Shown: positions 1 through 64,000 of the stretch, piece by piece
Layout of the letters: each line of letters opens with the position of its first letter
How positions within the stretch are numbered: position 1 is the first letter of the stretch
Origin: Mycolicibacterium sp.
Lineage (GTDB): Bacteria; Actinomycetota; Actinomycetes; Mycobacteriales; Mycobacteriaceae
Assembly: GCA_020637165.1 (NCBI GenBank)
Contig: JACJWN010000006.1
Span: forward strand, 62,001-126,000
DNA length: 64,000 nt
Reading direction: 5' to 3'
The notes under the pieces: generated by a model
Seen by the model: the letters and a program-made list of their open reading frames with translations, nothing else
The model's database searches: none
What the model was told of the DNA's origin: nothing
Position numbers and translations under genes: made by a program

Positions 1-860
1 CCTTCGACGTCGGTGGCCAGCGCGACCAATGCGCCTTCGTCGGAGTTGGCGGCCAGTTCCGCCTCGGTCAGGCCGAACCGGGCCGAGGTGACATAGAGCG
101 TTCGCAGGTCGTCCCCGCCGAAACAGCACGATGTCGGGTTGGTGACCGGCAGGTCGATGCGGGCGTCCACCGAGCCGTCCGGGGCGAAGCGGATCACGCA
201 CCCGCCGCCGAATCGGGCATTCCACAGATAGCCCTCGGAGTCCAGGGTGGAGCCGTCGCAGTGCCCCACCGGCGGCGGACCGTGGAAATCCTGCGTTGAG
301 ACGACCCCGCCATCGGGGTCCAGCGCGTAGCGGCGAATTCGGTTCTGCGCGGTATCGCCGAAGTACATCGTCGTGCCGTCCGGCGACCACGCCAGCGTGT
401 TGGGCAGGCCGATATCGTCGAGAACCCTGGTGCGCGTCCCGTCAGGGTCGACCCGGTAGAGCGAGCCGGTCGCCTCGGTCGTCGGCCGCGGCGCGCCGCC
501 TGAATCAACATTGTTCTGCATGGTTCCGAACCAGAGCCGACCCGCCGGATCCACTCCGGCGTCGTTGCAGCGGTTGTCCGGACGTTCCGGCTCGACGTCG
601 AACCAGTGCTCCAGCCGGCCATTGCGGAGATCCAGGTAGGCCACCTCGCGGCGCAACCCGACGATGGCCCCACCGTCCCGACGCAGCGCCAGAAAGCACG
701 GAAGGTCCGGCATGGCGTGGCTGCTCAGAGCACCGTCGGGCGATAGCCCATGGACCATACGGCCGGTGATGTCCACCCAGCGAAGAGTCTCGCGGTCCCA
801 GACCGGGCTCTCGCCGACGCCGTTGGCAACATGATGGACGGCAAGAACCTCAGCGCGCAT
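1..860 (-). CDS. SMP-30/gluconolactonase/LRE family protein (3' end cut off)
   Basis: The frame is open from an ATG at 860 to the window edge (286 codons), so the C-terminus is missing. The family are six-bladed beta-propeller, metal-dependent lactonases that open sugar or aromatic lactones. The translation shows the N-terminal GESPVWD motif with the metal-binding Glu (residue 17), then NRCNDAGVDPAGRLWFGTM and NTLAWSPDG, which carry the conserved Asn ligands, and CDGSTLDSEGYLWNA near residue 200. There is no signal peptide, so it is cytoplasmic. It is divergent from the M20 amidohydrolase with about 83 bp between starts. Substrate cannot be predicted. No strong ribosome-binding site precedes the ATG, so the start is the least certain part. 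Confidence 0.85.
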   Translation of the reverse strand, partial: MRAEVLAVHHVANGVGESPVWDRETLRWVDITGRMVHGLSPDGALSSHAMPDLPCFLALRRDGGAIVGLRREVAYLDLRNGRLEHWFDVEPERPDNRCNDAGVDPAGRLWFGTMQNNVDSGGAPRPTTEATGSLYRVDPDGTRTRVLDDIGLPNTLAWSPDGTTMYFGDTAQNRIRRYALDPDGGVVSTQDFHGPPPVGHCDGSTLDSEGYLWNARFGGGCVIRFAPDGSVDARIDLPVTNPTSCCFGGDDLRTLYVTSARFGLTEAELAANSDEGALVALATDVE

Positions 861-943
861 GACGATCATCTTCTCGCACGCGGCGTCCACGATGAGCCCT
901 ACTGTTGGGAGAGATTCGCGCCGAGACCGAAAGGGCAACCCCG

Positions 944-2212
944 ATGGCCGTTGCAGACGCAGTGTCCCAGGTGATGACCGCCGTCGATGACGTTCGCGGC
1001 TGGCAGGAGGATCTCTACCGGGACTTGCATCAGCATCCCGAACTGTCTCATCTGGAGCAACGCACCGCAGCGGCGGTGGCCGACCGGCTGGGCCGCGCGG
1101 GCTTCGAGGTCCATTCCGGCGTCGGGGGCACCGGCGTGGTGGGCATCCTGCGCAATGGCGACGGGCCGACGGTGCTGCTGCGAGCCGATATGGACGCTCT
1201 GCCGGTCAAGGAGGACACCGGGCTGCCCTACGCCAGCACCGCGGTGGCCATCCCCGCGGCCGGTGGCGATCCGGTGCCGGTGGCGCATGCCTGCGGCCAC
1301 GATATGCACACCACCTGTCTGCTGGGTGCCGCACAGCTGCTGGCGAACGGCGAGAAGCATTGGGGTGGAAAGCTTGTCGTGGTGTTCCAGCCCGCCGAAG
1401 AGACCGTCGACGGCGCCCGCGGAATGGTCGCCGACGGGCTTGCTGAACTGGTCGGTCCGGTCGATGTCGCACTGGGCCAGCATGTCGCCCCGCTGCCGGC
1501 CGGGCGGCTGGCCGCAGTCCCCGGGCCTGCGTTCGCCGCGGCCGACTGTGTACGGGTCACTGTGTACGGCCGCGGCGGGCACGCCTCGATGCCGCATGCC
1601 ACCGTCGACCCGGTGGTGTTGGCCGCAGCGATCGTGCTGCGCCTGCAGACCGTGGTCTCACGCGAGATCGAAGCCGGACAGCCCGCGGTTCTGACGGTGG
1701 GCAGCATCCACGCGGGCACCAAGGCCAACATCATCGCCGACCGGGCCGAACTGCAGATCAACATCCGCAGCTACAGCGAATCGGTGCGCGCGACACTGCT
1801 GGCGGCCATCCGGCGAATCGTCACCGCCGAGTGCGCGGCCTCGAACTCCCCGCGCGAGCCAGACTTCGAATTCTTCGACCAGGCCCCGCTGACCGACAAC
1901 AACCCTGGCGTGACCGCCCGGGCCGTCGAGGCGTTCACCGCGACCCTGGGCGAGCAGGTGATGATCGACCCTCCGCGAGTCCTGGGCAGCGAGGATTTCA
2001 GCGATATCGCCAACGGCGTCGGCGCGCCCTACAGCTACTGGCTGTTCGGCGGCACCGATCCTGACGTCTATCGTCGGGCTGAGGCCGAAGACCGAATGGC
2101 CAGCGACATCCCGGTCAACCACTCCCCACACTTCGCCCCGGTGATCCAGCCGACGCTGGACACCGGCACGACGGCACTGGTAGCCGCCGCACTGGCCTGG
2201 CTGGCCGTCTAG
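944..2212 (+). CDS. M20-family amidohydrolase (peptidase M20D-like)
   Basis: A 422-aa metal-dependent amidohydrolase of the IAA-amino acid hydrolase/hippuricase/N-acetyl-diaminopimelate deacetylase type, which hydrolyses N-acyl amino acids. Visible motifs in order are HQHPELS, LLRADMDALPVKEDTG (metal Asp), HACGHDMHTTCLLGAA (metal His and Asp), VFQPAEE (catalytic and metal Glu), GRGGHASMPH in the dimerisation/lid domain, and GSEDFSDI with a final HSPHFAP that supplies the last metal His. The ATG at 944 follows GAAAGGG at a good distance; the frame also opens at a TTG 13 codons upstream, which has no such signal. The stop overlaps the stop of the convergent DUF385 gene in a CTAG palindrome. The true substrate is unknown. 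Confidence 0.9.
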   Translation: MAVADAVSQVMTAVDDVRGWQEDLYRDLHQHPELSHLEQRTAAAVADRLGRAGFEVHSGVGGTGVVGILRNGDGPTVLLRADMDALPVKEDTGLPYASTAVAIPAAGGDPVPVAHACGHDMHTTCLLGAAQLLANGEKHWGGKLVVVFQPAEETVDGARGMVADGLAELVGPVDVALGQHVAPLPAGRLAAVPGPAFAAADCVRVTVYGRGGHASMPHATVDPVVLAAAIVLRLQTVVSREIEAGQPAVLTVGSIHAGTKANIIADRAELQINIRSYSESVRATLLAAIRRIVTAECAASNSPREPDFEFFDQAPLTDNNPGVTARAVEAFTATLGEQVMIDPPRVLGSEDFSDIANGVGAPYSYWLFGGTDPDVYRRAEAEDRMASDIPVNHSPHFAPVIQPTLDTGTTALVAAALAWLAV

Positions 2213-2604
2213 ACCGTCCGCTCCTCGACGATGTCGAGCCGGAGGAAGTCCGGCGCCTTGAGCACCTTCCTCAACACCAGACGGATCGGGGCGGGCATAT
2301 CGGCCGCCGTCTCGTCGTGATAAATCCGGGGATCGGCCAGCCGGTAATGCCGGCCCCTGCTCTCCAGCTCGCAGCCGCCCGCGGCAGTGACGTTGCGCAC
2401 CCAGTCCGAGCCCGTGCCGTAGGTCAGGGCGATTACATAGCTGTCGCCGCGCCGGAAGGCCCATAGCGGGGTCCGGAAAACACGACCGGACTTGCGTCCG
2501 CGATGGACGACAACAGCCCATCCCGGCGCCCATGGGGCCACGAACCGGGTGAGCTTGTTAAGCCCGGCCTTGTTGAATCTGGCGACCCAGCGTGGTGCGG
2601 GCAT
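2209..2604 (-). CDS. DUF385/deazaflavin (F420)-dependent nitroreductase-like protein
   Basis: A 131-aa split-beta-barrel protein of the actinobacterial DUF385 family, whose best-known member Ddn uses F420 to reduce quinones and nitroimidazoles. The diagnostic stretch is HRGRKSGRVFRTPLWAF followed by YGTGSDWVRNV, matching the family's K-SG-x-x-x-TPL and N-x-x-A-P regions. The ATG at 2604 is preceded by GGAAAGGCGGTGGGG, which fixes the start over an upstream in-frame ATG at 2658. It lies 41 bp after the helix-turn-helix paralogue at 2646-3431 and is probably co-transcribed with it, so the regulator-like protein may control it. Cofactor use is inferred from the family. Confidence 0.8.
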   Translation of the reverse strand: MPAPRWVARFNKAGLNKLTRFVAPWAPGWAVVVHRGRKSGRVFRTPLWAFRRGDSYVIALTYGTGSDWVRNVTAAGGCELESRGRHYRLADPRIYHDETAADMPAPIRLVLRKVLKAPDFLRLDIVEERTV

Positions 2605-2645
2605 CCCCCACCGCCTTTCCGTTGTTGCGGCCGACGCCCATCGAA

Positions 2646-3431
2646 TCACGGCCAGCACGACAGCGACCCCAGCGCCTGCTCCAGTTGCGGGCGGTCCAAG
2701 GAGCCGCTGCGGTAGGAAGACCAGGCAATCGCCCGCATCATGTCAACGGTGAAGCGCCGCCGTCCGCGTCGGCTGGACTGAAGGGGACGGACCACTGAAC
2801 CGTCGGGATAGGTGAAGGCTCGCCGGCGCAGCCCACGGGAAACCCAGTCCGCGCTCTTGCCCAGGTAGGCCGCCACCTCGGCGGTGCCGAAATAAGTCTC
2901 GGCCCCCCAATCATCGAATGCCGACTCCTCGGCGGGTTCCCCGGCGGGTTCCTGGTCGGAGCCGTGCAGAGCCACCTCGATCTCGACACCCAGAGTGCGG
3001 ACGCCCGCGGCGGCCAGCGCCGCGAAGTCCAGCGCATCGACCGCACGCACCTCTTCTCGTAATGCGGCGTCCACGGCGCTGTAGCCGCCCTCGATCGGGC
3101 AGGGTTCCAGTTCCGAACCCATCAACAGGTTCAGGCCGTGGCGCTGCAAGGTCAGGCTCAGCCGGCGCAAATGCTCCTCACGGCACAGGTCCTGCAGCGG
3201 GAACGGCAGCCAGATGGAGGTCCTGGTGGCGACTGCCCAACTCAGCGCAGCAACCACCGCCTCGATCTCGGTCAAGTCATCTTGCGCCGCCGCCTCACCC
3301 GGGTCGAAGGCGTAGGTCTGCGCGATCACCGCGCCCTTCTCGGCCGCCCGCTCCGACAGCATGTCCGCGCGGTCGAAAGTCTCACGGTCCCCCAGGACTA
3401 GTACATAGTGGCTGGTGTTGGTCTCCGTCAT
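2646..3431 (-). CDS. Uncharacterised protein with C-terminal helix-turn-helix (paralogue 1)
   Basis: A 261-aa soluble protein. Residues 1-170 form an alpha/beta-looking domain that I do not recognise; its signatures are LVLGDRETFDRADMLSE, RTSIWLPFPLQDLCRE and LRRLSLTLQRHGLNLLMG. An acidic linker follows, then a winged-HTH-like region (about 190-255) with TAEVAAYLGKSADWVSRGL and RRGRRRFTVDMMRAIAWSSY, reminiscent of MerR/excisionase folds. It is clearly homologous, about half identical by eye, to the 249-aa protein at 22562-23311. The ATG at 3431 follows AAAAGGGGGAGCG, so the upstream in-frame ATG at 3584 is rejected. It is followed by a DUF385 gene after 41 bp. A role as transcriptional regulator is inference from the HTH only. 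Confidence 0.7.
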   Translation of the reverse strand: MTETNTSHYVLVLGDRETFDRADMLSERAAEKGAVIAQTYAFDPGEAAAQDDLTEIEAVVAALSWAVATRTSIWLPFPLQDLCREEHLRRLSLTLQRHGLNLLMGSELEPCPIEGGYSAVDAALREEVRAVDALDFAALAAAGVRTLGVEIEVALHGSDQEPAGEPAEESAFDDWGAETYFGTAEVAAYLGKSADWVSRGLRRRAFTYPDGSVVRPLQSSRRGRRRFTVDMMRAIAWSSYRSGSLDRPQLEQALGSLSCWP

Positions 3432-3600
3432 CGCTCCCCCTTTTCGAGGCGAAGTTAACAAGGCCTGCCGACAGAAACCGTTCACCACCGCCGTCCAACC
3501 CGGGTGGCAAGGCGAGTCGACACCCGACCCCCCGCGCACAGCGCCTACAGTGGGGTCCAAGGATTCACGTCTAGCAAACGCCAACCAGGGGAGCTACCGC

Positions 3601-4635
3601 ATGACTCGGTCCGCACGCACCCGCGTCAGCGCGGGCCTGGCCACCGGCCTAGTGGCCGCCCTCGGGGGCGCCGCGGTGGTGGCGCCGGGCATCGACACGC
3701 CGTCGGTCCCGGCGGTGATGACGCTGTCCTCCGCCGCGGTGGAACTCACCGCGGCGTTGCAACCCCTGCTTCAGCCCGGCGCCGCAGCCGAGGCCAGCGC
3801 TGCGGCCGCGGCGTTCGTGGGCGCCGATGCCACCGAGGCCGCCCAGTCGGCCGGGGACTGGATCATCAACGCCTACTACACCATTCAGCCCTGGGTGGAA
3901 TACGGCGTCCAGCTGTTCGCCTGGGCGTTCGAGTGGCTGCCGTGGCCGATCGGCCTGTTGGCCCCGCAGGCCTACATCGTCTACAGCGGCTGGCAGCCGT
4001 TCGCCGAATCGGTCGCCTTCAGTCTCGCCTTCCTGGTCGACGGCCAGTTCGACCTGGTCCTGCCCACCCTGGCGGCCGGCATTCAGACCGGGCTGACCAA
4101 CCTCGTCCAGGGCGAGATCGCCTGGATCCTCAGCTTCTTCCCCCCGCTGCCCCCGATCGGGTTCGCTGCGGCGACCGCGCCGGGGGGCAGGGTCGCGGCG
4201 GCGGTTGCGGGCGCCCCGGACAGTGAAGCGAACGGCGAAACCCCCGCGACGGACACTCCGGCCGTGGCCGCCGCGGTCACCGAAGATCCGGCCGAGGACG
4301 CCTCGCCGGGCCCGGATGCAACCACCACCGAGGCCGCCGCCACCGATGTCGCGGCCGCCGACGCCGAACTCACCGCGACAACGGACCCCTCGCCCCGCAG
4401 GGCCTCCCGTGCTCAGCGCCCCACTCCAGCGGCCTCCGCTGCCGCGGCCGTCGAGGAGGTCTCCGTTCCGGCCGCCGATACAGATCCGGCCCCGGTATCG
4501 GCCCCGGTATCGGCATCGGCGACCGGGCAGGGCTCGGTTTCCCGCCCGGCAGTGCGGGCCAGCCGCGGCGCGGCGGTGAAGCAGCACGACAAGGCCCCAG
4601 GCGCGGCCGCCGCGAAGTCCGCCGGCAGACGGTAG
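3601..4635 (+). CDS. Exported alanine/proline-rich mycobacterial surface protein
   Basis: A 344-aa protein starting with a Sec-type signal (MTRSARTRVSAGLATGLVAA, hydrophobic core, then Ala-Pro-Gly region). Residues 90-185 are aromatic and hydrophobic, with WIINAYYTIQPWVEYG, PWPIGLLAPQAYIVYSGW and ILSFFPPLPPIGF. This resembles the conserved helical region of mycobacterial exported proteins that accompany PE/PPE-like or porin-like products. Residues 190-344 are low complexity, very rich in Ala, Thr, Pro and Asp, and end basic (KSAGRR). The ATG at 3601 follows AGGGGAGC. It converges on the acyl-CoA dehydrogenase gene, with a 20-bp-arm palindrome between the stops. Surface location is inferred; no function can be assigned. 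Confidence 0.65.
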   Translation: MTRSARTRVSAGLATGLVAALGGAAVVAPGIDTPSVPAVMTLSSAAVELTAALQPLLQPGAAAEASAAAAAFVGADATEAAQSAGDWIINAYYTIQPWVEYGVQLFAWAFEWLPWPIGLLAPQAYIVYSGWQPFAESVAFSLAFLVDGQFDLVLPTLAAGIQTGLTNLVQGEIAWILSFFPPLPPIGFAAATAPGGRVAAAVAGAPDSEANGETPATDTPAVAAAVTEDPAEDASPGPDATTTEAAATDVAAADAELTATTDPSPRRASRAQRPTPAASAAAAVEEVSVPAADTDPAPVSAPVSASATGQGSVSRPAVRASRGAAVKQHDKAPGAAAAKSAGRR

Positions 4636-4715
4636 GCGCCGGCCTTCCGGAACGCCCGCGGGAACTACCACGAACGGTTCCCGAAAGGCTTCCGACGGAC
4701 TTTCCCACACCGCTG

Positions 4716-4766
4716 TTGCCCAGCTTGTAGCGACAGCATTCTGCAGTGTCGCTACAAGCTGGGCAA
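4716..4766. repeat. Palindrome A: 20-bp perfect inverted repeat between convergent genes
   Basis: The left arm at 4716-4735 and right arm at 4747-4766 are exact reverse complements with an 11-bp loop. The core is CTTGTAGCGACA. It sits between the stops at 4635 (+) and 4817 (-), where a bidirectional terminator would be expected, but neither side carries a U-tract, so it would be an I-shaped, non-canonical terminator at best. It has a close relative at 18664-18714 with compensatory changes and a weaker one at 46566-46645. Confidence 0.85.
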
Positions 4767-4816
4767 AAAGCCTGTGCCCTCTCCCCGGCTATCGACGGGG
4801 AAATCCAACCGGACCG

Positions 4817-6598
4817 TCAGGACTTCATCTCGTAGGCGCCGCTGTAGGACAACACCTCGGCGACGAAGGCGTTCTCGGCCTCGGCGTCGATCACCGGCTT
4901 ACGCACGATGCCGAGCGCCGCCGCGCTCTGAGCCTCGGTGGCCGAGGCCTGACCGTGTAGTTCGACGGCATAGGCGGCCATATCGCCTACGAACACGGCG
5001 GCCATCCGGTCCAGGTGCGCCTCGGTGAGGCTCGACAGGTCGCTGACCGAGCCCGAGCGGGTTTGCCCGTGATCCAGCGCCAGGGCGGCGGACTCCAGGA
5101 TCAACTGGGCATAAACGATTTGAGTGAACAACTGGCCCAGCACCTGCAAATAGTCGAGATCCTTCTGCTGCGCCTCGGTGGGCGGTGCGGTCAGCACCAA
5201 CTGGGTGAACGCGTCGATCTGCTCGCGGAACACTGCGACATTCGGCAGATGCGCGAACCGGTCGAAGGACGGCTGCCAGTCTGCAAACCCGATCGCCCCC
5301 AGGCCCTTGGCCGGCCCCTGATGGAACAGGTAGGCGTCGTCGGCGGCATCCTGTCGCACCGGGATCTCCGGGTAGTCCTGAGCGGCGCCGTGGGCGGCGC
5401 CGAGGTAGCGCGGCATGAACTTCAGGACCAGCGCGATGTTGACGTGGACGGTGCCCTCCAGCTTCGGCAGGGCGCGGATGTCGGAGGCGGCCCGACTGAA
5501 GTAGGTGTCGCGTTCGAACCCGCGGGCGGCGATCACATCCCAGAGAAGGTCGATCACCCGCTCCCCCTCACTGGTGACCTTGGCCTTGGTGATCGGGTTG
5601 AACAACAGGAAGCGCCGGTCGTCCTCGTCGGCGCTGCGGAAATAATCCGTCGAGCGGGCGGCGAACATCTTCATGGCGACCAGGCGGGCGTAGGCGTCGG
5701 CGAACATCCGGCGAACATGCGGGAATTCGGTGACCCGGTTGCCGTAGAGGATCCGGTTGTTGGCGTGGGTGACCGCCTCGTAGAAGGCGTGCTCGCAGAT
5801 GCCGATGCTGGCCCAGCCGAGGTTGACCTTGCCGACGTTGACGGTTGCCAGCGCGGCATCGAAGGCGGGCTTGCCGACGTGCAGGATGTCGGACTCGGCC
5901 ACCGGGTAGCCGTGCAGGTTGAAGGCGGCGACGAACATCTGCCCGGCGACAACGTTCTTGATCAGCTCATAGCTGTCGTGGCTGGGATCGACGAGGAAGA
6001 AGACGTGCTCGCCCGGGTGATCGGGGTCATCGTCGGCGAAACGCCCGTAAACCGACAGCCGGCCCGCGGCATTGCCGTTGCCGATGTACCACTTGCCGCC
6101 ACTGGCGGAGAAGCCCTCGCCGGTGCGGGTCAGGACCATGTCCGAGGCGTAGATGTCGGCACCGTGCTCGCGCTCGGACAGACCGAAACCGAAGATGTTG
6201 CCCGCGTCCAGCAATCGGGCGACCAGCGCACGCGCGGAGTCGTTGGCACTGAGCCACACCGGCCCGAGTCCCAGCACCGACACCTGCCAGGCGTACCAGT
6301 GCGCCAGGGAGTAGAAGCCGAGGATCTCGTTGAGTTCGTTGATCCGCGCCAGATCCCAGCGCGCTTCGTCCTCGCCCACCAGGACGCCGACCTCTGCGGG
6401 GGTGGCGAAGGTGGCGAAGATCTTCTTCTGCGCCACCAGTTCGAGGAAGTCGTTGTACCACTCGCCGGAGTAGTACTCCTCCTTGTTCTTGGCCAGGCCC
6501 TTCGTCTCGAAGAAGTCGACCAGGGCGAGCAGTTTGGCGCGAGTGTCCTCGTCGAACGAACTCGGGTCATAGGTCGCGGGATTGAACAGAAGTGGCAT
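4817..6598 (-). CDS. Acyl-CoA dehydrogenase family protein
   Basis: A 593-aa flavoprotein homologue, larger than classical 380-aa acyl-CoA dehydrogenases and nearer the FadE5/DMSP-lyase-adjacent long forms of mycobacteria. The N-terminus MPLLFNPATYD is followed by a helical domain, then FGFGLSEREHGADIYASDM and GGKWYIGNGNAAGRLSVYGR, corresponding to the FAD-contacting beta domain, and the C-terminal helical bundle with HVNIALVLKFMPRYLGAAHG. It would oxidise an acyl-CoA alpha-beta bond with FAD in the cytoplasm. The ATG at 6598 has only a weak upstream purine stretch. The gene lies 52 bp after a DUF385 gene that reads the same way, so the two may be co-transcribed. Substrate chain length is unknown. 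Confidence 0.85.
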   Translation of the reverse strand: MPLLFNPATYDPSSFDEDTRAKLLALVDFFETKGLAKNKEEYYSGEWYNDFLELVAQKKIFATFATPAEVGVLVGEDEARWDLARINELNEILGFYSLAHWYAWQVSVLGLGPVWLSANDSARALVARLLDAGNIFGFGLSEREHGADIYASDMVLTRTGEGFSASGGKWYIGNGNAAGRLSVYGRFADDDPDHPGEHVFFLVDPSHDSYELIKNVVAGQMFVAAFNLHGYPVAESDILHVGKPAFDAALATVNVGKVNLGWASIGICEHAFYEAVTHANNRILYGNRVTEFPHVRRMFADAYARLVAMKMFAARSTDYFRSADEDDRRFLLFNPITKAKVTSEGERVIDLLWDVIAARGFERDTYFSRAASDIRALPKLEGTVHVNIALVLKFMPRYLGAAHGAAQDYPEIPVRQDAADDAYLFHQGPAKGLGAIGFADWQPSFDRFAHLPNVAVFREQIDAFTQLVLTAPPTEAQQKDLDYLQVLGQLFTQIVYAQLILESAALALDHGQTRSGSVSDLSSLTEAHLDRMAAVFVGDMAAYAVELHGQASATEAQSAAALGIVRKPVIDAEAENAFVAEVLSYSGAYEMKS

Positions 6599-6650
6599 GG
6601 GTCCAGGGTAGGCCGAGACCGATGACCGGGGAATACGGACCCGGCCGGAG

Positions 6651-7082
6651 TCAGACCCGCGACAGTTCAATCAACGGGATCACACGGTCGGTCTTGGCCT
6701 GATACTCCCCAAAACCGGGCGCCGCGGCGACGATCCGGGGGAAGATCTCGTCACGTTCGGCGGCGGACAACTCGCGGGCGGTGACGTCGTAGGTCTCGGT
6801 CCCCACCTCGATGCGGGCGCGCGGGTGGGCACGCAGGTTGTGCAACCAGTGCGGGTTGGTGTCGGAACCGGCCTTGGAACCGACGATGATCATCTTGCCG
6901 TCAATCGTGAAGTACACCAACGGGTTCAGCCGCGGCTGACCGGACTTGGCGCCCGTGCTGGTCAGCAGGAGCAGGTTGGCACCTTCGAACGGGCCGCCCA
7001 CCCTGCCGCCGTTGGCGCGGAACTCATCGACGATCCCGGAGTTGAACGCATCGACGGCCGCCTTGTCGCTGAAATCTGTCAT
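6651..7082 (-). CDS. DUF385/deazaflavin-dependent nitroreductase family protein
   Basis: A 143-aa second member of the F420/deazaflavin family in this window. TSTGAKSGQPRLNPLVYFTIDGK and the following GSKAGSDTNPHWLHNLRAHP are the F420-phosphate and ring-binding signatures of Ddn-like proteins, and here they are closer to consensus than in the gene at 2209-2604. YDVTARELSAAERDEIFPRI is the usual C-terminal helix region. The start at 7082 matches the family N-terminus although no clear ribosome-binding site is present; a leaderless transcript is possible. It is divergent from a small membrane-protein gene (starts 70 bp apart) and upstream of the acyl-CoA dehydrogenase gene. Confidence 0.88.
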   Translation of the reverse strand: MTDFSDKAAVDAFNSGIVDEFRANGGRVGGPFEGANLLLLTSTGAKSGQPRLNPLVYFTIDGKMIIVGSKAGSDTNPHWLHNLRAHPRARIEVGTETYDVTARELSAAERDEIFPRIVAAAPGFGEYQAKTDRVIPLIELSRV

Positions 7083-7152
7083 GGCTTGAAATCTGCCACA
7101 CCTTCGTCGCGACGTCGGCCATGATGGTCTTGACCCATTCATCGGAGTGCCA

Positions 7153-7746
7153 ATGACCTGTTGCATCGTGGGCCTGCTGATCCTGGGGGCGTTCGGCCGG
7201 GTCCGGGCTGTACTGCGACGGCTGACCGGACGCGCCGCTCCCACTCCGGCGGTGTTCGCCCCGGTGGCCTGGCGGCCCGCCCCCGGACAGCAGCCACCGG
7301 CCGCAGCCGCGACCCCCGTCCGAAGCGCTCCCGCGCCCTCCCCGGTTCTTCGCTACTGCGCGCTGGGGATCGCGATCTGCCTGGTAGGCGCACCGCTGCT
7401 GGTGTGGAGCGGCGCGGTGCGGCACACCGGATCCGCCTGGGTCTGGCTGCTGCGCGACGGATGCTATCTGGCCGCGATTCTGGTGGCGATCCGGCTCAGC
7501 CGCTCGGCCGGGATGTGGCGGGCACCGCCAGGAGCGGGGTCGCTGCTGATCGTCCTCGGCGCAGTGATCTTCGAGCTGAGCATGCTCGACATGCACATCT
7601 TCCGGCTGTTCACCATCGACAGCGCCAACGTCTGGGGGCTGATGACCTTCCACAACGTCGGCCCGGCGCTGGCGATCGCCGGCGCCATGGTGCTGGCCCT
7701 CGGACCTACGGCGGCCCGCCCGGCTCTCAGCCGAAGTGCGCTATGA
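7153..7746 (+). CDS. Small polytopic membrane protein
   Basis: A 197-aa protein with about four hydrophobic helices (residues 1-15, 65-85, 90-115, 125-150 and a terminal 170-190 segment) and an alanine/proline-rich loop between the first and second. No catalytic motif is visible. An in-frame GTG two codons upstream (7147) is an alternative start; neither has a strong ribosome-binding site. Its 3' end overlaps the convergent zinc-ribbon membrane gene by 20 bp. Function unknown; many mycobacteria carry short uncharacterised membrane proteins of this kind. Confidence 0.6.
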   Translation: MTCCIVGLLILGAFGRVRAVLRRLTGRAAPTPAVFAPVAWRPAPGQQPPAAAATPVRSAPAPSPVLRYCALGIAICLVGAPLLVWSGAVRHTGSAWVWLLRDGCYLAAILVAIRLSRSAGMWRAPPGAGSLLIVLGAVIFELSMLDMHIFRLFTIDSANVWGLMTFHNVGPALAIAGAMVLALGPTAARPALSRSAL

Positions 7747-10183
7747 CCTCGGAGGCCCGGCGCCAGTTACGCCGGCGATGTTCGAACGTCGCGCCGATCC
7801 ACATCAGCACCATCCCGGCCACCCCGAGGGTGATCCACCGGGGCATCCGGACGAGGTCATCGCCCCACTGATCGATTCCGAGGGCGATCAGGGCCGCCGC
7901 GCCCAGGCACAGCGGGGCCTGCAGCCGTCGCAGCGCGCCGACCAGAACGGCGGCCGTCGACAGTACCGCCGACACCACCAGTCGGACCGGGTCATCATCG
8001 GCGATGCCGATCGCAAGCGTCGGCCCGATCCCGAGCACCAACGCCGGCCCCAGCGTCAGCCAGGAACGCCCCGGTACGTTGCGCCAGCCGATGATCCCGG
8101 CGGCCAGGGCCGCGGCCGCGGCCGGGGCGGTGTAAGCCTCTACGACGCCGACCCGCACCGCAGCCAGCCAGGCCCATACCGAACAGAGCGCGAGGCCGGC
8201 GGCGGCGACACCGTAGCCGACTCGGCGATCGACGCTCAGCGCCGCTATGACCGCGACGGGGACCAGCGCGGAGAACGTTCCCGCCAGCCATGTCGTCGAC
8301 GATGCCGCTACGGCGATCCCGACGATCACCGCCAGCGCGGCGACACCCTCCACCGCGGCACGCGGGGCCGGTTGGGCGCGCAGCAGATAGACCCCGACCA
8401 GGGCGACCGCGCCGGCGGCCAACGCCGCGGTGAATCCCGCCGGGGCGATGCCGGCCCCGGCGGCGCGGGCGGTGACTCCGGCAAAAGCCACAATTGACAG
8501 TGCCGCGAGGGCGGCGGCCACGGCCCGCATCCCGGTCCGGGCCAGCACCGCGGCGGCACCGGCGGCCAGCGTGAACACGGCGAGGGCCACCACCGACCCG
8601 GCGGCCGATGAGGCCGCCCATCCGGTCGCCGGCACGGCGGCGATCGCCGCCCCGGGCAGCACCGCCCACGCCCACTGCAACCGCCGCCGATCGACCGCAG
8701 CACCGGCGAGTAGCAGCAACACGGCGGTGATGACGGTGACGGCCAGTGTGACCAGCACCGACGTCCCGGCCACCAGCGGCGTCACCGCGGCAAGCAGACC
8801 GATCGCCGCGCTGCTGATCCCGAGCAGGACGCGGCGATGCGCCCCGAGGCCGGCACCGATGACGGCGATCGCGCCGAGCGCGCCCACCGCCGCCCAGGAT
8901 CCGCTCAGCGGCGGCCAGGTCGTCGGTCCCAGGTACAGCTCACCGGCGACCCGGTCCAGCGTGTGGCTCCAGGGTTCGCTCAACCATTCCAGCGGGCCGA
9001 TCACGCCCGGCACGGCGCCGGTGAGCGCCCATACCGTTCCGGGCAGCGCGAAGGCCCCGCCGCCGAGTAGCGTCCCGGCACGCAGCGCTGAGGGCACTGC
9101 GGCCGAGGCCAGCATGGTGGCGCCACCGGCGATGACGGCGGTGGTGAGCAACCCCTCGTCGCCGAGCAGCGGTCCCGCCAATGTCAGCACGATCCCGGCC
9201 GGAACACCGGCGGCGAGGGCGACGACCAGTGCCCGCGGCACGCCACCGAGCCGCCGGACGGCCAGGACCGGGGCGGCCACCAGCGACGCCACCGCCAGGG
9301 CGGGACCGACGGCGGCTCCGAAGGTGTCCGAGTAGGAAGCAGCCTCCGCGGCCAGACCGGCGGCCGCCAACCATGACCCGGCGGCGTGCAACGCCAGCAC
9401 CACGCCGGCCTCCCGGTGAAGACGGCCGCCAGCGTGGATCCCGACGTAGGCGATCACCGCCGCCAGCAGGGCCAGAGCCGTGGCCGCCACCCACCCGGGT
9501 TCGGCGTAGACGGCGAGCAGTTCCGCCGCAATCGGGAGCAGAGCGGCCACCGCGAAACCCGTGGTGCGCCGCCCGACGAAGCGACCCAGTGCTGCCGCAC
9601 ACCCGGCCACGACGGCGATGCCGATGGCCCACCACACGTGCCACGCCATCCCGGGCACCGCCCCGGCGCGGCGCACGGCGTAGACGTCGACGAGCAGCAG
9701 CACGATCGTCAGACCGGCGAACGCCTCGGCGGTCATCGGCAGGCGCCGTCGCAGGGCCAGTGGCAGCGCGGCGACCGCGGCCGTGGCCGCCAGCAGCAGC
9801 ACCGCCCGCCCACGATCGTCCAGCCTGGACCAGGCGACCGCGGTAAAGGTGATCGCCGAGATCCCCAACAGCGCCGCACCCAGCCACAGCAGCAGTGCCC
9901 GCACCCGGGCGCCGGACCACTCCTGGCTGACGGCGGCCGGGGCCTGCGCGGGGACGCCCGGTGGCCCCGAACGGCTCAGAATCGCCAACCGGCGGCGCTG
10001 GTACTCGTCGACCAGCCCTTGACGCCAGGTGAACAGCTGCCCCACCTGCGCGTCGATCGCCAGGATGCGGCCCCGAAGGTCCTCAAGCGCCGCCCGATCC
10101 GGATCGACGGCGCACCGGGGGCAGCCGTCGGCGCCCGCCGGAAGGGCCTGGGCACACACCCGGCAGCGGGCCGCTTCTGACAT
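7727..10183 (-). CDS. Large polytopic membrane protein with N-terminal zinc ribbon
   Basis: An 818-aa protein. Residues 5-25 carry two CxxC pairs (CRVCAQALPAGADGCPRC), a zinc-ribbon-like knuckle, followed by a short helical segment (AIDAQVGQLFTWRQGLVDEY) and then more than twenty closely packed, alanine/valine/leucine-rich transmembrane helices to the C-terminus. The organisation resembles large actinobacterial 'SCO-type' permease-like membrane proteins of unknown role. No transporter or glycosyltransferase motif was found. The ATG at 10183 is chosen because the zinc ribbon starts there; the frame opens upstream without homology. It follows the linalool-dehydratase-like gene by 13 bp, so co-transcription is likely. 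Confidence 0.8.
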   Translation of the reverse strand: MSEAARCRVCAQALPAGADGCPRCAVDPDRAALEDLRGRILAIDAQVGQLFTWRQGLVDEYQRRRLAILSRSGPPGVPAQAPAAVSQEWSGARVRALLLWLGAALLGISAITFTAVAWSRLDDRGRAVLLLAATAAVAALPLALRRRLPMTAEAFAGLTIVLLLVDVYAVRRAGAVPGMAWHVWWAIGIAVVAGCAAALGRFVGRRTTGFAVAALLPIAAELLAVYAEPGWVAATALALLAAVIAYVGIHAGGRLHREAGVVLALHAAGSWLAAAGLAAEAASYSDTFGAAVGPALAVASLVAAPVLAVRRLGGVPRALVVALAAGVPAGIVLTLAGPLLGDEGLLTTAVIAGGATMLASAAVPSALRAGTLLGGGAFALPGTVWALTGAVPGVIGPLEWLSEPWSHTLDRVAGELYLGPTTWPPLSGSWAAVGALGAIAVIGAGLGAHRRVLLGISSAAIGLLAAVTPLVAGTSVLVTLAVTVITAVLLLLAGAAVDRRRLQWAWAVLPGAAIAAVPATGWAASSAAGSVVALAVFTLAAGAAAVLARTGMRAVAAALAALSIVAFAGVTARAAGAGIAPAGFTAALAAGAVALVGVYLLRAQPAPRAAVEGVAALAVIVGIAVAASSTTWLAGTFSALVPVAVIAALSVDRRVGYGVAAAGLALCSVWAWLAAVRVGVVEAYTAPAAAAALAAGIIGWRNVPGRSWLTLGPALVLGIGPTLAIGIADDDPVRLVVSAVLSTAAVLVGALRRLQAPLCLGAAALIALGIDQWGDDLVRMPRWITLGVAGMVLMWIGATFEHRRRNWRRASEVIAHFG

Positions 10184-10196
10184 ACCGGCTACCGAT

Positions 10197-11627
10197 CTAC
10201 GGGTCGGCCGGCCGCAGCACGACCTCGCTACGGCCGCCGATGTCGACGGCCACCAGCCCGCGGCCGGCCTCATCGGCCGTGACCGTCTCCTCCACGGCCC
10301 CGGCCATCACGTATTCGTGCCCCGGTGCGAGCCGCTCGATCGCCAGCACGGTCCGGCCGCCGCCGTTTCCGGGCCGCAGCACCAGATCCAGCGCGCGCCC
10401 GTCGGTGACCGCCCGAGACACCAGCACGTCGGGGTAAGCCGCCTGCGCGAGCACCGGACCGGTCCGCCAAGGCTCCGGAACCCGACCGGCCAGCAGGTCG
10501 GCCATCGACCCCTCGGTGGTGAACCTGGCCAAGACGTGGCCGGCGTTGCCCCAACTGGAGATTCCGGTGTAAGCCCGCGCACCGTTGTGACGCACCACCT
10601 TGTAGCGCTTGTCCAGGGATTTCTCCATCGCGTCGGCCAACTCGTCGTCACCGTGTTCCTTGGCCGCGGCCATCACCGAGACCCGGCTCACTCCGGTCCC
10701 GACGGAGTAGTTGCCCGGGTCCAGCGTCTCCCAGGCGGTGGCGTCGATCTTGACGTCGTCGTCGGTCACGTGAATATAGTTGCGGCGCAGGTTGTCCCAG
10801 GTCTTCCCGGCCTGTTCGGGCATGGCGAAGTTCAGCCAGTAGGACATCACTCCGTCGTTGCCTACAGAGGGGCCCATCGCGAATTTCAGCGGTCCGCGCG
10901 CGGCCATGAACCGGTTGTCCGGACGCAGGTAGCGGTGTTCACGGAAGGCCTGCGCCATCTGATCGACCCGGCCGGCCCCGAAATCGGTGCCGTGCAGGCG
11001 ATCGTGGATCAGCAGCGTGGAGAGCGAGAACGCATTGCACATCGGGTAGATCAGCCGGGGCTCGCACGGGTACAGCGGGCCGTGGCCGCTGATGTCCATG
11101 TTGTGCACGATCGCCTCGCACAGTGAGGCGAACTCGTAGACGTACGCGGTGTTGTCGTTCCACCGCAGCGTCAGCGCTCCCGGTGCGGAGAACCGCCGGT
11201 CGTTGAGGGTCTCGAACACCCCCAGCATGACCCCCAGGAAACCGGTGTACATGACGTTGGCGAACACGATCGGATCGGGGTTCCAGCGCTGGTAGCCCAC
11301 CAGGCACTCGTGCGCCCAATAGCCCCACACCCGCTTGTCGCGCATCTTCTCGATGGTGTTGGCCTGCGCCTCGGTGAGGTAGCCGGTGAAGGCCGGGGTG
11401 AAGTTGTACTGGGCCAGCGCCAGCGCGTAACAGGTGTAGTTGAGTTGATAGCGCAACGCCGAGAGCAGGTACTGCTCGATGTGGGAGAACCCGTCGAAGC
11501 TCTCGATGGGCTGCAGCGAGAGGTCCAGCAGGTACCGCTGAAGTTCCAAGTCGTCCGGGGTCAGCTCGCCGACCCGGCGGCCGCCGGAGGCCGCGCCGGA
11601 TTCCAGGAAATGCTCCGCGGTGGACAT
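10197..11627 (-). CDS. Linalool dehydratase/isomerase (Ldi)-domain-like protein
   Basis: A 476-aa protein whose body (residues 30-390) has the alternating helical, aromatic-rich pattern of the Ldi family: YLLSALRYQLNYTCYALAL, GYWAHECLVGYQRWNPDPI, AYVYEFASLCEAIVHNMDI and FMAARGPLKFAMGPSVGNDG. Ldi enzymes interconvert myrcene, linalool and geraniol in an alpha6/alpha6 barrel. The mycobacterial members are uncharacterised. A short beta-rich C-terminal extension (about 90 residues) is present. The ATG at 11627 follows AAGGGGATGTGCG. It is flanked by an SDR gene upstream (30 bp), the two forming a plausible terpenoid or lipid-modification pair. I recognise the family by pattern, without an alignment. 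Confidence 0.6.
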   Translation of the reverse strand: MSTAEHFLESGAASGGRRVGELTPDDLELQRYLLDLSLQPIESFDGFSHIEQYLLSALRYQLNYTCYALALAQYNFTPAFTGYLTEAQANTIEKMRDKRVWGYWAHECLVGYQRWNPDPIVFANVMYTGFLGVMLGVFETLNDRRFSAPGALTLRWNDNTAYVYEFASLCEAIVHNMDISGHGPLYPCEPRLIYPMCNAFSLSTLLIHDRLHGTDFGAGRVDQMAQAFREHRYLRPDNRFMAARGPLKFAMGPSVGNDGVMSYWLNFAMPEQAGKTWDNLRRNYIHVTDDDVKIDATAWETLDPGNYSVGTGVSRVSVMAAAKEHGDDELADAMEKSLDKRYKVVRHNGARAYTGISSWGNAGHVLARFTTEGSMADLLAGRVPEPWRTGPVLAQAAYPDVLVSRAVTDGRALDLVLRPGNGGGRTVLAIERLAPGHEYVMAGAVEETVTADEAGRGLVAVDIGGRSEVVLRPADP

Positions 11628-11657
11628 CGCACATCCCCTTCCGCCGAGCGCGTCCCG

Positions 11658-12437
11658 CTACTCGGCCTTCATCATCCGTTGCGCCACCTCGAGCATCACA
11701 CGTCGCGGCGCAATCCGGTATCCGTTGGCCAGGATGGTGTTGCGCAGCCCGGAGATCGCCGTCGGGCCGGTCTTGTCGATGGCGGCCATTGCGACGTCGA
11801 CCACCTGCGCGGAGGTCTGCCGGCCCCGGGTCAGGAACTCCTCGCCGGTGCGGGCGAAGAACTCCGTCTCCGTCGCGCCCGGGCACAGCGCGAAGATCCG
11901 CACGCCGGTGGACTTCGTCTCTTGCCACAGCGCTTCGGTGAAGGACAGTACGAACGCCTTGGTGGCGCCGTAGACGGCCATTCCGGGGGTGGGCTGGAAG
12001 CCCGCGGTCGAGGCGACGTTGATGACCAGTCCATGCCCGGCGCGGGTCATCCCCGGCAGATACAGTGCGGTGAGTTCGACCAGGGTCACGCAGTTCAGCT
12101 GGACCTGCGCGGCGTTGCCTGCGCGGTCCTGTCCGACGAAGTCGCCGTGCTGACCGACCCCGGCGTTATTGACCAGGATGTCGACGTTGCGCCCGAGGCC
12201 CTCGACCTTCGCCGCCAGTTCGGCCGCCGAGCCCGGTACCGACAGGTCGGCGGTGACGACGTCGATGGTCAGTGCCGAGCTGCGTTCCAGCAGTTCGTTG
12301 CGCAGCTGGTCGAGTTTGTCGGCCCGCCGCGCCACCAGGATGAGGTTGACCCCGCGCTGGGCGAACTGGCGAGCGAACTCCTCGCCGATGCCGCCACTGG
12401 CGCCCGTGATCAACGCGGTCTGGTTGGCAAGCTTCAT
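11658..12437 (-). CDS. Short-chain dehydrogenase/reductase (SDR)
   Basis: A 259-aa classical SDR using NAD(P)H to oxidise or reduce an alcohol/carbonyl. Motifs: TGASGGIG (TGxxxGxG cofactor loop, residues 10-17), VARRADK after the second strand suggesting NADP preference, NNAGVG, and the catalytic Ser in NVASTAG with YGATK (YxxxK). CPGATETEFF is the usual post-catalytic loop. The start at 12437 follows GGAGTG; an in-frame ATG 14 codons upstream lacks such a site. It reads into the Ldi-like gene after 30 bp, so the two are probably one operon. Similar to mycobacterial fatty aldehyde/ketone reductase-like SDRs; substrate unknown. Confidence 0.9.
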   Translation of the reverse strand: MKLANQTALITGASGGIGEEFARQFAQRGVNLILVARRADKLDQLRNELLERSSALTIDVVTADLSVPGSAAELAAKVEGLGRNVDILVNNAGVGQHGDFVGQDRAGNAAQVQLNCVTLVELTALYLPGMTRAGHGLVINVASTAGFQPTPGMAVYGATKAFVLSFTEALWQETKSTGVRIFALCPGATETEFFARTGEEFLTRGRQTSAQVVDVAMAAIDKTGPTAISGLRNTILANGYRIAPRRVMLEVAQRMMKAE

Positions 12438-12559
12438 CGGCACTCCATTCACCGTTGGCAGACACCGGATGTGCCGCAACCGCCATCATAGGAGCCCGGC
12501 ATTCGGGGGCGCCTTCGCGCCGAGGGCAGCCGAAGCGCTGTCGGCGCGGCGGCCGGGTA

Positions 12560-15500
12560 TCAGACCGTGACCGTCACCGTGATGCTCGACACCTGCGCGT
12601 TCAAGTCCGGAACCAGTTCGAAGTAGCCCCCGGGCCGGGTCGCGGCCGCCGCTCCCGCCAGGGCGGGGTTGAACAGCATCGTCAGTCCGGAAGCCACGCC
12701 GATCACCAGGGTGGCCACCGCACCGGCCACCTGGCCGACGACGGCACCGAGGATGTTGTCGCCGAGCAGCGAGCCGATCCCCTGCCCGATGGCGGTTCCG
12801 AGTGCACCCTGGAGTGCGGGATCCCGCAGCACGGACTGGACGACCACGGTGGTCACCTCGCTGACCGGCGTGCCGTTAATGATGTCGGCGGCCAGGTCGG
12901 TGAGCAGACCACCGAAGGCCGGGTTGGCCAGCAGCGAGACCGTGGCAGCCTCGGCCACCTGGCCGGCTGCGGAGGCCAGTCCGAAGTTGCCGAATCCGTT
13001 GTTACGCAGCAGGTCGGTGACCACCTGCTGGGCGATTACGCCGACACCCTCGCGGATGTCGTCGTTGTCCAGGATGGAATCAAGATAGCCGGGCAGGACG
13101 GCGTCCAGCGCCGCCTGCAGGACCGGGTTCGCGGCCAGGGCCTGCACCGAATCCGACAGCGCGGCAGCGGGATCGCCCCCGGCGAGTATCGCCGCGAGGG
13201 CTTGCTCGAGGGTGTCCGTCAGCGCAGCGCTGACACCCGGATAGCCGAGCAGGTCGGTGACCGCCGATCCGAGCAGCCCGGCCGTCGCGGTGCCGAAGGA
13301 CGGATCGGCCAGCAGCCCGACCACCGTCGGGCCGAAGTCGCTTCCGAGCAGATCGCCGATCACGGCCTGGACGGACGTGTCGTCCGCCAGCCCGGTGAGC
13401 AGTGTGGCGACGGTGGATCCCAGCGCCTCCTGGACGCCTGCGTTGCCGAACACCGTGGTGCCGAGCGTGTCCAGCGCGGCGGCCAGGGTCTCGGCCAGCG
13501 CCGCGCTCACCCCCGGATCGGCCTGCAGTGCCTCCCATGCGGCCGAGACGGCGTCGGCCGGGTCGGTGCCGGACATCACCGCGGTCAGAAGCTCGCCGCC
13601 CACCTGGATCAAGGTGGCCTCAATAGCGTCCTGACTCAGCAGTCCAGAGATCAGCGACCCGGCGAGAGCACCCAGGCCCTCCCCGACGGCCGAATCGACC
13701 AGCAGGCCCAGCAGCGCGTCGCTGACAGCGGCGCCGACATCCGCCGCCACCGAGGCATCACCGACCACCGAGGACAGCAGCATGGCGATTTGCTCACCGA
13801 TGAGCGCCTGGACATCGGCGTCGGCGGCAAACCCGCCGACGAGGTCGGCGACCGCGACCGACAGAGCCTCGGCGACACCGCCCTCGGTCAGCAGCGAGCC
13901 GAGCGCGCCGATGAGCGCCCCGCCGGCGGCGTCAAGCACCGAGCCCATATCAGGGGCCGCGCCGCCGCCGATGGCGGCCAGGATCGCCTCGACCGCGCCG
14001 GAGGCCAACGCGTCGTCGATACCGGGCTGGCTGAGGAACTCCATCAGCGCCGATCCGGCGGCGGACGCCAGGTCGCCCTGGATCGCCGACAGCAGCCCGG
14101 TCAGCGCGGTGCCGACGATTCCGCCGTCTGCGGCGATCGCTTCGAGCGCGGCGTCGGCGAGGATGCCGACGGCGCCGGCGAGGGCGCCGCCGAACGCCTG
14201 CTGGACCTCGGCGTCGGCGAGGAAGGCGGCAAGCGCCGCCGGGACGTCGGGGCCGAAAAAGTCACCGAAGGCCGACTGCAGATCAAAGCCGTTCTGCACC
14301 ACATCGTTGAGGTACTCGATCACCGCCGCCGAGCCGGCCGGGAAGGAGATGGCCTCGAACACCGGTGTCAGGGCTTGCGCCACAACCGGATCGCCGAAGG
14401 AATTCTCGATGAGGTAGGCCACCGCGTCACCGAGGAGCGAGGGAACCCCTTCGGGAAGCCCGATGAGGGTGCCGAGGTCGGCGACCCGCGCGGAGAAGTT
14501 CGCCAGCACCGTGGCGTCGGTGGCTAGACCGGCGATGGTGCCCGGCACGGTTCCCAGATCGCCGACGAGCCCGGCGCGCAGCAGCGCGAAGCCGGCCGCG
14601 GCGATGGCGGGCGCCAGGTCCGCCGAGGCGGGGTCGGCCGCGACGATCAGGTCGGTCAGCAACTCGGTGATCGGGGCGGCGAAGTCATCCACCGCGGCCG
14701 GACCGTCGAGAATGACCGAAACCATCAGCGGGACAAGCTGATCGGCCACTCTCGCGCTCACGGCGGCGTCGCCGAGAAGTCCGTTGAACAGTCCGGAAAC
14801 CGCTCCGGTGAGGTATTGCACGGTCTCGGCGTCGTTGAGCAGACCGCCGGCGACGCCGGAGAGCGCCGTCTCCACCGCGGCTTGGATCTCCGGGCTGGCC
14901 TGCAAAAGGTTCCAGGCACCGAAAGCCGCGCCACCCAGGTCGGCCCCGGACAGCAGTGCCGTGGCGAATTCTCCGGCGACCTCGGCCAGCGCCGCCGGCA
15001 CACCCGGAGAACCGATGAAGCCGGTCAGGACCGAACCCGCCAACTCGCCCAGCGCCGCGTCGTCGACCAGCCCGGTGACCAGTTGAGTGACCGTATCGCC
15101 CAGCAACTGCGAGGCGGTGGCGTCATCGAGCAGCCCACCGACCAGATCGGTGACCGCGAGGTCCACCACGGCCTGAATGGCCGGGTCGGCCTGCAGCGAG
15201 CCCCACGCGGCGGTCAGGGCGTCGCCGATGTCACCTCCGGTCAGGACCGCGGTGGCGAACTGGCCCGCGGCACCGGCCAGGGCGGCCGCCACACCGGGCT
15301 CGCTGAAGAACCCTATGACCGAACCGGCCAACTCGCCCAGGCTCGGATCGGCCAGCAGGACCTCGACCGCACCGGAGACCGCCGGCCCGAACTCGGCGGA
15401 CAGGAGATCCAGGGCGCCGGAGACGGCCTCGTCGATGGCACCGCGAATGACGGGAGCGTCGAGCAGCGAGCCCAGCGCGTCGCGCAGTTCCGCGCCTGGA

Positions 15501-16606
15501 TCGGCGGCGTTTGCGATCTTCAGCGCCGTGTCAGCCAGGGCGACCAGCGCCTCCGGTGTGGCGAAGGCCCCGCTGGCCAGCGAATCGACCAGTGCGCTCA
15601 CCTGAGCATCCAGCCCGGAGGAGGTCCACCAGTCAGATACCGCGTCACCGATACCGCTGACCACCTCCGAGATGCTCGGGGTACTGCCCAGCCCGGAAAC
15701 CAGTGTGGAGATCTGCGTGACCGCGGCGGCACCGAATGTGCTCTCGATCCATCTGGCCGCAGCCAGCCCGATCTCGGTCCGGATCTGCTCCGGAAGGACG
15801 GCCAGGATGCCGAACGAGGCGATTTGGTCCGAGAGGGTGGCCGGCTCGCCGGTGGTCGTCGCGGCGGCGGGAGCCACCGTCGCGGTCGCGCCCGACAGTT
15901 CGCGGCGGCTCGCCGCGGCGGCGGCCCACGCCAGTGGCGCGGCGGCGGGAAGATCGGTACGGCCGGGCCCGCCCAGCCAGTCGAGCAAACCGGTCAGCGG
16001 CGTCGCGGCCACCGCACCGCCGGCTCCGGCGGCGGTCATCACGGGCACCTCGGCGGCGGCCGGAGCGGCAACCCGCGCGATCCACGGGACGACGGCAGCG
16101 GCGGCCGCCGGAAGGTCTTCGGTCACCGGAACCGCGGTGATGACCTCGGGCGCCGGGTCGCCGACGGGGGCCGGGGCGACGGCATCAGTCGTGTCGGTGG
16201 ACGGCGCCGCGGGGCTGTCGTCGGAGAGGGCGGCGTCGAGCCCATCGGGATCCGACACCGCCGCCGGGGAGCGCCGCGAACCGGCGGAATCGGCCGGGGC
16301 GAGGGCACCGCCGGAGCGGTCTGCGCTGCGGACCGGCCGTGCGCCGCCGGTGGCATCAGTGTCGGCCTGGCCGGAGTCGCCGCGCTGGGTGCGCGCCGGG
16401 GAACCCGACCGGTTGCCGCTGCGCGTCGCTGAGGAGTTGTCCGCAGACGTCCGCGTCGCCCCGGTGTCTGAGGAGGCCCCGCTGTCGGCGGCCGCGAGCG
16501 GCAGTCCGGCGATGACGCCGCCGACGCCGAGTGCCACTGCGAGCGCGCCTACGCGGCCTATCTGGTTTGTCGGGCGACGTCTACCCAAACCGTCGAACGT
16601 ACTCAC
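12560..16606 (-). CDS. Giant exported alanine-rich repeat protein
   Basis: A 1348-aa protein with a signal segment (residues 15-40, GALAVALGVGGVIAGLPLAA then ADSG), a 200-residue Ser/Thr/Pro/Arg disordered region, and about 1000 residues of Ala/Gly/Leu/Asp-rich helical repeats. A recognisable 54-residue unit, built around GGDxxxAxxAAWxxLQADP, occurs at roughly residues 450, 545, 1005 and 1140, with partial copies between. The C-terminus (YFELVPDLNAQVSSITVTVTV) is short and beta-like. The GTG at 16606 follows GAGGTGG and yields the signal peptide directly. It is divergent from the pentapeptide-lectin gene. It is likely displayed on or beyond the cell wall; function unknown. Start and export are inferred. 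Confidence 0.75.
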   Translation of the reverse strand: MSTFDGLGRRRPTNQIGRVGALAVALGVGGVIAGLPLAAADSGASSDTGATRTSADNSSATRSGNRSGSPARTQRGDSGQADTDATGGARPVRSADRSGGALAPADSAGSRRSPAAVSDPDGLDAALSDDSPAAPSTDTTDAVAPAPVGDPAPEVITAVPVTEDLPAAAAAVVPWIARVAAPAAAEVPVMTAAGAGGAVAATPLTGLLDWLGGPGRTDLPAAAPLAWAAAAASRRELSGATATVAPAAATTTGEPATLSDQIASFGILAVLPEQIRTEIGLAAARWIESTFGAAAVTQISTLVSGLGSTPSISEVVSGIGDAVSDWWTSSGLDAQVSALVDSLASGAFATPEALVALADTALKIANAADPGAELRDALGSLLDAPVIRGAIDEAVSGALDLLSAEFGPAVSGAVEVLLADPSLGELAGSVIGFFSEPGVAAALAGAAGQFATAVLTGGDIGDALTAAWGSLQADPAIQAVVDLAVTDLVGGLLDDATASQLLGDTVTQLVTGLVDDAALGELAGSVLTGFIGSPGVPAALAEVAGEFATALLSGADLGGAAFGAWNLLQASPEIQAAVETALSGVAGGLLNDAETVQYLTGAVSGLFNGLLGDAAVSARVADQLVPLMVSVILDGPAAVDDFAAPITELLTDLIVAADPASADLAPAIAAAGFALLRAGLVGDLGTVPGTIAGLATDATVLANFSARVADLGTLIGLPEGVPSLLGDAVAYLIENSFGDPVVAQALTPVFEAISFPAGSAAVIEYLNDVVQNGFDLQSAFGDFFGPDVPAALAAFLADAEVQQAFGGALAGAVGILADAALEAIAADGGIVGTALTGLLSAIQGDLASAAGSALMEFLSQPGIDDALASGAVEAILAAIGGGAAPDMGSVLDAAGGALIGALGSLLTEGGVAEALSVAVADLVGGFAADADVQALIGEQIAMLLSSVVGDASVAADVGAAVSDALLGLLVDSAVGEGLGALAGSLISGLLSQDAIEATLIQVGGELLTAVMSGTDPADAVSAAWEALQADPGVSAALAETLAAALDTLGTTVFGNAGVQEALGSTVATLLTGLADDTSVQAVIGDLLGSDFGPTVVGLLADPSFGTATAGLLGSAVTDLLGYPGVSAALTDTLEQALAAILAGGDPAAALSDSVQALAANPVLQAALDAVLPGYLDSILDNDDIREGVGVIAQQVVTDLLRNNGFGNFGLASAAGQVAEAATVSLLANPAFGGLLTDLAADIINGTPVSEVTTVVVQSVLRDPALQGALGTAIGQGIGSLLGDNILGAVVGQVAGAVATLVIGVASGLTMLFNPALAGAAAATRPGGYFELVPDLNAQVSSITVTVTV

Positions 16607-16848
16607 AGTCGACCACCTCACCGCCCCGAATGGGTCTGCCCCTTGGCGGCGACAGACTGACTTATCAGGGATATCACAGGTTTGTGGGCGAAGGCACATT
16701 ACGAAGGCAGCAGGGGACTCCCCAACGGCCCCTGGAGGACCCCCATGGAGGACCTTCGTCACCCTGCCGATCGCCTCACCCCGGGATCGGGTCGCGATAG
16801 CCGCCGAACGGTCTGCTCGAGGGCGGCAGCAGACTCAAGGGCGGATCT

Positions 16849-17547
16849 ATGCCGGATCGGGTGCTGCCCGGCGCCGTTCTGAACAACGCCAATTTGGCGA
16901 ATACGATTCTGACCGGGGCCAACCTCGACAAGGCCGCCCTCGCCGGGGCCAACCTGACTGACACGAACCTCACCGGCGCCATTCTCACCGGTGCGAACCT
17001 GAACAGCGCCAACCTGACCCGAGCCAATCTGACCAAGGCGACGCTAAGGGACTCGTCATACTCCGGTGCGATTCTGAGCAAGGTGACCTGGAGTGACACC
17101 GTCTGCTCGGACGGCACCTCACTGTCGAACGGCGTCGGTTGCCGGGGCACCCTCGTTCAGGGGCAGCAACTGGAGCCGGACACGATGTTGACGTCCCCCA
17201 ACAACCAATACACCCTGGTTCTGCAGGGCGACGGCAACCTGGTCCTGTACTCCTACGATTCCAAGAAGAATCGGCGGTGGGCCGTCTGGTCCACCAGGAC
17301 CTGGGAATCAGGCGTCGTTCGCGCCGCACTCCAGGACGATGGCAACTTCGTTCTCTACACCGCGGGCGGGAGCTCGCCGTGGGCCAGCGACACCGATCCG
17401 ACCAGCGACAAGACGGCAAATCCGGGAGTGACGGGGCCCTTCACGCTGGTGTTGCAGGATGATCGCAATGTGGTGCTCTACGGAGCCGACGGGGTCCGGT
17501 GGTCGCCGAACACTTACTTCCAACGACGGACGCTGGTCTCGCTCTAG
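16849..17547 (+). CDS. Pentapeptide-repeat / bulb-type mannose-lectin fusion
   Basis: A 232-aa protein. Residues 8-70 are consecutive pentapeptide repeats (A[N/D]Lxx: NANLA, GANLD, GANLT, GANLN, RANLT), which fold as a right-handed quadrilateral helix. A Cys pair (CSDGTSLSNGVGC) links this to a B-lectin domain, residues 98-225, with all three mannose-binding QxDxNxVxY sites intact: QGDGNLVLY, QDDGNFVLY and QDDRNVVLY. The ATG at 16849 follows AAGGGCGG and an in-frame stop lies at 16798-16800, so no longer N-terminus or signal peptide exists. Mannose binding is established for the fold; binding of mannosylated glycans such as mannan or lipoarabinomannan is inference. How it would reach the surface is unclear. 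Confidence 0.88.
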   Translation: MPDRVLPGAVLNNANLANTILTGANLDKAALAGANLTDTNLTGAILTGANLNSANLTRANLTKATLRDSSYSGAILSKVTWSDTVCSDGTSLSNGVGCRGTLVQGQQLEPDTMLTSPNNQYTLVLQGDGNLVLYSYDSKKNRRWAVWSTRTWESGVVRAALQDDGNFVLYTAGGSSPWASDTDPTSDKTANPGVTGPFTLVLQDDRNVVLYGADGVRWSPNTYFQRRTLVSL

Positions 17548-17599
17548 GCGGTCGCCGTTGCCTCGGATCCCGAACCCGCCCGCCGCTAGTGTGCTGCCC

Positions 17600-17890
17600 A
17601 TGAAGCGATTTCTCACCGGTGCGGCGTGCGCGGTGCTGACCGGAGCCGGGCTGGTGTCGACGGCGGCGCCGGCCTGGGCGTGCCCGTACGGCACGGTGCC
17701 CAGCGACTTCGGCGGAGTGTGCGTCAGCGGGGGCACCGACGGCGACTCGGTCTCGCCGGCGACGTCCACGGGAACAGGTGCCGTCATGGGCGGGGGCATC
17801 GACCAGCTGCCCTCGGTCAACGGCATCCCGTGCACACCACAGCAACTCGGGACGTGCATCGGCCTCATGGAGAGCGAGGGCGTTCGCTGA
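17600..17890 (+). CDS. Small exported cysteine-containing protein
   Basis: A 96-aa protein with a clear signal peptide (KRFLTGAACAVLTGAGLVST, then AAPAWA) and a mature part of about 68 residues with Cys in ACPYGTVPSDFGGVCVSGG and CTPQQLGTC, likely forming disulphides. The LPSVNGIPCTPQQLGTCIG tail is a pattern seen in short mycobacterial secreted proteins. The start codon lies just 52 bp after the lectin gene stop and could be in the same transcript. No function is assigned. Confidence 0.75.
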   Translation: MKRFLTGAACAVLTGAGLVSTAAPAWACPYGTVPSDFGGVCVSGGTDGDSVSPATSTGTGAVMGGGIDQLPSVNGIPCTPQQLGTCIGLMESEGVR

Positions 17891-18285
17891 GCGCGCCCCG
17901 ACCGGTCGGCGCCGTGTCAAATCCGGCACTCGCGTCACCGTGAATTAGTGACCCAGACTACATCAATTCCATACTTTGTTCGCGATGTGGTGGACGCCAC
18001 GTTATTAATTATTGCAGACAAGGGCAAATAATTTCGACGTGCCGATGGCCCGGCAAAACGGGCTACTTTGCCCCGAACAGCGGTTTTCGGCCTTCCAAAC
18101 CTCTTTGAACTGGACTTTTAACCTGCATCGACAGTTTCTGCGAACTGGGCGAACGTGGCGCATTCCGGCTTTTCGCGCAGCGTTGTAATCCCACTCTCAG
18201 CAACATCATTAGCGGATCGCAGAATAAGCAATTTCTTGGGCGCCGCCTTTTCCCCGATCATCAATCCGATTAGCCTTTCCGCACT
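17891..18285. other. 395-bp gene-free AT-richer stretch
   Basis: This interval is visibly richer in A and T than its surroundings (for example TTATTAATTATTGCAGAC near 18001 and AAATAATTTCG near 18025), while both neighbours are GC-rich. No frame of useful length, no tRNA shape and no convincing inverted repeat was seen. It may hold the promoter and a long 5' untranslated region of the gene at 18286, whose ATG has no ribosome-binding site immediately upstream, or it may be a relic of transferred DNA. Confidence 0.5.
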
Positions 18286-18636
18286 ATGAAGAAAATTGCA
18301 CTAGCGACGATCACCGCCGGTCTGGTTGCAACGTCATCTGCGACGGCGGCGGCCGTCCCCCTGGTCGGGGGCAACGGCTTGTCCCCCAATGCGCGCGACC
18401 TCGCGCAGTACATCACCGCCACCTACCCAGGTGTGCAGTCCATCGGTGGTGTGCGCAGCGACTCCCGCCCCGACCACCCCAGCGGCCGCGCCCTGGACAT
18501 CATGATCGGCTCGGACATGGGCCTCGGCGATGCCATCAACGCCGACATTCAGAGCCAATCCGATCGCTTCGGCGTCCAGTACACGATGTGGCGGGTGGCC
18601 AACCACTACAACCACGTCCACGTCACGGTCGCCTGA
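18286..18636 (+). CDS. Small exported M15-like peptidase/amidase fold protein
   Basis: A 116-aa protein with a signal peptide (MKKIALATITAGLVATSSAT) and an 88-residue mature domain. DHPSGRALDIMIG and NHYNHVHVTVA match the zinc ligands of M15/LAS-type D-Ala-D-Ala carboxypeptidases (HxxxxxxD and HxH), which would act on peptidoglycan stems outside the membrane. It is much shorter than typical VanX/VanY proteins, but mycobacteria carry such minimal exported forms (ARB-07466-like). The reading frame follows the AT-richer stretch and has no obvious ribosome-binding site. It converges on the gene at 18836, with palindrome B and a minisatellite between. Confidence 0.75.
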   Translation: MKKIALATITAGLVATSSATAAAVPLVGGNGLSPNARDLAQYITATYPGVQSIGGVRSDSRPDHPSGRALDIMIGSDMGLGDAINADIQSQSDRFGVQYTMWRVANHYNHVHVTVA

Positions 18637-18663
18637 GTCCAGGCCGTCCGACATACCTGAAGT

Positions 18664-18714
18664 TTGCCCGCCTTGTAGCGACAGTGCGGATAGCTGTCGC
18701 TACAAGGCGGGCAA
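18664..18714. repeat. Palindrome B: 21-bp perfect inverted repeat between convergent genes
   Basis: The arms at 18664-18684 and 18694-18714 are exact reverse complements around a 9-bp loop. It shares the TTGCCC--CTTGTAGCGACA core with palindrome A but has GC where A has AG, and the opposite arm changes to match. It lies 27 bp after a stop codon between convergent genes. No U-tract follows on either strand. Confidence 0.88.
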
Positions 18715-18721
18715 TAACAGT

Positions 18722-18794
18722 GGTGGACCCAAACGGCGGTGGACCCAAACGGCGGTGGACCCAAACGGCGGTGGACCCAAACGGCGGTGGACCC
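18722..18794. repeat. 16-bp minisatellite, 4.6 perfect copies
   Basis: The unit GGTGGACCCAAACGGC occurs four times head to tail (18722-18737, 18738-18753, 18754-18769, 18770-18785), followed by the first 9 bases of a fifth. All full copies are identical, which points to recent expansion or ongoing copy-number change. It lies between two convergent genes just after palindrome B and could serve as a strain-typing locus of MIRU/VNTR type. Confidence 0.95.
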
Positions 18795-18835
18795 AGCCCC
18801 AGCGTGGCCATCGAGGTCCGGTGACGAGACCGGCA

Positions 18836-19870
18836 TCAGGCCCGGTTCGGGTCCTCCCCGCTCGCCCGCCCGGCGGCGCTGTGGTCCAGGGAGAACGAAT
18901 CCTCATCCCATTCCCGCCCCAACAATCGCGCAGACATCGACGATGCCCGGGCGGCACACGAGTAGTACAGGCTGGGCAGCAGCCCGGCCTGTAGCAAGGC
19001 GTTGGGGATGAAACCGTTGAAGCAGATCATCTCGTCGGTGTAGACGTAGCTGCCGAACCCGTAGCCGGCCGGAGTCTCTGCGAGGTCGGCCCGGTTGAAA
19101 TCCAGGGCGAGCCTGCCGCCGTCCTCGGCGGGCATGGGGTGCGGGAAACGCTGGACGATGAGCAATCCGTTGCCGTAGAGCGGATGCGACTGTTCGCCGA
19201 TGAACTGGCACAGCGAGGAGGCATCGCCGTAGGGGAACTCAACGGTCAGCCCGAGCCCGCCGCTGGTGGCCCCCACCGACGGCGGCCGCATCATGGAGCC
19301 GGCGACCGCGTCGTCGAAATCCTCCTCCGAAAGCCGCAACGGTTCGGAACCCGTCTCGACGAACATCCGAGCAGCAAACGCCATATCGTCGGGCTCCTCG
19401 CGAACCCCCCGATCCGGGTGGCCGCTGACGGCCGGTCGCGCCCCGAGCGCCTCGGCGAGCTTCGGGCCGAAGATCTGCGCCTCCCCGAGTTGCAGCACCG
19501 CCGCCGAACTGAGCAGGATCCCCATCCAGGAAGCGATCTCGTCGTGCACGCGAGCCAGCGAGCACAGGCTCACCGTCCCGGCGTCGGCGTCATAGACCGG
19601 CCCGGACATCGAGGCGAACCGCATCGGCCCCTCGTTGAGTTCGGCCACCGCGGCGTCCGTCAACTCCAGATCCGCGAGCATCTCGGTGCGCACGCCGACC
19701 AGGTAGCCGGTCATACCGTCGGGCCCGGCCTCGCGGTCCAGGATCTCCACGGTCTGCGCGTTGCCGGCGGCCCACCAGGTGAATCCGTTGGGGGTTTTCA
19801 CCGCCCAATCCTCATCGACCTGCAACTGCTGACCGTAGAGGAAGTCGAGGACCTTTTCGCCGGCGTTCAT
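18836..19870 (-). CDS. Uncharacterised 344-aa cytoplasmic protein
   Basis: A soluble protein without signal or transmembrane segments. Its N-terminus (MNAGEKVLDFLYGQQLQVDE) is followed by WAVKTPNGFTWWAAGNAQTV, VGVRTEMLADLELTD and a C-terminal FGSYVYTDEMICFNGFIPNALLQ, a mixed alpha/beta pattern with conserved-looking Trp/Gly positions. I recognise no family. The ATG at 19870 is chosen; another in-frame ATG lies 5 codons upstream. It follows the coiled-coil membrane gene (19905-20873) by 34 bp, so the two probably form an operon that continues from, but is separate in function from, the signalling genes upstream. Confidence 0.6.
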   Translation of the reverse strand: MNAGEKVLDFLYGQQLQVDEDWAVKTPNGFTWWAAGNAQTVEILDREAGPDGMTGYLVGVRTEMLADLELTDAAVAELNEGPMRFASMSGPVYDADAGTVSLCSLARVHDEIASWMGILLSSAAVLQLGEAQIFGPKLAEALGARPAVSGHPDRGVREEPDDMAFAARMFVETGSEPLRLSEEDFDDAVAGSMMRPPSVGATSGGLGLTVEFPYGDASSLCQFIGEQSHPLYGNGLLIVQRFPHPMPAEDGGRLALDFNRADLAETPAGYGFGSYVYTDEMICFNGFIPNALLQAGLLPSLYYSCAARASSMSARLLGREWDEDSFSLDHSAAGRASGEDPNRA

Positions 19871-19904
19871 GGACCCACGGTACAAGCGGCGGACGACGGA
19901 GCAC

Positions 19905-20873
19905 TCAGAACGGCAGCACCCCCCGAATCCGGGTCAGTGCTCCCAGCACCGGGTTGCCCCCACCGCCCTCGATCTCCCGAAGCACATCATCGTCGACGAC
20001 ATTCTTGAGTTCGCGGAACGCCGCGACCCGCGCGGCCACCGCATCGGTGGTATCGGAGTCGCGCTCCGGACCTCGGACCTCGACACCGTAAAGTTCCGCG
20101 GCGAGCCGACTCCGGGCCTCGGCACGCTGCCGGTCCAACTCCTGCTGCCGACGCTCCGCGGCGAGTAGCCGATCGATGCCACGGGCCTGGTCGAGGCAGT
20201 CCTGCAGAATCTTGACCCGCTGTTTGGCTTCTGCGCGAAGGGTTTTCACGCTCTTCTCCGCGTCACGCAGCATGGCGGTGTCATCAGGACTCGGATCGGG
20301 GAGCTTCCTGGTGGACTCCACCAGTTTCTCGATGCGCCGGGCCTGCAGCAGCGCGTCGGAGATCATCGAGATGTCCTGGGAGAAGTCGAGATCCGCGGGC
20401 TCCCCCAGCCAGCCGGCGCGCGCGGCTTCAGTTGCCTTGACCTCGCCGACGAGCGCCTCGGCCTGGTCCACCAGCGCGAGGCCGCTCTTGGTCAACGAGT
20501 CAACGCGTTTGCGCTCGGCCACTGCCGCGCGGGCAGCCGCGCGTTTGCGATCCTGCTCGGCCTGTTTGCGTTCGGCGGCCTCACGCTCGCGGCGCTGGCC
20601 CTCGGTCTCGCGCAGCGGGGCGCTGTGCCGGATGACCGACAGCGCCACAAACCAGAACACCCAGGGAATCGCCATCGCTCCGGACGCGACGGAATCGAGG
20701 AGGACGCTGATGACCAATGCAGCAACGCCGAGTGCGACCAACAACCAGATCTGAGGCGTCGTAGACGGTTCCCTGCGCGGCGCGTAGAGGATCTCCACGA
20801 TCAGTGACAGCACGCCAAAGAGCAGAAGCGCGGCAATGCCGAGAACGGCGGCGATGGCGATCAACCAGGTCAT
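19905..20873 (-). CDS. Two-helix membrane protein with long coiled coil
   Basis: A 322-aa protein. Two transmembrane helices (residues 4-28, LIAIAAVLGIAALLLFGVLS; and 43-75) are followed by a highly charged segment from about residue 90 (EREAAERKQAEQDRKRAAAR) predicted to be a coiled coil, a Ser/Asp-rich mid-part, and a second Arg/Glu/Gln-rich coil near residue 240. The C-terminus is short and glycine rich (EGGGGNPVLGALTRI). This looks like a membrane-anchored scaffold or toxic-anion-resistance-type protein, but no family is recognised. It starts 56 bp downstream of the macrodomain-like gene stop and could be the last part of that transcript. Confidence 0.65.
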   Translation of the reverse strand: MTWLIAIAAVLGIAALLLFGVLSLIVEILYAPRREPSTTPQIWLLVALGVAALVISVLLDSVASGAMAIPWVFWFVALSVIRHSAPLRETEGQRREREAAERKQAEQDRKRAAARAAVAERKRVDSLTKSGLALVDQAEALVGEVKATEAARAGWLGEPADLDFSQDISMISDALLQARRIEKLVESTRKLPDPSPDDTAMLRDAEKSVKTLRAEAKQRVKILQDCLDQARGIDRLLAAERRQQELDRQRAEARSRLAAELYGVEVRGPERDSDTTDAVAARVAAFRELKNVVDDDVLREIEGGGGNPVLGALTRIRGVLPF

Positions 20874-20929
20874 GTCTACCCCCCGAGCGTCAGGCTAGCG
20901 GTCGGCGGCGACAAGCCCGGGCCGCGCAA

Positions 20930-21952
20930 TCACCCCCAACGGTCGACCAGATCACGCATCCCCGGGCCGATGCGGTTGTAGCAGACGATCCGGATATCCA
21001 GGCCGGCGTCGGCGACAATGCCGAGCGCGCGGTCGATCGCGCCGTCGATCCACTCGTCAGCGTTGCCGAAGGCGCCCCCGCCGAGCCGGGTGAGCAGCAC
21101 CGTGTTGGAGCCCCCGGCCTCGGCCTGTTCGGCCGCGGCCAGCAGGGTCGCCTCGTAGGCAGCCTCCAGCACGAGGCGGGCGAACACCCCGTACTCGCTC
21201 CGGGACAGCCCGGAGTACGAGACGGGAAGCGCTGAGCAGAACGCCTGGGACACCAGCCGCCGCTCCCCCGCCCCGGCATCAGCGATCGGAACGCCGGTGA
21301 CCTCCACATCGCGGTGCAGCCCGATGGCCAACCGGCCGCGAACACCGTCGAGCCGTTCCTCCGGCGCCCCGTCGAGCAGGTCGCTGATCGCCCTCAGCCC
21401 CTCGCGGGTGCACAGCGCGTAGCCGTTCTGCATCCGCCACAGCGCCTCGACGGGCAGCCCGGTCAGCTCCGACAGCGCCGCGCCGACACCGGCCAGCCCG
21501 TCGAGCTGGCGCCCGCTGCGCTGTCCGATGCCGTCACCGACCGGCACCAGATAGTTGCGGTAGATGGTCGCCGCGCCGGCCGCCATCGCACAGGCCGGCC
21601 CCTGGGTGGGGTCGCCGGCGTAGCGGGCGACCCCGTGCTCGGGGGTGATCCGCTCGGACACCATCTCCAGCAGGTTGAACTGCGAGGCCACCTGGAACAG
21701 CGCGCCGGCATAGGCCGGCTCGGCGTGCAGCGCGCGGACATCGCCGACCAGCGCACCGAACGAACTACGCCGGCCGCGAGCGGGATTCACCCGCGCGCGC
21801 AGTTCGTCCAGGGTCGGCAGGGTCAGCCACCCAATGCCGTAGCGCCGGCCGTTGACGGTCGAGACGAGTTCCGCACCGTCGACCCGCAGCCGACTCTGGG
21901 TGGTTTCGTAGTCGCCCTCGGCGAACCCGGTGAGTCGTTCGAACCAGTCCAT
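20930..21952 (-). CDS. Macrodomain/PARG-like conserved protein
   Basis: A 340-aa soluble protein. ASQFNLLEMVSERITPE, DPTQGPACAMAAGAATIYRN and the C-terminal VLLTRLGGGAFGNADEWIDG are strongly conserved in a family that I recall from bacteria, plants and protists. The VLLTRLGGGAFGN segment with the following helix (AIDRALGIV) resembles the ADP-ribose-binding loop of macrodomains and poly(ADP-ribose) glycohydrolases, so ADP-ribose binding or hydrolysis is a reasonable inference, not a demonstrated activity. The start overlaps the phosphatase stop as TGAGATG, implying translational coupling. Neighbouring genes are a phosphatase, a NUDIX ADP-ribose-type regulator and an ADP-ribosylglycohydrolase homologue. 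Confidence 0.6.
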   Translation of the reverse strand: MDWFERLTGFAEGDYETTQSRLRVDGAELVSTVNGRRYGIGWLTLPTLDELRARVNPARGRRSSFGALVGDVRALHAEPAYAGALFQVASQFNLLEMVSERITPEHGVARYAGDPTQGPACAMAAGAATIYRNYLVPVGDGIGQRSGRQLDGLAGVGAALSELTGLPVEALWRMQNGYALCTREGLRAISDLLDGAPEERLDGVRGRLAIGLHRDVEVTGVPIADAGAGERRLVSQAFCSALPVSYSGLSRSEYGVFARLVLEAAYEATLLAAAEQAEAGGSNTVLLTRLGGGAFGNADEWIDGAIDRALGIVADAGLDIRIVCYNRIGPGMRDLVDRWG

Positions 21953-21953
21953 C

Positions 21954-22508
21954 TCAGGCCTCCCGTCGTCGTGCGCGGCGGCGAAGAACGTTGTGCTGTT
22001 CCTCGGTGTCCGGGACCGGATGGTGGGCCTTGCGGGTGCCCGACCGCAGTTCCTGCATCCGGTCGATCACTTCCGGGTAGCCCAGCCCCTCCTCGTCGAT
22101 GAGCCAGGCGCCCACCACGGTTCCGGTGCGGCCCTTACCGCCCCAGCAGTGCGTCAGGACCACCTTGCCCGCCGCGATCTCGGCACGAATGTGGGCCAGG
22201 ATCCTGTCGTAACCCTTGTCGTCGATGACCGAGGTGTCGGGGATGGCGAAGCGCCGGTAGCCGACAGCGGGTTCCAGCAGCCGGGCGTAGGGAAGCATCG
22301 GCGTGCCGTCCCAGGTCGGCTCGCCGGCCTCGGTGAGGTCGACGAACGAGGACACTCCGGCGTCCTGAAGAACCCGCAGCTTCCGCAGCGCCTTCCCCGG
22401 TTCCTTGGCGCCCGGGTATTCCGTGGCGAGCAGCCGGCCCGGGATCACCCAGTAACCGTGGATGAGCCGGTCGTGCGGCCAGGGCGCCGTGTTGTTGTGT
22501 TCGGTCAT
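21954..22508 (-). CDS. Protein tyrosine/dual-specificity phosphatase-like protein
   Basis: A 184-aa cysteine phosphatase. The active-site P-loop is VLTHCWGGKGRTGT, i.e. CX5R(T) with Cys121 and Arg127, and the general acid is in an IPD loop (FAIPDTSVID, Asp91). The N-terminal WVIPGRLLATEYPG and KLRVLQDAGVSSFVDLTE match the start of DSP-like phosphatases. It would hydrolyse a phosphoester, perhaps on a small molecule such as a phosphorylated ADP-ribose derivative rather than a protein, given its neighbours. The ATG at 22508 follows AAGGGGGAGAATC. It lies 53 bp after the helix-turn-helix gene and is coupled to the macrodomain-like gene by TGAGATG. Confidence 0.85.
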   Translation of the reverse strand: MTEHNNTAPWPHDRLIHGYWVIPGRLLATEYPGAKEPGKALRKLRVLQDAGVSSFVDLTEAGEPTWDGTPMLPYARLLEPAVGYRRFAIPDTSVIDDKGYDRILAHIRAEIAAGKVVLTHCWGGKGRTGTVVGAWLIDEEGLGYPEVIDRMQELRSGTRKAHHPVPDTEEQHNVLRRRARRREA

Positions 22509-22561
22509 GATTCTCCCCCTTGAAAGAATTGGCTGATCGGAACGCGAAGACGGCCCCGGCG

Positions 22562-23311
22562 TCACCGCTCGCTGCGGGACAGTTCCGCCAACACCCCTTG
22601 CAACTGCTGCGGGGTCAGGGTGCCGCGGCGGTAGGCCGACCAGGCCATCGCCCGCAACATCGGCACCGTGAACCGCCGCCGCCCGCCCTTGCCGAACCGG
22701 ATGGGCTCCACTTCCGATCCGTCCGCGTAGCGGAACACTTTCTGCCGCAACCCCCGTGACACCCACGCCGCAGACTTGCCGAAGCACAGCGCGGCCTGCG
22801 CGGTGCTGAAGTATTCCTCCTCGATGCCGCCGGACGCCTGCTGCGCCAGGGCCGCCTCGATCTCGCTGCCGAGGGCGTGCATGCCGGCGGCGGCCATCGC
22901 CGCGTCGTCGAGTGCGAAGACCGCCCTGACCTCGGTGCGCAGGGCGGCGTCGACCTCGTTGATCCCGCCCTGCACCGGGCAGGGCGACAGTTCCGGGCCG
23001 AGCAGCAGATCCAGTCCGTGGCGCTGCAGGGTCAGGCCCAGCCGGCGCAGGTGCTGTTCGCGGCAGAGATCCTGCAGCCAGAACGGCACCCAGATCGGAG
23101 TGCGGCTCGCGATCGCGGTGCCCAACGCCTCAACAACCTCCTCGACGTCGGTGAGGTCGTCGTGCTGAGCCGCCGTCCCGGTCGGGAAAGCGAACGTCTG
23201 AGTGATCACCGCGCCGCGCTCGGTGGCCTTCTCAGCCAGTATGTCCAGTCGCTTCGAGGTGTCGACGTCGCCGAGTAGGTAGACGTCATATGTGGTGCCG
23301 ATGTCGTTCAT
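22562..23311 (-). CDS. Uncharacterised protein with C-terminal helix-turn-helix (paralogue 2)
   Basis: A 249-aa paralogue of the protein at 2646-3431, with the same domain order: an unassigned N-terminal domain (VYLLGDVDTSKRLDILAEK, RTPIWVPFWLQDLCRE, LRRLGLTLQRHGLDLLLG), a shorter linker, and a winged-HTH-like C-terminus (TAQAALCFGKSAAWVSRGL, GKGGRRRFTVPMLRAMAWSA). The middle linker is about 10 residues shorter than in paralogue 1. The ATG at 23311 follows GGGGGG; an upstream in-frame ATG at 23362 is rejected. It is the first gene of the operon with the phosphatase and macrodomain-like genes and is divergent from the NrtR gene. It may be the operon's own regulator; a sensor role of the N-domain is inference. 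Confidence 0.7.
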   Translation of the reverse strand: MNDIGTTYDVYLLGDVDTSKRLDILAEKATERGAVITQTFAFPTGTAAQHDDLTDVEEVVEALGTAIASRTPIWVPFWLQDLCREQHLRRLGLTLQRHGLDLLLGPELSPCPVQGGINEVDAALRTEVRAVFALDDAAMAAAGMHALGSEIEAALAQQASGGIEEEYFSTAQAALCFGKSAAWVSRGLRQKVFRYADGSEVEPIRFGKGGRRRFTVPMLRAMAWSAYRRGTLTPQQLQGVLAELSRSER

Positions 23312-23500
23312 GATCCCCCCGTCGTTTCGTTGGTGATGGGTGTCGTTGGTGATACCGACCAAGCCCGTCAGCTGATTTTGTAGCGATTAACGCATAGCTA
23401 TATTTATTTCTCTGCGCGTCATAATTGCGATGTTGATCCTGTTGCGCGACAAACTAATCCATCCGGACAAGGCGAGGATATCCCTGGCCACCGACAAAAA
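23312..23500. promoter_or_regulatory. Divergent promoter region of the NrtR and HTH-phosphatase-macro operons
   Basis: A 189-bp AT-rich intergenic region between two divergent starts. Two direct repeats, TGCGCGTCA at 23413-23421 and TGCGCGACA at 23443-23451, are 30 bp apart (three helical turns). A short palindrome ATAGCTAT lies at 23394-23401. CATAAT near 23419 could serve as a -10 hexamer for the + gene. NrtR regulators usually bind the divergent region they sit beside, so operators are expected here, but the site identity is inferred. Confidence 0.5.
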
Positions 23501-24139
23501 ATGCACGACTTCCCGCGGCCCACCCTCGCCGTCGACACCGCGCTGCTGACCGTCGACACCGACCGTCGGCAGCTGCTGGTGGTGGAGATGGAACGTGAGG
23601 AATCCGGAAAGTGGGCTCTGCCCGGCACCTTCGTCCGCGAACGCGAGATTCTGGCCGCCGCCGTCGAGCGCTGCCTGCGCAACAAACTCGGCGTGCAGGG
23701 CGTCAGGCCGGAGCAGTTGACGGTGTTCGACGACCCCGACCGCGACGACCGCGACTGGGTGGTTTCGGTGGCGCATGTTGCCGTCGTGCGACCCGAGCAG
23801 TTACAGCGCCTGGAATCGGGGGCCGCCCACGCCACCCGTCTGGTCCCGGTCGACCGGCCCGGCGAATTGGTCTGGGACCATCCGGACATCGTGCGGCGGG
23901 CCAAGGAGCACATCCGGTCGCGGTACGCCGCCCAGCCCGATCCCTACCGGCTACTGGGGCCGCGGTTCGCCCTCAGCGAGCTTCAACGGGTCCACGAGGC
24001 CGTCGCCGGCCTGCAGTTTCCCCGGCACACCTTCCGCCGCGCGATGGAACCCCACCTCGTCGGAACCGGCGACGTGCAGGACACCGGCGGTCGGGGCCGG
24101 CCGGCCAAGTTGTTCCGGCGCAGACCCGAGGGCACCTGA
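23501..24139 (+). CDS. nrtR: NrtR-type NUDIX transcriptional regulator
   Basis: A 212-aa protein with an N-terminal NUDIX fold (TLAVDTALLTVDTDRRQLL, then ALPGTFVREREILAAAVERC) and a C-terminal winged helix (ALSELQRVHEAVAGLQF, then TGGRGRPAKLFRR). The NUDIX box has lost the catalytic REUxEE signature (it reads ERCLRNKLG), which is typical of NrtR regulators: they bind ADP-ribose or related nucleotides instead of hydrolysing them. In known NrtR the ligand releases DNA and derepresses NAD genes. The gene is divergent from the HTH-phosphatase-macro operon, which it probably controls, and converges on the ARG-phosphatase operon (12 bp between stops). No Shine-Dalgarno site precedes the ATG at 23501. 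Confidence 0.82.
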   Translation: MHDFPRPTLAVDTALLTVDTDRRQLLVVEMEREESGKWALPGTFVREREILAAAVERCLRNKLGVQGVRPEQLTVFDDPDRDDRDWVVSVAHVAVVRPEQLQRLESGAAHATRLVPVDRPGELVWDHPDIVRRAKEHIRSRYAAQPDPYRLLGPRFALSELQRVHEAVAGLQFPRHTFRRAMEPHLVGTGDVQDTGGRGRPAKLFRRRPEGT

Positions 24140-24150
24140 CGTCGCCGCCC

Positions 24151-24525
24151 TCACCGGAACGCCCCATCCGAGGTCTCGTGCCGCCGGGCGAGTTCCAGCG
24201 GTGAGTCCCCCCGCGGTTCGAACCACTGGCAGCCCAGGCAGGCGGCGTGGCTCACGGTCGGCACGGCGTCGAGGACGACCCCGGGATGCCGTGACGGCCA
24301 GCAGTGCGGGTCCGGCCCGAACACGCTCTCGTAAACCCGACGAAGGTGTTCGCGCTGCTCCCAGAATCGCCGGGCGATGTTGACCCCGGTCGAGCCGCGC
24401 TTGAAGTTGATCCACGCGGTCACCTCGCCGGGGGTGAAGATGGCGTCCCAATACGGCCCCCAGGTGCCGCCGGCCCCGGCCGACCACTGCGTGGACGGCC
24501 GCCGCGGGCCCTGGTTGAAGCTCAT
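24151..24525 (-). CDS. Uncharacterised 124-aa protein coupled to the ARG-phosphatase gene
   Basis: A small soluble protein. Its ATG at 24525 overlaps the stop of the upstream ARG-phosphatase gene (ATGA) and has AAGGAAG in front. Aromatic-rich stretches (GTWGPYWDAIFTPGEVTAW, FWEQREHLRRVYESVFG) surround a central region, and a CLGCQW motif near residue 100 could bind metal or be redox active. No family is recognised. Strong translational coupling suggests it works with the upstream pseudoenzyme. The stop is 12 bp from the convergent NrtR stop. Confidence 0.65.
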   Translation of the reverse strand: MSFNQGPRRPSTQWSAGAGGTWGPYWDAIFTPGEVTAWINFKRGSTGVNIARRFWEQREHLRRVYESVFGPDPHCWPSRHPGVVLDAVPTVSHAACLGCQWFEPRGDSPLELARRHETSDGAFR

Positions 24526-25925
24526 CGGTTCTTCCTTTCGCCGGAGGGATGCAGGCGACGCAGCGCCGCCCGGAAGTCGGGGTTGGGATCGGCGCCGGGA
24601 AGCACCCCGCATACCTCGGCCAGCGCCTGATCGACGTCGATGCCGGCCCTACGGGCACCGTAGAGCGCGGCAACGGTCGCAGTTCGGCCGTCTGCGGAGG
24701 CACCGTGCAGAAACACCGTGGCACTCTCGTCCCGCAACGCCTCGATGGCCCGAACGGTGTCGAACAACACGAAGTCGAGGTTCTGGTTCGCGCCGAATTG
24801 ATCGATGAAACGAACCTCGAGATCGCGTAACCCCACCGGGACGTCGGCATCGACGACCGGACACAGCGAGACCACCGCGTCGATGCCCCGGGGCAGTTTC
24901 TGCAACCACCCCCTAGCTCCGAGTCGCACCCCGCCGTCCCGCGGATGCCGCCGGGGCGGCGGGAGGTCGCACCACGATTCGCAGGAATTGACGCGGTCGG
25001 GTTCCCCGTCGTGGAGGGTCTTGGAGCCCAGATTCGCCAGGCCCCTGATGTCCAGGCCCGGCCATCCCCGCAGTTCCGTTCGCCAGCGCCAGGGCAGCGC
25101 GGAGACTCCGTGGGCCGCTCCCAGCAGGCCCCCTGCGATCGTGGCCACCGCGGTGGCGTCCCCGCCGCCACGCACCGCCTCCTCCAGCGCCAGTCGCAGA
25201 TGGTCGGCGGCGAACACCCCGTTGGCCGGATCGTCGGCGGGCACCGGGGTGGCGGCGATGGCGGACCACGCACCCTGCAGTGCTCCGGCAGGTTCGGCGT
25301 TGACCTCGGCGAAGTCGGACGGTCGCGACCGCTCGGCCTCGGCGATCCGCCGCCCCCAGAGGACAGCCCGCTCGGAGTCGATGAGGCCCAGGCCGATTCG
25401 CGCGTCGAGCCGCCCGGTCAGGACCGCGTTCCGGATGGCCAGGCACCACAGCACGCAAGCATCTGCGGCCTCGGGGTCGGCGTGGGTCAGCGTGCCGATC
25501 CGTCGGGCAGCTTCCACAAGTCCGGCCTCGTCGTGGAGGTTGGCCAATGCCACCGGAGCGGTGCGCGCCAGCGATGTGTTGGTCGAGGGCCGCGTGCGGC
25601 CAAGCGCTGCGGCGGCCTCGCGGGCGCTGCGCGCAGTGAGTTCGGTCTCAGTGGCAGCCGAAAGGATCTCGGCCACAACGGGATCGACATCGGGAGCGCT
25701 GCGGGCCCACCAGGCCCACCGCTGAACGATGTAGTCCTGATGCTCCTCGGCACACAAGTCCGCCCCTTCGCCCGCGATTTCGGCGATCGCCAGTGCCATC
25801 GCGATGTTGCCGTTCCACACCCTCGGTGGGCGAGCGCCGAGGGTGTCGCCGGCGGCGCTGCCGGCCAGCACGCCGATGGCGCGGTCAATCTCACGATCAG
25901 TGGGCTTTGTCTGCAGTGCAGGCAT
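24522..25925 (-). CDS. ADP-ribosylglycohydrolase-like / phosphatase-like fusion with missing catalytic residues
   Basis: A 467-aa protein in two parts. Residues 12-290 align by pattern with ADP-ribosylglycohydrolases (GVLAGSAAGDTLG, RGGGDATAVATIAGGLLGAA), and residues 330-467 with DSP-type phosphatases (VVSLCPVVDADVPVGLRDLE, VFLHGASADGRTATVAAL). The fusion is known in actinobacteria. Here the family's first metal motif (usually SDDT/TDDT) reads WNGN (37-40) and the loop before it is shortened; the second metal motif DxDT reads DATA (256-259); and the phosphatase Cys is Gly408 (HGASADGRT, His407 and Arg414 kept). The frame has no internal stop. A ligand-binding pseudoenzyme is therefore more likely than a pseudogene. 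It is the first gene of an operon with the 124-aa protein. Confidence 0.75.
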   Translation of the reverse strand: MPALQTKPTDREIDRAIGVLAGSAAGDTLGARPPRVWNGNIAMALAIAEIAGEGADLCAEEHQDYIVQRWAWWARSAPDVDPVVAEILSAATETELTARSAREAAAALGRTRPSTNTSLARTAPVALANLHDEAGLVEAARRIGTLTHADPEAADACVLWCLAIRNAVLTGRLDARIGLGLIDSERAVLWGRRIAEAERSRPSDFAEVNAEPAGALQGAWSAIAATPVPADDPANGVFAADHLRLALEEAVRGGGDATAVATIAGGLLGAAHGVSALPWRWRTELRGWPGLDIRGLANLGSKTLHDGEPDRVNSCESWCDLPPPRRHPRDGGVRLGARGWLQKLPRGIDAVVSLCPVVDADVPVGLRDLEVRFIDQFGANQNLDFVLFDTVRAIEALRDESATVFLHGASADGRTATVAALYGARRAGIDVDQALAEVCGVLPGADPNPDFRAALRRLHPSGERKNR

Positions 25926-26077
25926 TGAATGCTCCCCGGTGTCCGGGCCCCGGTGACGGGGCGCTCTTGCCCGCGCCGGCCGGCGCGGACCGCTTCGTCA
26001 TCCGAACCACCCACGAGCGTGGGGTTGGTGCACCGCCCAGTCGGAGCTTGGCGACGGTGTCTCGTGAAGCACTTCCC

Positions 26078-26083
26078 ATTGTA
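26078..26083 (-). promoter_or_regulatory. Possible -10 element upstream of the ARG-phosphatase operon
   Basis: On the minus strand this hexamer reads TACAAT, about 150 bp before the ATG at 25925. No good -35 hexamer is placed at the right distance. The rest of the 25926-26191 interval shows no gene. Confidence 0.25.
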
Positions 26084-26191
26084 CGGAGACCACTGACAGA
26101 AATCGGTTCCTGCAGATCCCCGGGGCCGACGAGGCCAACTCCCCCGATCCGCGCTTCGGTCACCTCAGCATGTTGTCGGTAACCATCCAAT

Positions 26192-26608
26192 TCAGGAGGA
26201 CGCTGCGGGCGGAAGCTCGACGCGGCATCTGACTCCGGGCACTTCGGCCAGCCGCCGGTCCAGCGTCACGAGCGGAACATCAAGCGCCTCGGCGAGTGCG
26301 ACATAGGCGGCGGCATAGCTCGAAAGGTTCTTCTTGAGCTGCCAAATACGCTGTGCGAGAACTTCATAAGGAAAAAACGCTATCGGCAGATCAGTGAGGT
26401 CGGCGTGGGCTTGGGCGGCTTGATCCGGACTGATCAACCCGCTGAGTTCGTGGAGCCGAAAGACATTCGAACACTCGAAAGCCAACAAAGCCGGGGCGTA
26501 CAGTTCGGCCGACTCAAGCCGTCGGGCCAGCCAGGTGCCACTTTCCCCGGCGTCCAGCAGGACGGCGACGACGGCTGAGGCGTCGACAACCAATCGAGCT
26601 GCATTCAC
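26192..26608 (-). CDS. vapC: VapC-type PIN-domain toxin
   Basis: A 138-aa PIN ribonuclease. The acidic cluster needed for Mg2+ is present: Asp in LVVDASAVVAVL, Glu in LAFECSNVF, and Asp residues in YVALAEALDVPLVTLDRRL. Toxins of this type cleave specific RNAs and stop growth. The ATG at 26608 overlaps the antitoxin stop at 26605 (ATGA), the usual order of antitoxin then toxin. Target RNA unknown. It sits 266 bp upstream of the ADP-ribosylglycohydrolase-like gene. Confidence 0.9.
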   Translation of the reverse strand: MNAARLVVDASAVVAVLLDAGESGTWLARRLESAELYAPALLAFECSNVFRLHELSGLISPDQAAQAHADLTDLPIAFFPYEVLAQRIWQLKKNLSSYAAAYVALAEALDVPLVTLDRRLAEVPGVRCRVELPPAASS

Positions 26609-26838
26609 CGCCGTTCGGCGTCCTTAGCCCGGACGATGGAGTCCGAGCTAAGCCGCACACCCGTCGCAGCGACCCTGGCCCGCGCACGGGCCAACACCTC
26701 CTCGACCGTCGGCTTCTCGACGACGCTGACCAGCAGGAGACGCAGGTACTCCTGCAATGACTGGCCGCGGGAGGCCGCCCGCGCAGCCAGCTGGTCACGT
26801 ACCTCATCGGGGACATCACGGATGGTCACTGCCACCAT
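26605..26838 (-). CDS. vapB: VapB-like FitA/ribbon-helix-helix antitoxin
   Basis: A 77-aa antitoxin. Residues 1-40 (VAVTIRDVPDEVRDQLAARA, SLQEYLRLLL) are a FitA/RHH-type DNA-binding domain; the C-terminus (TVEEVLARARARVAATG) wraps the toxin. It overlaps vapC by 4 bp and would autorepress the pair. It is preceded by a region without other genes to 26934. Confidence 0.88.
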   Translation of the reverse strand: MVAVTIRDVPDEVRDQLAARAASRGQSLQEYLRLLLVSVVEKPTVEEVLARARARVAATGVRLSSDSIVRAKDAERR

Positions 26839-26934
26839 AGCTGCAGATTAGCAGCACTGATGCTCTTCTGCATGCCGTGATTTGTCTGCCGCCAGACGCC
26901 GACGGCGCGGTCGCCGACCCGACGGCCGGCCGTC

Positions 26935-27378
26935 TCACGCCAGGGAACGCGATGCCAGGATCGGCTCCGGACGGGTCGGTCCCGGCTCGTTGCGCGGCCA
27001 CCACGTGCAGCGCACCTGAACGTCGTTGGCGTAGGGTCCGGCTGCCGCGATCGCCCCCAAAGCGGCGGCTTCCGGGCCGCCGCCGGAGCCCGCATAAAGT
27101 AGGTTCAGCGGCTCGGACACATCCCAGGCGGTGGCCACGCAATCGGTGCTCGACGCGAGGACTCGACAGTCGTCGGCTCGCTGGAGCAGCGCGCACTGCG
27201 CCAGTGCGTTGGCCTCCGCGGTCGCCTGGTCGGGTCCGTAACCGAAGTCCTGTTGTTCATGATTGGGCGAGTTGGCCACCGCGACCCACCCATCATCGGC
27301 GTGCGCCCGCGGCGTCGCCAACACCGCCGCGACGGTGATCGCCGCAACCATGCCGCCGAAAAGTCGAGACCGCCTCAT
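26935..27378 (-). CDS. Exported DUF4189 domain protein
   Basis: A 147-aa protein with a signal peptide (RRSRLFGGMVAAITVAAVLA, then TPRAHA|DD). The mature domain carries the DUF4189 pattern: GWVAVANSPNHEQQDFGYGP, ATAEANALAQCALLQRADDC and CVATAWDVSE, with paired cysteines. This family is common in actinobacteria, where it is exported and uncharacterised. It is in the same direction as, and 73 bp from, the ERCC4 gene, and may be read through from it. Confidence 0.85.
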   Translation of the reverse strand: MRRSRLFGGMVAAITVAAVLATPRAHADDGWVAVANSPNHEQQDFGYGPDQATAEANALAQCALLQRADDCRVLASSTDCVATAWDVSEPLNLLYAGSGGGPEAAALGAIAAAGPYANDVQVRCTWWPRNEPGPTRPEPILASRSLA

Positions 27379-27451
27379 TGCCCCCCAAGCCTCCGGATGT
27401 CAACGATAGGCGCGGGCACCGACACCGCAGACCGGAATGCCCGGAGGTTGT

Positions 27452-28450
27452 TCAGGTTTGCCTCGGCCCGTTGGCCTCATGCCAGGCCGACCAGATCTCC
27501 GGGCGAAGCCGGCCACGGTCCGGAACCGTCAGCCCGGCGTCCCGGGCCCAGGCGCGCACCTCGGCGGTGCTCGGCCCCGGCGCGTCGCGGGCGCCCTTGA
27601 GTTCGATGGAAACCTCGACCGATGTGGTCGAAACCCTCTGCAGTACCGCGTTTTCTGTGACGGCCCAGGCCCTTGCGGCAGCGAGGAATCGGTAGGTCCA
27701 CTCCTCGGCGAGCTGGCGGGTCTCGCAGAACACGATGGGCACGTTCGGCCAGCGGACCTGCAACTCAGCGAGTCCGTCCAGGACCACCGCGGGCCGGACC
27801 CAGTCGAGCTTGAACAACTGGGAGTAGCGGTCCTCGACCACCAGCGCTGCGCGCGGGAGCGCGGCCAGATCGGCGACCTGGTAGCGCAGCTTGCCGCCGG
27901 TGAGCCCAGCCACCAGATCGGCCAGCGACTTGCGCTCCACGCTGGCGATCAACCGGCCGTCCTCGACGATTCCGTAATCCCCGCACGGCAGGGCCCGCTT
28001 GACGGTGGAGACCTGCTGGCCGGTGAAGCGGTAGGCATACTGCTCGTGGCTGTCGACCACGATCTGCAGGCCGTCGATGCCCTGGGCACGGGCGGTCGGT
28101 GTCTTCACGTTCGGCCGCGCCTGCTTGCGGGTCCGCGGGGACTGCCAGAACACCACGTCGCGGCCTCGGGCCCGGGTGAACACCAACTGCGAGCGGCTGT
28201 AGCGGGTCCGGTCGGCGATGACGTCGATCGCCGCGCCGCGCCGCTCGCAGGAGCGCAACCGCACCTGCTCGACGATCACCGGGTCCTCCGGCCACTCGGC
28301 CAGCGACATCGGGTGGGCGAACAGCGCCTTTTCCCGAGGCCAGGTTCCCGCTGTCCGGAACACCAGGTCCCCGCCGGCCAGCGGAATCCGCAGCAGGTAG
28401 GGCAGCCGGGAATCCTGGTCCGGGTTGGCCGCGATCAACAACTCCGCCAC
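27452..28450 (-). CDS. ERCC4-type nuclease fused to Lsr2-type C-terminal DNA-binding domain
   Basis: A 332-aa protein. The middle contains the XPF/MUS81-type ERCC4 nuclease signature: RALPCGDYGIVEDGR and ASVERKSLADLVAGLTGGKL, with the catalytic ERKSxxD and upstream Asp in VVDSHEQYAYRF. The last 35 residues (EVRAWARDAGLTVPDRGRL, then RPEIWSAWHEA) match the C-terminal AT-hook-like domain of the nucleoid protein Lsr2, which recognises AT-rich, often foreign, DNA. The combination suggests a structure-specific nuclease targeted to xenogeneic or AT-rich sites. The ATG at 28450 leaves 156 bp to the divergent orphan VapC gene. The family fusion occurs in other mycobacteria; its biological role is unknown to me. 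Confidence 0.8.
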   Translation of the reverse strand: MAELLIAANPDQDSRLPYLLRIPLAGGDLVFRTAGTWPREKALFAHPMSLAEWPEDPVIVEQVRLRSCERRGAAIDVIADRTRYSRSQLVFTRARGRDVVFWQSPRTRKQARPNVKTPTARAQGIDGLQIVVDSHEQYAYRFTGQQVSTVKRALPCGDYGIVEDGRLIASVERKSLADLVAGLTGGKLRYQVADLAALPRAALVVEDRYSQLFKLDWVRPAVVLDGLAELQVRWPNVPIVFCETRQLAEEWTYRFLAAARAWAVTENAVLQRVSTTSVEVSIELKGARDAPGPSTAEVRAWARDAGLTVPDRGRLRPEIWSAWHEANGPRQT

Positions 28451-28473
28451 GAGTGACGAGTCTGCCGTGTTGA

Positions 28474-28614
28474 CCGGGGCGGGGCCAGATTTCCCGTTCG
28501 CCGGGATGCCCCGTTCACCGGATCGCAGGGGCGCCAGAGCAGCCGTCGACTATCAGCAGCTCCGGCGAGGACCTCGACCGCTGGGTGGATCAGGACATCG
28601 AACCTGGTGGCTGA
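28474..28614 (+). pseudogene. Possible decayed VapB antitoxin remnant
   Basis: The reading frame that ends in TGA at 28612-28614, overlapping the GTG of the vapC gene as GTGGCTGA, encodes EDLDRWVDQDIEPGG at its end, which looks like the C-terminus of a VapB-type antitoxin. The frame opens just after a stop at 28471-28473 and contains no ATG, GTG or TTG, so it cannot start on its own. The upstream part may have been removed when the ERCC4 gene or a rearrangement came next to it. Low certainty. Confidence 0.35.
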
Positions 28615-29008
28615 GACGTCGACCGGGTTACTTGACACATCCGTGGTCATTGATCTCGGTGTCATAGCGCCGGGGTTGCTGCCAGACCAGGTCTCCGTCA
28701 GCGCCGTTACGTTGGCCGAGCTTTCTGCAGGCACTCACGCTGCCGACGATCCCGCCGAGCGAGCGCGACGCCAAGACCGGCTGCAACAACTTGAGTCATG
28801 GGTGGAACCTCTGGCGTTCGACGGCGACTGTGCACGGGCGTACGGGCGGATTTATGCCGCGGCACTGACCGCCGGTCGTCAACCCCGCCGGCGCGCGGTC
28901 GATCTTCTCATCGCTGCCACCGCGTTGGCGGCGGGCCTACCGCTTTACACCCGCAACATCGAGGACTTCGGAGGCCTTGAGGACCTCCTCACCGTGGTAG
29001 CCGTCTGA
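28607..29008 (+). CDS. Orphan VapC-type PIN-domain toxin
   Basis: A 133-aa PIN protein. Conserved acidic positions are in GLLDTSVVIDLG (Asp), TLAELSAGTHAA (Glu), and AVDLLIAATALAAGLPLYTR with NIEDFGGL (Asp). The start is GTG at 28607, with no full antitoxin gene upstream. If expressed without antitoxin it should be toxic, so it is either silent, rescued by another antitoxin in the genome, or inactive. It is divergent from the ERCC4-Lsr2 gene and converges on the Wadjet operon. Confidence 0.82.
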   Translation: MAETSTGLLDTSVVIDLGVIAPGLLPDQVSVSAVTLAELSAGTHAADDPAERARRQDRLQQLESWVEPLAFDGDCARAYGRIYAAALTAGRQPRRRAVDLLIAATALAAGLPLYTRNIEDFGGLEDLLTVVAV

Positions 29009-29059
29009 ATGACATTCCGGGCCGCGGATTCAAGGGTTTGCCGAACAGCTTGCTGACAA

Positions 29060-30274
29060 CTAGCGCCGAGCGGGCGAAATGCGCTGGCCCGGACTCATTC
29101 TTCCGTGCCGGCTCCGGCCCCCCGGCAGCCGTTGCCTGGCCCACTGCCAGTCGATGCGCTCCTGTTCCAGCCGCACCCCCTCGCCCAGGGCGTCACTCAC
29201 CAGTTCGGCGTAAAGGTCCCGCTCATCGGGGTTCAGCCGCGCCAGCACCGCGGCGGTCGGGCGGTCTTCGCCCACCCAGCGATCGCGGTGGGCCAGCAGT
29301 GTCTCGCGGTCCATCAACACCGAGCGCGCCTGAGGCAGCCGGGCCCGCAGCCGGTCAAGGATCGCGAATCCGTGGGTGTCGATATCGCCCCAGTAGAGGA
29401 CGTCGGCGTCTGCCAGCCAGGGCAGCCGGCCGGCGGCGTCGACGTCGAATCCCCTCCCCCAGATCACCACCCCGTCGTCGGGGACCTCGACGGACAGGTA
29501 GGTGGTCTCGTTCTCGACGATGACCGCGAAGCGCGGCGCGAGCGCCAACTTCGCCAATTCGCCTTCCCTCACGGCGATTTCGGTCAACGGTTCGGGCAGG
29601 CCCAGGGACCGCGCCGGACGCAGCCGGATCAGCGTCGGCTTGTTCCGCAGGCCCAGGCCGGCCAGGAACGCCGGGGAGGGCGACGGCACCCCCAGCATCG
29701 CGGCCAGTACCGGCCGGTGCCGCTCGGCGAATTTGGTGTCGACGCCGGGCGCGCTGATCTCGCGCAGATAGCGCTGCGAGCCGCGGTGGGCGTCGAGCCA
29801 CTCGTAAGCGGCGATCACCTGGGGCATGACGGGTTCCAGCGCGATGGCGCGATGCGGGTTCTCCACGATCCACCGCCGCACCGCCGGGTGGCCCTGCGCC
29901 AAGTCCAGCAGTGCGTCGAAGCGGCGCACCGCCGCAGCCGTACCCAACAGCGCCCACGCCTGTTGCACCGAAGACACCACAGCCCGGACCGGAAGCCGGT
30001 TGCGACCGATCTGCCGTCCGCCGATCGTCTGCCACACCAGGCTGTAGCGCCGATCGCCGCGCCGCCCTGCGTCCAGGGCGGCGACCCAGTCCCGCACGGC
30101 GGTGATGTCGTCGCCGATCTGGGAGGGCGTGGGCCCGCGCAGCGGCACCTCGATGGGTTCGAACGGGCCGCCGCCGGCGTGTTCGCGCAGCAGCGAACCG
30201 TCGTCCCAGCGCCGCTTGACCTTGGCGGCGATGTCCTCGGGTGTGGCCCAGCCCGCCTTCGTCCGAGGGCTCAC
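29060..30274 (-). CDS. jetD: Wadjet protein JetD (DUF3322/DUF2220, Toprim-like nuclease subunit)
   Basis: A 404-aa homologue of the Wadjet nuclease subunit (MksG/EptD). The C-terminal Toprim-like domain shows YWGDIDTHGFAILDRLRAR near residue 292, with the DxD needed for metal-dependent cleavage; the N-terminal part (EDIAAKVKRRWDDGSLL, ALLDLAQGHPAVRRWI) is the DUF3322 region. Wadjet systems recognise and cut circular plasmid DNA after loop extrusion. The GTG at 30274 overlaps the jetC stop (GTGA), so jetC and jetD are translationally coupled, and the last gene of the operon ends at 29060. The C-terminus is basic. Confidence 0.9.
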   Translation of the reverse strand: MSPRTKAGWATPEDIAAKVKRRWDDGSLLREHAGGGPFEPIEVPLRGPTPSQIGDDITAVRDWVAALDAGRRGDRRYSLVWQTIGGRQIGRNRLPVRAVVSSVQQAWALLGTAAAVRRFDALLDLAQGHPAVRRWIVENPHRAIALEPVMPQVIAAYEWLDAHRGSQRYLREISAPGVDTKFAERHRPVLAAMLGVPSPSPAFLAGLGLRNKPTLIRLRPARSLGLPEPLTEIAVREGELAKLALAPRFAVIVENETTYLSVEVPDDGVVIWGRGFDVDAAGRLPWLADADVLYWGDIDTHGFAILDRLRARLPQARSVLMDRETLLAHRDRWVGEDRPTAAVLARLNPDERDLYAELVSDALGEGVRLEQERIDWQWARQRLPGGRSRHGRMSPGQRISPARR

Positions 30275-33200
30275 GGCCTGCGTCCGTCGCGCTGACGCCG
30301 GTATTCCTCGATCGTCATGGTCTGCAGCCGGGAGAACTGACCGGTGGGGTTGTCGACGATGCCGATCGCCTTGACGTAGGGCTCGATGACGTGGACCTTC
30401 TGCAGCGGAGTGACGATCAGCAGCTGTAGGCCGAGGGTGGCGAACAGTTCCAGCGCGTAGCGGGTGGAGACGTCCGAGCCGCGGCCGAAGGCCTCGTCGA
30501 TGACGGCGAAGCGGAAGTCGCGAGACTGTGCGACGCCCCACTCCAGACCGAACTGGTAGGCCAGCGAGGCCGCGAGGATCGTGTAGGCCAGCTTCTCCTT
30601 CTGCCCGCCGGACTTGCCGTCGGAGTCGCTGTAGTGCTCCCACTCGGCATCGGTCTCGACATCGCGTTCGGAGGCGGAGAACATGAACCAGTTGCGCACG
30701 TCGGTGACCCGCCGGGTCCAGTTCTTGTCCGACTCGGCGTAGCCGTCGCGGCCGCGGAAGCGCTCGATGATCCGCTTGACGTCTAGGAAGCGCTGCTCGG
30801 AGTACTGGTCGCCGTCGAGGGCGAGGCTGTCATTGGTGAGGTTGCGCAGATCCGAACGGAACTGCGCCACATCGGTGTTGGAGGTGGGTTCCTTCTCCAG
30901 CCGGATGTAGCGTCCAGGGTTGTACGGCACCGCGCCGAGTGCCTCGTTGATCCGGTTGACCCGCTCGTCGATGGCGGCGGCCTGGCGCAGCAGCCAGTTG
31001 TTGAACCCGGCCAGTTCCTGAATGGCGTTCTTGTTGAGCTGCTCTTTGAACTCAGCCTCGAAACGCGGCAGATCGTCGGTGGCCACCCGGTCCCGGAAGG
31101 CCCGGAACTCCCGGCGCGAATCGATACTGGCGTCCATGTCGGCGCGGGTCTCGGGCCAGCGGGTGAGGAAGGCGCCCATCTGGACGACCATGCTCTGGCC
31201 CAGGCCGGTCAGCTTGTGGGAGAGCCGCTCGATGCGGCCGTGCAACTCCTCGGCGAGGCTCTTCTCCACCTGGTCGTACTGTGCGGCCTGGGTGGGACGC
31301 TTCGTGCCGAGACGCGCGTCGAGAGCCGGATAGGCCGCGCGAGCGGCGGCCAATTCCGCTGCCGACCGGGCGGCGACGAATTGGTCGTCGGCGCTCTTGT
31401 CCCGCTCGGCGCGCTGGGTGGCCTCCTCGGTGGTGGCCAGCCGGCCGGTGAGTCGCTCGATCTCCGCCGTCACGGCGGCCGCGCGTTCGGCGTTGCGCTC
31501 CAGCGCGTAGGTGATCTCCTCCAGCCGGGACGAGCCGGCCGTCAGACGCTCACGCTCCGCGTCGTATCCGGCCGCGCGGGCCAGCGCCTCGTCGACGTCC
31601 AGATCGTCCCAGGACGGGAAGGACTCCAGCCGTGCCAGCGATTCCGCCTTGGCCTGCAGCACATCCCGCTGAGCGCCGAGGTCGGCCAGATCGGCGGCCA
31701 CGGCGGCGCGGCGATCCTCCAGTTCAGCGAGCTCGGCGCGCAGCGCGGCCATCTTGCGCTCGTTGGCCCAGCCGAGCACCCAGCGGCGGGGGTCGTCGAC
31801 GCGGTGGCGGTCGTCCTTCTCGTGGCGGTCACCGGAACGCACTTGGCCCTCACGGGTGACCGCGCGGCGTTGGCCGCGGAATTCCTCCAGGCTCGCGGCG
31901 CATCGGTAGTCGGCCCTTTTGGTGAGCTCGTCGGTCAGATAATCACGGAACGGGCCGTCCTTGACGTCGATGCAGTCGGCGAGGAGCAGTGCTCCGGGTT
32001 CGGCGGGCTGGAGCCGAACCCGTTGCCGCGCAACCCGTTCGTAGACCAGCCGGGCTCCCACCTGCCGGCCGCCGCGCCCGGCGACGGTGAGCCGACGGCC
32101 GTTCACCCAGCCGGTGACGGAGTCGTAGTGCTGTTGGGGAACCAGCAGGGACAGGGCGAACCCGCGCAGCACCCGTTCGGCCGCGCCGCGCCACTGGGAG
32201 TGCTCGTCGTGCACGTCGAGCAGTTCCCCGGCATAGGGCAGGTCTTCGGGTGTCAGGCCGAGCGCGGCGCACAGTTCGGCCCGGATCTCGACCTGTTCGG
32301 CGGGCAGGTTGCTGGTGCGCTGCTCCAGGCTGGCCAGTTCGGCGGCGATTGCCTCGGTGGTTCGGCGCAACTCACCGTCCCGCCCGATCGCCTCGTGGTA
32401 GCGGCCGTCCAGGGCCCGCCGCTGCTCGGCCAGCCGCGGCCGCTCGGCCGCCACCACAGCCGACAGGGCCGTGAAATCACTCTGTCCGGCAACCGATTTC
32501 AGACCGGCGGCAGCAACGGCGGCGTCGAACAGGGTGCGGGATTGCCGGCGTTTGCCGGCCTGTTCCCGGGCCTCGCGGGCCAGCCGCTCCAATTCCCCGA
32601 TCCGGTCGCCCCCGGCCCTGGCCCGCTCCTCTATGAGCGACTCTCGTTCATCGGCGAGGTGCCGCTGGTCTGCCTTGGCGGCGTCCTGCTCGGCGTGCAG
32701 GGCGGCGCCCGCTGCGCGCAGTGCGGCGATCTCCTCGGTCAGCAGCGCGGATCGGCGCTCGGCGACGAAGAGCCGCACCGCGCCGCGTTCCCGCTCCAGC
32801 TCGCCGCGCTGCGCCAGCGCGGAGTCGTACTTCTCGGCGGCGGCCACCACCGGATCGAGCGCTTCGAGTTGTTCGCGGGCCCGTTTCACCGCGTCGTGGG
32901 CCTTGGTGAGGTCCTCGAAGTGGGTGATGATGTCGCGTACCCGTTGTGTGCAGTCGCTGGGCTCGAGCATGTGGTCGCGGACGAAGTCGTTGAGGTTGCC
33001 GACGGACTTCATCGAGACGGTCTGGTGGAACAACTCCAGCGCCTGCTCGGAGCGGACGCCGAGCAGGCGGCGCAATGACGTCGCGTATTTGGGAAACTCG
33101 TCGAAGATCTCCGCCCCGCCGGCGCGTAGGCGCTTGCGCAGATCGCGAAGGTCGGTGCCGAAGTCGGCGAACTCGGTGGCGATCGACAGCGCCTTGGTGG

Positions 33201-33669
33201 CGGTGACGTAGAAGCGGTAGGGCTGCCCGGTGCTCTCGCGCTGCTGGAACACCTGGGCCAGGGTGACGGTCTCGTTGTAGCCGTGGTTGACGAACACCCC
33301 GAGAATCACCGAGAAGGTGCGCCGGTTCTCCCGCAGGCCCTTGGCCCGCGAACGCCCGGTGGTCTCGATCCGTTCGGATTTGTAGTGGCCTTCGACGTAG
33401 GAGCGCAGCGTGCGCTCTCGGGCGTCGGCCCCGGCGGCCTTGTTGTAAGCGGCTTTGTGGGCCGGCATCAACAAGGTGGTCAACGCATCGACGATGGTCG
33501 ACTTGCCTGAGCCGATGTCGCCGGTCAGCAGCGCGGTGTCGGTGCCGGGGGTGAACCGCCACACCAGTTCGTCGAAGGTGCCCCAGTTGCGCACCTCGGC
33601 GTACTGCAGCCGGTAGCCGGCCCGCGGCGAGGTGCCGAGTTCAACGGCCGAGAACAGCCCGTCACTCAT
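30271..33669 (-). CDS. jetC: Wadjet SMC-like ATPase JetC
   Basis: An 1132-aa MukB/SMC-type ATPase. Walker A is GDIGSGKST (residues 50-58), the ABC signature is KSGGQKEKLAY near residue 1020, and Walker B is FAVIDEAFGRGSD near 1056. Between them lie long coiled coils (e.g. residues 250-330 and 690-760, rich in ERE/RAR repeats) and a hinge-like region near 490-540. With JetA and JetB it should form a loop-extruding complex that senses small circular DNA. The start overlaps jetB by 8 bp and the end overlaps jetD (GTGA). The mycobacterial counterpart is EptC, described as limiting plasmid maintenance in M. smegmatis. Confidence 0.93.
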   Translation of the reverse strand: MSDGLFSAVELGTSPRAGYRLQYAEVRNWGTFDELVWRFTPGTDTALLTGDIGSGKSTIVDALTTLLMPAHKAAYNKAAGADARERTLRSYVEGHYKSERIETTGRSRAKGLRENRRTFSVILGVFVNHGYNETVTLAQVFQQRESTGQPYRFYVTATKALSIATEFADFGTDLRDLRKRLRAGGAEIFDEFPKYATSLRRLLGVRSEQALELFHQTVSMKSVGNLNDFVRDHMLEPSDCTQRVRDIITHFEDLTKAHDAVKRAREQLEALDPVVAAAEKYDSALAQRGELERERGAVRLFVAERRSALLTEEIAALRAAGAALHAEQDAAKADQRHLADERESLIEERARAGGDRIGELERLAREAREQAGKRRQSRTLFDAAVAAAGLKSVAGQSDFTALSAVVAAERPRLAEQRRALDGRYHEAIGRDGELRRTTEAIAAELASLEQRTSNLPAEQVEIRAELCAALGLTPEDLPYAGELLDVHDEHSQWRGAAERVLRGFALSLLVPQQHYDSVTGWVNGRRLTVAGRGGRQVGARLVYERVARQRVRLQPAEPGALLLADCIDVKDGPFRDYLTDELTKRADYRCAASLEEFRGQRRAVTREGQVRSGDRHEKDDRHRVDDPRRWVLGWANERKMAALRAELAELEDRRAAVAADLADLGAQRDVLQAKAESLARLESFPSWDDLDVDEALARAAGYDAERERLTAGSSRLEEITYALERNAERAAAVTAEIERLTGRLATTEEATQRAERDKSADDQFVAARSAAELAAARAAYPALDARLGTKRPTQAAQYDQVEKSLAEELHGRIERLSHKLTGLGQSMVVQMGAFLTRWPETRADMDASIDSRREFRAFRDRVATDDLPRFEAEFKEQLNKNAIQELAGFNNWLLRQAAAIDERVNRINEALGAVPYNPGRYIRLEKEPTSNTDVAQFRSDLRNLTNDSLALDGDQYSEQRFLDVKRIIERFRGRDGYAESDKNWTRRVTDVRNWFMFSASERDVETDAEWEHYSDSDGKSGGQKEKLAYTILAASLAYQFGLEWGVAQSRDFRFAVIDEAFGRGSDVSTRYALELFATLGLQLLIVTPLQKVHVIEPYVKAIGIVDNPTGQFSRLQTMTIEEYRRQRDGRRP

Positions 33670-34252
33670 CGCCGCCTCCCGTGACGCCCTCTGCTCCGGC
33701 GTACTCGCGCAGTTTGGCCGCGAAGTTCGACAGCGTCTGGGCGTCGACGTAGGCCTTGAGGATCCGCCGCACCTCCCAGTGGTCGTTCTGGCCGCGCAGC
33801 GCCCTCAGGAAGCCCAGCTCGGCGGCCTTCCTGATCGTCGTCTCGGCCTGGTCGACCACGCGGGCGTCATTGCTGGATTCGGCCTGGAACAGCCGCAGCA
33901 TCTCGACGATCTGGTCGGTGGTGAGCACCAGCCGGCCTTCGGCGCCGGTGGTCTCGAACTCCATGAGCCGCTTACGCAGCAGCACCAGCAGCAGGCTGAC
34001 GTTGTAGGTCAGGGCGCGGCGGCGCACCAGCCGTGGCAGCGCCTCCTCGCCCTCCTCGACCGGCCGGGACCGTAGGTAGGCGTAGCCCTCCACGTCGTCG
34101 TGCACCACGTCCACGCCGATCGTGGCGAAGTGGTCGCGCACCCCTGCGCCCAGGCGTTCCAGCGTCAGCCAGGTGTCCTCGTCGGTCTCGCGATAGACCA
34201 CTCCCTGCATCAGCCGGATGATCGCCGCGGCCACTGCGTGGTCGTTGCTCAT
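33662..34252 (-). CDS. jetB: Wadjet protein JetB (DUF4194, KITE-like)
   Basis: A 196-aa homologue of MksE/EptB. DUF4194 pattern: AIIRLMQGVVYRETDED, YAYLRSRPVEEGEE and SLLLVLLRKRLMEFETTG, a tandem winged-helix KITE fold, then RRILKAYVDAQTLSNFAAKL at the C-terminus. In Wadjet it bridges the kleisin and the SMC heads. The stop lies inside the jetC start (8-bp overlap). It follows jetA by 25 bp. Confidence 0.9.
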   Translation of the reverse strand: MSNDHAVAAAIIRLMQGVVYRETDEDTWLTLERLGAGVRDHFATIGVDVVHDDVEGYAYLRSRPVEEGEEALPRLVRRRALTYNVSLLLVLLRKRLMEFETTGAEGRLVLTTDQIVEMLRLFQAESSNDARVVDQAETTIRKAAELGFLRALRGQNDHWEVRRILKAYVDAQTLSNFAAKLREYAGAEGVTGGGDE

Positions 34253-34277
34253 CGGCTCTTCCTCGCCCGCCCGTTCC

Positions 34278-35714
34278 TCACTGCCGCCGTACCGTCACCT
34301 TCGGCAGCCTGGCCCGCCGGGTGATGTCCGGGTCGGCGGGGTCGGGGTAGTCCAGCACGGTCTCCTCGGCGGGGTCCATCTCAACGGACACGTCCTCGTC
34401 GGTGAGGGTGAGGTAGCCGACGATCTCCGCAGCGCCCTGTTCGATCGGATTCAGGGCGATGACGTCGGAGAGCAGTGCCGAGGAGTTCGCCGGCAGTGCG
34501 GAGCGGATCACCTCGGCCAGGCGCGCCTGGTCGATGAAGGTCTGGGTGAACAACAGATCGGTGTCGACCTGCTCGGTGGCGGTGGCGATCACGCTCTCCA
34601 CCGCCACCGCCGCGGGGGTCTGATACAGCGGGCGTTCGAAGGGCAGCGCGATCTCGATGCCGGGTAGGTCAACCTCCAGGCCGAACGGCGGCGGGGCCTC
34701 GCGTAGGTCCAGGGCCAGACCCTCCACGGTCCGCACCAGTTCCAGCACCCGCCGGTTCTCCATCCACACCTGGTCGTCGAGGAAGCGGCGCAGCTGCTCG
34801 GAGATCTGCCGAACGGTGTGCTGGGCCCGGTCGGCGGCCTCGGACCAGTCGTTGTGGATGCCGCGGATCCGACGGTCCGCATCGACGGTGTCCAATGCCG
34901 AGACCTTGGCCAGCAGCTCGGCCAGTTCGCTCTGGCGGGCCTCGGACAGCAGGAAGTCGTAGAAGGCCTGGAAGCTGCGGCCCTGGTCGGAGCCGGCGAT
35001 CTGGGAGCGGCTGCCCACCAGGTCTGCCAGCAGGTCACCCTTGGAACCCTCCCAGCCGGCGATCTTCTCCCGGGCGGCGCGGTCGAGCAGCCGGAAGTTC
35101 TCCTCCACCTCGCGGAAGTCGGAGAGCAGTTCGCGGGCGGTGGTCGAGAGCTGTTGGTAGCGGTCGCGGACCCCGGTCGGGTCCAGCACCGTCACCACAC
35201 CGGATTCCACGGCAGCGATCTCCGCGTCGATCTCGGCGCGCCGGCGGTGCAGTTCGGCCAGCCGGGCTTCCGGTGCGGCCTCGGTGCCGTGCACGATCTG
35301 ACGCAGCAGCTCCACCACAATGTGCAGGCGGGATTCGGTGCCCACGAACGCGCGGCCCTGCAGGGAGCCGACCCAGGCGTAGGCCTTCTCGAAGGCGGGG
35401 GTGACCTCGTAGTGGACCTCGTCGTCACCGGCCGGGTAGAACCGGCGCAGAAATCCCGTGCCCGCCCAGTCCTCCAGATAGGCGCGAGGTTCCTTGGGGA
35501 AGCGCTCGTCCCCCGACCCGGTGGGATCCTCGCCGTTCAGGGCGTACAACTCATCGTCGAGGGCATCGGCCAGACGGCTGGCCGGGCAGGCGCCGCGGTT
35601 GGCTTCGACGAAGTAGCGGCCGAGGAAGGACAGGATCAGCGTGGCATTGCCGGCGCGCAGCAACCGCCAGCCGGGGTGGCGTTCCCTCAGGGCGTCGACG
35701 GCGGCGTAGTCCAC
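34278..35714 (-). CDS. jetA: Wadjet protein JetA (DUF3375, kleisin-like)
   Basis: A 478-aa homologue of MksF/EptA. DUF3375 features: HPGWRLLRAGNATLILSFL, YLEDWAGTGFLRRFYPAGDD, VTPAFEKAYAWVGSLQGRAF with the internal GTESRLHIVVELLRQIVHGT, and a long helical middle (FREVEENFRLLDRAAREKI). As the kleisin-type subunit it joins the JetC heads. The start is a GTG at 35714, 35 bp after the acyltransferase stop, so the operon's transcript may begin upstream of that gene. No stronger start is near. Confidence 0.88.
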   Translation of the reverse strand: MDYAAVDALRERHPGWRLLRAGNATLILSFLGRYFVEANRGACPASRLADALDDELYALNGEDPTGSGDERFPKEPRAYLEDWAGTGFLRRFYPAGDDEVHYEVTPAFEKAYAWVGSLQGRAFVGTESRLHIVVELLRQIVHGTEAAPEARLAELHRRRAEIDAEIAAVESGVVTVLDPTGVRDRYQQLSTTARELLSDFREVEENFRLLDRAAREKIAGWEGSKGDLLADLVGSRSQIAGSDQGRSFQAFYDFLLSEARQSELAELLAKVSALDTVDADRRIRGIHNDWSEAADRAQHTVRQISEQLRRFLDDQVWMENRRVLELVRTVEGLALDLREAPPPFGLEVDLPGIEIALPFERPLYQTPAAVAVESVIATATEQVDTDLLFTQTFIDQARLAEVIRSALPANSSALLSDVIALNPIEQGAAEIVGYLTLTDEDVSVEMDPAEETVLDYPDPADPDITRRARLPKVTVRRQ

Positions 35715-35749
35715 GATCGAAGCCTAGAGAGTCGGACCGACAGGGCCGG

Positions 35750-36577
35750 CTACCGGCGCTCCGGTCCCAGGAGCCGCCTGACCACCGACCGGTGGGGATC
35801 GTTCTCCCGTTGGGTTAGCAGAAACTCCATTCCCTGCTCGACGGCCTGCTTGACCTGCTCGCGCACCGCGCGGACGACCGCGTCGTCATCCTGCTGTCCC
35901 TGCACCGTCTCGGTGGAGATCGGTTCGCCGAACCAGTAGTACTGCCGTTCCGGCCGCGGAATGGGGGTCAGCCCGATGCCACGGGTGATCGGCATGGCAT
36001 CTTTGCTGCCCAGCAGCTTCTCGGCGAACAGCCGGACGGGGGCGAGCAGTGGGCTGTCCCCGTCCAGGACGATGTCGACGGCTTCCTCGGCGCCCACCGC
36101 GGCGAACGGCACGATCGGGTAGCCGTGCTCGACGGCCAACCGGGCGAAACCCATCCGTTCCTTCCAAATGAGTTGGTATTTCTCGCCTTTGCGTTTGGCC
36201 ACCTCCCGGCCACCGCCGGGGTAGACCAGGATGACCTCGCCGCGGCGCATCAACTCCGCGGTGATCGCCCGGGTTCCCTCCACGACGCCACAGGCGGTGA
36301 GAACGTCACGCCACACTGGAATCTTGAAATGGGCGTGATCCCCCAGGGAGCGGACGGCGATGCCGTGCTCGAACAGTTCGGCGCACATGAGCGGCGAGTC
36401 GAGCATGCCCATCACGGTGTGGTTGCCGACCAGCAGCGCGCGCCGGCGCGGCACGTTGTCAATGCCGTAGACCTTGGGGTTGATCACCTTGCGAATCGGT
36501 TCGATCAGACGCAGTGCCCGCCCGATCTCGTCGCCCGAAGGCGGTTCCGGCACCGTCACGTCGGGCTTGGTTTCCAC
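35750..36577 (-). CDS. Lysophospholipid acyltransferase family protein (PlsC-like)
   Basis: A 275-aa acyltransferase. GNHTVMGMLDSPLM is a variant of the NHX4D catalytic motif with two extra residues, as in TMEM68-like and mycobacterial acyltransferase homologues; VEGTRAITAELMRRGEVILVYPGGGREV contains the second (EG/PGG) motif (quoted in part). It would transfer an acyl chain to a glycerophosphate-type acceptor at the membrane. The ATG at 36577 is divergent from the DUF2804 gene (103 bp). Its position directly before jetA with 35 bp is probably a matter of transcription, not of Wadjet function. Confidence 0.8.
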   Translation of the reverse strand: METKPDVTVPEPPSGDEIGRALRLIEPIRKVINPKVYGIDNVPRRRALLVGNHTVMGMLDSPLMCAELFEHGIAVRSLGDHAHFKIPVWRDVLTACGVVEGTRAITAELMRRGEVILVYPGGGREVAKRKGEKYQLIWKERMGFARLAVEHGYPIVPFAAVGAEEAVDIVLDGDSPLLAPVRLFAEKLLGSKDAMPITRGIGLTPIPRPERQYYWFGEPISTETVQGQQDDDAVVRAVREQVKQAVEQGMEFLLTQRENDPHRSVVRRLLGPERR

Positions 36578-36680
36578 CCTGACGACAGTACGGACCGGTT
36601 AGGGCCGCTGATCACCCCGCCCCAGCCCGATTTCGGCATGTCGGTGCCACGGGGCTCAACCGGTTGGGCATGCTGACGGG

Positions 36681-37454
36681 ATGACTCTTCCCTGGCGCGG
36701 TTCGGCGAATCCCCCGCTCGACGTCGATCACCTGCCGCTGTTCCGCGGGCTGCGGCCGCTCAAGAAGTGGCGCTATCTGGGCGTGTACGGACCGGATGTG
36801 CAGATGTGCGTGGGTATCGCTCGGATCGGCCCCGCCTATCAGGCGTTCTGGGCCGTCCACAACCGCAGGACCGACGGGTTCCGGGACCGGGCCGCGCTGT
36901 GGCCGATCGTCCGCTTCGACGAAGCCTCAGCCCGATTCGACCATGTCGACGTCTTTTACGACCGGGCCGGTGATCCGGTCGAGGTGGTCTCCCGGCACGG
37001 GAAGTACCCGATCTGGACCCGAAAGACCCCCGTGCGTGTCACCGGCACCATCGACGGCGTCGCCATCGACTCCCCCGGGCTGCTCGATGAATCCGCCGGG
37101 CATCACGCACGGGTGACCAAATGGTCATGGAGCGCAGGCTGCGGCACGTCGGACACCGGCGCGGCCATCACCTGGAACATCACTGACGGGGTGCACGACT
37201 CCCCGACCAATTCCGAACGGACCCTCTGGGTGGACGGCGTCCCCCGCGAAGTCGGCCCGGTCGAGTTCGCCGCGGACCTGTCCCGGGTCGGCTCGCTGGA
37301 GTTCCACGCCGAGCGGGAACGCGCCCGCCACGACCGGATGATCCTCATCGACAGCAACTACCGCCAACCGTTCGGCACTTTCACCGGCTCGATCGACGGC
37401 GTCACGCTGCGCGACGGCTACGGGGTGATGGAACGCCACGACGTCCGGTGGTGA
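36681..37454 (+). CDS. DUF2804 family protein
   Basis: A 257-aa protein with the DUF2804 pattern: RPLKKWRYLGVYGPDVQMCV, WAVHNRRTDGF, and the closing RDGYGVMERHDVRW. This family, common in mycobacteria, is related in fold to beta-rich lipocalin-like proteins and is uncharacterised; a lipid-binding or hydroxylase-like role has been suggested only by fold. No signal peptide. The stop region overlaps the 3' end of a minus-strand membrane gene by 53 bp. Confidence 0.8.
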   Translation: MTLPWRGSANPPLDVDHLPLFRGLRPLKKWRYLGVYGPDVQMCVGIARIGPAYQAFWAVHNRRTDGFRDRAALWPIVRFDEASARFDHVDVFYDRAGDPVEVVSRHGKYPIWTRKTPVRVTGTIDGVAIDSPGLLDESAGHHARVTKWSWSAGCGTSDTGAAITWNITDGVHDSPTNSERTLWVDGVPREVGPVEFAADLSRVGSLEFHAERERARHDRMILIDSNYRQPFGTFTGSIDGVTLRDGYGVMERHDVRW

Positions 37455-37863
37455 TGGCCGTGCGATCGCGACGGCGGCCAGTCCAGGCGCCATGGTTTTT
37501 GCCCAGCTTCGAGCGACAACGCCCCGGGAACGGGCGGGAGTCCCTCGCCGGGGCGGGTCCGAGTCGAACAACTGCAGCCCCGACCGCTACTGCACGGACA
37601 ACGACGCCGCCAGCCGCGGCTCCGGCATTGGCCCGCAGAGACCCGAATACCGCTTGAAGGACCGACGTCGCCACGACGCGGGGCCCCCGCCGCCGTGCCG
37701 CCAGGGCCGTTCCCGCCGCGAGTCCGCACGCGACGCCCACCAGGAAGGGGACGCGGCCCCGGGACGCCTTGCCTCGCACCGACGCCCAGAACCCGCCCGC
37801 CGCCGACGCCGCGGCGACCACCAACAGCACCGCGAGCGCCAACGTCGCTTCCAACCAGCCCAT
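37402..37863 (-). CDS. Small membrane-associated protein (tentative)
   Basis: A 153-aa frame whose ATG at 37863 is preceded by GGAGGTG, a strong ribosome-binding site. It has one clear transmembrane segment (WLEATLALAVLLVVAAASAA), a second hydrophobic stretch, and a basic Arg-rich C-terminus that overlaps the DUF2804 gene on the other strand by 53 bp. The C-terminal part therefore may be spurious and the gene real only to about residue 110. No homologue is recognised. Confidence 0.4.
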   Translation of the reverse strand: MGWLEATLALAVLLVVAAASAAGGFWASVRGKASRGRVPFLVGVACGLAAGTALAARRRGPRVVATSVLQAVFGSLRANAGAAAGGVVVRAVAVGAAVVRLGPAPARDSRPFPGRCRSKLGKNHGAWTGRRRDRTAITTGRRGVPSPRSRRAA

Positions 37864-38048
37864 GCCACACCTCCGGGCCGTCAACCGCCTCGACCGCTCC
37901 GGCGATCCCAACACCGGCCCGGCAGGTACGGGAAGACCTTCCTGGTGTTCGTGACCAAAGCGACCACCGGGTGTTAACCGGCTGTGTCCGACGGCAGCAG
38001 ATCACCCAAACGCCGCATCCAGCGGGGTTCCGTGGTCCACTGCTGCTG

Positions 38049-38477
38049 GTGAAGCTTCTACTGCCGACCCAACGCCTGCTGCTGGCAGCGGCGCTAGGCA
38101 TGTCCCTGTTGGGCATGCCGGGGATCGCCGCCCCGGGCCACGCCGACCCGTCGCCGGATCCGACGCCCCCAGTGGATACCGATGCTCCGCCGCCGCTGCC
38201 ACAGTGGCCGCCCTGCGGACTGGGCGGGGCCTGTTCACCGCCGTGCTACCCGCCCTGGGTGCCCCCGCCCGCACCCGGCGAAGAGCCGCCGACCTTCCCC
38301 GAACCGTGGCCGCCGTTCGGTCTCGGCGGCACCCGGTTCGCACCCTGTCCGGCACCGGACCCGCTGCCCCCGGGACCCCCCTATCCCCCGCCGCCACCGG
38401 CTCCCCAGCCCTGGCCGCCGTGCGGGGTGGGCGGGGAATGCTGGCCGGGCGGGCAACTGCCTCCGGGCTGGTACTGA
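38049..38477 (+). CDS. Exported proline-rich protein
   Basis: A 142-aa protein from a GTG at 38049, with a signal peptide (QRLLLAAALGMSLLGMPGIA, ending APGHADP). The mature region is about one-third Pro, with a thrice-repeated unit around WPPCGLGGACSPP, WPPFGLGGTRFAPC and WPPCGVGGECWPGG. Paired Cys residues suggest disulphides. It may bind in the mycomembrane or be cell-wall associated. No strong ribosome-binding site precedes the GTG; the frame is open further upstream without homology. Confidence 0.6.
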   Translation: MKLLLPTQRLLLAAALGMSLLGMPGIAAPGHADPSPDPTPPVDTDAPPPLPQWPPCGLGGACSPPCYPPWVPPPAPGEEPPTFPEPWPPFGLGGTRFAPCPAPDPLPPGPPYPPPPPAPQPWPPCGVGGECWPGGQLPPGWY

Positions 38478-38520
38478 CAACGACTCGCCCCGCCGCCCCG
38501 TCGGCGTGGGACCATGAAAC

Positions 38521-38886
38521 ATGCGCAGAGCCAGATTCATCGCCGGCGTCGCAGTCTTTTTCGCGCTGGCGGCCGCCCCGATCGCAGGGGCCGACCCCGA
38601 CCCCGGTGTGCCCACCGGTCCCGACGACCCCCGCTGCGCGACGATGCCCGAGGCGATCCAGTGCCAGGGTGGTCCCTACGCGCCGCCGACGGGCCCCGCG
38701 CTGCCGCCCGTTCCGACCGGCCCACTGGACCCGCAGTGCATGCAGATGCCCGCCAGTGCCGCGTGCGTGGGCAGCCCTTACCTCCCTCAGTCGGTGCCCC
38801 CGCCGCCGCCCCCGATGGAGCCACCGATGGCACCCCCGATCGGCGGCGGCATGCCCGGAATGCCCGGAATGCCCGGGCATATCTGA
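38521..38886 (+). CDS. Exported proline-rich protein
   Basis: A 121-aa protein with a signal peptide (RRARFIAGVAVFFALAAAPI, then AGADP). The mature part has two parallel halves, PDDPRCATMPEAIQCQGGPY and PLDPQCMQMPASAACVGSPY, each with two Cys, and a Pro/Met/Gly-rich tail of MPG repeats. It follows the other Pro-rich gene by 43 bp and looks like a related partner. Function unknown. Confidence 0.75.
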   Translation: MRRARFIAGVAVFFALAAAPIAGADPDPGVPTGPDDPRCATMPEAIQCQGGPYAPPTGPALPPVPTGPLDPQCMQMPASAACVGSPYLPQSVPPPPPPMEPPMAPPIGGGMPGMPGMPGHI

Positions 38887-38949
38887 CGTCGACGACGACA
38901 CTTGGGAGCGCGGAAGCCATCGCCGAGCACGGTGCGCGAAACTGATGAC

Positions 38950-40821
38950 GTGACGGCAGCACTGATCGAAGACTTCACCGACTGGCTCGATGAGCGGGAT
39001 GTACCGGACGCGGACGCCTTCGCCAGCCATGCCGAGCTGTTCCTCGACTGGCGCGGGTCGGCACCGCTGCCCACCATCAATGACGACGACCTGCGCGAGT
39101 TCCTGCTCGGGTGGTGCCCGCGCAAACTGAGCATCCCCGCCGAGGATTCACGGGAAGTCTGTGAGGCCGTCGGGGAGTTCGTGTTCTTCCTGGGCAGCAC
39201 CGGACGCATGAAGGGCGGCCCCGACCGGGCCCGAAGCATGCAGCAGACGGCGGTCGGCCTGATCGGCCCGATGATGCTTCGGATGGCCGACCCGGCAAAC
39301 TTCGGCATGGCCAAGTCGCTGTTCGCCGGGATCTCCGGCACGGAGACCATGAGCCAGGAGGAACTGACGGCCGCGCTCCAGCAGCGCATGGACGAACACA
39401 ACGCGCTGCCGCTGGATCAGCGCCGGGCCGCCACCGACCGGTTCTTCGAGCCGACGCCGATGATCGAGACCATCGAACTGCCCTTTCTCTACGTCGCGCC
39501 CCCGCCGGCCGATGTGGAAGCCGCGGCCGCCCGCGCGGAGCTGCCGTCGAAGGTGCAGGCATTGCGCGACTATCTCGGCGATACCGGCAAGGTGTTGACC
39601 GCGACCGGCAATCTCAAGCTGGCCGACGGGCGGGCTCTGGTCGAACTGCTCGACACCGGCGACGAGATCGACCCGAAGATCGGCGAGAAGACGTTCAAAA
39701 CCCAGTCGACGGCGGAGTTGCGCCGATTGGCCTACCTGGTCGAACTCGCCCTCGAATCGGGGGCGGTGCGCCGCGTCAACAAACGCCTGGTCCCGGTCAA
39801 GCGATGGGCGAAGAAGTCCCCCGTCCAGCAGGCCACCGAGTTGTTCCAGACGGTCGTCGAACTCGGTGTGCTCTCGGAGATGGGCGCCGGGCTGAGTTTC
39901 TACGACGATCTGCACAACTTGCTCGACGAAGGGGTGGTGCACTGGCTGGCCGCACTGCTCGCACCGGGGGCTCGGGTGGACTTCGACGATATCGTCGAAC
40001 TCAACCGGAGCGTGGTCGAGTACCAGTTCAGCGCCGCCGCTGTCGAGTACTACCTGTCCGGTGACTCACCGGCCCGAGACGTCGGGCGGACCATGGAAAT
40101 CCTCGAGATGACCGGGGCAGTGGAGTGGTCCGGGCATCGGGAGTCGGTCAGCGAGTGGGGTCGGCGGTACTCGACCGGCGGCACCCTGGCCCTGACAGCC
40201 CTGGGCCGCCATGCACTTCCCGGCCTACTGGCCGATGCCGGCCTGTCGCTGCGCAGTGCGGCCGACCTCGCCGACGCCGATCTGGACGCCCTGATCGCTG
40301 CGATGGGTCAGGTTCCGCCGGAACAGCATTCGGACATGCTGGCCGCGTGGCAGCCGGCGATGCCGGAGTCCGAGCGGGCCGGCGCGGTCGCCGCCATGAT
40401 CAGCGGCGCTGACTATGCGCGCACCCGGCTGATCGGGATGCGACTTCTGGGTTTGTTCGACGCCGAAGTGGCCGAACCGCATATGCGCCAGCTTCTGGAT
40501 ACCGACGCCGCGGGGCACGCGGCGATCTGGCTGCTGGAGAACGGCTTGGCGGATCCCGACACGGTCGGGGGATTCGTCACCCCGGCGGTGATGGTCGACA
40601 TCCTCTCCGAATTGATCGACGAGCCGGACATTCTGTGCGAGCAGTTCCTGGTCGCACACGACCCCGAAGCCATGCTGGAGTTCTTCTGGCGCCATCGTGC
40701 TCCCGAGACGGCGGGAGTACTCGAGGCACTGGGGCGGCACCTGCCCGATCGGGCTCTGGCCAAACTGGCCCGCAAGGCGGCCATGCGGCACCGGAGTTGG
40801 ACTGCCAACCAGGGCCGCTGA
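38950..40821 (+). CDS. Uncharacterised 623-aa protein
   Basis: A soluble, mostly helical protein without signal or membrane segments. The N-terminal 90 residues (EDFTDWLDERDVPDADAFAS, REFLLGWCPRKLSIP) form a compact domain; the middle has a winged-helix-like stretch (PVQQATELFQTVVELGVLSE); the C-terminus is HEAT-like (GADYARTRLIGMRLLGLFDA, AAGHAAIWLLENGLAD). I recognise no family. A GTG at 38950 is chosen; GTG and TTG codons further upstream (38932, 38902) are alternatives, none with a good ribosome-binding site. It is followed 16 bp later by the convergent VapC stop. Confidence 0.7.
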   Translation: MTAALIEDFTDWLDERDVPDADAFASHAELFLDWRGSAPLPTINDDDLREFLLGWCPRKLSIPAEDSREVCEAVGEFVFFLGSTGRMKGGPDRARSMQQTAVGLIGPMMLRMADPANFGMAKSLFAGISGTETMSQEELTAALQQRMDEHNALPLDQRRAATDRFFEPTPMIETIELPFLYVAPPPADVEAAAARAELPSKVQALRDYLGDTGKVLTATGNLKLADGRALVELLDTGDEIDPKIGEKTFKTQSTAELRRLAYLVELALESGAVRRVNKRLVPVKRWAKKSPVQQATELFQTVVELGVLSEMGAGLSFYDDLHNLLDEGVVHWLAALLAPGARVDFDDIVELNRSVVEYQFSAAAVEYYLSGDSPARDVGRTMEILEMTGAVEWSGHRESVSEWGRRYSTGGTLALTALGRHALPGLLADAGLSLRSAADLADADLDALIAAMGQVPPEQHSDMLAAWQPAMPESERAGAVAAMISGADYARTRLIGMRLLGLFDAEVAEPHMRQLLDTDAAGHAAIWLLENGLADPDTVGGFVTPAVMVDILSELIDEPDILCEQFLVAHDPEAMLEFFWRHRAPETAGVLEALGRHLPDRALAKLARKAAMRHRSWTANQGR

Positions 40822-40837
40822 CGACCGCGACGCGGTG

Positions 40838-41251
40838 CTAGCGGATGGTCGGGAAGCCGCCGATGTCGACTGCGTCGATGTCGGTGTGACCGAAATCGTT
40901 TCCCTTGAACAGCAGGGGCTCACCGCTGACCTTCGCCAACGCATAGGCGAAGCAGTCGCCGTAGTTCAAAGCGGCGGGATGTCGACCCTTGCCGAACCGG
41001 CGGTAGGCCGCCCGCGCAACCTCGGCGTGGTTCGCATCGGCCCCGACGAGATCAACTCGGGCCCGGTGCAGCCACAGATCGAGCTCGCGCCCACCGGGCT
41101 CACCGAAGCGTGCCTCGATGACGATCGCCACCTCCAAATACGACGCCGTCGACATCAAACGGACCGGATCCGCCTGCACCGCGCCTTCGAAACTCGCAGC
41201 CTCCGGCTCGTTGCTGAGCATCGCCACCAGCGCGGAGGTGTCGATCACCAT
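40838..41251 (-). CDS. vapC: VapC-type PIN-domain toxin
   Basis: A 137-aa PIN ribonuclease toxin: [12 protein letters not shown] (first Asp), TASYLEVAIVIEARFG (Glu), and ALNYGDCFAYALAKVSGEPL with LLFKGNDFGHTDI (last acidic residues), closest to the Rv0582/VapC26-like subgroup. The ATG overlaps the antitoxin stop by one base (TGATG). It cleaves RNA in the cytoplasm when free; held inactive by VapB. Confidence 0.92.
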   Translation of the reverse strand: MVIDTSALVAMLSNEPEAASFEGAVQADPVRLMSTASYLEVAIVIEARFGEPGGRELDLWLHRARVDLVGADANHAEVARAAYRRFGKGRHPAALNYGDCFAYALAKVSGEPLLFKGNDFGHTDIDAVDIGGFPTIR

Positions 41252-41505
41252 CAGGTGGGCAGCCCACGCTCGTCGTAGCCCAGGATGGCGCCGTCCGGCC
41301 GGTTGTCCAGCACTGGCAACCCAGCGCACCGGCGCCGGATCGATGCCAGTTCCTCGGCAAGCGGGACGGCAGTGGACCGCCCTGCCTCGCGGGCCAGTCG
41401 TTCCCTGAGCGCAACCACGATCGCCTGCGTCAAGGTCTCCCCGGTCCGCGCTGCCAATTCCCTGGCCAGGCGATCGGCCTCAGGGTCCTTGATACTCAGA
41501 GCCAT
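41251..41505 (-). CDS. vapB: VapB-type (PSK) ribbon-helix-helix antitoxin
   Basis: An 84-aa antitoxin. The N-terminus [20 protein letters not shown] followed by [15 protein letters not shown] is the RHH type found with this VapC group, and the C-terminus ([20 protein letters not shown]) binds the toxin groove. It overlaps vapC as TGATG. The stop-start arrangement and autoregulation are typical for the pair. Confidence 0.9.
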
Positions 41506-41677
41506 GGTCTAGATTATAGACCGATAGGCACTTTCTATACCCGGGCGGCGTTCACTGGGCCAGGTCTGCCGTTCGTTCGGCCAGACGTCCACACAGCGGG
41601 GCCAATCGATCATCACTCCCGATAACCGTCGAAGTTCCCGGGAACAACGGGCTGTGCCCTTGAGATTTCCGGCTGAA

Positions 41678-43228
41678 TCAAGCGGTTTCGGGCAGGTGCG
41701 CGGCTCGGCTGTTCCCGCCGGACCGGCTCCCGGGGATCCCAAAATGCTGCACTTGCGCAAGGGTTTCCGAATCGGTCACCCGGGCAACGGGCAGACCATC
41801 GACGGTGGTGGCGACCGTCTTGAGTTCGGCGACAACGGCCTCGATGCTGTGCGCCACCGATTCGACGTCCTCGACGTTGTCGGGGCAGGCAACCAGGCCG
41901 ATGGCGAACTTGTCGCGGTAGGACACCGCGGTGACATTGAGATTGGCTCCTTCGCACAGCGGCGCCAACGGATACGCGGCGAGCACCGGCGCCCCCGCAC
42001 AGTGGAGCTCATTCCGCGGCCCCGGGACGTTGGAGGTGACGAGATGGGCCAACGGTGAGTGCAGCCGGGAGATCTTCAGGCCCGTGTAGAGGCCGGCCAA
42101 AAAGCCGATGGCCATCGGCGGAGCCAGGTCGATCACGTCACCGAGGTTGATCGGCGGCACCGCCCGGCGTCGGGCCTTCATTCGTGATGTGGCGGCATGG
42201 ATACTGGTCAGCTGATCTGCCGGATCAGCAAGGTGCACAGGCAGTTTCACCAGCGCCGGTGACCAACTGTTGGACCCGTTGTCGCCGGCGCCGCGCGTCG
42301 AGATCGGCATGAACGTGCGAAGCGGCTGTTCGGGAACAGTGTCATAGGTGTGCAACCACCTGCGCAGTGCCGACGTTGTGGCGGTGAGGAACACGTCGTT
42401 GACCGTCACCCCGAACGCTTCGGTGATCGCCCGCACGTCGTCCATTGGCACCTCGGCGAAGGCGACGCTGCGCCGCGCGGTCAGCGGGGCGTTGAGCCGG
42501 GTGCGCGGTGAAAACCATTCCCGCCCAGCCCACTCCCGTTCAGCCCCGTCCCGTTCAGCGCAGGCCCGGTCGGCGTCACCCTCGGGCCGGGCGGCCGCGG
42601 ACAGAAGTCTGCGGACCGATTTTGCCGCGATCCGGACGGCGGACGCCGCGTTCACAGCGACCTCGTCGATGGCGTCGCCCACCCGCTCGGGCAGGCCGGG
42701 CAGCCGAGCCGGGCCGCGGTGCTCCGCTGCGGGGAACTGCCGAGCCCCATCGGCGCCCATCAGCTCGGGAAGCAGTGCGGTCACCGCGCCCACACCGTCA
42801 CTCATGGCGTGGGAGAACTTGAACACCACCACCAGCCTGCCGTCCTCGAGCCCCTTGATCACCCAGGACTCCCACAGCGGACGGTCCCGGGTGAGCCGCC
42901 GCCCGTGCAGCCTCCCCACCAACAGCGCCAACTGGTTCATAGTTCCCGGCGCGGGCAGCCGCACCCGGTGCACATGGCGGGCAATGTCGAAGTCGGGGTC
43001 CTCGACCCACGAGGGCTGTCCCAGACCGAAGGGCTTGTTCAGCAGACGCTGCCGGAACCGCGTTGTCGCGCTGGCACGTTCGGCCAGTAAACGAGCGACC
43101 GAGGCGGCCGTCAGGTCGCCGAGAACAGTCGAGTCGCAGAACAACACCGCCATCACGTGAGTGGGCATCACCGCTGTCTCACCATGCAACGACAGACCGT
43201 CCAAGCCAGTCAGCCGCTTCATCGCCAT
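41678..43228 (-). CDS. Wax ester synthase/diacylglycerol acyltransferase (WS/DGAT)
   Basis: A 516-aa bifunctional acyltransferase that makes triacylglycerol or wax ester from acyl-CoA. The N-terminal domain has KRLTGLDGLSLHGE and the active-site region VVFKFSHAMSDGVGAVT, where the usual HHxxxDG has its first His replaced by Ser; the catalytic second His and Asp-Gly are kept. The C-terminal half has NDVFLTATTSALRRWL, TFMPISTRGAGDNGSN and VTSNVPGPRNELHCAG, the PLW/ND/NVPGP signatures. An in-frame 15-bp minisatellite (42516-42575) sits in the linker between the two domains. The ATG at 43228 follows GGGAAAG. Mycobacteria have many paralogues for storage-lipid synthesis. Confidence 0.9.
   Translation of the reverse strand: MAMKRLTGLDGLSLHGETAVMPTHVMAVLFCDSTVLGDLTAASVARLLAERASATTRFRQRLLNKPFGLGQPSWVEDPDFDIARHVHRVRLPAPGTMNQLALLVGRLHGRRLTRDRPLWESWVIKGLEDGRLVVVFKFSHAMSDGVGAVTALLPELMGADGARQFPAAEHRGPARLPGLPERVGDAIDEVAVNAASAVRIAAKSVRRLLSAAARPEGDADRACAERDGAEREWAGREWFSPRTRLNAPLTARRSVAFAEVPMDDVRAITEAFGVTVNDVFLTATTSALRRWLHTYDTVPEQPLRTFMPISTRGAGDNGSNSWSPALVKLPVHLADPADQLTSIHAATSRMKARRRAVPPINLGDVIDLAPPMAIGFLAGLYTGLKISRLHSPLAHLVTSNVPGPRNELHCAGAPVLAAYPLAPLCEGANLNVTAVSYRDKFAIGLVACPDNVEDVESVAHSIEAVVAELKTVATTVDGLPVARVTDSETLAQVQHFGIPGSRSGGNSRAAHLPETA
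42516..42575. repeat. Degenerate 15-bp tandem repeat within the WS/DGAT gene
   Basis: Four adjacent copies (42516-42530, 42531-42545, 42546-42560, 42561-42575) of a unit close to CACTCCCGTTCAGCC. The period is a multiple of three, so the coding frame is kept and the protein gains runs like AEREWAGREW in the linker. Length variation here would change linker length without breaking the enzyme. Confidence 0.75.
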
Positions 43229-43351
43229 CGCGTCTTTCCCACGCTCGTCAATAAGCACCATGAACCCAGATTGCGCCGCCCGCCTGGAAGCCAGCCGACT
43301 ACTGACTGAATGTTTGGTGGGAACCGGGGCGGGCCTCGAGAACGTGGCGGC

Positions 43352-43732
43352 TTACGCCTGCGCGAACCGTGGATCGTCGTTGAAGCGGAGGGCGGCGACA
43401 CAGACGTCGTCTTCCCGGTTTCGGGTTGACAGCAGATCCCGGAACAGCCCGCACTGCTGACCGGCCCCGGTCCCGGCCGCGGGATCCCAGCCGGAGGTGA
43501 TGCGCTCAACCTCGGCGATCCCGGTCTCGATATCCCTGTCGCGGCGTTCGACAAGACCGTCGGTAAACATCACCAGGATGTCTCCGGGCCGGACCCGCGT
43601 TCCGCGCTCTGGATAGGCCGCGTCGCGCACCGGCCCCAGGACTGGGCCGTGGCCATCGGAGAGTCGGGTCGCCCCCGCCGCGACGTTCCCCAGCCGCTCC
43701 GGCCGCTTGTCGCGGCGGGCCTTTTCGGCGGT
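43352..43732 (-). pseudogene. C-terminal remnant of a SpoIIE/PP2C-type serine phosphatase
   Basis: About 125 codons that match only the end of SpoIIE-like phosphatases: LSDGHGPVLGPV, RPGDILVMFTDGLVERRD, and TRNREDDVCVAAL with its metal-binding DD. The N-terminal two-thirds of the domain, including the first metal Asp residues, are missing. Upstream the same frame runs directly into the stop codon of the exported-protein gene at 43733, and the only start is a GTG at 43630. The protein would lack a complete active site. It appears to be a deletion remnant, with the 5' part replaced by the unrelated small exported-protein gene. Confidence 0.7.
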
Positions 43733-44044
43733 CTAGCCGATGGGCGGTGCTCCCGGAATCACGACGCCCCCTCCCGCCGTCACAACCGGACCGCCGGCGG
43801 GCGCGGGTGCGACGGCGACCTGGGGCGGCCCCCCAGTGGCCGGAAGCACCAGATCACCGGGTTGGAACCCGCCGCCGTCGGAAAAGCCGTCGTCGTCGTT
43901 CATCATGCAGTCAAGAGAGATGCTTGCGATGCAATCGAAATCGTCGGCGAGACTGGCCGGCGCCGACGCGAGTCCGATCATGGGCAAGGCTGCGAGTACG
44001 AGGCCGGCGGCCCGGCGGGGCAGCTGGTAGTCGGTGCGCTTCAT
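43733..44044 (-). CDS. Small exported protein
   Basis: A 103-aa protein with a signal peptide (PRRAAGLVLAALPMIGLASA, then PASLADD). The mature part has a short acidic segment (CIASISLDCMMNDDDGFSDG) and a Pro/Gly/Ala/Val tail (GDLVLPATGGPPQVAVAPA). Its stop TAG at 43733-43735 lies in the same frame directly before the SpoIIE remnant. Function unknown. Confidence 0.7.
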   Translation of the reverse strand: MKRTDYQLPRRAAGLVLAALPMIGLASAPASLADDFDCIASISLDCMMNDDDGFSDGGGFQPGDLVLPATGGPPQVAVAPAPAGGPVVTAGGGVVIPGAPPIG

Positions 44045-44090
44045 CGCAGCAGGCTAATGCCATCGGCGCCCGGCCCGCTGGGAGTTGAGT

Positions 44091-44717
44091 TCATTCGCCG
44101 TCCTCGGCAGAGTCGTAGATCTCCCCGTGCTCGCGGAACAGCGCGACCAGGGCGACCAACAGATATCCGAAGACGGCCGCTTTCGGCGCGAAGAACGAGA
44201 TGCCGAGGACGGCCACGGTGTAGATGACGACGGGACGGGTGAGCCGGGCTACCGCACGAACCTCCGGGCCGGTGACATTTGGTTCGAGCAGCTCGCGGCG
44301 GGCGGCCTGACTCCAGATCGCGACCATCGTCATCGCGATCGCGAGCAGCACGATCCCGTAGAAGACGACAGCCACCCGCTCGGCGTCATCCGTTTTGTCG
44401 AGCGTTCTGGCCATCAGCATCGTGGGAAACGGAAGGAACGCGATCAACATCAACACCAGCATGTTCAGCCGCATCACCATGCTGTCGAGCCATGCTGTGC
44501 GACGGAAGATCAGGTGGTGGTGCAGCCACGTGACGCCGATCGTTAGGAAGCTCGTCGCGTACGCCAGATAGGACGGCCACTGCCCGGCGATGCCTTTCCA
44601 TAGATGCTCGAAGCCGCTGTCCGGCATGTCCATCTCGAGGACAAGCAGTGTGATGGCGATCGCGAACACACCGTCACTGAACGCCTCTAGGCGGCCGGTC
44701 TTCCAACGGTTGTTCAT
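44091..44717 (-). CDS. TMEM175-family (DUF1211) potassium channel protein
   Basis: A 208-aa membrane protein. The first helix carries the TMEM175 signature RLEAFSDGVFAIAITLLVLE (RxxxFSD), a hallmark of the family, whose bacterial members form tetrameric K+ channels without the classical TVGYG filter. Six hydrophobic segments can be placed at residues 10-30, 45-65, 80-100, 115-135, 155-175 and 178-195. The single six-helix repeat is the usual bacterial form. There is no obvious operon partner. Confidence 0.9.
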   Translation of the reverse strand: MNNRWKTGRLEAFSDGVFAIAITLLVLEMDMPDSGFEHLWKGIAGQWPSYLAYATSFLTIGVTWLHHHLIFRRTAWLDSMVMRLNMLVLMLIAFLPFPTMLMARTLDKTDDAERVAVVFYGIVLLAIAMTMVAIWSQAARRELLEPNVTGPEVRAVARLTRPVVIYTVAVLGISFFAPKAAVFGYLLVALVALFREHGEIYDSAEDGE

Positions 44718-44793
44718 GCGGAGATTGTGCCCACTGCGGAGTGGCCGCGCCCTGCAGTCGGCTGATCGGCCGGCAGTCAGCAGAGCGGCGGGC

Positions 44794-46479
44794 TCAGCCC
44801 AGGATCGCCCGTGCGGCCCGCTGCGCGATGAGCATCACCGGCGCGTTGGTGTTGCCGGAGGTGATGGTGGGCATCGCCGAGGCGTCGACCACCCGCAGGC
44901 CGGCGACGCGATACACCCGACAGTCGGTGTCGAGCACGGTGGCGGCCGACCGCGGATTGCCCCGGGCGTCGAAGGATCCCATTGCGCAGGTGCCCACCGG
45001 GTGGAAGATCGTTGTACCCAGTTCGCCGGCCGCGGCCTGCAGTTCGTCATCGCTGCTGAGCTGCGGGCCGGGAAGCAACTCCTTTGGTCGATAACGGGCC
45101 AGCGCCGGCGCCGCCATGATGCGCCGGGTCATCCGCAGGCCGCGCACGGCGGTGCGGATATCGGACTCCGTCGACAGGTAGTTGCACGAAATCCTCGGAG
45201 CTGCAAGCGGATCCGGTCCGGCCATGCGCACGTGGCCGCGCGAGCTGGGCCGCAGATTGCACACCGAGGGTGTGATCGCGCCGAAGCGGTGCAGGGGTTC
45301 GCCGAACTTCGGCAAGGACAGCGGCTGGACATGCCACTCCAGGTCGGCACTGGCCAGATCGGGGTCGCTCTTGGCGAACGCCCCGAGTGTGGATGGCGGC
45401 ATGGTCATCGGGCCCGACCGCCGCAGCAAATACTGGAGCCCCATCCCCGCTCGGGTGATCCAGTTTCGGTACAGCGTGTTGACCGTCGGGGCGCCCCAGA
45501 CGCGGTAGACCGTTCGCAGCTGGAGGTGATCCTGGAGGTTCTCGCCCACGCCCGGCAGATCGACGGTCACCGGCACCTGATGGCTGCTCAACAGGGCCGC
45601 CGGACCGAGCCCGGACAACTGCATCAGATGCGGTGATCCGATGGCTCCGGCGCTGAGGATCACCTCCCGGCGGGCGCGGACGTCGACCACCCGGCCCTCT
45701 TTGAGCAGCCGAACCCCGATGGCGCGACAGCGCGCCGTGGTCCAGGCGCCACGCCGCTGATCGGGTGGCACCTCGTCGTCCGTCAGGATCTTCAGCGCAT
45801 GGGTTCGGGTGTACACGGTGAGGTTGGGCCGGTGCGCGATCGGGTGCAGGAAGGCATCGGCCATCGACCAACGGCGACCGCGCCGTTGGTTGACGTGGAA
45901 GTACGCGGTGCCGGCGTTGTCGCCCCGATTGAACTCCGCGATCGGGGCGATGCCCACCTCGGCCGCCGCGGCCTGCCAGGCGTCCAGGATCCTCCAGCGC
46001 ACCCGCGGCCGCTCCACGCGGATCTCCCCGCCGGCGCCGTGCCACTCGTCGGCCCCGCCGAAGTAGTCCTCCAACTCCTTGTAGATCGCCAACGTCTCCC
46101 CCGGACAGTCCGGGTCGCCCCAGAGCCAGCGCTCATCACCGGTGGCCTGCGCCCACAATTCGTAGTCACTTGCCTGCCCGCGCATATGAATCATGGCGTT
46201 GATCGACGAGCAGCCGCCGATCACCCGGCCCCGCGCATAGTGAATGCTGCGGCCGGCCAACCCCGGGTCGGCCTCGGTGGTGAAACACCAGTCGGTCCGA
46301 GGGTTGGCGATCGTGTACAGATAACCCACCGGAACCTTGATCCAGAACCAGTCATCCTCCCCGCCGGCCTCGATCAGAAGCACCTGGTGCTCGGGGTTGG
46401 CGCTGAGCCGGTTGGCCAGCAGGCAGCCCGCGCTGCCAGCCCCCACGACGATGAAGTCGAATTCGGCGATCGCGCTCAT
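44794..46479 (-). CDS. GMC-family FAD-dependent oxidoreductase (choline dehydrogenase-like)
   Basis: A 561-aa flavoenzyme. The Rossmann FAD site is FIVVGAGSAGCLLANRL near the N-terminus, followed by the GMC signature in ARGRVIGGCSSINAMIHMRG and the second signature region VILSAGAIGSPHLMQLSG. The substrate domain ends in FHPVGTCAMGSFDARG (catalytic His) and SAMPTITSGNTNAPVMLIAQ (Asn partner). It would oxidise an alcohol with FAD in the cytoplasm; choline-, alkanol- or sugar-type substrates are all possible. The ATG at 46479 is chosen because the FAD motif follows directly. Its stop leaves 76 bp before the TMEM175 start, which reads the same way. Confidence 0.92.
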   Translation of the reverse strand: MSAIAEFDFIVVGAGSAGCLLANRLSANPEHQVLLIEAGGEDDWFWIKVPVGYLYTIANPRTDWCFTTEADPGLAGRSIHYARGRVIGGCSSINAMIHMRGQASDYELWAQATGDERWLWGDPDCPGETLAIYKELEDYFGGADEWHGAGGEIRVERPRVRWRILDAWQAAAAEVGIAPIAEFNRGDNAGTAYFHVNQRRGRRWSMADAFLHPIAHRPNLTVYTRTHALKILTDDEVPPDQRRGAWTTARCRAIGVRLLKEGRVVDVRARREVILSAGAIGSPHLMQLSGLGPAALLSSHQVPVTVDLPGVGENLQDHLQLRTVYRVWGAPTVNTLYRNWITRAGMGLQYLLRRSGPMTMPPSTLGAFAKSDPDLASADLEWHVQPLSLPKFGEPLHRFGAITPSVCNLRPSSRGHVRMAGPDPLAAPRISCNYLSTESDIRTAVRGLRMTRRIMAAPALARYRPKELLPGPQLSSDDELQAAAGELGTTIFHPVGTCAMGSFDARGNPRSAATVLDTDCRVYRVAGLRVVDASAMPTITSGNTNAPVMLIAQRAARAILG

Positions 46480-46788
46480 GCCGATCAATACTGCGTCAAT
46501 GCCGGGCGCGCGTGCGCTGCGGGGCAACGCGGCCTTGATGAGTGTCGCGGGACCACCAATACTTCTGCCCACCTCCAAGCGACAAAAGCCGGATTGCACG
46601 GCCTGGGAACCCTCGGGAGCCCACCTTGTCGCGCGGAGGTGGGCAATTGCGTTATGCACTCGATGCGTTTTGTACCCGAAGAGGCGGCCGCCGACCGGTG
46701 GGCACCGTCCGTGCGGTAATCCGTCCGCCGGGCGGGGGCATTCCTCGGTTACCGTCGGCATGGGTAGGTCCGACATGGAAGAGGCGCG
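46480..46788. other. 309-bp gene-free divergent region with palindrome C
   Basis: The interval between the GMC gene start (minus) and the next gene start (plus) contains one clear element, the imperfect inverted repeat at 46566-46645. No convincing frame, promoter hexamer or RNA gene was seen besides it. Confidence 0.5.
46566..46645. repeat. Palindrome C: imperfect inverted repeat in a divergent intergenic region
   Basis: Arms at 46566-46585 and 46626-46645 pair over 18 of 20 positions with a 40-bp loop. The arm ends in AAGCGACA and starts in TGCCC, as in palindromes A and B, so it is probably a diverged member of the same family. It lies between divergent genes, not convergent ones. Confidence 0.55.
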
Positions 46789-47244
46789 ATGGCTCGGCTT
46801 GACGAAATCGGGGAGGCCGACGGGTGGCGGTGCTGGCTGTGCGACGAGGCGGTCGATCCCGGCATGTCGGTCAACGACGACCGCGGTCCGAGCATTGACA
46901 GCATGACCAGCAGGGGCAAAGCCAAGGACAAGAGAACGGAATCGGTCTTCGGTAGCGAGAGACTCGCGCACCGGGGATGTAACACCAAGAAAGGCGCCGT
47001 CGCTCCGGTCGTCGAGTGGCCCAGCGAACTGTTTGTCGCGGACCCGGCTTCGATCATCACCAGTACCGAGCGCCTGGCCCGGAAACGCGGCAGCGAGGCG
47101 ATGGGTCGATTCCCGACCGAATCCGATGCGGTGGCGGCGGCCGAGTGGCTGGTGGATCGGTTGAGTCGGTTGGCTCCGGCCCTTCACGTCGAATCCCGGA
47201 TTCAGGCCGGTGGCGGGCAGTATCTGGTCGTGCTCACCTCGTAG
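46789..47244 (+). CDS. HNH-like zinc-binding protein
   Basis: A 151-aa protein with a treble-clef zinc site: WRCWLCDEAVDPGMSVND (CxxC) and RLAHRGCNTKKGA (HxxC and the N of HNH). The central catalytic position of HNH nucleases (usually DH) is SIDSMT here, so the His is absent and nuclease activity is doubtful. I believe the same variant occurs in other mycobacterial homologues, which suggests a conserved non-nuclease role. The ATG follows GGAAGAGG. Located next to palindrome C and converging on a CxxC protein gene. Confidence 0.75.
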   Translation: MARLDEIGEADGWRCWLCDEAVDPGMSVNDDRGPSIDSMTSRGKAKDKRTESVFGSERLAHRGCNTKKGAVAPVVEWPSELFVADPASIITSTERLARKRGSEAMGRFPTESDAVAAAEWLVDRLSRLAPALHVESRIQAGGGQYLVVLTS

Positions 47245-47298
47245 GCGACAGTGGGTGAATCCTCGCCGGCGCCCCCGGCGACGCGTGGACGCGCCCCT

Positions 47299-47682
47299 TC
47301 AGATCCCCTCGAGATGATGCTCGGCACAAGCGCGACTCAAGGCACGGCGGAACTCCTCGACGTCGCCGGAACACGCGTCGAGCTCCTCGGGGCCCAGAAG
47401 GGCAACCAGGCCTCCATCAGTTCGAGCCACCACGAACGGTGCCGGTGAACCGGCGGCGAGCACGTCATCGGGAGCGTCGTTGCGGTGATAGGTCACGAAC
47501 CCGACATCGAGTTGGTCTCGACAACGCTGCCAATCGGCGCGCTCGGTGAACAGCCCGTGCGTGATGTCGCACAGCGCGCAGTGTGTACGGCCGAGTCGGG
47601 CCCCGACCCAGTAGCGCGCCTCGCCGAGCAGCGTCCCATCCGCGTCGTAGACACCGATGAGCTCCCGAACGGTTTGCGGCAT
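47299..47682 (-). CDS. Uncharacterised 127-aa protein with CxxC
   Basis: A small soluble protein. The N-terminus VRELIGVYDADGTLLGEARY resembles a beta hairpin; GRTHCALCDITHGLFTERAD holds a CxxC next to His, a possible metal site; FVVARTDGGLVALLGPEELD lies near the C-terminus. The pattern THCALCDITHG is seen in actinobacterial proteins of unknown function. It converges on the HNH-like gene, with 54 bp between the stops, and is divergent from the DUF4174 gene. Confidence 0.7.
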   Translation of the reverse strand: MPQTVRELIGVYDADGTLLGEARYWVGARLGRTHCALCDITHGLFTERADWQRCRDQLDVGFVTYHRNDAPDDVLAAGSPAPFVVARTDGGLVALLGPEELDACSGDVEEFRRALSRACAEHHLEGI

Positions 47683-47754
47683 GGCCCGAGGGTAGCGGGG
47701 ACGGCCATGGGCCCATCGGCAGCGTTCCCCGACGACGCCGAGTCGGTAACATCG

Positions 47755-48243
47755 ATGTTCACCATGGTCGGTCATCGCCGTTTTCGGCAATCCCTCTCCA
47801 GCGCACTGACAATGGTCTGTCTGTCGACGGGCGCCGCGCTCGGGTCGGCTGACGCCGCTGCCGCCGAACTGAGTGACTACCGCTGGCAAAGCCGTCCACT
47901 GCTGCTGTTCGCGCCCACCGACAACGACACCCGGCTTATGGAGACGCTGAACCGGATTGAGTCCAGCCGATGCGACTTTGTCGATCGGGACATGGTGATC
48001 GGACAGATCGTCGCCGTGGGCACGAGCACGCTGGACGGCCACGTCATCGAGAGCGGCCAGTCACATCGGCTGGCCAATCAGTGCGGGATTGGTGAGGACA
48101 CCTTCAGCGCTGTCTTGATCGGGAAAGACGGCGGCGAAAAACTGCGCGTCAACGGCATACCGGATCTCCAGGTGATCTACGCCGTCATCGACGGAATGCC
48201 CATGCGGAGCCGCGAGATGAACGCCGACCCGGGCCGGTGCTGA
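47755..48243 (+). CDS. Exported DUF4174 protein
   Basis: A 162-aa protein with a signal peptide (LSSALTMVCLSTGAALGSAD). The mature domain begins YRWQSRPLLLFAPTDNDTRL and continues DFVDRDMVIGQIV, the DUF4174 pattern with a thioredoxin-like topology but no CxxC. GKDGGEKLRVNGI follows a beta turn, and the tail is short. ATG codons at 47755 and 47764 are both possible starts. Found in many bacteria outside the membrane; function unknown. Confidence 0.78.
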   Translation: MFTMVGHRRFRQSLSSALTMVCLSTGAALGSADAAAAELSDYRWQSRPLLLFAPTDNDTRLMETLNRIESSRCDFVDRDMVIGQIVAVGTSTLDGHVIESGQSHRLANQCGIGEDTFSAVLIGKDGGEKLRVNGIPDLQVIYAVIDGMPMRSREMNADPGRC

Positions 48244-48324
48244 CGACGCAGCCGGTTGTCACTCGCATCACTGGCGCGACATCGCTCCTACCGACGAGCC
48301 AACCGCCGCCAATAGAGTGGCTCC

Positions 48325-48963
48325 ATGGGACGTCTCCGGGACCGCGTTTTCAAAGAGTCACGGCTATTCAGCATCGCGCTGGCCTGCCTGATGTTCCTGG
48401 TCGTCTCCTACGGCGGCATCGCCCAGCCGGCCAACGCCGACACGCCTTCGGGGCCTGACGGGCCCGTCATCCTCTTCGCGCTCGACGACGCCACCGCGGT
48501 GGCGGCATGGACGACGGTCGACGACCCCGTCATGGGCGGTAAGTCGACCTCCTCGATCAGATTCGGCGATGGTGGCCTGGATTTCTCGGGCACCATCTCG
48601 TTGGAGAACAACGGCGGGTTCGCCTCGGCACGCAGCCCGCAGGACCCCGATCTCGGGAGACGAGCGGCCGGCGCGACCTCGCTGCGCGTGCACGCCGTCG
48701 GCGATGGCAAGACCTATCTGTTGAAGGTGAGCACGGCAGGGCAGCCCTGGTCCTACATCCAGCGATTCCCCACCGATGCCGGTGCCGGGCGGATCTACTA
48801 CCTCCCCGTCGATGGCTTCCGGCCGGTCGGCATGCGCCTCGATCCGGCCCCCGACGCGCCACAGACTCTGGACCCGTCGACCATCAGCGGGGTGTCGATC
48901 TACATCCTCGACAAACAGCAGGGCCCCTTCGAGATCACCGTCACCGCGATCGACGCCGCCTGA
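48325..48963 (+). CDS. Exported CIA30-family (NDUFAF1-like) protein
   Basis: A 212-aa protein with an N-terminal signal/anchor (LFSIALACLMFLVVSYGGIA) and a CIA30 galactose-binding-like fold: TVDDPVMGGKSTSSIRFGDG, FSGTISLENNGGFASARSPQ and GVSIYILDKQQGPFEITVTA. In mitochondria the family assembles complex I; bacterial exported forms have no known role. It reads the same way as, and 82 bp after, the DUF4174 gene. Confidence 0.88.
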   Translation: MGRLRDRVFKESRLFSIALACLMFLVVSYGGIAQPANADTPSGPDGPVILFALDDATAVAAWTTVDDPVMGGKSTSSIRFGDGGLDFSGTISLENNGGFASARSPQDPDLGRRAAGATSLRVHAVGDGKTYLLKVSTAGQPWSYIQRFPTDAGAGRIYYLPVDGFRPVGMRLDPAPDAPQTLDPSTISGVSIYILDKQQGPFEITVTAIDAA

Positions 48964-49138
48964 GTCACCCGCCATTGGCCCACCCTGCCACGGGCGCGTG
49001 CGTGCGTCTCGTCACGCCGACACGCCACTCCGGTAGGCATCACGCGCACTCTCACGGCAGCCGAGAGTGCACCAACCCGGTGGTCGGAGCTCCGCGAAGC
49101 CGCGATGCCACGGCCCCACATGTACAAGACTTGGGCAG

Positions 49139-50002
49139 ATGACCGAACCCAGTCCGACCCGCGTCGCGGTGTACCTCGACTTCGACAACATCGTGATCTC
49201 GCGATACGACCAGGTCAACGGCCGCAACTCTTTTCAGCGCGACAAGGCCAAGGGCCTGGAGAGCGAGCGCCTGGCCCGGGCCCGGGTTGATGTGGGCGCG
49301 ATCCTGGACTTCGCGTCGTCGTTCGGCACCCTGGTGCTGACCCGGGCCTACGCGGACTGGTCGGCAGAGGTCAATGCCGAATACCGCGAGCAGCTGGTCG
49401 GCCGGGCCGTCGACCTGGTTCAACTGTTCCCGGCCGCGGCCTACGGCAAGAACGGCGCCGACATCCGGCTGGCCGTCGACGCCGTGGAGGACATGTTCCG
49501 GCTGCCCGACCTCACCCATGTAGTGATCGTTGCCGGCGATTCCGACTACATCGCGCTGGCGCAGCGGTGTAAACGGCTGGGCCGCTATGTCGTGGGCATC
49601 GGCGTTGCCGGGGCCTCAAGCCGATCATTGGCAGCGGCCTGCGACGACTTCGTCATCTACGACGCACTGCCCGGAGTGCCGGAGTTCGAGTCGGCCGCCC
49701 CGGACGGTGGGCAGCCCGGGGCCGAAAAACCCAAGCGGCGGAGCAAGTCCGCGGAGCCGGCAGCCCCGGATCCGCAGGCCACGGCCACGGCCCTGCTGAA
49801 ACGCGCGCTGCAGATCGGCCTGGAGAAGGATGATGTGGAGTGGCTGCACAATTCGGCGGTCAAAGCGCAGATGAAGCGGATGGACCCGTCGTTCTCGGAG
49901 AAGTCGTTGGGCTTCAAGTCTTTCAGCGACTTTCTGCGCTCCCGCGCCGACCTGGTCGATCTCGACGAGAGCTCGACCACGCGGCTGGTCAAGCTGCGCT
50001 GA
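49139..50002 (+). CDS. NYN-domain ribonuclease with C-terminal LOTUS (OST-HTH) domain
   Basis: A 287-aa protein. The NYN/PIN-like nuclease domain (residues 5-170) has VAVYLDFDNIVISRYDQ, KNGADIRLAVDAVEDM and VVIVAGDSDYIALAQRC, which provide the acidic triad. After a charged Pro/Lys linker (PKRRSKSAEPAAPDP) comes a LOTUS/OST-HTH domain, residues 205-287 (LKRALQIGLEKDDVEWLHNS, GFKSFSDFLRSRADLVDL), known to bind RNA. The combination is LabA/limkain-like and points to an RNA-degrading or RNA-regulating role. The start is the ATG at 49139; the frame is open further upstream without homology. Confidence 0.88.
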   Translation: MTEPSPTRVAVYLDFDNIVISRYDQVNGRNSFQRDKAKGLESERLARARVDVGAILDFASSFGTLVLTRAYADWSAEVNAEYREQLVGRAVDLVQLFPAAAYGKNGADIRLAVDAVEDMFRLPDLTHVVIVAGDSDYIALAQRCKRLGRYVVGIGVAGASSRSLAAACDDFVIYDALPGVPEFESAAPDGGQPGAEKPKRRSKSAEPAAPDPQATATALLKRALQIGLEKDDVEWLHNSAVKAQMKRMDPSFSEKSLGFKSFSDFLRSRADLVDLDESSTTRLVKLR

Positions 50003-50281
50003 GCCCGGTTCCGTCGAGATCGCCGTAGCGGACCGGAGGGAGCGGTGCCGAATTCCTCGGTTCTGCTGCAGCGGCGCGCTGGTGTCCAGGCGAGGCTGCG
50101 GACCTTCGCCGCCGGCTACCAACAGCGGGCCGGGGACGCCGCCAATCTCGGGCCGGCAGTACGTGCAGACCGTGGGAGAGCCGATGGCGACGAAGGTCGG
50201 ATTCGACCAGCTCACCTGGAAGCTGTGCGCCGGCTTTGGACTCATGAATCGTTGCGTGCCAGTGCGATACGAGGGGAGCCG

Positions 50282-51838
50282 TCACAGTCGCGAACCATCC
50301 CGCGGGACCTCATCGACGTTCTGACCGGGGACCCCGTAGAACGTCGCCTCTTCCGGAGTCGGCGGGGACTCGACTCCCGGTGCGGCCTTGGGGATGGCGA
50401 TCCCCAGGCCGGCGTAGAGGAAGGAGATCAACGGATTGATCCAGTTGAAAAAAGCGAAGGGCAGATAGGCGATCGTGGTGATGCCCAGGACACCCGAGGC
50501 GTACGCGCCGCAGGAGTTCCAGGGGACCAACGGCGAGGTGACGGTGGCGGTGTCCTCGATCTGACGAGACAACGCTTGCGGCGCAATACCCCGGCGCCTG
50601 AACTCCTCTTTGAAGACGTTCCCGGTCAACACCAACGCGAGGTACTGGTCGCCGGCAACGCCGTTGATGCCGATCGCGGTGACTCCTGTGGAGGCCATCG
50701 CCCCTCGGGGACTCGTGGCGCGCCTGCTGAGCGGTTCGATCAGCTTGCCCAGAAAGCCGGTGTGGTTCATGATTCCGCCGAACGCCAGCGCGGTGATGAT
50801 CAGCCAGACGGTGTTGAGCATGCCCTGCATGCCACCGCCGCTGAGCAGATCGTCCACCGGTGCGCTGCCGGTGTTCGCGACGAAGCCCGTGGCCATCGCG
50901 TCCCACACGCCTTTGAGCATGACCCATGGCGTGCCCAGTGAGTCATCGCCGACGAAGGCGCGCACGGCATTCGGTTGAAAGATGATCGCCACCAGGCCCC
51001 CGGTCAGTGCGCCGGCAAGGATCGCGAGCGTCGGCGGGATCTTTCGCAGCGCCAGGACGATCACCACGACCAGCGGTATCAGGGTCAACGCACTGACATG
51101 GAAAAGTTTCTCGATATCCCGTAACTCTGCCGGGACCTCGATCCCACCGGACGGCTTCGCACTCAACCCCAGGATCAGGTAGATGACCAGGGCGATCAGA
51201 ATTGCCGGAACGGTAGTGACCATCATCGACCGGATGTGCCTGTAGAGGTCGGTTCCGGCGACGGCCGCGGCCAGGTTCGTCGTCTCCGAGAGCGGCGACA
51301 TCTTGTCACCGAAATACGCCCCGGAGATGACCGCACCTGCAGCGATGGCCATGTTCAGGCCAAGACCCCCGGAGACGGCCACGAGCGCGACGCCGATGGT
51401 GCCCATCACGGTCCAGGAACTGCCCACCGACAGGGCGATGACCGCACACAGAATCGTGGCGACGACATAGAAGATCCCGGGGTTCAGGAGCCGGATCCCC
51501 CAGTCGGTGAGCGTCGCGATGGTGCCGGACATATTCCAGGTGCCGATCAGTGCGCCCACCGAAAAAAGGATGAAGATGGCGCCCATGGCCGAACCGACGC
51601 TGTCCACCGCGGCCTTGGTCAGATCGGCAATCGAGTGGCCGTTGAAGTAGCCCACCTGGGCGGCCAGAGCAGCCGCCAACAGCAGCGCCACCTGGACCGG
51701 GCCTCCGACCGCGTCCTCCCCGTACAACTTGATGGCCAGGGCCAGAGCGATGACGAGGAAGGCCAGCGGGACCAGGGCCTGCCAGAGCATGGGCGCCCGC
51801 GGAATCCGGTCCGGGTTCGCGGAATTCTCGTGCGCCAT
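50282..51838 (-). CDS. nhaC: NhaC-family Na+/H+ antiporter
   Basis: A 518-aa membrane antiporter. The hydrophobic pattern gives 10-12 helices, and family motifs are visible: FSVGALIGTWNMSGTIATL, SVGSSWTVMGTIGVALVAVS, GAVISGAYFGDKMSPLSETT and GINGVAGDQYLALVLTGNVF. NhaC exchanges Na+ or H+ for pH/salt balance. The N-terminal 20 residues are cytoplasmic. The ATG at 51838 is followed by HENSANPD, and no upstream stop removes it. It is not part of an evident operon; a 279-bp interval (50003-50281) after it is gene-free. Confidence 0.92.
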   Translation of the reverse strand: MAHENSANPDRIPRAPMLWQALVPLAFLVIALALAIKLYGEDAVGGPVQVALLLAAALAAQVGYFNGHSIADLTKAAVDSVGSAMGAIFILFSVGALIGTWNMSGTIATLTDWGIRLLNPGIFYVVATILCAVIALSVGSSWTVMGTIGVALVAVSGGLGLNMAIAAGAVISGAYFGDKMSPLSETTNLAAAVAGTDLYRHIRSMMVTTVPAILIALVIYLILGLSAKPSGGIEVPAELRDIEKLFHVSALTLIPLVVVIVLALRKIPPTLAILAGALTGGLVAIIFQPNAVRAFVGDDSLGTPWVMLKGVWDAMATGFVANTGSAPVDDLLSGGGMQGMLNTVWLIITALAFGGIMNHTGFLGKLIEPLSRRATSPRGAMASTGVTAIGINGVAGDQYLALVLTGNVFKEEFRRRGIAPQALSRQIEDTATVTSPLVPWNSCGAYASGVLGITTIAYLPFAFFNWINPLISFLYAGLGIAIPKAAPGVESPPTPEEATFYGVPGQNVDEVPRDGSRL

Positions 51839-52032
51839 CCTCGCTCAACTTCCTCACACCGCGGCCGGCTGGAACGAGTCACAGCCCGGCACCCCGACCT
51901 GCAAGCGCTCCCGGTAGCAAAGCGGTGTGGTCGCCGGATCTGCGCCGCCACTGACGCTAATCCACGAGACACCGACGTGCGCGTCATCGCCGAGATCGCC
52001 GCCGCCCAGCGCAGCGGGGCGCCCTCGCCCCC

Positions 52033-53937
52033 TCAGTTCCGACGCAGCGCGCTCCATGCCGACCAGACCGTCGCCTGCTCGGAGTCGCGGCGGTTCACCG
52101 GGTCGAGGTCGAACTTCGCGGTGATGGTCCCGATTACCGACGAGAGGTCGTAGGTCGTCGAATCCACCCCGCTGCGGGGCAGGTCGTTGGAGATGAACAG
52201 CGTCGGCAGCCGGGTTCCCGGGCCGAATTCGTCGTGGGCGCCCCAGGTGGTCGAGCCCTGACCGGGAGGCGGAACATGGTCCCAGGACCCGCCGAATTCG
52301 TCGTAGGTCACGATGGTGAGAGTGTCACGGGCACAGGGGCCTTCGTAGACCGACTTGAGTACGTCGGCGATCGCCTCGTCGCCGACGTAGGCGCTGCCGT
52401 AGCCGGGGTGCTGGTTGCGCGGCCCGAGCTCCTGGACGAACGACACCGGCTTGAGCCCACAACTGTCTCCCTTGACCAGCGGGTACCACGCCTGAAGGTC
52501 CTGCAGGTTCCTGGCACGGTTGGCCCGGGTCTGTTCGGTCTCCTCCGACCAGTTGTAGAAGTAGTTGAACGACTGGTGGTGGTATTGGAAGTCCATGTCC
52601 GGGCACAGCGGCCAGGTCGTCGACGGGTCGGCGGTCGGGTCCGAGCAGCCCTGCGGGTTGCTCGCCGGTTTGCCCTTGGGGTCGGTGTAGTCACGCGGCA
52701 CCGCCGCGGTGCCGTTGGTCCAACCCGGCTGATCTCGCAGGCCGTTTGCGTTGGACCAGCCCCCCGAGTACCACGCCCAGTCGATGCCGGCGTCGTTGAG
52801 CCGGTCGCCGATGGTGGCGTGCTTGAGCAGCGGCACCAACCGGTCCTGCGTGGCGCCGGGCGGGTAGGGCCACTGCACCGAGAAGCTGGTGTTGACCAAC
52901 CAGTCTCCGCACAGCGCGTTCGCGGTGGTACGCGGGGTACCGCAGGCCTGGGTCATCTGGCCGTCTTTGAGCCCGTCGGGGGTGGGCGAGACGTAGTAGT
53001 TGTACTGGCCGAAGGGCGCTTCGTCGTCGGCCTTCTCGGCACTCTTGGGCATCCCGTTTGCGTCGAGCACTGAGCGAAGCGAGTCCGGGGCGTCCGGCCA
53101 CTGCGGCAGCGTGGAACTGATCAGCCACTGGCCGTTGGCGAACGAGCCGCCGAAGGCCCCGGCAAAGAACTTGTCGGCGACGGCGAACTTCGGTGCGCCC
53201 GGGCCGGTCAGGTATTGGTAGGTGTTGAGCTTCTGGGAGTCGTAGTGGCCCATCACCAGGCCCGCCGCATCGCTGCCGACGGCGTAGCGGTTCATCGCCC
53301 CGTCGTTGAGTTGATATTGCTCCTGGTAGAAGCGGTGCACCAGATCGCGGGTGCAACCCCCGGCCTGCGCCCCGGGTGAGTCGGCGGCGACACCGTCCCC
53401 GGCGGGCACCTGCGCGAAGCGGGCCAGCGAAGCGTCGGTTCCCGGTGGCGGGCAGGTGACCGCGCCGGGCGGCAGAACGGAGTTCAGCGGGAAGGGGGCG
53501 TTCGGGAACACTGACTGGTAGGTGGTGCCCGCCGCCTCGCCGGTGCACGCCGGCGGACCGGTGAGACTTCCGGGCTGCAGGTTGACATCGTTGATAAGCA
53601 GACAGCCCAGCGGCGTGCCGTCCTGGCCGACCTGGATGGTGTTCTGGGGGCTCGCCTTGGCGATGTTGTCCACTGGGTCACCGTTGACCTGATCCCAGGT
53701 GCCGAAGAGCTTGTTGAAGCTGTTGTTCTGCATGAACACCACGACGATGTGCTTGGTGGCGTCGGCGCCGGCGCGTTCGTCGTCCGCCAGGGTGATCCGC
53801 GGTCCCGGGTTCTGGGCCTGCGCCGGCAGCGACGGCAAACCCGCCGCATCCGGCGACGCGCCCCTGAAGCAGCCCTGCGTGACGACGAGGGCGCACAACG
53901 ACATCAGCGCAACTCCCGATTTGATGGCGCGACCCAT
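52033..53937 (-). CDS. Exported phosphoesterase (phospholipase C/acid phosphatase superfamily)
   Basis: A 634-aa protein with a signal peptide (SGVALMSLCALVVTQGC). The Cys after a near-lipobox (TQGC) may make it a lipoprotein. The superfamily core starts HIVVVFMQNNSFNKLFGTW and closes with LTIVTYDEFGGSWDHVPPP, the latter typical of PLC-type phosphoesterases. At the first metal-binding motif the usual ExHSFD reads QNNSFN, so Glu and Asp have become Gln and Asn. The middle contains large insertions rich in Pro, Asp and Asn (FNYFYNWSEETEQTRANRAR). It acts outside the membrane on phosphoesters, if active. The ATG at 53937 follows GGGAGGA. Confidence 0.85.
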   Translation of the reverse strand: MGRAIKSGVALMSLCALVVTQGCFRGASPDAAGLPSLPAQAQNPGPRITLADDERAGADATKHIVVVFMQNNSFNKLFGTWDQVNGDPVDNIAKASPQNTIQVGQDGTPLGCLLINDVNLQPGSLTGPPACTGEAAGTTYQSVFPNAPFPLNSVLPPGAVTCPPPGTDASLARFAQVPAGDGVAADSPGAQAGGCTRDLVHRFYQEQYQLNDGAMNRYAVGSDAAGLVMGHYDSQKLNTYQYLTGPGAPKFAVADKFFAGAFGGSFANGQWLISSTLPQWPDAPDSLRSVLDANGMPKSAEKADDEAPFGQYNYYVSPTPDGLKDGQMTQACGTPRTTANALCGDWLVNTSFSVQWPYPPGATQDRLVPLLKHATIGDRLNDAGIDWAWYSGGWSNANGLRDQPGWTNGTAAVPRDYTDPKGKPASNPQGCSDPTADPSTTWPLCPDMDFQYHHQSFNYFYNWSEETEQTRANRARNLQDLQAWYPLVKGDSCGLKPVSFVQELGPRNQHPGYGSAYVGDEAIADVLKSVYEGPCARDTLTIVTYDEFGGSWDHVPPPGQGSTTWGAHDEFGPGTRLPTLFISNDLPRSGVDSTTYDLSSVIGTITAKFDLDPVNRRDSEQATVWSAWSALRRN

Positions 53938-54123
53938 CTGCAACGTCCTCCCGAATCGATGGCAACGTCCCATGATGGCCGCGGGGAGACGCCCGCCGCG
54001 CTTCGGACGTGAACCGTTCACCTGATCGCCGCTTGGAGGTCACGCGGATCGCGGCGAGGACTGGTGCACCGATCGTTTGGTCCCGGAGGGTTACTGCCTG
54101 CGGCCGGACGGCCGGAAGGTTCG

Positions 54124-57100
54124 CTACGAAATCAATTCCCGGATGTCCTCGGCGCTGAGAGCCGAACCGAAGGCATTGCCGTCATCGATCACGCTGGCGA
54201 ACAGCTTGGCCTTCCGCGCGTTGAGCGCGAGCACTTTGTCCTCGATGGTGTCGCGTGCGATCAGTCGGTAGACCATGACTGTGCGGGTCTGCCCGATCCG
54301 GTGCGTGCGGTCGACGGCCTGCGCCTCCACCGCCGGGTTCCACCACGGGTCGAGCAGGAAGCAGTAGTCGGCCTCGGTCAGGTTCAGCCCGAACCCGCCC
54401 GCCTTCAGGCTGATCAGGAAGACCGGTGCCTGACCCTCCTTGAATCGCTGGATCGCCCTGGGCCGGTCGCGGGTTCGGCCGTCGAGGTAGCAGTACTCGA
54501 TGCCCTCGGCGTCGAGGCGATCACGGATCTTGCCCAGGAACTGGGTGAACTGGCTGAACACCAGGGCCCGGTGACCACCGGCGGCGACCTCGCGCAGATG
54601 CTCGATCAGCACATCGATCTTGGCGCTGGGCAGCGCGGCGTGCGCCGGGTCGGCCAGCCCCGGATGCAGCGCCAGCTGACGCATCACCGTCAGCGACTTG
54701 AGGATGGTGAACCGGTTGCGCTGCACATCGTCGAGCAGGCCCAGCACCTTCTGGCGCTCACGCTGCAAACGGGTTTCGTAAAGCTTGCGGTGCCGCGGCG
54801 TGAGTTCCACATCCAGAATCTGGTCCTGCTTGGCGGGCAGCTCGGGAGCGACGAGGTCCTTCGTCCGGCGCTTGACCAACGGCTTTATGCGGCGCCGGAA
54901 CAGCTCCAGCAGTTCGGCCTCACCCAATTTCTCGATCGGCTTGGCGTAGAAGTCGGCGAATCGGGTTGCGTCGGGGAACAATCCGGGGGCCGTGATCGCC
55001 AGCAGCGACCACAGCTCCATCAGGTTGTTCTCCATCGGCGTCCCGGTGATGGCCAGTTTGAAAGGAGTGGAGAGCTTTCGCGCGCACTGATGGGTCTTGG
55101 CCTGGCGGTTCTTGACGTACTGGGCCTCATCGAGGATCAGCCCTGACCACGTCTGTTCGGCATGGGCGTCGAAGTCGAGGCGGAACAGCGTGTAGGACGT
55201 GACCACGATGTCGGCGTCGGCCACCAACTCATCGAGATCCGCACCCGACCGGCCCAGCGTGTCGGAGAGCATGACCACCCTCAGCCCCGGCGCGAACCGC
55301 TCAGCCTCGGCGACCCAGTTCGACAGCACACTGGCCGGCGCGACCACCAGAAAGGGGGAAGCGTTGCCGTGGCGCTGGCGGGCATGGCAGATCAACGCCA
55401 GCGTCTGCACCGTCTTGCCCAGGCCCATGTCGTCGGCGAGGATTCCGCCCAGGCCGTGGTCGTACATCGCTGCCAGCCAGCCGAATCCCTCCTGCTGGTA
55501 CGGGCGGAGATCGGCGTGCAGCGTGCTCGGCACGGCGACCGGTTCCAGATTCTGCAGCCCCCGCAGTCCGGCGACGTGCCGCTTCCACTCCTTGGCCTGC
55601 CGAACCACGGCCGCCACCGACGCCAGGTCCTCGAACAATCCCGACTGGTAGCGGCTGATCCGCGGCGGACCGTCCTCGTCGTTGAGCGCCCGGGCCTCCT
55701 CGATCAGCGCCCGCAGCTTCACCAGTTCGGGCTTGTCGAGCGGAATGTAGGCACCGTCACCGAGCAGCAGATAGTCCGCACCGGCGGTGATCGCGGCGAG
55801 CAGTTGGGGCAGCGGGATCTTTTTGCCCTCGACGCTGACCGTCACGCGAAGGTCGAACCAGTCGTCTTCCCCCTCCCTGGCAGCGGTGCTGACACCGATG
55901 CGCAGCGATTCCCCGGCCTCGCGGTAATCGGCGGGCCGGCCGAGGATTTCGACGGTGACGCCGTCGGTGTCGGCCAGCAGCGGCTGCAGTTCGGTGGCGA
56001 AGCGCATCGTGTCCGCGCCGTCGAGAATCGTGTCGGTCAGCGCCCCCTCCTCGTCGCGCAGACCGAACAGTTCCAACGGGGCATCGATGTCGCAGCCTAG
56101 GTCGTCCTCGGCATCCAGGTCGCGTACACCGTTGTTCTCCCCGCTGCCGACCGGGATGCGGAAGTCCCTGTCCCCCAACTGATATGACCAGAACCAACTC
56201 AGGACCAATCGGTGTCCGGCGCGATAGTCCGCGCTCAGCACCGCCTTGGGCCCGGTGATCTCCGGCGGGGTGAAGGAACCGTCCGAGGAAGTCACCTCGG
56301 CCACCGCGCGCAGTCGTGGATAGAACTCGAACGCGAACTGGTCGACCGACTCGGCCGGGACCTCCAGCACCTGGTGGCCCGTGACGAGCCGCTGCAGCGC
56401 CGGCTCGGCGGTGGCCCCGAGTGGGGCGAGCCGCAACCCCCCGTCGAAATAGGCGACGCCGTGCGCGGGCGAACCGAGGAACGTCGGTGCGTCGACAACG
56501 GTTCCGTCGACCTCGAGATGCGGGTGCAGTGATAGGCCGCCGCGGGCATCGGCGGTGATGTCGAGAATGATGCGCGCCGATGCGGCCAGTTGGACTTCCC
56601 GACCCGCGCCCGCCTGCACCAGCGCCACCCCCGACCGCCGGGCTTCGGCCAGCAACGGCCAGAGCTGCGCGGTGTTCAGAGCGCTCAGATCGATGGTCTT
56701 GTCGACGCCGTAGCCGCCGTAGGCGTAGTGCATGTACCCGTTGGAGTGTGATGCCTGGTGCAGCGCGTAGAGGATTCGCAGCCTGTCGACGTGTTCTTTG
56801 CGGTAGCCGTAGTGGCCCATCCTGGACAGACCGGACCAATTAACGTCGCTGGACACCCAGCCGCGCCTGCCGGGCCGGACGACGCGTGCTTCCAGCGCCT
56901 CGGAACCGTCGGAGAGTTTCAGCTCGATGCCCAGCGGTATCGCCGTCCGCTGGGCCGAATCCGCCCGGGCGTCGGTGGCTACCTCGGGCAGCAGCGTCTC
57001 CAGCGATTGCCACCAGGTGACCCGAGGTTCGGGCTCCTGGACCGTGCCGGCCGCGATGACCAGGGCCGCCACATGCTTGCAGTCGACCTGCATGGGGCAG

Positions 57101-57342
57101 CTGCATCGCCCGCCCACCAGGCCCCAGCTGTGCGCCGGCCCCCGGCTGAGCCACACGTTGGTGACGTAGGGACGGGAGCGATTGCCGCGAACGGTCCCGG
57201 CCAGGGTCCCGGCATCCGGATTCCACTGGCAGTTCAGGACCCGGCCCTCGCGGACGTAGGCGTTGCCGCGGCGGAAGGCATCGGGGCCCAGCCGTGCCGC
57301 GGCACGGTCCAGGGCGATACTCGGGTAGCTCGAGCCCTTCAT
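54124..57342 (-). CDS. SWIM zinc finger / SNF2-type helicase
   Basis: A 1072-aa protein. Residues 60-125 hold a SWIM zinc finger (CSCPMQVDCKHVAALVIAAG). The SNF2 ATPase occupies about 590-1060: GILADDMGLGKTVQTLALIC (motif I), LILDEAQYVKNRQAK (II, DEAQ), GTPMENNLMELWSLLA (III), then VFSQFTQFLGKIRDRLDAEG, LKAGGFGLNLTEADY and QAVDRTHRIGQTRTVMVYRL (motifs IV-VI). Members translocate on dsDNA; bacterial SWIM-SNF2 proteins are uncharacterised RapA/HepA-like remodelers. The ATG at 57342 is preferred to an in-frame ATG 15 codons upstream. It is divergent from the SEC-C gene (143 bp). Confidence 0.93.
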   Translation of the reverse strand: MKGSSYPSIALDRAAARLGPDAFRRGNAYVREGRVLNCQWNPDAGTLAGTVRGNRSRPYVTNVWLSRGPAHSWGLVGGRCSCPMQVDCKHVAALVIAAGTVQEPEPRVTWWQSLETLLPEVATDARADSAQRTAIPLGIELKLSDGSEALEARVVRPGRRGWVSSDVNWSGLSRMGHYGYRKEHVDRLRILYALHQASHSNGYMHYAYGGYGVDKTIDLSALNTAQLWPLLAEARRSGVALVQAGAGREVQLAASARIILDITADARGGLSLHPHLEVDGTVVDAPTFLGSPAHGVAYFDGGLRLAPLGATAEPALQRLVTGHQVLEVPAESVDQFAFEFYPRLRAVAEVTSSDGSFTPPEITGPKAVLSADYRAGHRLVLSWFWSYQLGDRDFRIPVGSGENNGVRDLDAEDDLGCDIDAPLELFGLRDEEGALTDTILDGADTMRFATELQPLLADTDGVTVEILGRPADYREAGESLRIGVSTAAREGEDDWFDLRVTVSVEGKKIPLPQLLAAITAGADYLLLGDGAYIPLDKPELVKLRALIEEARALNDEDGPPRISRYQSGLFEDLASVAAVVRQAKEWKRHVAGLRGLQNLEPVAVPSTLHADLRPYQQEGFGWLAAMYDHGLGGILADDMGLGKTVQTLALICHARQRHGNASPFLVVAPASVLSNWVAEAERFAPGLRVVMLSDTLGRSGADLDELVADADIVVTSYTLFRLDFDAHAEQTWSGLILDEAQYVKNRQAKTHQCARKLSTPFKLAITGTPMENNLMELWSLLAITAPGLFPDATRFADFYAKPIEKLGEAELLELFRRRIKPLVKRRTKDLVAPELPAKQDQILDVELTPRHRKLYETRLQRERQKVLGLLDDVQRNRFTILKSLTVMRQLALHPGLADPAHAALPSAKIDVLIEHLREVAAGGHRALVFSQFTQFLGKIRDRLDAEGIEYCYLDGRTRDRPRAIQRFKEGQAPVFLISLKAGGFGLNLTEADYCFLLDPWWNPAVEAQAVDRTHRIGQTRTVMVYRLIARDTIEDKVLALNARKAKLFASVIDDGNAFGSALSAEDIRELIS

Positions 57343-57485
57343 GGCGCCGACCCTAGGCCGGGGCTCCGACACCTTCTTCCAACCCACCGGCGTGCCACCC
57401 CGAAGTGGTGCGGATGAGACTGGTGTGGCCGGATCCGGCTGGCCTGCTCCCCGACCGGTCCGACCCCGGCACTACCGTCATCGCC

Positions 57486-60086
57486 ATGCCCGTACCCTCT
57501 GCCGACGCCCTGGCCGCCGCCGCCCGGGAGATCCTGTTGCAGCGCGGCCCGATGGACGAAGACGACCTGCTCGATGCCCTAGATGAGGCCAGTGCCGACC
57601 TGGAGCCGGCACTCCACCGCCCACTCAGCGACGTTCTCGACGACCACCAAGAACCGATCCACGTGCTGGCTGATGACCGGCTGGCCTGGATTCCGACGAT
57701 CCTCGACGGGCGGACCTTCACCCACCGGCTCACCCCCGACGAGGTCGAACACGACCTCATCGCGTGGAATCCGGATCTGGCGCCGCTGGGGCTGCTGACC
57801 CAGAGCGTCCACCAACTCGCCGACGGCTCGCCGATCTCGGATGCGTTCGCCGCTCTGGGCGAGGATCTGCGCGGCGCGCCGGAGTCCGTCGATCCCGGCG
57901 GTGGCGTGTTGTTGCTGCCGCCCCGGACATTCGCCGAACTGGGAGCCGGCGCGGGCGATCTGGTCGGGCTGGGCCTGACCGCTCAGGGTTTCCAGATCGA
58001 GACGATCGCCGACGTCGTCCCCTCCGGCGCGGGTGGGGCCCTCACTGCGGTGATTGAGGACCTCGCGGATCGGCCGGAGTCGCTCGACGCGGTGGTCTGG
58101 ACCGTGTGCGCTGACGACGACGGAGCGTTCCGGCAACCGACCGCCCCGCTCAGCGAGATCCTTGCCGCCAACGACCTCGCTTACGACAACGGATGGGTCG
58201 CGAACAGCGGCTTCGACTTCCCCGCCTACCGCGCGGCGAATCGAATCCGGTTCATCAAGGAGCAGTACGGATTGAGCGATGACGAGGCACTGACCGTGCT
58301 GGCGGCGGTCCACCTCTACGACCGCACCCTGGAGATGCTGGACGCGGCGGACACCGGTGACGCCGACGAGCTCGTCGAAGTGATCACGCGGTCCGTCGCA
58401 CCTGCCCAGAATCCGCCGGGAACCGCGCCGCCGTCGGCCGGCAAGGCGACGATCGGCATGGCGTTGACGGGTTTGGCCGATCCGATCGTGGCGACGGTCG
58501 TTCTGGACGTGATCGGGTCATCCGAGAGCGAACGTAACGCGACGGCCTTGCGTCTGTTCGCCGAGTCGCTGGAATCGATGGTCCCGCGCGCGGCGCGCCC
58601 CGCACTGCGCTGGTTGCGGGCTAAGGCTTTTGAGCTGCTCGGGGACTTCCGGTCGGCCGAGGCGACGCTGGAGGCCGCCGAATCGCTGGACGAGTCATGG
58701 CCGTTGACGCTGATGTCACTGGCCCGCTATGCCAGCGATCGGGGCAACGCCGAGCGTGGGCTCTCGCTGCTACGCCGCGCCGGCATGCCCGAGGACCACG
58801 AAATGGTATTGCTGCTCCGGAATTTTCAGCCGGCACCCCGTGCCGGTCTCGGCCGCAACGAGCGATGCTTCTGTGGTTCCGGCCGCAAATACAAGGTCTG
58901 CCATCTCAACCGCGAAGAGCCTCCTCTGGAGGAGCGGGCGGCGTGGCTGTATCAAAAGTCGGCGGCCGACCTGTCTGACGGTCCGTTCTCAACCCTGCTG
59001 CTGCGGGCCGCCGCAGAGAGGGCACGGTACTGGGACTTCCCCGACGCGATCGAGCATGCCCTCGACGAGGGAGTCGTCGGCGACGCCGTGCTGTTCGAGG
59101 GGGGCGCGTTCGAGGACTTCCTGGCCACCCGGGGCTTCCTGTTGCCCGAGGATGAGCGGTCACTGGCCGAGCAGTGGCTCCTGTGTGAACGGTCGGTGCA
59201 CGAAGTGCTCGACGTCCGACGCGGGGAGGGCATTACCCTGCGCGACGTGCGCACCGGCGACGTCAACGACGTCCGCGATCGGGCCGCCAGCAGACAGGTC
59301 AAACCCGGTGAACTGTATTGTGCGCGCGTCGTTCCGGCTGGGGAGACCATGCAGGTCTTCGGAGGCCTGCAGCGGGTGCCGGTGGGCCCCGAGCGCGACG
59401 GGCTGATCGCACTGCTCGACGAGGAGCCCGGCCCGGTCGATCTCGTCGCGTTCCTGTCCCGCGGGTTCGCCCCGGCCATACTGCGCAACACCGAGGGCGA
59501 TCCACTGATGCTCTGCGAGGCCACCATGCACGTCGAGGATCCCGCGGCGGTGTCCGACGCGCTCGACGAGGCCTACGGGCCCCATGAGCAGCAGCCCGAC
59601 GGAACGCGAACCTGGCTGGAATTCATCGTCACTCGCGGCCTGCAACGGATCCGGGCGCAGATCGACATGGGTGGGGATCAGGTGCGCATCCAGACCAACA
59701 GCGCAGCCCGGTTCGACCGCGTCCTTGCGGCGGTGCGGGACATCGCCCCGTCCGCAACGGTGCTCAGCGAGACCCGCGAACCCTGCGGCGACGCGCGCGC
59801 CCTTTCGCGGCTCGCCGAGCGAGAGCCGGCCGGAGAGCTACCGGATCCGGTGGCGGCCGACGACCCCGAACTCGCCGCGGCCCTGACCACTGTGGCCCGC
59901 CAGTACGAGGCGGCTTGGCTCGACGAGGCGATCCCGGCACTGGGCGGCCACACCCCGCGCCAGTGCGCCGAGGACCCCACCCGCCGCGACGATCTGATCC
60001 GCCTGCTCGACTCGTTCGGCCCGGACACCGGCAGGCCCGGGGCGATGAGCGCCGATCGAATACGGGCGGCGCTCGGGCTGACCTGA
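57486..60086 (+). CDS. Large SEC-C-motif protein with MbcA/ParS-like C-terminus
   Basis: An 866-aa protein. Residues 458-474 are a SEC-C zinc-binding motif (ERCFCGSGRKYKVCHLN). The long N-terminal half is helical, acidic and includes LREILxxN-like repeats (ARALRWLRAKAFELLGDFRS region, TPR-like). The last 40 residues, WLDEAIPALGGHTPRQCAED followed by RRDDLIRLLDSFG, resemble the toxin-binding domain of MbcA/ParS/Xre (DUF2384) antitoxins, also seen in SEC-C proteins. The ATG at 57486 begins a natural N-terminus. It is divergent from the SWIM-SNF2 helicase and may share its control region. Overall function unknown. Confidence 0.75.
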   Translation: MPVPSADALAAAAREILLQRGPMDEDDLLDALDEASADLEPALHRPLSDVLDDHQEPIHVLADDRLAWIPTILDGRTFTHRLTPDEVEHDLIAWNPDLAPLGLLTQSVHQLADGSPISDAFAALGEDLRGAPESVDPGGGVLLLPPRTFAELGAGAGDLVGLGLTAQGFQIETIADVVPSGAGGALTAVIEDLADRPESLDAVVWTVCADDDGAFRQPTAPLSEILAANDLAYDNGWVANSGFDFPAYRAANRIRFIKEQYGLSDDEALTVLAAVHLYDRTLEMLDAADTGDADELVEVITRSVAPAQNPPGTAPPSAGKATIGMALTGLADPIVATVVLDVIGSSESERNATALRLFAESLESMVPRAARPALRWLRAKAFELLGDFRSAEATLEAAESLDESWPLTLMSLARYASDRGNAERGLSLLRRAGMPEDHEMVLLLRNFQPAPRAGLGRNERCFCGSGRKYKVCHLNREEPPLEERAAWLYQKSAADLSDGPFSTLLLRAAAERARYWDFPDAIEHALDEGVVGDAVLFEGGAFEDFLATRGFLLPEDERSLAEQWLLCERSVHEVLDVRRGEGITLRDVRTGDVNDVRDRAASRQVKPGELYCARVVPAGETMQVFGGLQRVPVGPERDGLIALLDEEPGPVDLVAFLSRGFAPAILRNTEGDPLMLCEATMHVEDPAAVSDALDEAYGPHEQQPDGTRTWLEFIVTRGLQRIRAQIDMGGDQVRIQTNSAARFDRVLAAVRDIAPSATVLSETREPCGDARALSRLAEREPAGELPDPVAADDPELAAALTTVARQYEAAWLDEAIPALGGHTPRQCAEDPTRRDDLIRLLDSFGPDTGRPGAMSADRIRAALGLT

Positions 60087-60122
60087 GACGGTGCCAGCAG
60101 CCTCATAGCCCAGCTACGCTGG

Positions 60123-60162
60123 CCAACCAGGGTTGACCAACCAGGGTTGACCAACTAGGTTT
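60123..60162. promoter_or_regulatory. Tandem 14-bp repeats, likely operator of the Phd-VapC pair
   Basis: The unit CCAACCAGGGTTGA is repeated perfectly at 60123-60136 and 60137-60150, with a third degenerate copy at 60151-60162, just upstream of the antitoxin start at 60168. Adjacent copies create the palindrome GGTTGACCAACC (arms GGTTG/CAACC). This is the expected layout for cooperative autorepression by Phd/YefM antitoxin. Confidence 0.75.
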
Positions 60163-60167
60163 CCCCT

Positions 60168-60398
60168 ATGAAGCAGGTCAAGGTGCAGTACGCGAAGACG
60201 CACCTGTCGGCGCTGCTCGCCGCCGTCGAACGCGGCGAGGAGTTCGTCATCGCGCGCGGCGACCACCCGGCCGCCCGGCTGGTGCCGGTGGAACCGCAGC
60301 AACGGCGAGATCTGGGATTCGTCGCCTACTCCGTGCCCGAGGAATTCTTCGACGCGCTCCCCGAGGAAGAACTGGCGGACTGGGAGGGCGCCGGTTGA
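60168..60398 (+). CDS. Phd/YefM-type antitoxin
   Basis: A 76-aa antitoxin with the Phd fold: VQYAKTHLSALLAAVERGEE and FVIARGDHPAARLVPV at the N-terminus (DNA binding), and a C-terminal helix DALPEEELADWEG that inhibits the PIN toxin. The stop overlaps the toxin start (TTGA). Preceded by tandem operator-like repeats at 60123-60162. Confidence 0.92.
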   Translation: MKQVKVQYAKTHLSALLAAVERGEEFVIARGDHPAARLVPVEPQQRRDLGFVAYSVPEEFFDALPEEELADWEGAG

Positions 60399-60787
60399 CG
60401 AGCTACCTGCTCGACACCAGCGCAATGCTGTGGGCCCTGACCGAGCCGGCGCGCCTGAGCCGCGCGGCGCGCCGCGTCATCGAGAGCCGCTCCTCGCGCC
60501 TCGTCGTCTCGGCGGTGTCGGCCTGGGAACTCTCCACCAAACACCGACTGGGCAAGCTCCCGCAGGCCGACGTCCTGCTGGGCGCCTATACCCAGCACCT
60601 GGATCGACTGGGCGCCCTTCGGCTGCCGGTGGCCGAGGAGCACGCGTTGCTGGCCGGACGGCTGGAGTGGGAGCATCGCGATCCGTTCGACCGGATGCTG
60701 GCCGCCCAGGCGATGATCGAATCCCTGGTGATCATCACCGGCGATGCCGCCTTCCCGGGCTGCCGGGGTGTGCCGACGCTGTGGTGA
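60395..60787 (+). CDS. VapC-type PIN-domain toxin (Phd-linked)
   Basis: A 130-aa PIN ribonuclease: SYLLDTSAMLWALTEPARLS (first Asp), SAVSAWELSTKHRLGKL (Glu), HRDPFDRMLAAQAMIESLVI and ITGDAAFPG (Asp pair). This WELxxKxxxGKL pattern is the group paired with Phd-like antitoxins. The start is a TTG overlapping the antitoxin stop. It converges on the Fic gene. Confidence 0.92.
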   Translation: MTSYLLDTSAMLWALTEPARLSRAARRVIESRSSRLVVSAVSAWELSTKHRLGKLPQADVLLGAYTQHLDRLGALRLPVAEEHALLAGRLEWEHRDPFDRMLAAQAMIESLVIITGDAAFPGCRGVPTLW

Positions 60788-60827
60788 GCCAGCAATGGCG
60801 CATCGTCTGCCGCACCGCCGTTGAGGC

Positions 60828-61541
60828 TCAGCCGAACCGTGCCGCTCGCGCGGTCTCGGCCGCCAGATGAACGGAAAGCATCTCGGCGAACCCAATGGCG
60901 TCGGCCTCATCGAGCAACCGCAGGTACTCCGAGCGGTCGCTCTCCGGCACGATCGCCGGCACCCCGTATGCCTGCAACGTCTGCAACGCCAGCACCGTCC
61001 TGCCAACCCGCCCGTTGCCGTCCGTGAACGGATGGATGCACTCGAAGTGGATATGCGACCGCGCGATGGCCTCCAGCCGGTCGACCCCGGTCAGATTTCG
61101 GACCTGCCAGTCGCTCTGTTCGGCCCATTGGCGCATGGCCTCGGGAACCTGGTGGGGTGCCGTCGGCTGCCACGTCGCGCCGACGACGGCATTGCTGGAC
61201 TGCTTGTACTCACCGCGATCGTGCAGAAGGTGATCCATCAACAGCGAGTGCAGTTGCCGCACCAGCGGATCGGTCAGCGGTTCGTCGCCGTCGAGGACCT
61301 GAACAATGCGAACGACCGCACCCCGATGGTTGGCCAGCTCATAGAACTCCCGCACCGACAATCCGCCTCGTGGCAGCAGTTCGTCGACCAGCAGGGTCAC
61401 CGTCTCAGAGATCGTGAATGTGTTGCCTTCCATCGCCGCGGAATGGTGGGCCAACCGCACCAGGACGTCCTCGGCATAGGCGGCGGACAGCCGCCCGGAG
61501 GCGCTTACCGCCGCCAGGAACGCATCGCGATCCAGCGTCAT
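60828..61541 (-). CDS. fic: Fic-domain AMPylase-type toxin with N-terminal inhibitory helix
   Basis: A 237-aa Fic protein. The core motif is HPFTDGNGRVGR (about residues 166-177), complete with catalytic His and the anion-binding Arg. The N-terminal inhibitory motif [S/T]xxxE[G/N] is SAAMEG (Ser34-Gly39), so the protein is self-inhibited, class II-like. It would transfer AMP or another nucleotide to a hydroxyl side chain of a target protein. The ATG overlaps the AbrB-type antitoxin stop by 4 bp. The C-terminus LAAETARAARFG is helical. Target unknown. Confidence 0.93.
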   Translation of the reverse strand: MTLDRDAFLAAVSASGRLSAAYAEDVLVRLAHHSAAMEGNTFTISETVTLLVDELLPRGGLSVREFYELANHRGAVVRIVQVLDGDEPLTDPLVRQLHSLLMDHLLHDRGEYKQSSNAVVGATWQPTAPHQVPEAMRQWAEQSDWQVRNLTGVDRLEAIARSHIHFECIHPFTDGNGRVGRTVLALQTLQAYGVPAIVPESDRSEYLRLLDEADAIGFAEMLSVHLAAETARAARFG

Positions 61542-61744
61542 CCCCGGGCGCCGAATCGATCGAGAAGCGCCACACGCTCTTCGTGGGTCATGCCGGCGAA
61601 CGGGTTCACCGGACGGATCTCGACCACACCGTCCCGAGCTGTGACCTCGACCGAATCACCTGCGCCGACTCCCAGGGCAGCCAGCTCTTCACGGGAGAGG
61701 GTGACAGCGGCCGAGGTGCCGACGGTGACAACTTTCTTTCGCAT
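61538..61744 (-). CDS. AbrB/MazE-type antitoxin next to fic
   Basis: A 68-aa swapped-hairpin AbrB-family DNA-binding protein: RKKVVTVGTSAAVTLSREEL and VGAGDSVEVTARDGVVEIRP. The C-terminal MTHEERVALLDRFGARG is an amphipathic helix likely to contact Fic. It overlaps the fic start (ATGA), giving a two-gene toxin-antitoxin-like operon. Tandem operator-like repeats lie across its start. Confidence 0.88.
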   Translation of the reverse strand: MRKKVVTVGTSAAVTLSREELAALGVGAGDSVEVTARDGVVEIRPVNPFAGMTHEERVALLDRFGARG

Positions 61745-61772
61745 ACGAATATGGTAGATCGGAATACGAATA
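61743..61772. promoter_or_regulatory. Direct repeats at the AbrB-fic promoter
   Basis: The sequence ATACGAATA occurs at 61743-61751 and again at 61764-61772, 21 bp apart (two helical turns), covering the antitoxin start codon. AT-rich direct repeats on one face fit binding of an AbrB-type dimer for autorepression. Confidence 0.6.
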
Positions 61773-61963
61773 GTGCCGCCAACCGACGGACAACGCCCGG
61801 CTTCACCACAGCCGGCACGCTGGAAGCGTTTGAAGCCTTGGTCGAGGAGCTCCGCCAGACAGGCAGTCGGAGACCCGCCGCATCGGAGTGCGGAAATCCC
61901 GGTCTCCCCATCCTGAGCGTTAGCTGATAGTTTCAAAGAAATCGGCTTGATAGTGGGGTGGGC

Positions 61964-64000
61964 ATGGCCACAAGGGGTGCCCCGATCGGCGCAGCCGTTC
62001 TACTCGTGGGGTTTTCGCTGGCGAGCCCCCAATCGGTGGGTCTCGCCGCGGCAGATGACGGCGGGGGTGACAGCGCCAGGGCGTCGGCCGGGGCGACCGC
62101 CGAGACGGCGCGGGGGGCGCGGGCTGCCCGGGTGACCTCGCGGGCGCCGCGACCCGGCCCAGCCTCCAGTCCCGGACGGGACGGGACGTCCGCACGAGCG
62201 GTGAGCGGCCCGCGCCCAGCCGCCGGTGTCCGGGCTGGTGCATCTTCCAAAGTGAAGCTTGAGGGTGCGCCGGCCGACCGGGGCTCCGACGTTCCGATCA
62301 GCACACCGACGGCGACCTCACCCAGCCCACCGATCGCCCCGTTCGCAGCCGCGACGGTGACGGATCCGACGATCGATGAGATAGTGGCGCCCACAGCCCG
62401 TTATGAGCGACAGGTGTTGTCCGCCAACGTCTTCGGTCCGTTGGCATCACCGATCACGCTCGGTGCTTCGGAGTTCCGGGCGGAGCAGCAGGCAGCCATC
62501 CACTCGGCGCCCGTCCTCGAGCAACTGAATACCGCGGTGGTTCGCATCCTCGACGCGGCCTCGGAGTTGCTGTCGGGCCTGCCCGCCGGGCCGCTCACCG
62601 ATGTGCTCGCCGGGGCGCTGCTGCTGGTGCGCCGCAACCTGTTCGACCAGGCCCCCACTGTCTCGTCCACCCAGCAGCTCACCTCGGCCCTGAATACCGA
62701 GGGGCTGCTCACCGCGACCGATCCGGAAGGGGACCCGGTCGAGTTCGACATCCTCGCCGCACCCGAATTCGGTGTCGTGACACTGGCCGCCGACGGCCGA
62801 TACCTCTACACCCCGGGACCGGATTTCGCCGGAGCGGACAGCTTCACCATCCGGGCCACCGATTCCAACGGCGGGTTCAACCTGTTCTTCCCCTTCAGCA
62901 CCCCCGCCACCCTGCACACCGTCGAGATCGCCGGCCCGGCACCGGCAACGATGCTGACGGTGAATCTGCGCTCGGCCTTCCTCAAGGACGTCACGGGCAC
63001 CGAAACCGGCCAGCCCGGCGGCGGCACCCTGGGCGGCAGCTACGTCTACCTCTATCAGCCGCAACCCGCCGACGGCGCCCCGAACTGGACGAAGGTCATC
63101 GACAACGGCCGAATCACCCAGTCGGTCAACGCCCCTGACGCCGAGCACCCGGACTACTGGGTCGACGTCGCCCTGAACGCCCAGCACCAGTTGATCAACG
63201 GCGGCGCCATCTATCTCATCGTGCAGAGCGAGAACCCCGAACCGTGCCAGACCGGCGGGCAGAGCGACTGCCATACCGACCTCACCCAGATTGCGGACTG
63301 GCAGGAAGCCTTTATCCAGCAGAAGGTTCAGGACTACAACTACGGCTACACCGCCTTCGAGTACGCCCTGCTCAGCCAGGCCGGCGATCAGGGCGACATC
63401 ACCTACATCCCCGGCTTCGGCCCGCATGTCGCGGTGAAGGTCTGCGCGACGCCGAGCAGTTGCGACACCCGCGGACTGGCCCAGAACGCCACGGACTTCA
63501 TCGCCGGCCTCCTGGATGCCGGGGTCAGCCCGCAGGCCGTCTTCACCTACCCCAGCGCCCCGGAGTCGAGCACCCCGTACAGCCCCCTGGACGGCAAACC
63601 CTCGATCGTCATCTCGCCGTCCAACGGCACATTCGGCGCCGGTTACTACCCCGAGTCCAACTGGGACGACTACCTCACCGAGACGATCGACGCGCTGGCG
63701 CCGGGCGCGATGTCGTTCTCGGGAACAACGGCCGGGGCCAGGGACGCCGCCGGAATCTGGCACAACGGGCAGTACTACTCCTACAGCGTGCAGGCCGTCA
63801 GGGACACCGGCGGCACCAGCTATTACCTGTTCAGCCCGAATGCCAACAGCCAGACCCGGGGCTACATGCTGATCGAGCAGACCGACGTCGGGAAGAACCT
63901 GTACGCCCCGGGCCAGGGCAGTGCGCTGGCCGCCCTGTACGAGAGCGTGACGGTCAGCGACGGCGTCATCACCGCACTCGGCACGCCCTATGACATCCCC
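61964..64000 (+). CDS. Large exported protein with cadherin-like/Ig module (3' end cut off)
   Basis: Open from ATG 61964 to the window edge (679 codons). An N-terminal signal-like stretch (PIGAAVLLVGFSLASPQSVG) ends AAADD, followed by a Ser/Ala/Arg/Pro disordered region as in the giant exported protein at 12560. Residues 245-305 form an Ig/cadherin-like repeat (TATDPEGDPVEFDILAAPEF, AGADSFTIRATDSNGGF). Residues 325-679 are a beta-rich domain with YLIVQSENPEPCQTG, SPSNGTFGAGYYPESNWDDY and FSPNANSQTRGYMLIEQTD; glucanase-like or unknown. It is probably a cell-wall-associated or secreted protein. GTGGGGTGGG precedes the start. Confidence 0.8.
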   Translation, partial: MATRGAPIGAAVLLVGFSLASPQSVGLAAADDGGGDSARASAGATAETARGARAARVTSRAPRPGPASSPGRDGTSARAVSGPRPAAGVRAGASSKVKLEGAPADRGSDVPISTPTATSPSPPIAPFAAATVTDPTIDEIVAPTARYERQVLSANVFGPLASPITLGASEFRAEQQAAIHSAPVLEQLNTAVVRILDAASELLSGLPAGPLTDVLAGALLLVRRNLFDQAPTVSSTQQLTSALNTEGLLTATDPEGDPVEFDILAAPEFGVVTLAADGRYLYTPGPDFAGADSFTIRATDSNGGFNLFFPFSTPATLHTVEIAGPAPATMLTVNLRSAFLKDVTGTETGQPGGGTLGGSYVYLYQPQPADGAPNWTKVIDNGRITQSVNAPDAEHPDYWVDVALNAQHQLINGGAIYLIVQSENPEPCQTGGQSDCHTDLTQIADWQEAFIQQKVQDYNYGYTAFEYALLSQAGDQGDITYIPGFGPHVAVKVCATPSSCDTRGLAQNATDFIAGLLDAGVSPQAVFTYPSAPESSTPYSPLDGKPSIVISPSNGTFGAGYYPESNWDDYLTETIDALAPGAMSFSGTTAGARDAAGIWHNGQYYSYSVQAVRDTGGTSYYLFSPNANSQTRGYMLIEQTDVGKNLYAPGQGSALAALYESVTVSDGVITALGTPYDIP

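What the first reader, a model, noticed from the sequence alone, without database searches (positions are those of the whole stretch)
24522..25925. Doubly dead ADP-ribosylglycohydrolase-phosphatase fusion kept as an intact gene
In one 467-codon frame the ADP-ribosylglycohydrolase metal motifs read WNGN (usually SDDT/TDDT) and DATA (usually DxDT), and the phosphatase nucleophile Cys is Gly408. All three catalytic elements are lost, yet no stop or frameshift has appeared and a coupled downstream gene remains. This is the pattern of a pseudoenzyme used as a receptor or scaffold.
Basis: partly seen in the sequence, partly recalled or inferred. Interest (0 to 1): 0.85.

Follow-up and report, generated by a model that had tools for sequence, protein, structure and literature searches.

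The report
Doubly dead ADP-ribose enzyme, kept
A mycobacterial gene for a two-part enzyme, of a kind expected to remove ADP-ribose tags and phosphates, has lost the key residues of both active sites yet is still intact, beside the same small partner gene, in three related species, so it probably works by binding something rather than as an enzyme.

Summary
The minus-strand 467-codon gene encodes an ADP-ribosylglycohydrolase (ARH) domain fused to a dual-specificity-type phosphatase; the catalytic residues of both are lost. Corrections: TDDT aligns with NGNI (not WNGN), the first Asp of DxDT remains, and the loop with the conserved Glu is deleted too. Two other species (85-87% identical) share these losses with an open frame. 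Their omega is 0.21-0.30: below 1, but about three times looser than in intact homologues. Neighbouring genes are broken or missing in the sister genomes. The predicted fold is intact (pLDDT 93). Of 102 fusion copies fetched from the genus survey, 94 keep all motifs and 8 do not. The small gene P2 follows directly in 7 of those 8 but in only 6 of the 94; this is not significant if all dead copies share one origin, which the tree does not exclude. Intact fusions belong to a predicted antiviral 'ARG-centric' system (Iyer et al. 2022); my searches found no dead version described. Best reading: a pseudoenzyme that works by binding, most likely as partner or scaffold of P2 (inferred, untested). ADP-ribose reception is less likely, since its pocket is largely gone.

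The parts
24522..25925 (-). ARH-phosphatase fusion pseudoenzyme, 467 aa
   Evidence: ORF; Pfam; alignment; structure model pLDDT 93.1, pTM 0.93
25056..25925 (-). ARH domain part, residues 1-290
25829..25830 (-). junction between residues 32 and 33, where about 25 residues of intact homologues, YEF included, are missing
25803..25814 (-). NGNI, residues 38-41, in place of TDDT
25149..25160 (-). DATA, residues 256-259, in place of DTDT
24537..24962 (-). dual-specificity phosphatase-like domain, residues about 322-463
24681..24707 (-). HGASADGRT, residues 407-415, in place of HCx5RT (Gly408 for Cys)
24151..24525 (-). P2, 124-aa gene with CxxC and a following His, ATGA overlap with the fusion
   Evidence: no Pfam, NCBIfam, PADLOC or PHROG match
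23501..24139 (+). NrtR-like Nudix + winged-helix regulator, convergent with P2
   Evidence: Pfam NrtR_WHD 1.6e-11, NUDIX 1.8e-08; a homologue in 62 of 105 fetched loci
22562..23362 (-). DUF7229 protein
   Evidence: Pfam 1.2e-20
21954..22508 (-). separate phosphatase of the DSP-PTPase kind with HCWGGKGRTG
   Evidence: Pfam PTP-SAK 1.3e-12, Tc-R-P 5.5e-11
20930..21952 (-). P6, unidentified protein, also beside the dead copy of G331
   Evidence: 67-69% identical homologue in L188; no Pfam match

Best explanation
The gene encodes a pseudoenzyme: an ARH domain without its metal ligands (one Asp left) and without its Glu loop, joined to a dual-specificity phosphatase domain with Gly in place of the nucleophilic Cys (shown by sequence). 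It derives from the ARH-phosphatase fusions of the predicted ARG-centric ADP-ribose systems (shown by alignment and context). It is kept for binding, most likely as scaffold or regulatory partner of the overlapping small protein P2, whose CxxC/His pattern suggests a bound metal (inferred). The pair would act in the response to ADP-ribosylation, for example by bringing P2 to modified proteins or by holding it inactive, and not by removing ADP-ribose (inferred).
For: Three species share the losses, with no stop and equal length. Bootstrap omega 0.23-0.43, 0.24-0.45 and 0.28-0.63 (NG86); the ARH part (ML 0.20-0.50) and the phosphatase part (0.16-0.20) are both below 1. In the sister genomes P6 survives only as pieces (102 residues in G257; 28 and 79 in G182) and the separate phosphatase gave no hit; G182 also lacks DUF7229 and 84 residues of the regulator, and G257 lacks JetA, JetB and nearly all of JetC, while the fusion and P2 persist. 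P2 is tightly constrained: ML omega 0.04, 0.07, 0.11. The fold is confident and close to ARH and DUSP structures. Of 102 fusions fetched, 8 lack motifs; P2 follows directly in 7 of the 8 and in 6 of 94 intact ones (Fisher 7e-7; trio counted once 3.5e-5). In all 7 the two genes overlap (4 bases in six; 8 or 14 in L197, by choice of start).
Against: Binding to P2 was not tested. omega is about three times that of intact fusions (YN00 0.24-0.31, against 0.04-0.16 in 29 of 30 rows, which are 24 distinct pairs). P2 also follows some intact fusions, and 9 of its 27 copies have no fusion within the fetched 1.5 kb. If all dead P2-linked copies come from one event, which the AU test does not reject (p=0.366), the association is not significant (p=0.14). 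G257 and G182 are incomplete (83-84%). G315 and G133 show no excess of catalytic changes (p=0.56 and 0.18).
Confidence: 0.5

Rival explanations
1. Ligand receptor: the dead domains still bind ADP-ribose or a phosphorylated ligand and report it.
For: Asp27, Asn116, Arg121, His148, Asp256, His407 and Arg414 are kept. STYX, with the same Gly-for-Cys change (passages of PMC8269279), is named a serine/threonine/tyrosine-interacting protein (abstract start of PMC8907265).
Against: Six of the seven ARH3 residues named as critical have no counterpart here (Glu41 by my inference), and the Glu loop is deleted.
Confidence: 0.2
2. Gene in decay: both active sites were lost by chance and the frame has not yet broken.
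For: omega is looser than in intact fusions and than in P2, W18.8, W27.4 and JetD. The locus is eroding in the sister genomes. Simulated neutral copies show no stop in 0.5-7.5% of runs, so an open frame alone is weak evidence. A related copy in G085 is broken.
Against: Bootstrap omega stays below 1 in all three pairs. Catalytic columns are hit far more often than other conserved columns. Length is identical in three species. P2 stays tightly conserved.
Confidence: 0.15
3. Immunity by occlusion: it binds and blocks an ADP-ribosyltransferase without hydrolysing anything.
For: The best structural match is the ARH chain of an ADP-ribosyltransferase toxin/immunity pair, 6drh. That this protein (Tri1) also blocks by occlusion is recalled, not seen in a call.
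Confidence: 0.08
4. Still an enzyme, with a rebuilt active site and other chemistry.
For: Not excluded by sequence alone; NGNI and HG are the same in all three species.
Against: Replacement residues differ between dead copies elsewhere (NGNI, SANT, AGGT, IGGT; Gly, Asp, Ala, Ser for Cys); I saw no new shared motif.
Confidence: 0.07

Closest known systems
ARG-centric predicted antiviral systems (Iyer, Burroughs, Anantharaman, Aravind 2022, PMC9503650; section 3.8 read whole; other passages; figures and supplements not seen)
   Same: ARH domain with a rhodanese-type phosphatase in one polypeptide, Nudix-HTH regulator nearby, further phosphatases, actinobacterial
   Different: The model there rests on ADP-ribose removal; here both catalytic sites are lost. 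In its main text 'inactive' occurs once, for TIR-class domains, and 'pseudoenzyme' not at all.
ADPRHL1/ARH2, vertebrate pseudo-ARH (abstract starts of PMC10601310 and PMC7390403; passages of PMC9738213)
   Same: ARH family member without the catalytic residues, with a biological role
   Different: Vertebrate heart protein; no phosphatase part mentioned
STYX pseudophosphatases (passages of PMC8269279)
   Same: Gly in place of the nucleophilic Cys of HCx5R
   Different: Human proteins; an ARH fusion is not mentioned
ARH immunity protein of an ADP-ribosyltransferase toxin/immunity pair, 6drh and 6dre (name Tri1 recalled)
   Different: Only 20% identity; paired with a transferase toxin, none seen among the scanned neighbours here

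Membership tests
ADP-ribosylglycohydrolase (ARH/DraG) family | ARH fold and profile match | tested here: met
ADP-ribosylglycohydrolase (ARH/DraG) family | metal site TDDT + DxDT and conserved Glu, i.e. an active enzyme | tested here: not met
   NGNI, DATA, Glu loop absent
Dual-specificity / cysteine phosphatase | fold | tested here: met
Dual-specificity / cysteine phosphatase | HCx5R nucleophile | tested here: not met
   Gly408 in place of Cys
ARG-centric predicted antiviral system | ARH domain fused to a cysteine-phosphatase-type domain | tested here: met
   52-57% identical to intact mycobacterial fusions in alignment A1
ARG-centric predicted antiviral system | Nudix or WYL regulator in the neighbourhood | tested here: met
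   NrtR-like gene at 23501-24139; homologues in 62 of 105 loci, some loci being the same gene held twice
ARG-centric predicted antiviral system | no linked ADP-ribosyltransferase or sirtuin | tested here: inconclusive
   None in the nine proteins scanned between 18836 and 26608; the rest of the window was not scanned for it
ARG-centric predicted antiviral system | active removal of ADP-ribose, with antiviral effect | not testable with these tools
   Predicted only, also in the source paper; the catalytic residues are missing here
ARG-centric predicted antiviral system | TY-chaperone, ARPP or Macro genes nearby | tested here: inconclusive
   P6 and the protein at 18836-19885 match no Pfam family even at E=10

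The most novel reading that the evidence does not exclude
Mycobacteria have repeatedly turned the core enzyme of an ADP-ribose defence system into an adaptor: once an ARH-phosphatase fusion is coupled to P2, both catalytic sites become dispensable or are selected against, and the pseudoenzyme becomes a dedicated carrier or inhibitor of P2. The five P2-linked dead lineages (the trio, G385, G315, G016, G331) would be stages of this path, G315 being the earliest, with DTDT and the loop still present.
Probability: 0.25. Interest if true: 0.78.

Novelty: new variant of a known kind. Interest (0 to 1): 0.6.

Why it matters
The pseudo-ARH and pseudophosphatases that I saw in print are animal proteins. 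A bacterial protein that is both at once, kept across species inside a predicted antiviral ADP-ribose system, would suggest that such systems can work by binding alone, and gives a simple two-gene pair (fusion + P2) in which that can be tested.

Tried and rejected
Two firmly independent origins. A tree with catalytic columns masked gave two dead groups: trio + L190a + L197 (support 93, beside intact L006 and L009, 90) and L185 + L188 (98). The supports are those recounted; the drawing shows some of them one node off after re-rooting. Placed one at a time, L190a, L197 and L188 fell beside intact L004 (81, 55, 77), L185 inside a group of seven intact fusions of which five carry P2 (67), and the trio near the base, unresolved. 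One origin of all five was not rejected (p=0.366 against 0.634; 5000 replicates, fewer than the program advises). A P2 tree joins trio + G032 (84) and G331 + G016 + L222 (94), with weak deeper nodes. I claim no number of origins.

Gene overlap as a mark of dead copies: rejected. Two of the 6 intact fusions followed by P2 (L004, L021) overlap it as well.

Dead copies as partners of an intact paralogue: not general. G000 (94% complete) holds one ARH locus; G016, G385, G133 and G315 do hold an intact fusion.

Counts and drops. The tally uses 101 copies with at least 400 aligned residues plus L175 (384); 23 further short rows, ARH-only genes or fragments, were left out. L134 failed the pattern only because it reads YTDDT. 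Copies come (297 genomes, E up to 1e-10; 396 genomes, E up to 1e-60); seven short places and the ARH-only place G323:C9 were not fetched, and L189 (ARH-only) was fetched but not tallied. One of 30 intact dN/dS rows gave a maths error and YN00 failed for DUF7229. The dead copy of G385 has no close orthologue in 396 genomes (E up to 1e-140).

Plasmids and phages: 32 plasmid records match, all under 60% identity, 25 of them Streptomyces; 11 Streptomyces phages match, mostly over the ARH part. Not followed.

P6 as a Macro domain or ARPP is only a recalled resemblance: no Pfam match, best PDB match by sequence E 0.13. P2: no family match; its structure could not be predicted. Literature: four searches returned no paper; some searches returned 1, 5 and 3 papers, of which only PMC9503650 was opened; one search returned 12 that looked unrelated from the listing. 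The library lacks most subscription papers and all preprints.

Full report

The losses. TDDT is NGNI, DTDT is DATA, the loop with YEF is missing, and HCx5R reads HGASADGR. PMC9738213 (passages) names Glu41, Thr76, Asp77, Asp78, Asp314, Asp316 and Thr317 of ARH3 as critical; only Asp314 has an equivalent here (Glu41 taken as the YEF Glu by inference). In 126 relatives taken as intact (116 distinct), 80 columns are at least 97% conserved. The window protein changes 8 of 10 catalytic and 14 of 70 other columns (p=3e-4), G257 8 and 13, G182 8 and 14; the intact rows change 0.56 of these columns on average, at most 16.

Close relatives. Among 396 genomes of the genus (297), one genome per species, two carry near-identical orthologues, G257 (87%) and G182 (85%), with the same NGNI, loop deletion and HG, and DGAA for DTDT. 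The next best match is 58% identical; it and the following ones have intact motifs. The three loci are syntenic. In the sister genomes P6 is in pieces and the separate phosphatase gave no hit; G182 lacks DUF7229 and part of the regulator; G257 lacks JetA, JetB and nearly all of JetC. The fusion and P2 are complete in all three.

Selection. ML omega of the fusion is 0.21, 0.23 and 0.30; NG86 bootstrap intervals are 0.23-0.43, 0.24-0.45 and 0.28-0.63. Other genes of the locus lie lower (P2 0.04-0.11, W18.8 about 0.06, W27.4 0.05-0.07, JetD 0.09-0.10; single pairs: W36.7 0.06, DUF7229 0.12) or about equal to higher (PIN 0.22-0.33; regulator 0.39, one pair). Intact fusions of similar protein divergence have YN00 0.04-0.16 (29 of 30 rows, 24 distinct pairs) against 0.24-0.31 here. 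Constraint is real but relaxed. Neutral simulations keep an open frame in 0.5-7.5% of runs, so the open frame alone would not prove constraint.

Other dead copies. Of 102 fusion copies tallied, 94 have all motifs. The 8 others are the trio; G016 (AGGT / STEE / HALLGTGH); G331 (IGGT / DTDT lost / HSMHARNR); G385 (SANT / DSAA / HGLRATSR); G315 (TADT / DTDT kept / HDWTVTNR); and G133 (TGDT / much of the ARH C-half deleted / Cys kept). Catalytic columns are in excess in G385 (7 of 10 against 15 of 70, p=0.0035), G016 (9 and 27, p=0.0027) and G331 (8 and 17, p=0.001), but not in G315 (2 and 12, p=0.56) or G133 (4 and 15, p=0.18), so these two are partial cases. Its dead copy has no close orthologue in 396 genomes; retention across species is shown only for the trio.

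P2. P2 (124 aa) has a CxxC and a later His and no family match. It occurs in 25 of 396 genomes, 27 copies. It follows the fusion directly in 7 of 8 motif-less copies and in 6 of 94 intact ones, with 0 to about 200 bases between (p=7e-7; trio as one, 3.5e-5; the same with two intact loci that have the regulator between, 9.5e-5; all dead P2-linked copies as one, 0.14). One further copy is a second P2 in G263, one sits beside a broken fusion (G085), one at a contig end (G032), and 9 show no fusion in the fetched flank.

Context and known system. The regulator and the separate phosphatase in the window, a calcineurin-like phosphoesterase after P2 in G016 and after the second, intact fusion in G385, and a weak vWA match beside the dead copy of G331 (E 0.066, below its cut-off) fit the ARG-centric systems of Iyer et al. 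2022 (section 3.8). Four scanned neighbours in G315 showed nothing of that kind. In that model the ARH part releases ADP-ribose from host proteins modified by phage enzymes; a doubly dead version is not expected to.

Noticed in passing
window 29060-35714: Wadjet-like operon next to the locus: JetC and JetD by PADLOC, JetA and JetB named by position; in sister genome G257 JetA, JetB and nearly all of JetC gave no hit.
   Followed up: partly
window 20930-21952; L188 5031-6080: P6, a protein with no Pfam match, is 67-69% identical between the window and the dead-copy locus of G331, with shared stretches QVASQFNLLEMVS and GPACAMAAGAATIYRNY.
   Followed up: partly
window 23501-24139: The NrtR-like regulator lacks a canonical Nudix box by eye (consensus recalled), so it may be a sensor rather than an enzyme.
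   Followed up: no
L185 8818-10317 (G016): Most eroded dead fusion (9 of 10 catalytic and 27 of 70 other conserved columns changed), still an open frame of 499 codons overlapping P2.
   Followed up: partly
L017 and L022: These two intact fusions are over 700 codons long and end in an extra stretch that looks ankyrin-like by eye.
   Followed up: no
window 26192-26608 and 28607-29008: Two PIN-domain genes, the first by Pfam, the second by eye; no antitoxin was looked for.
   Followed up: no
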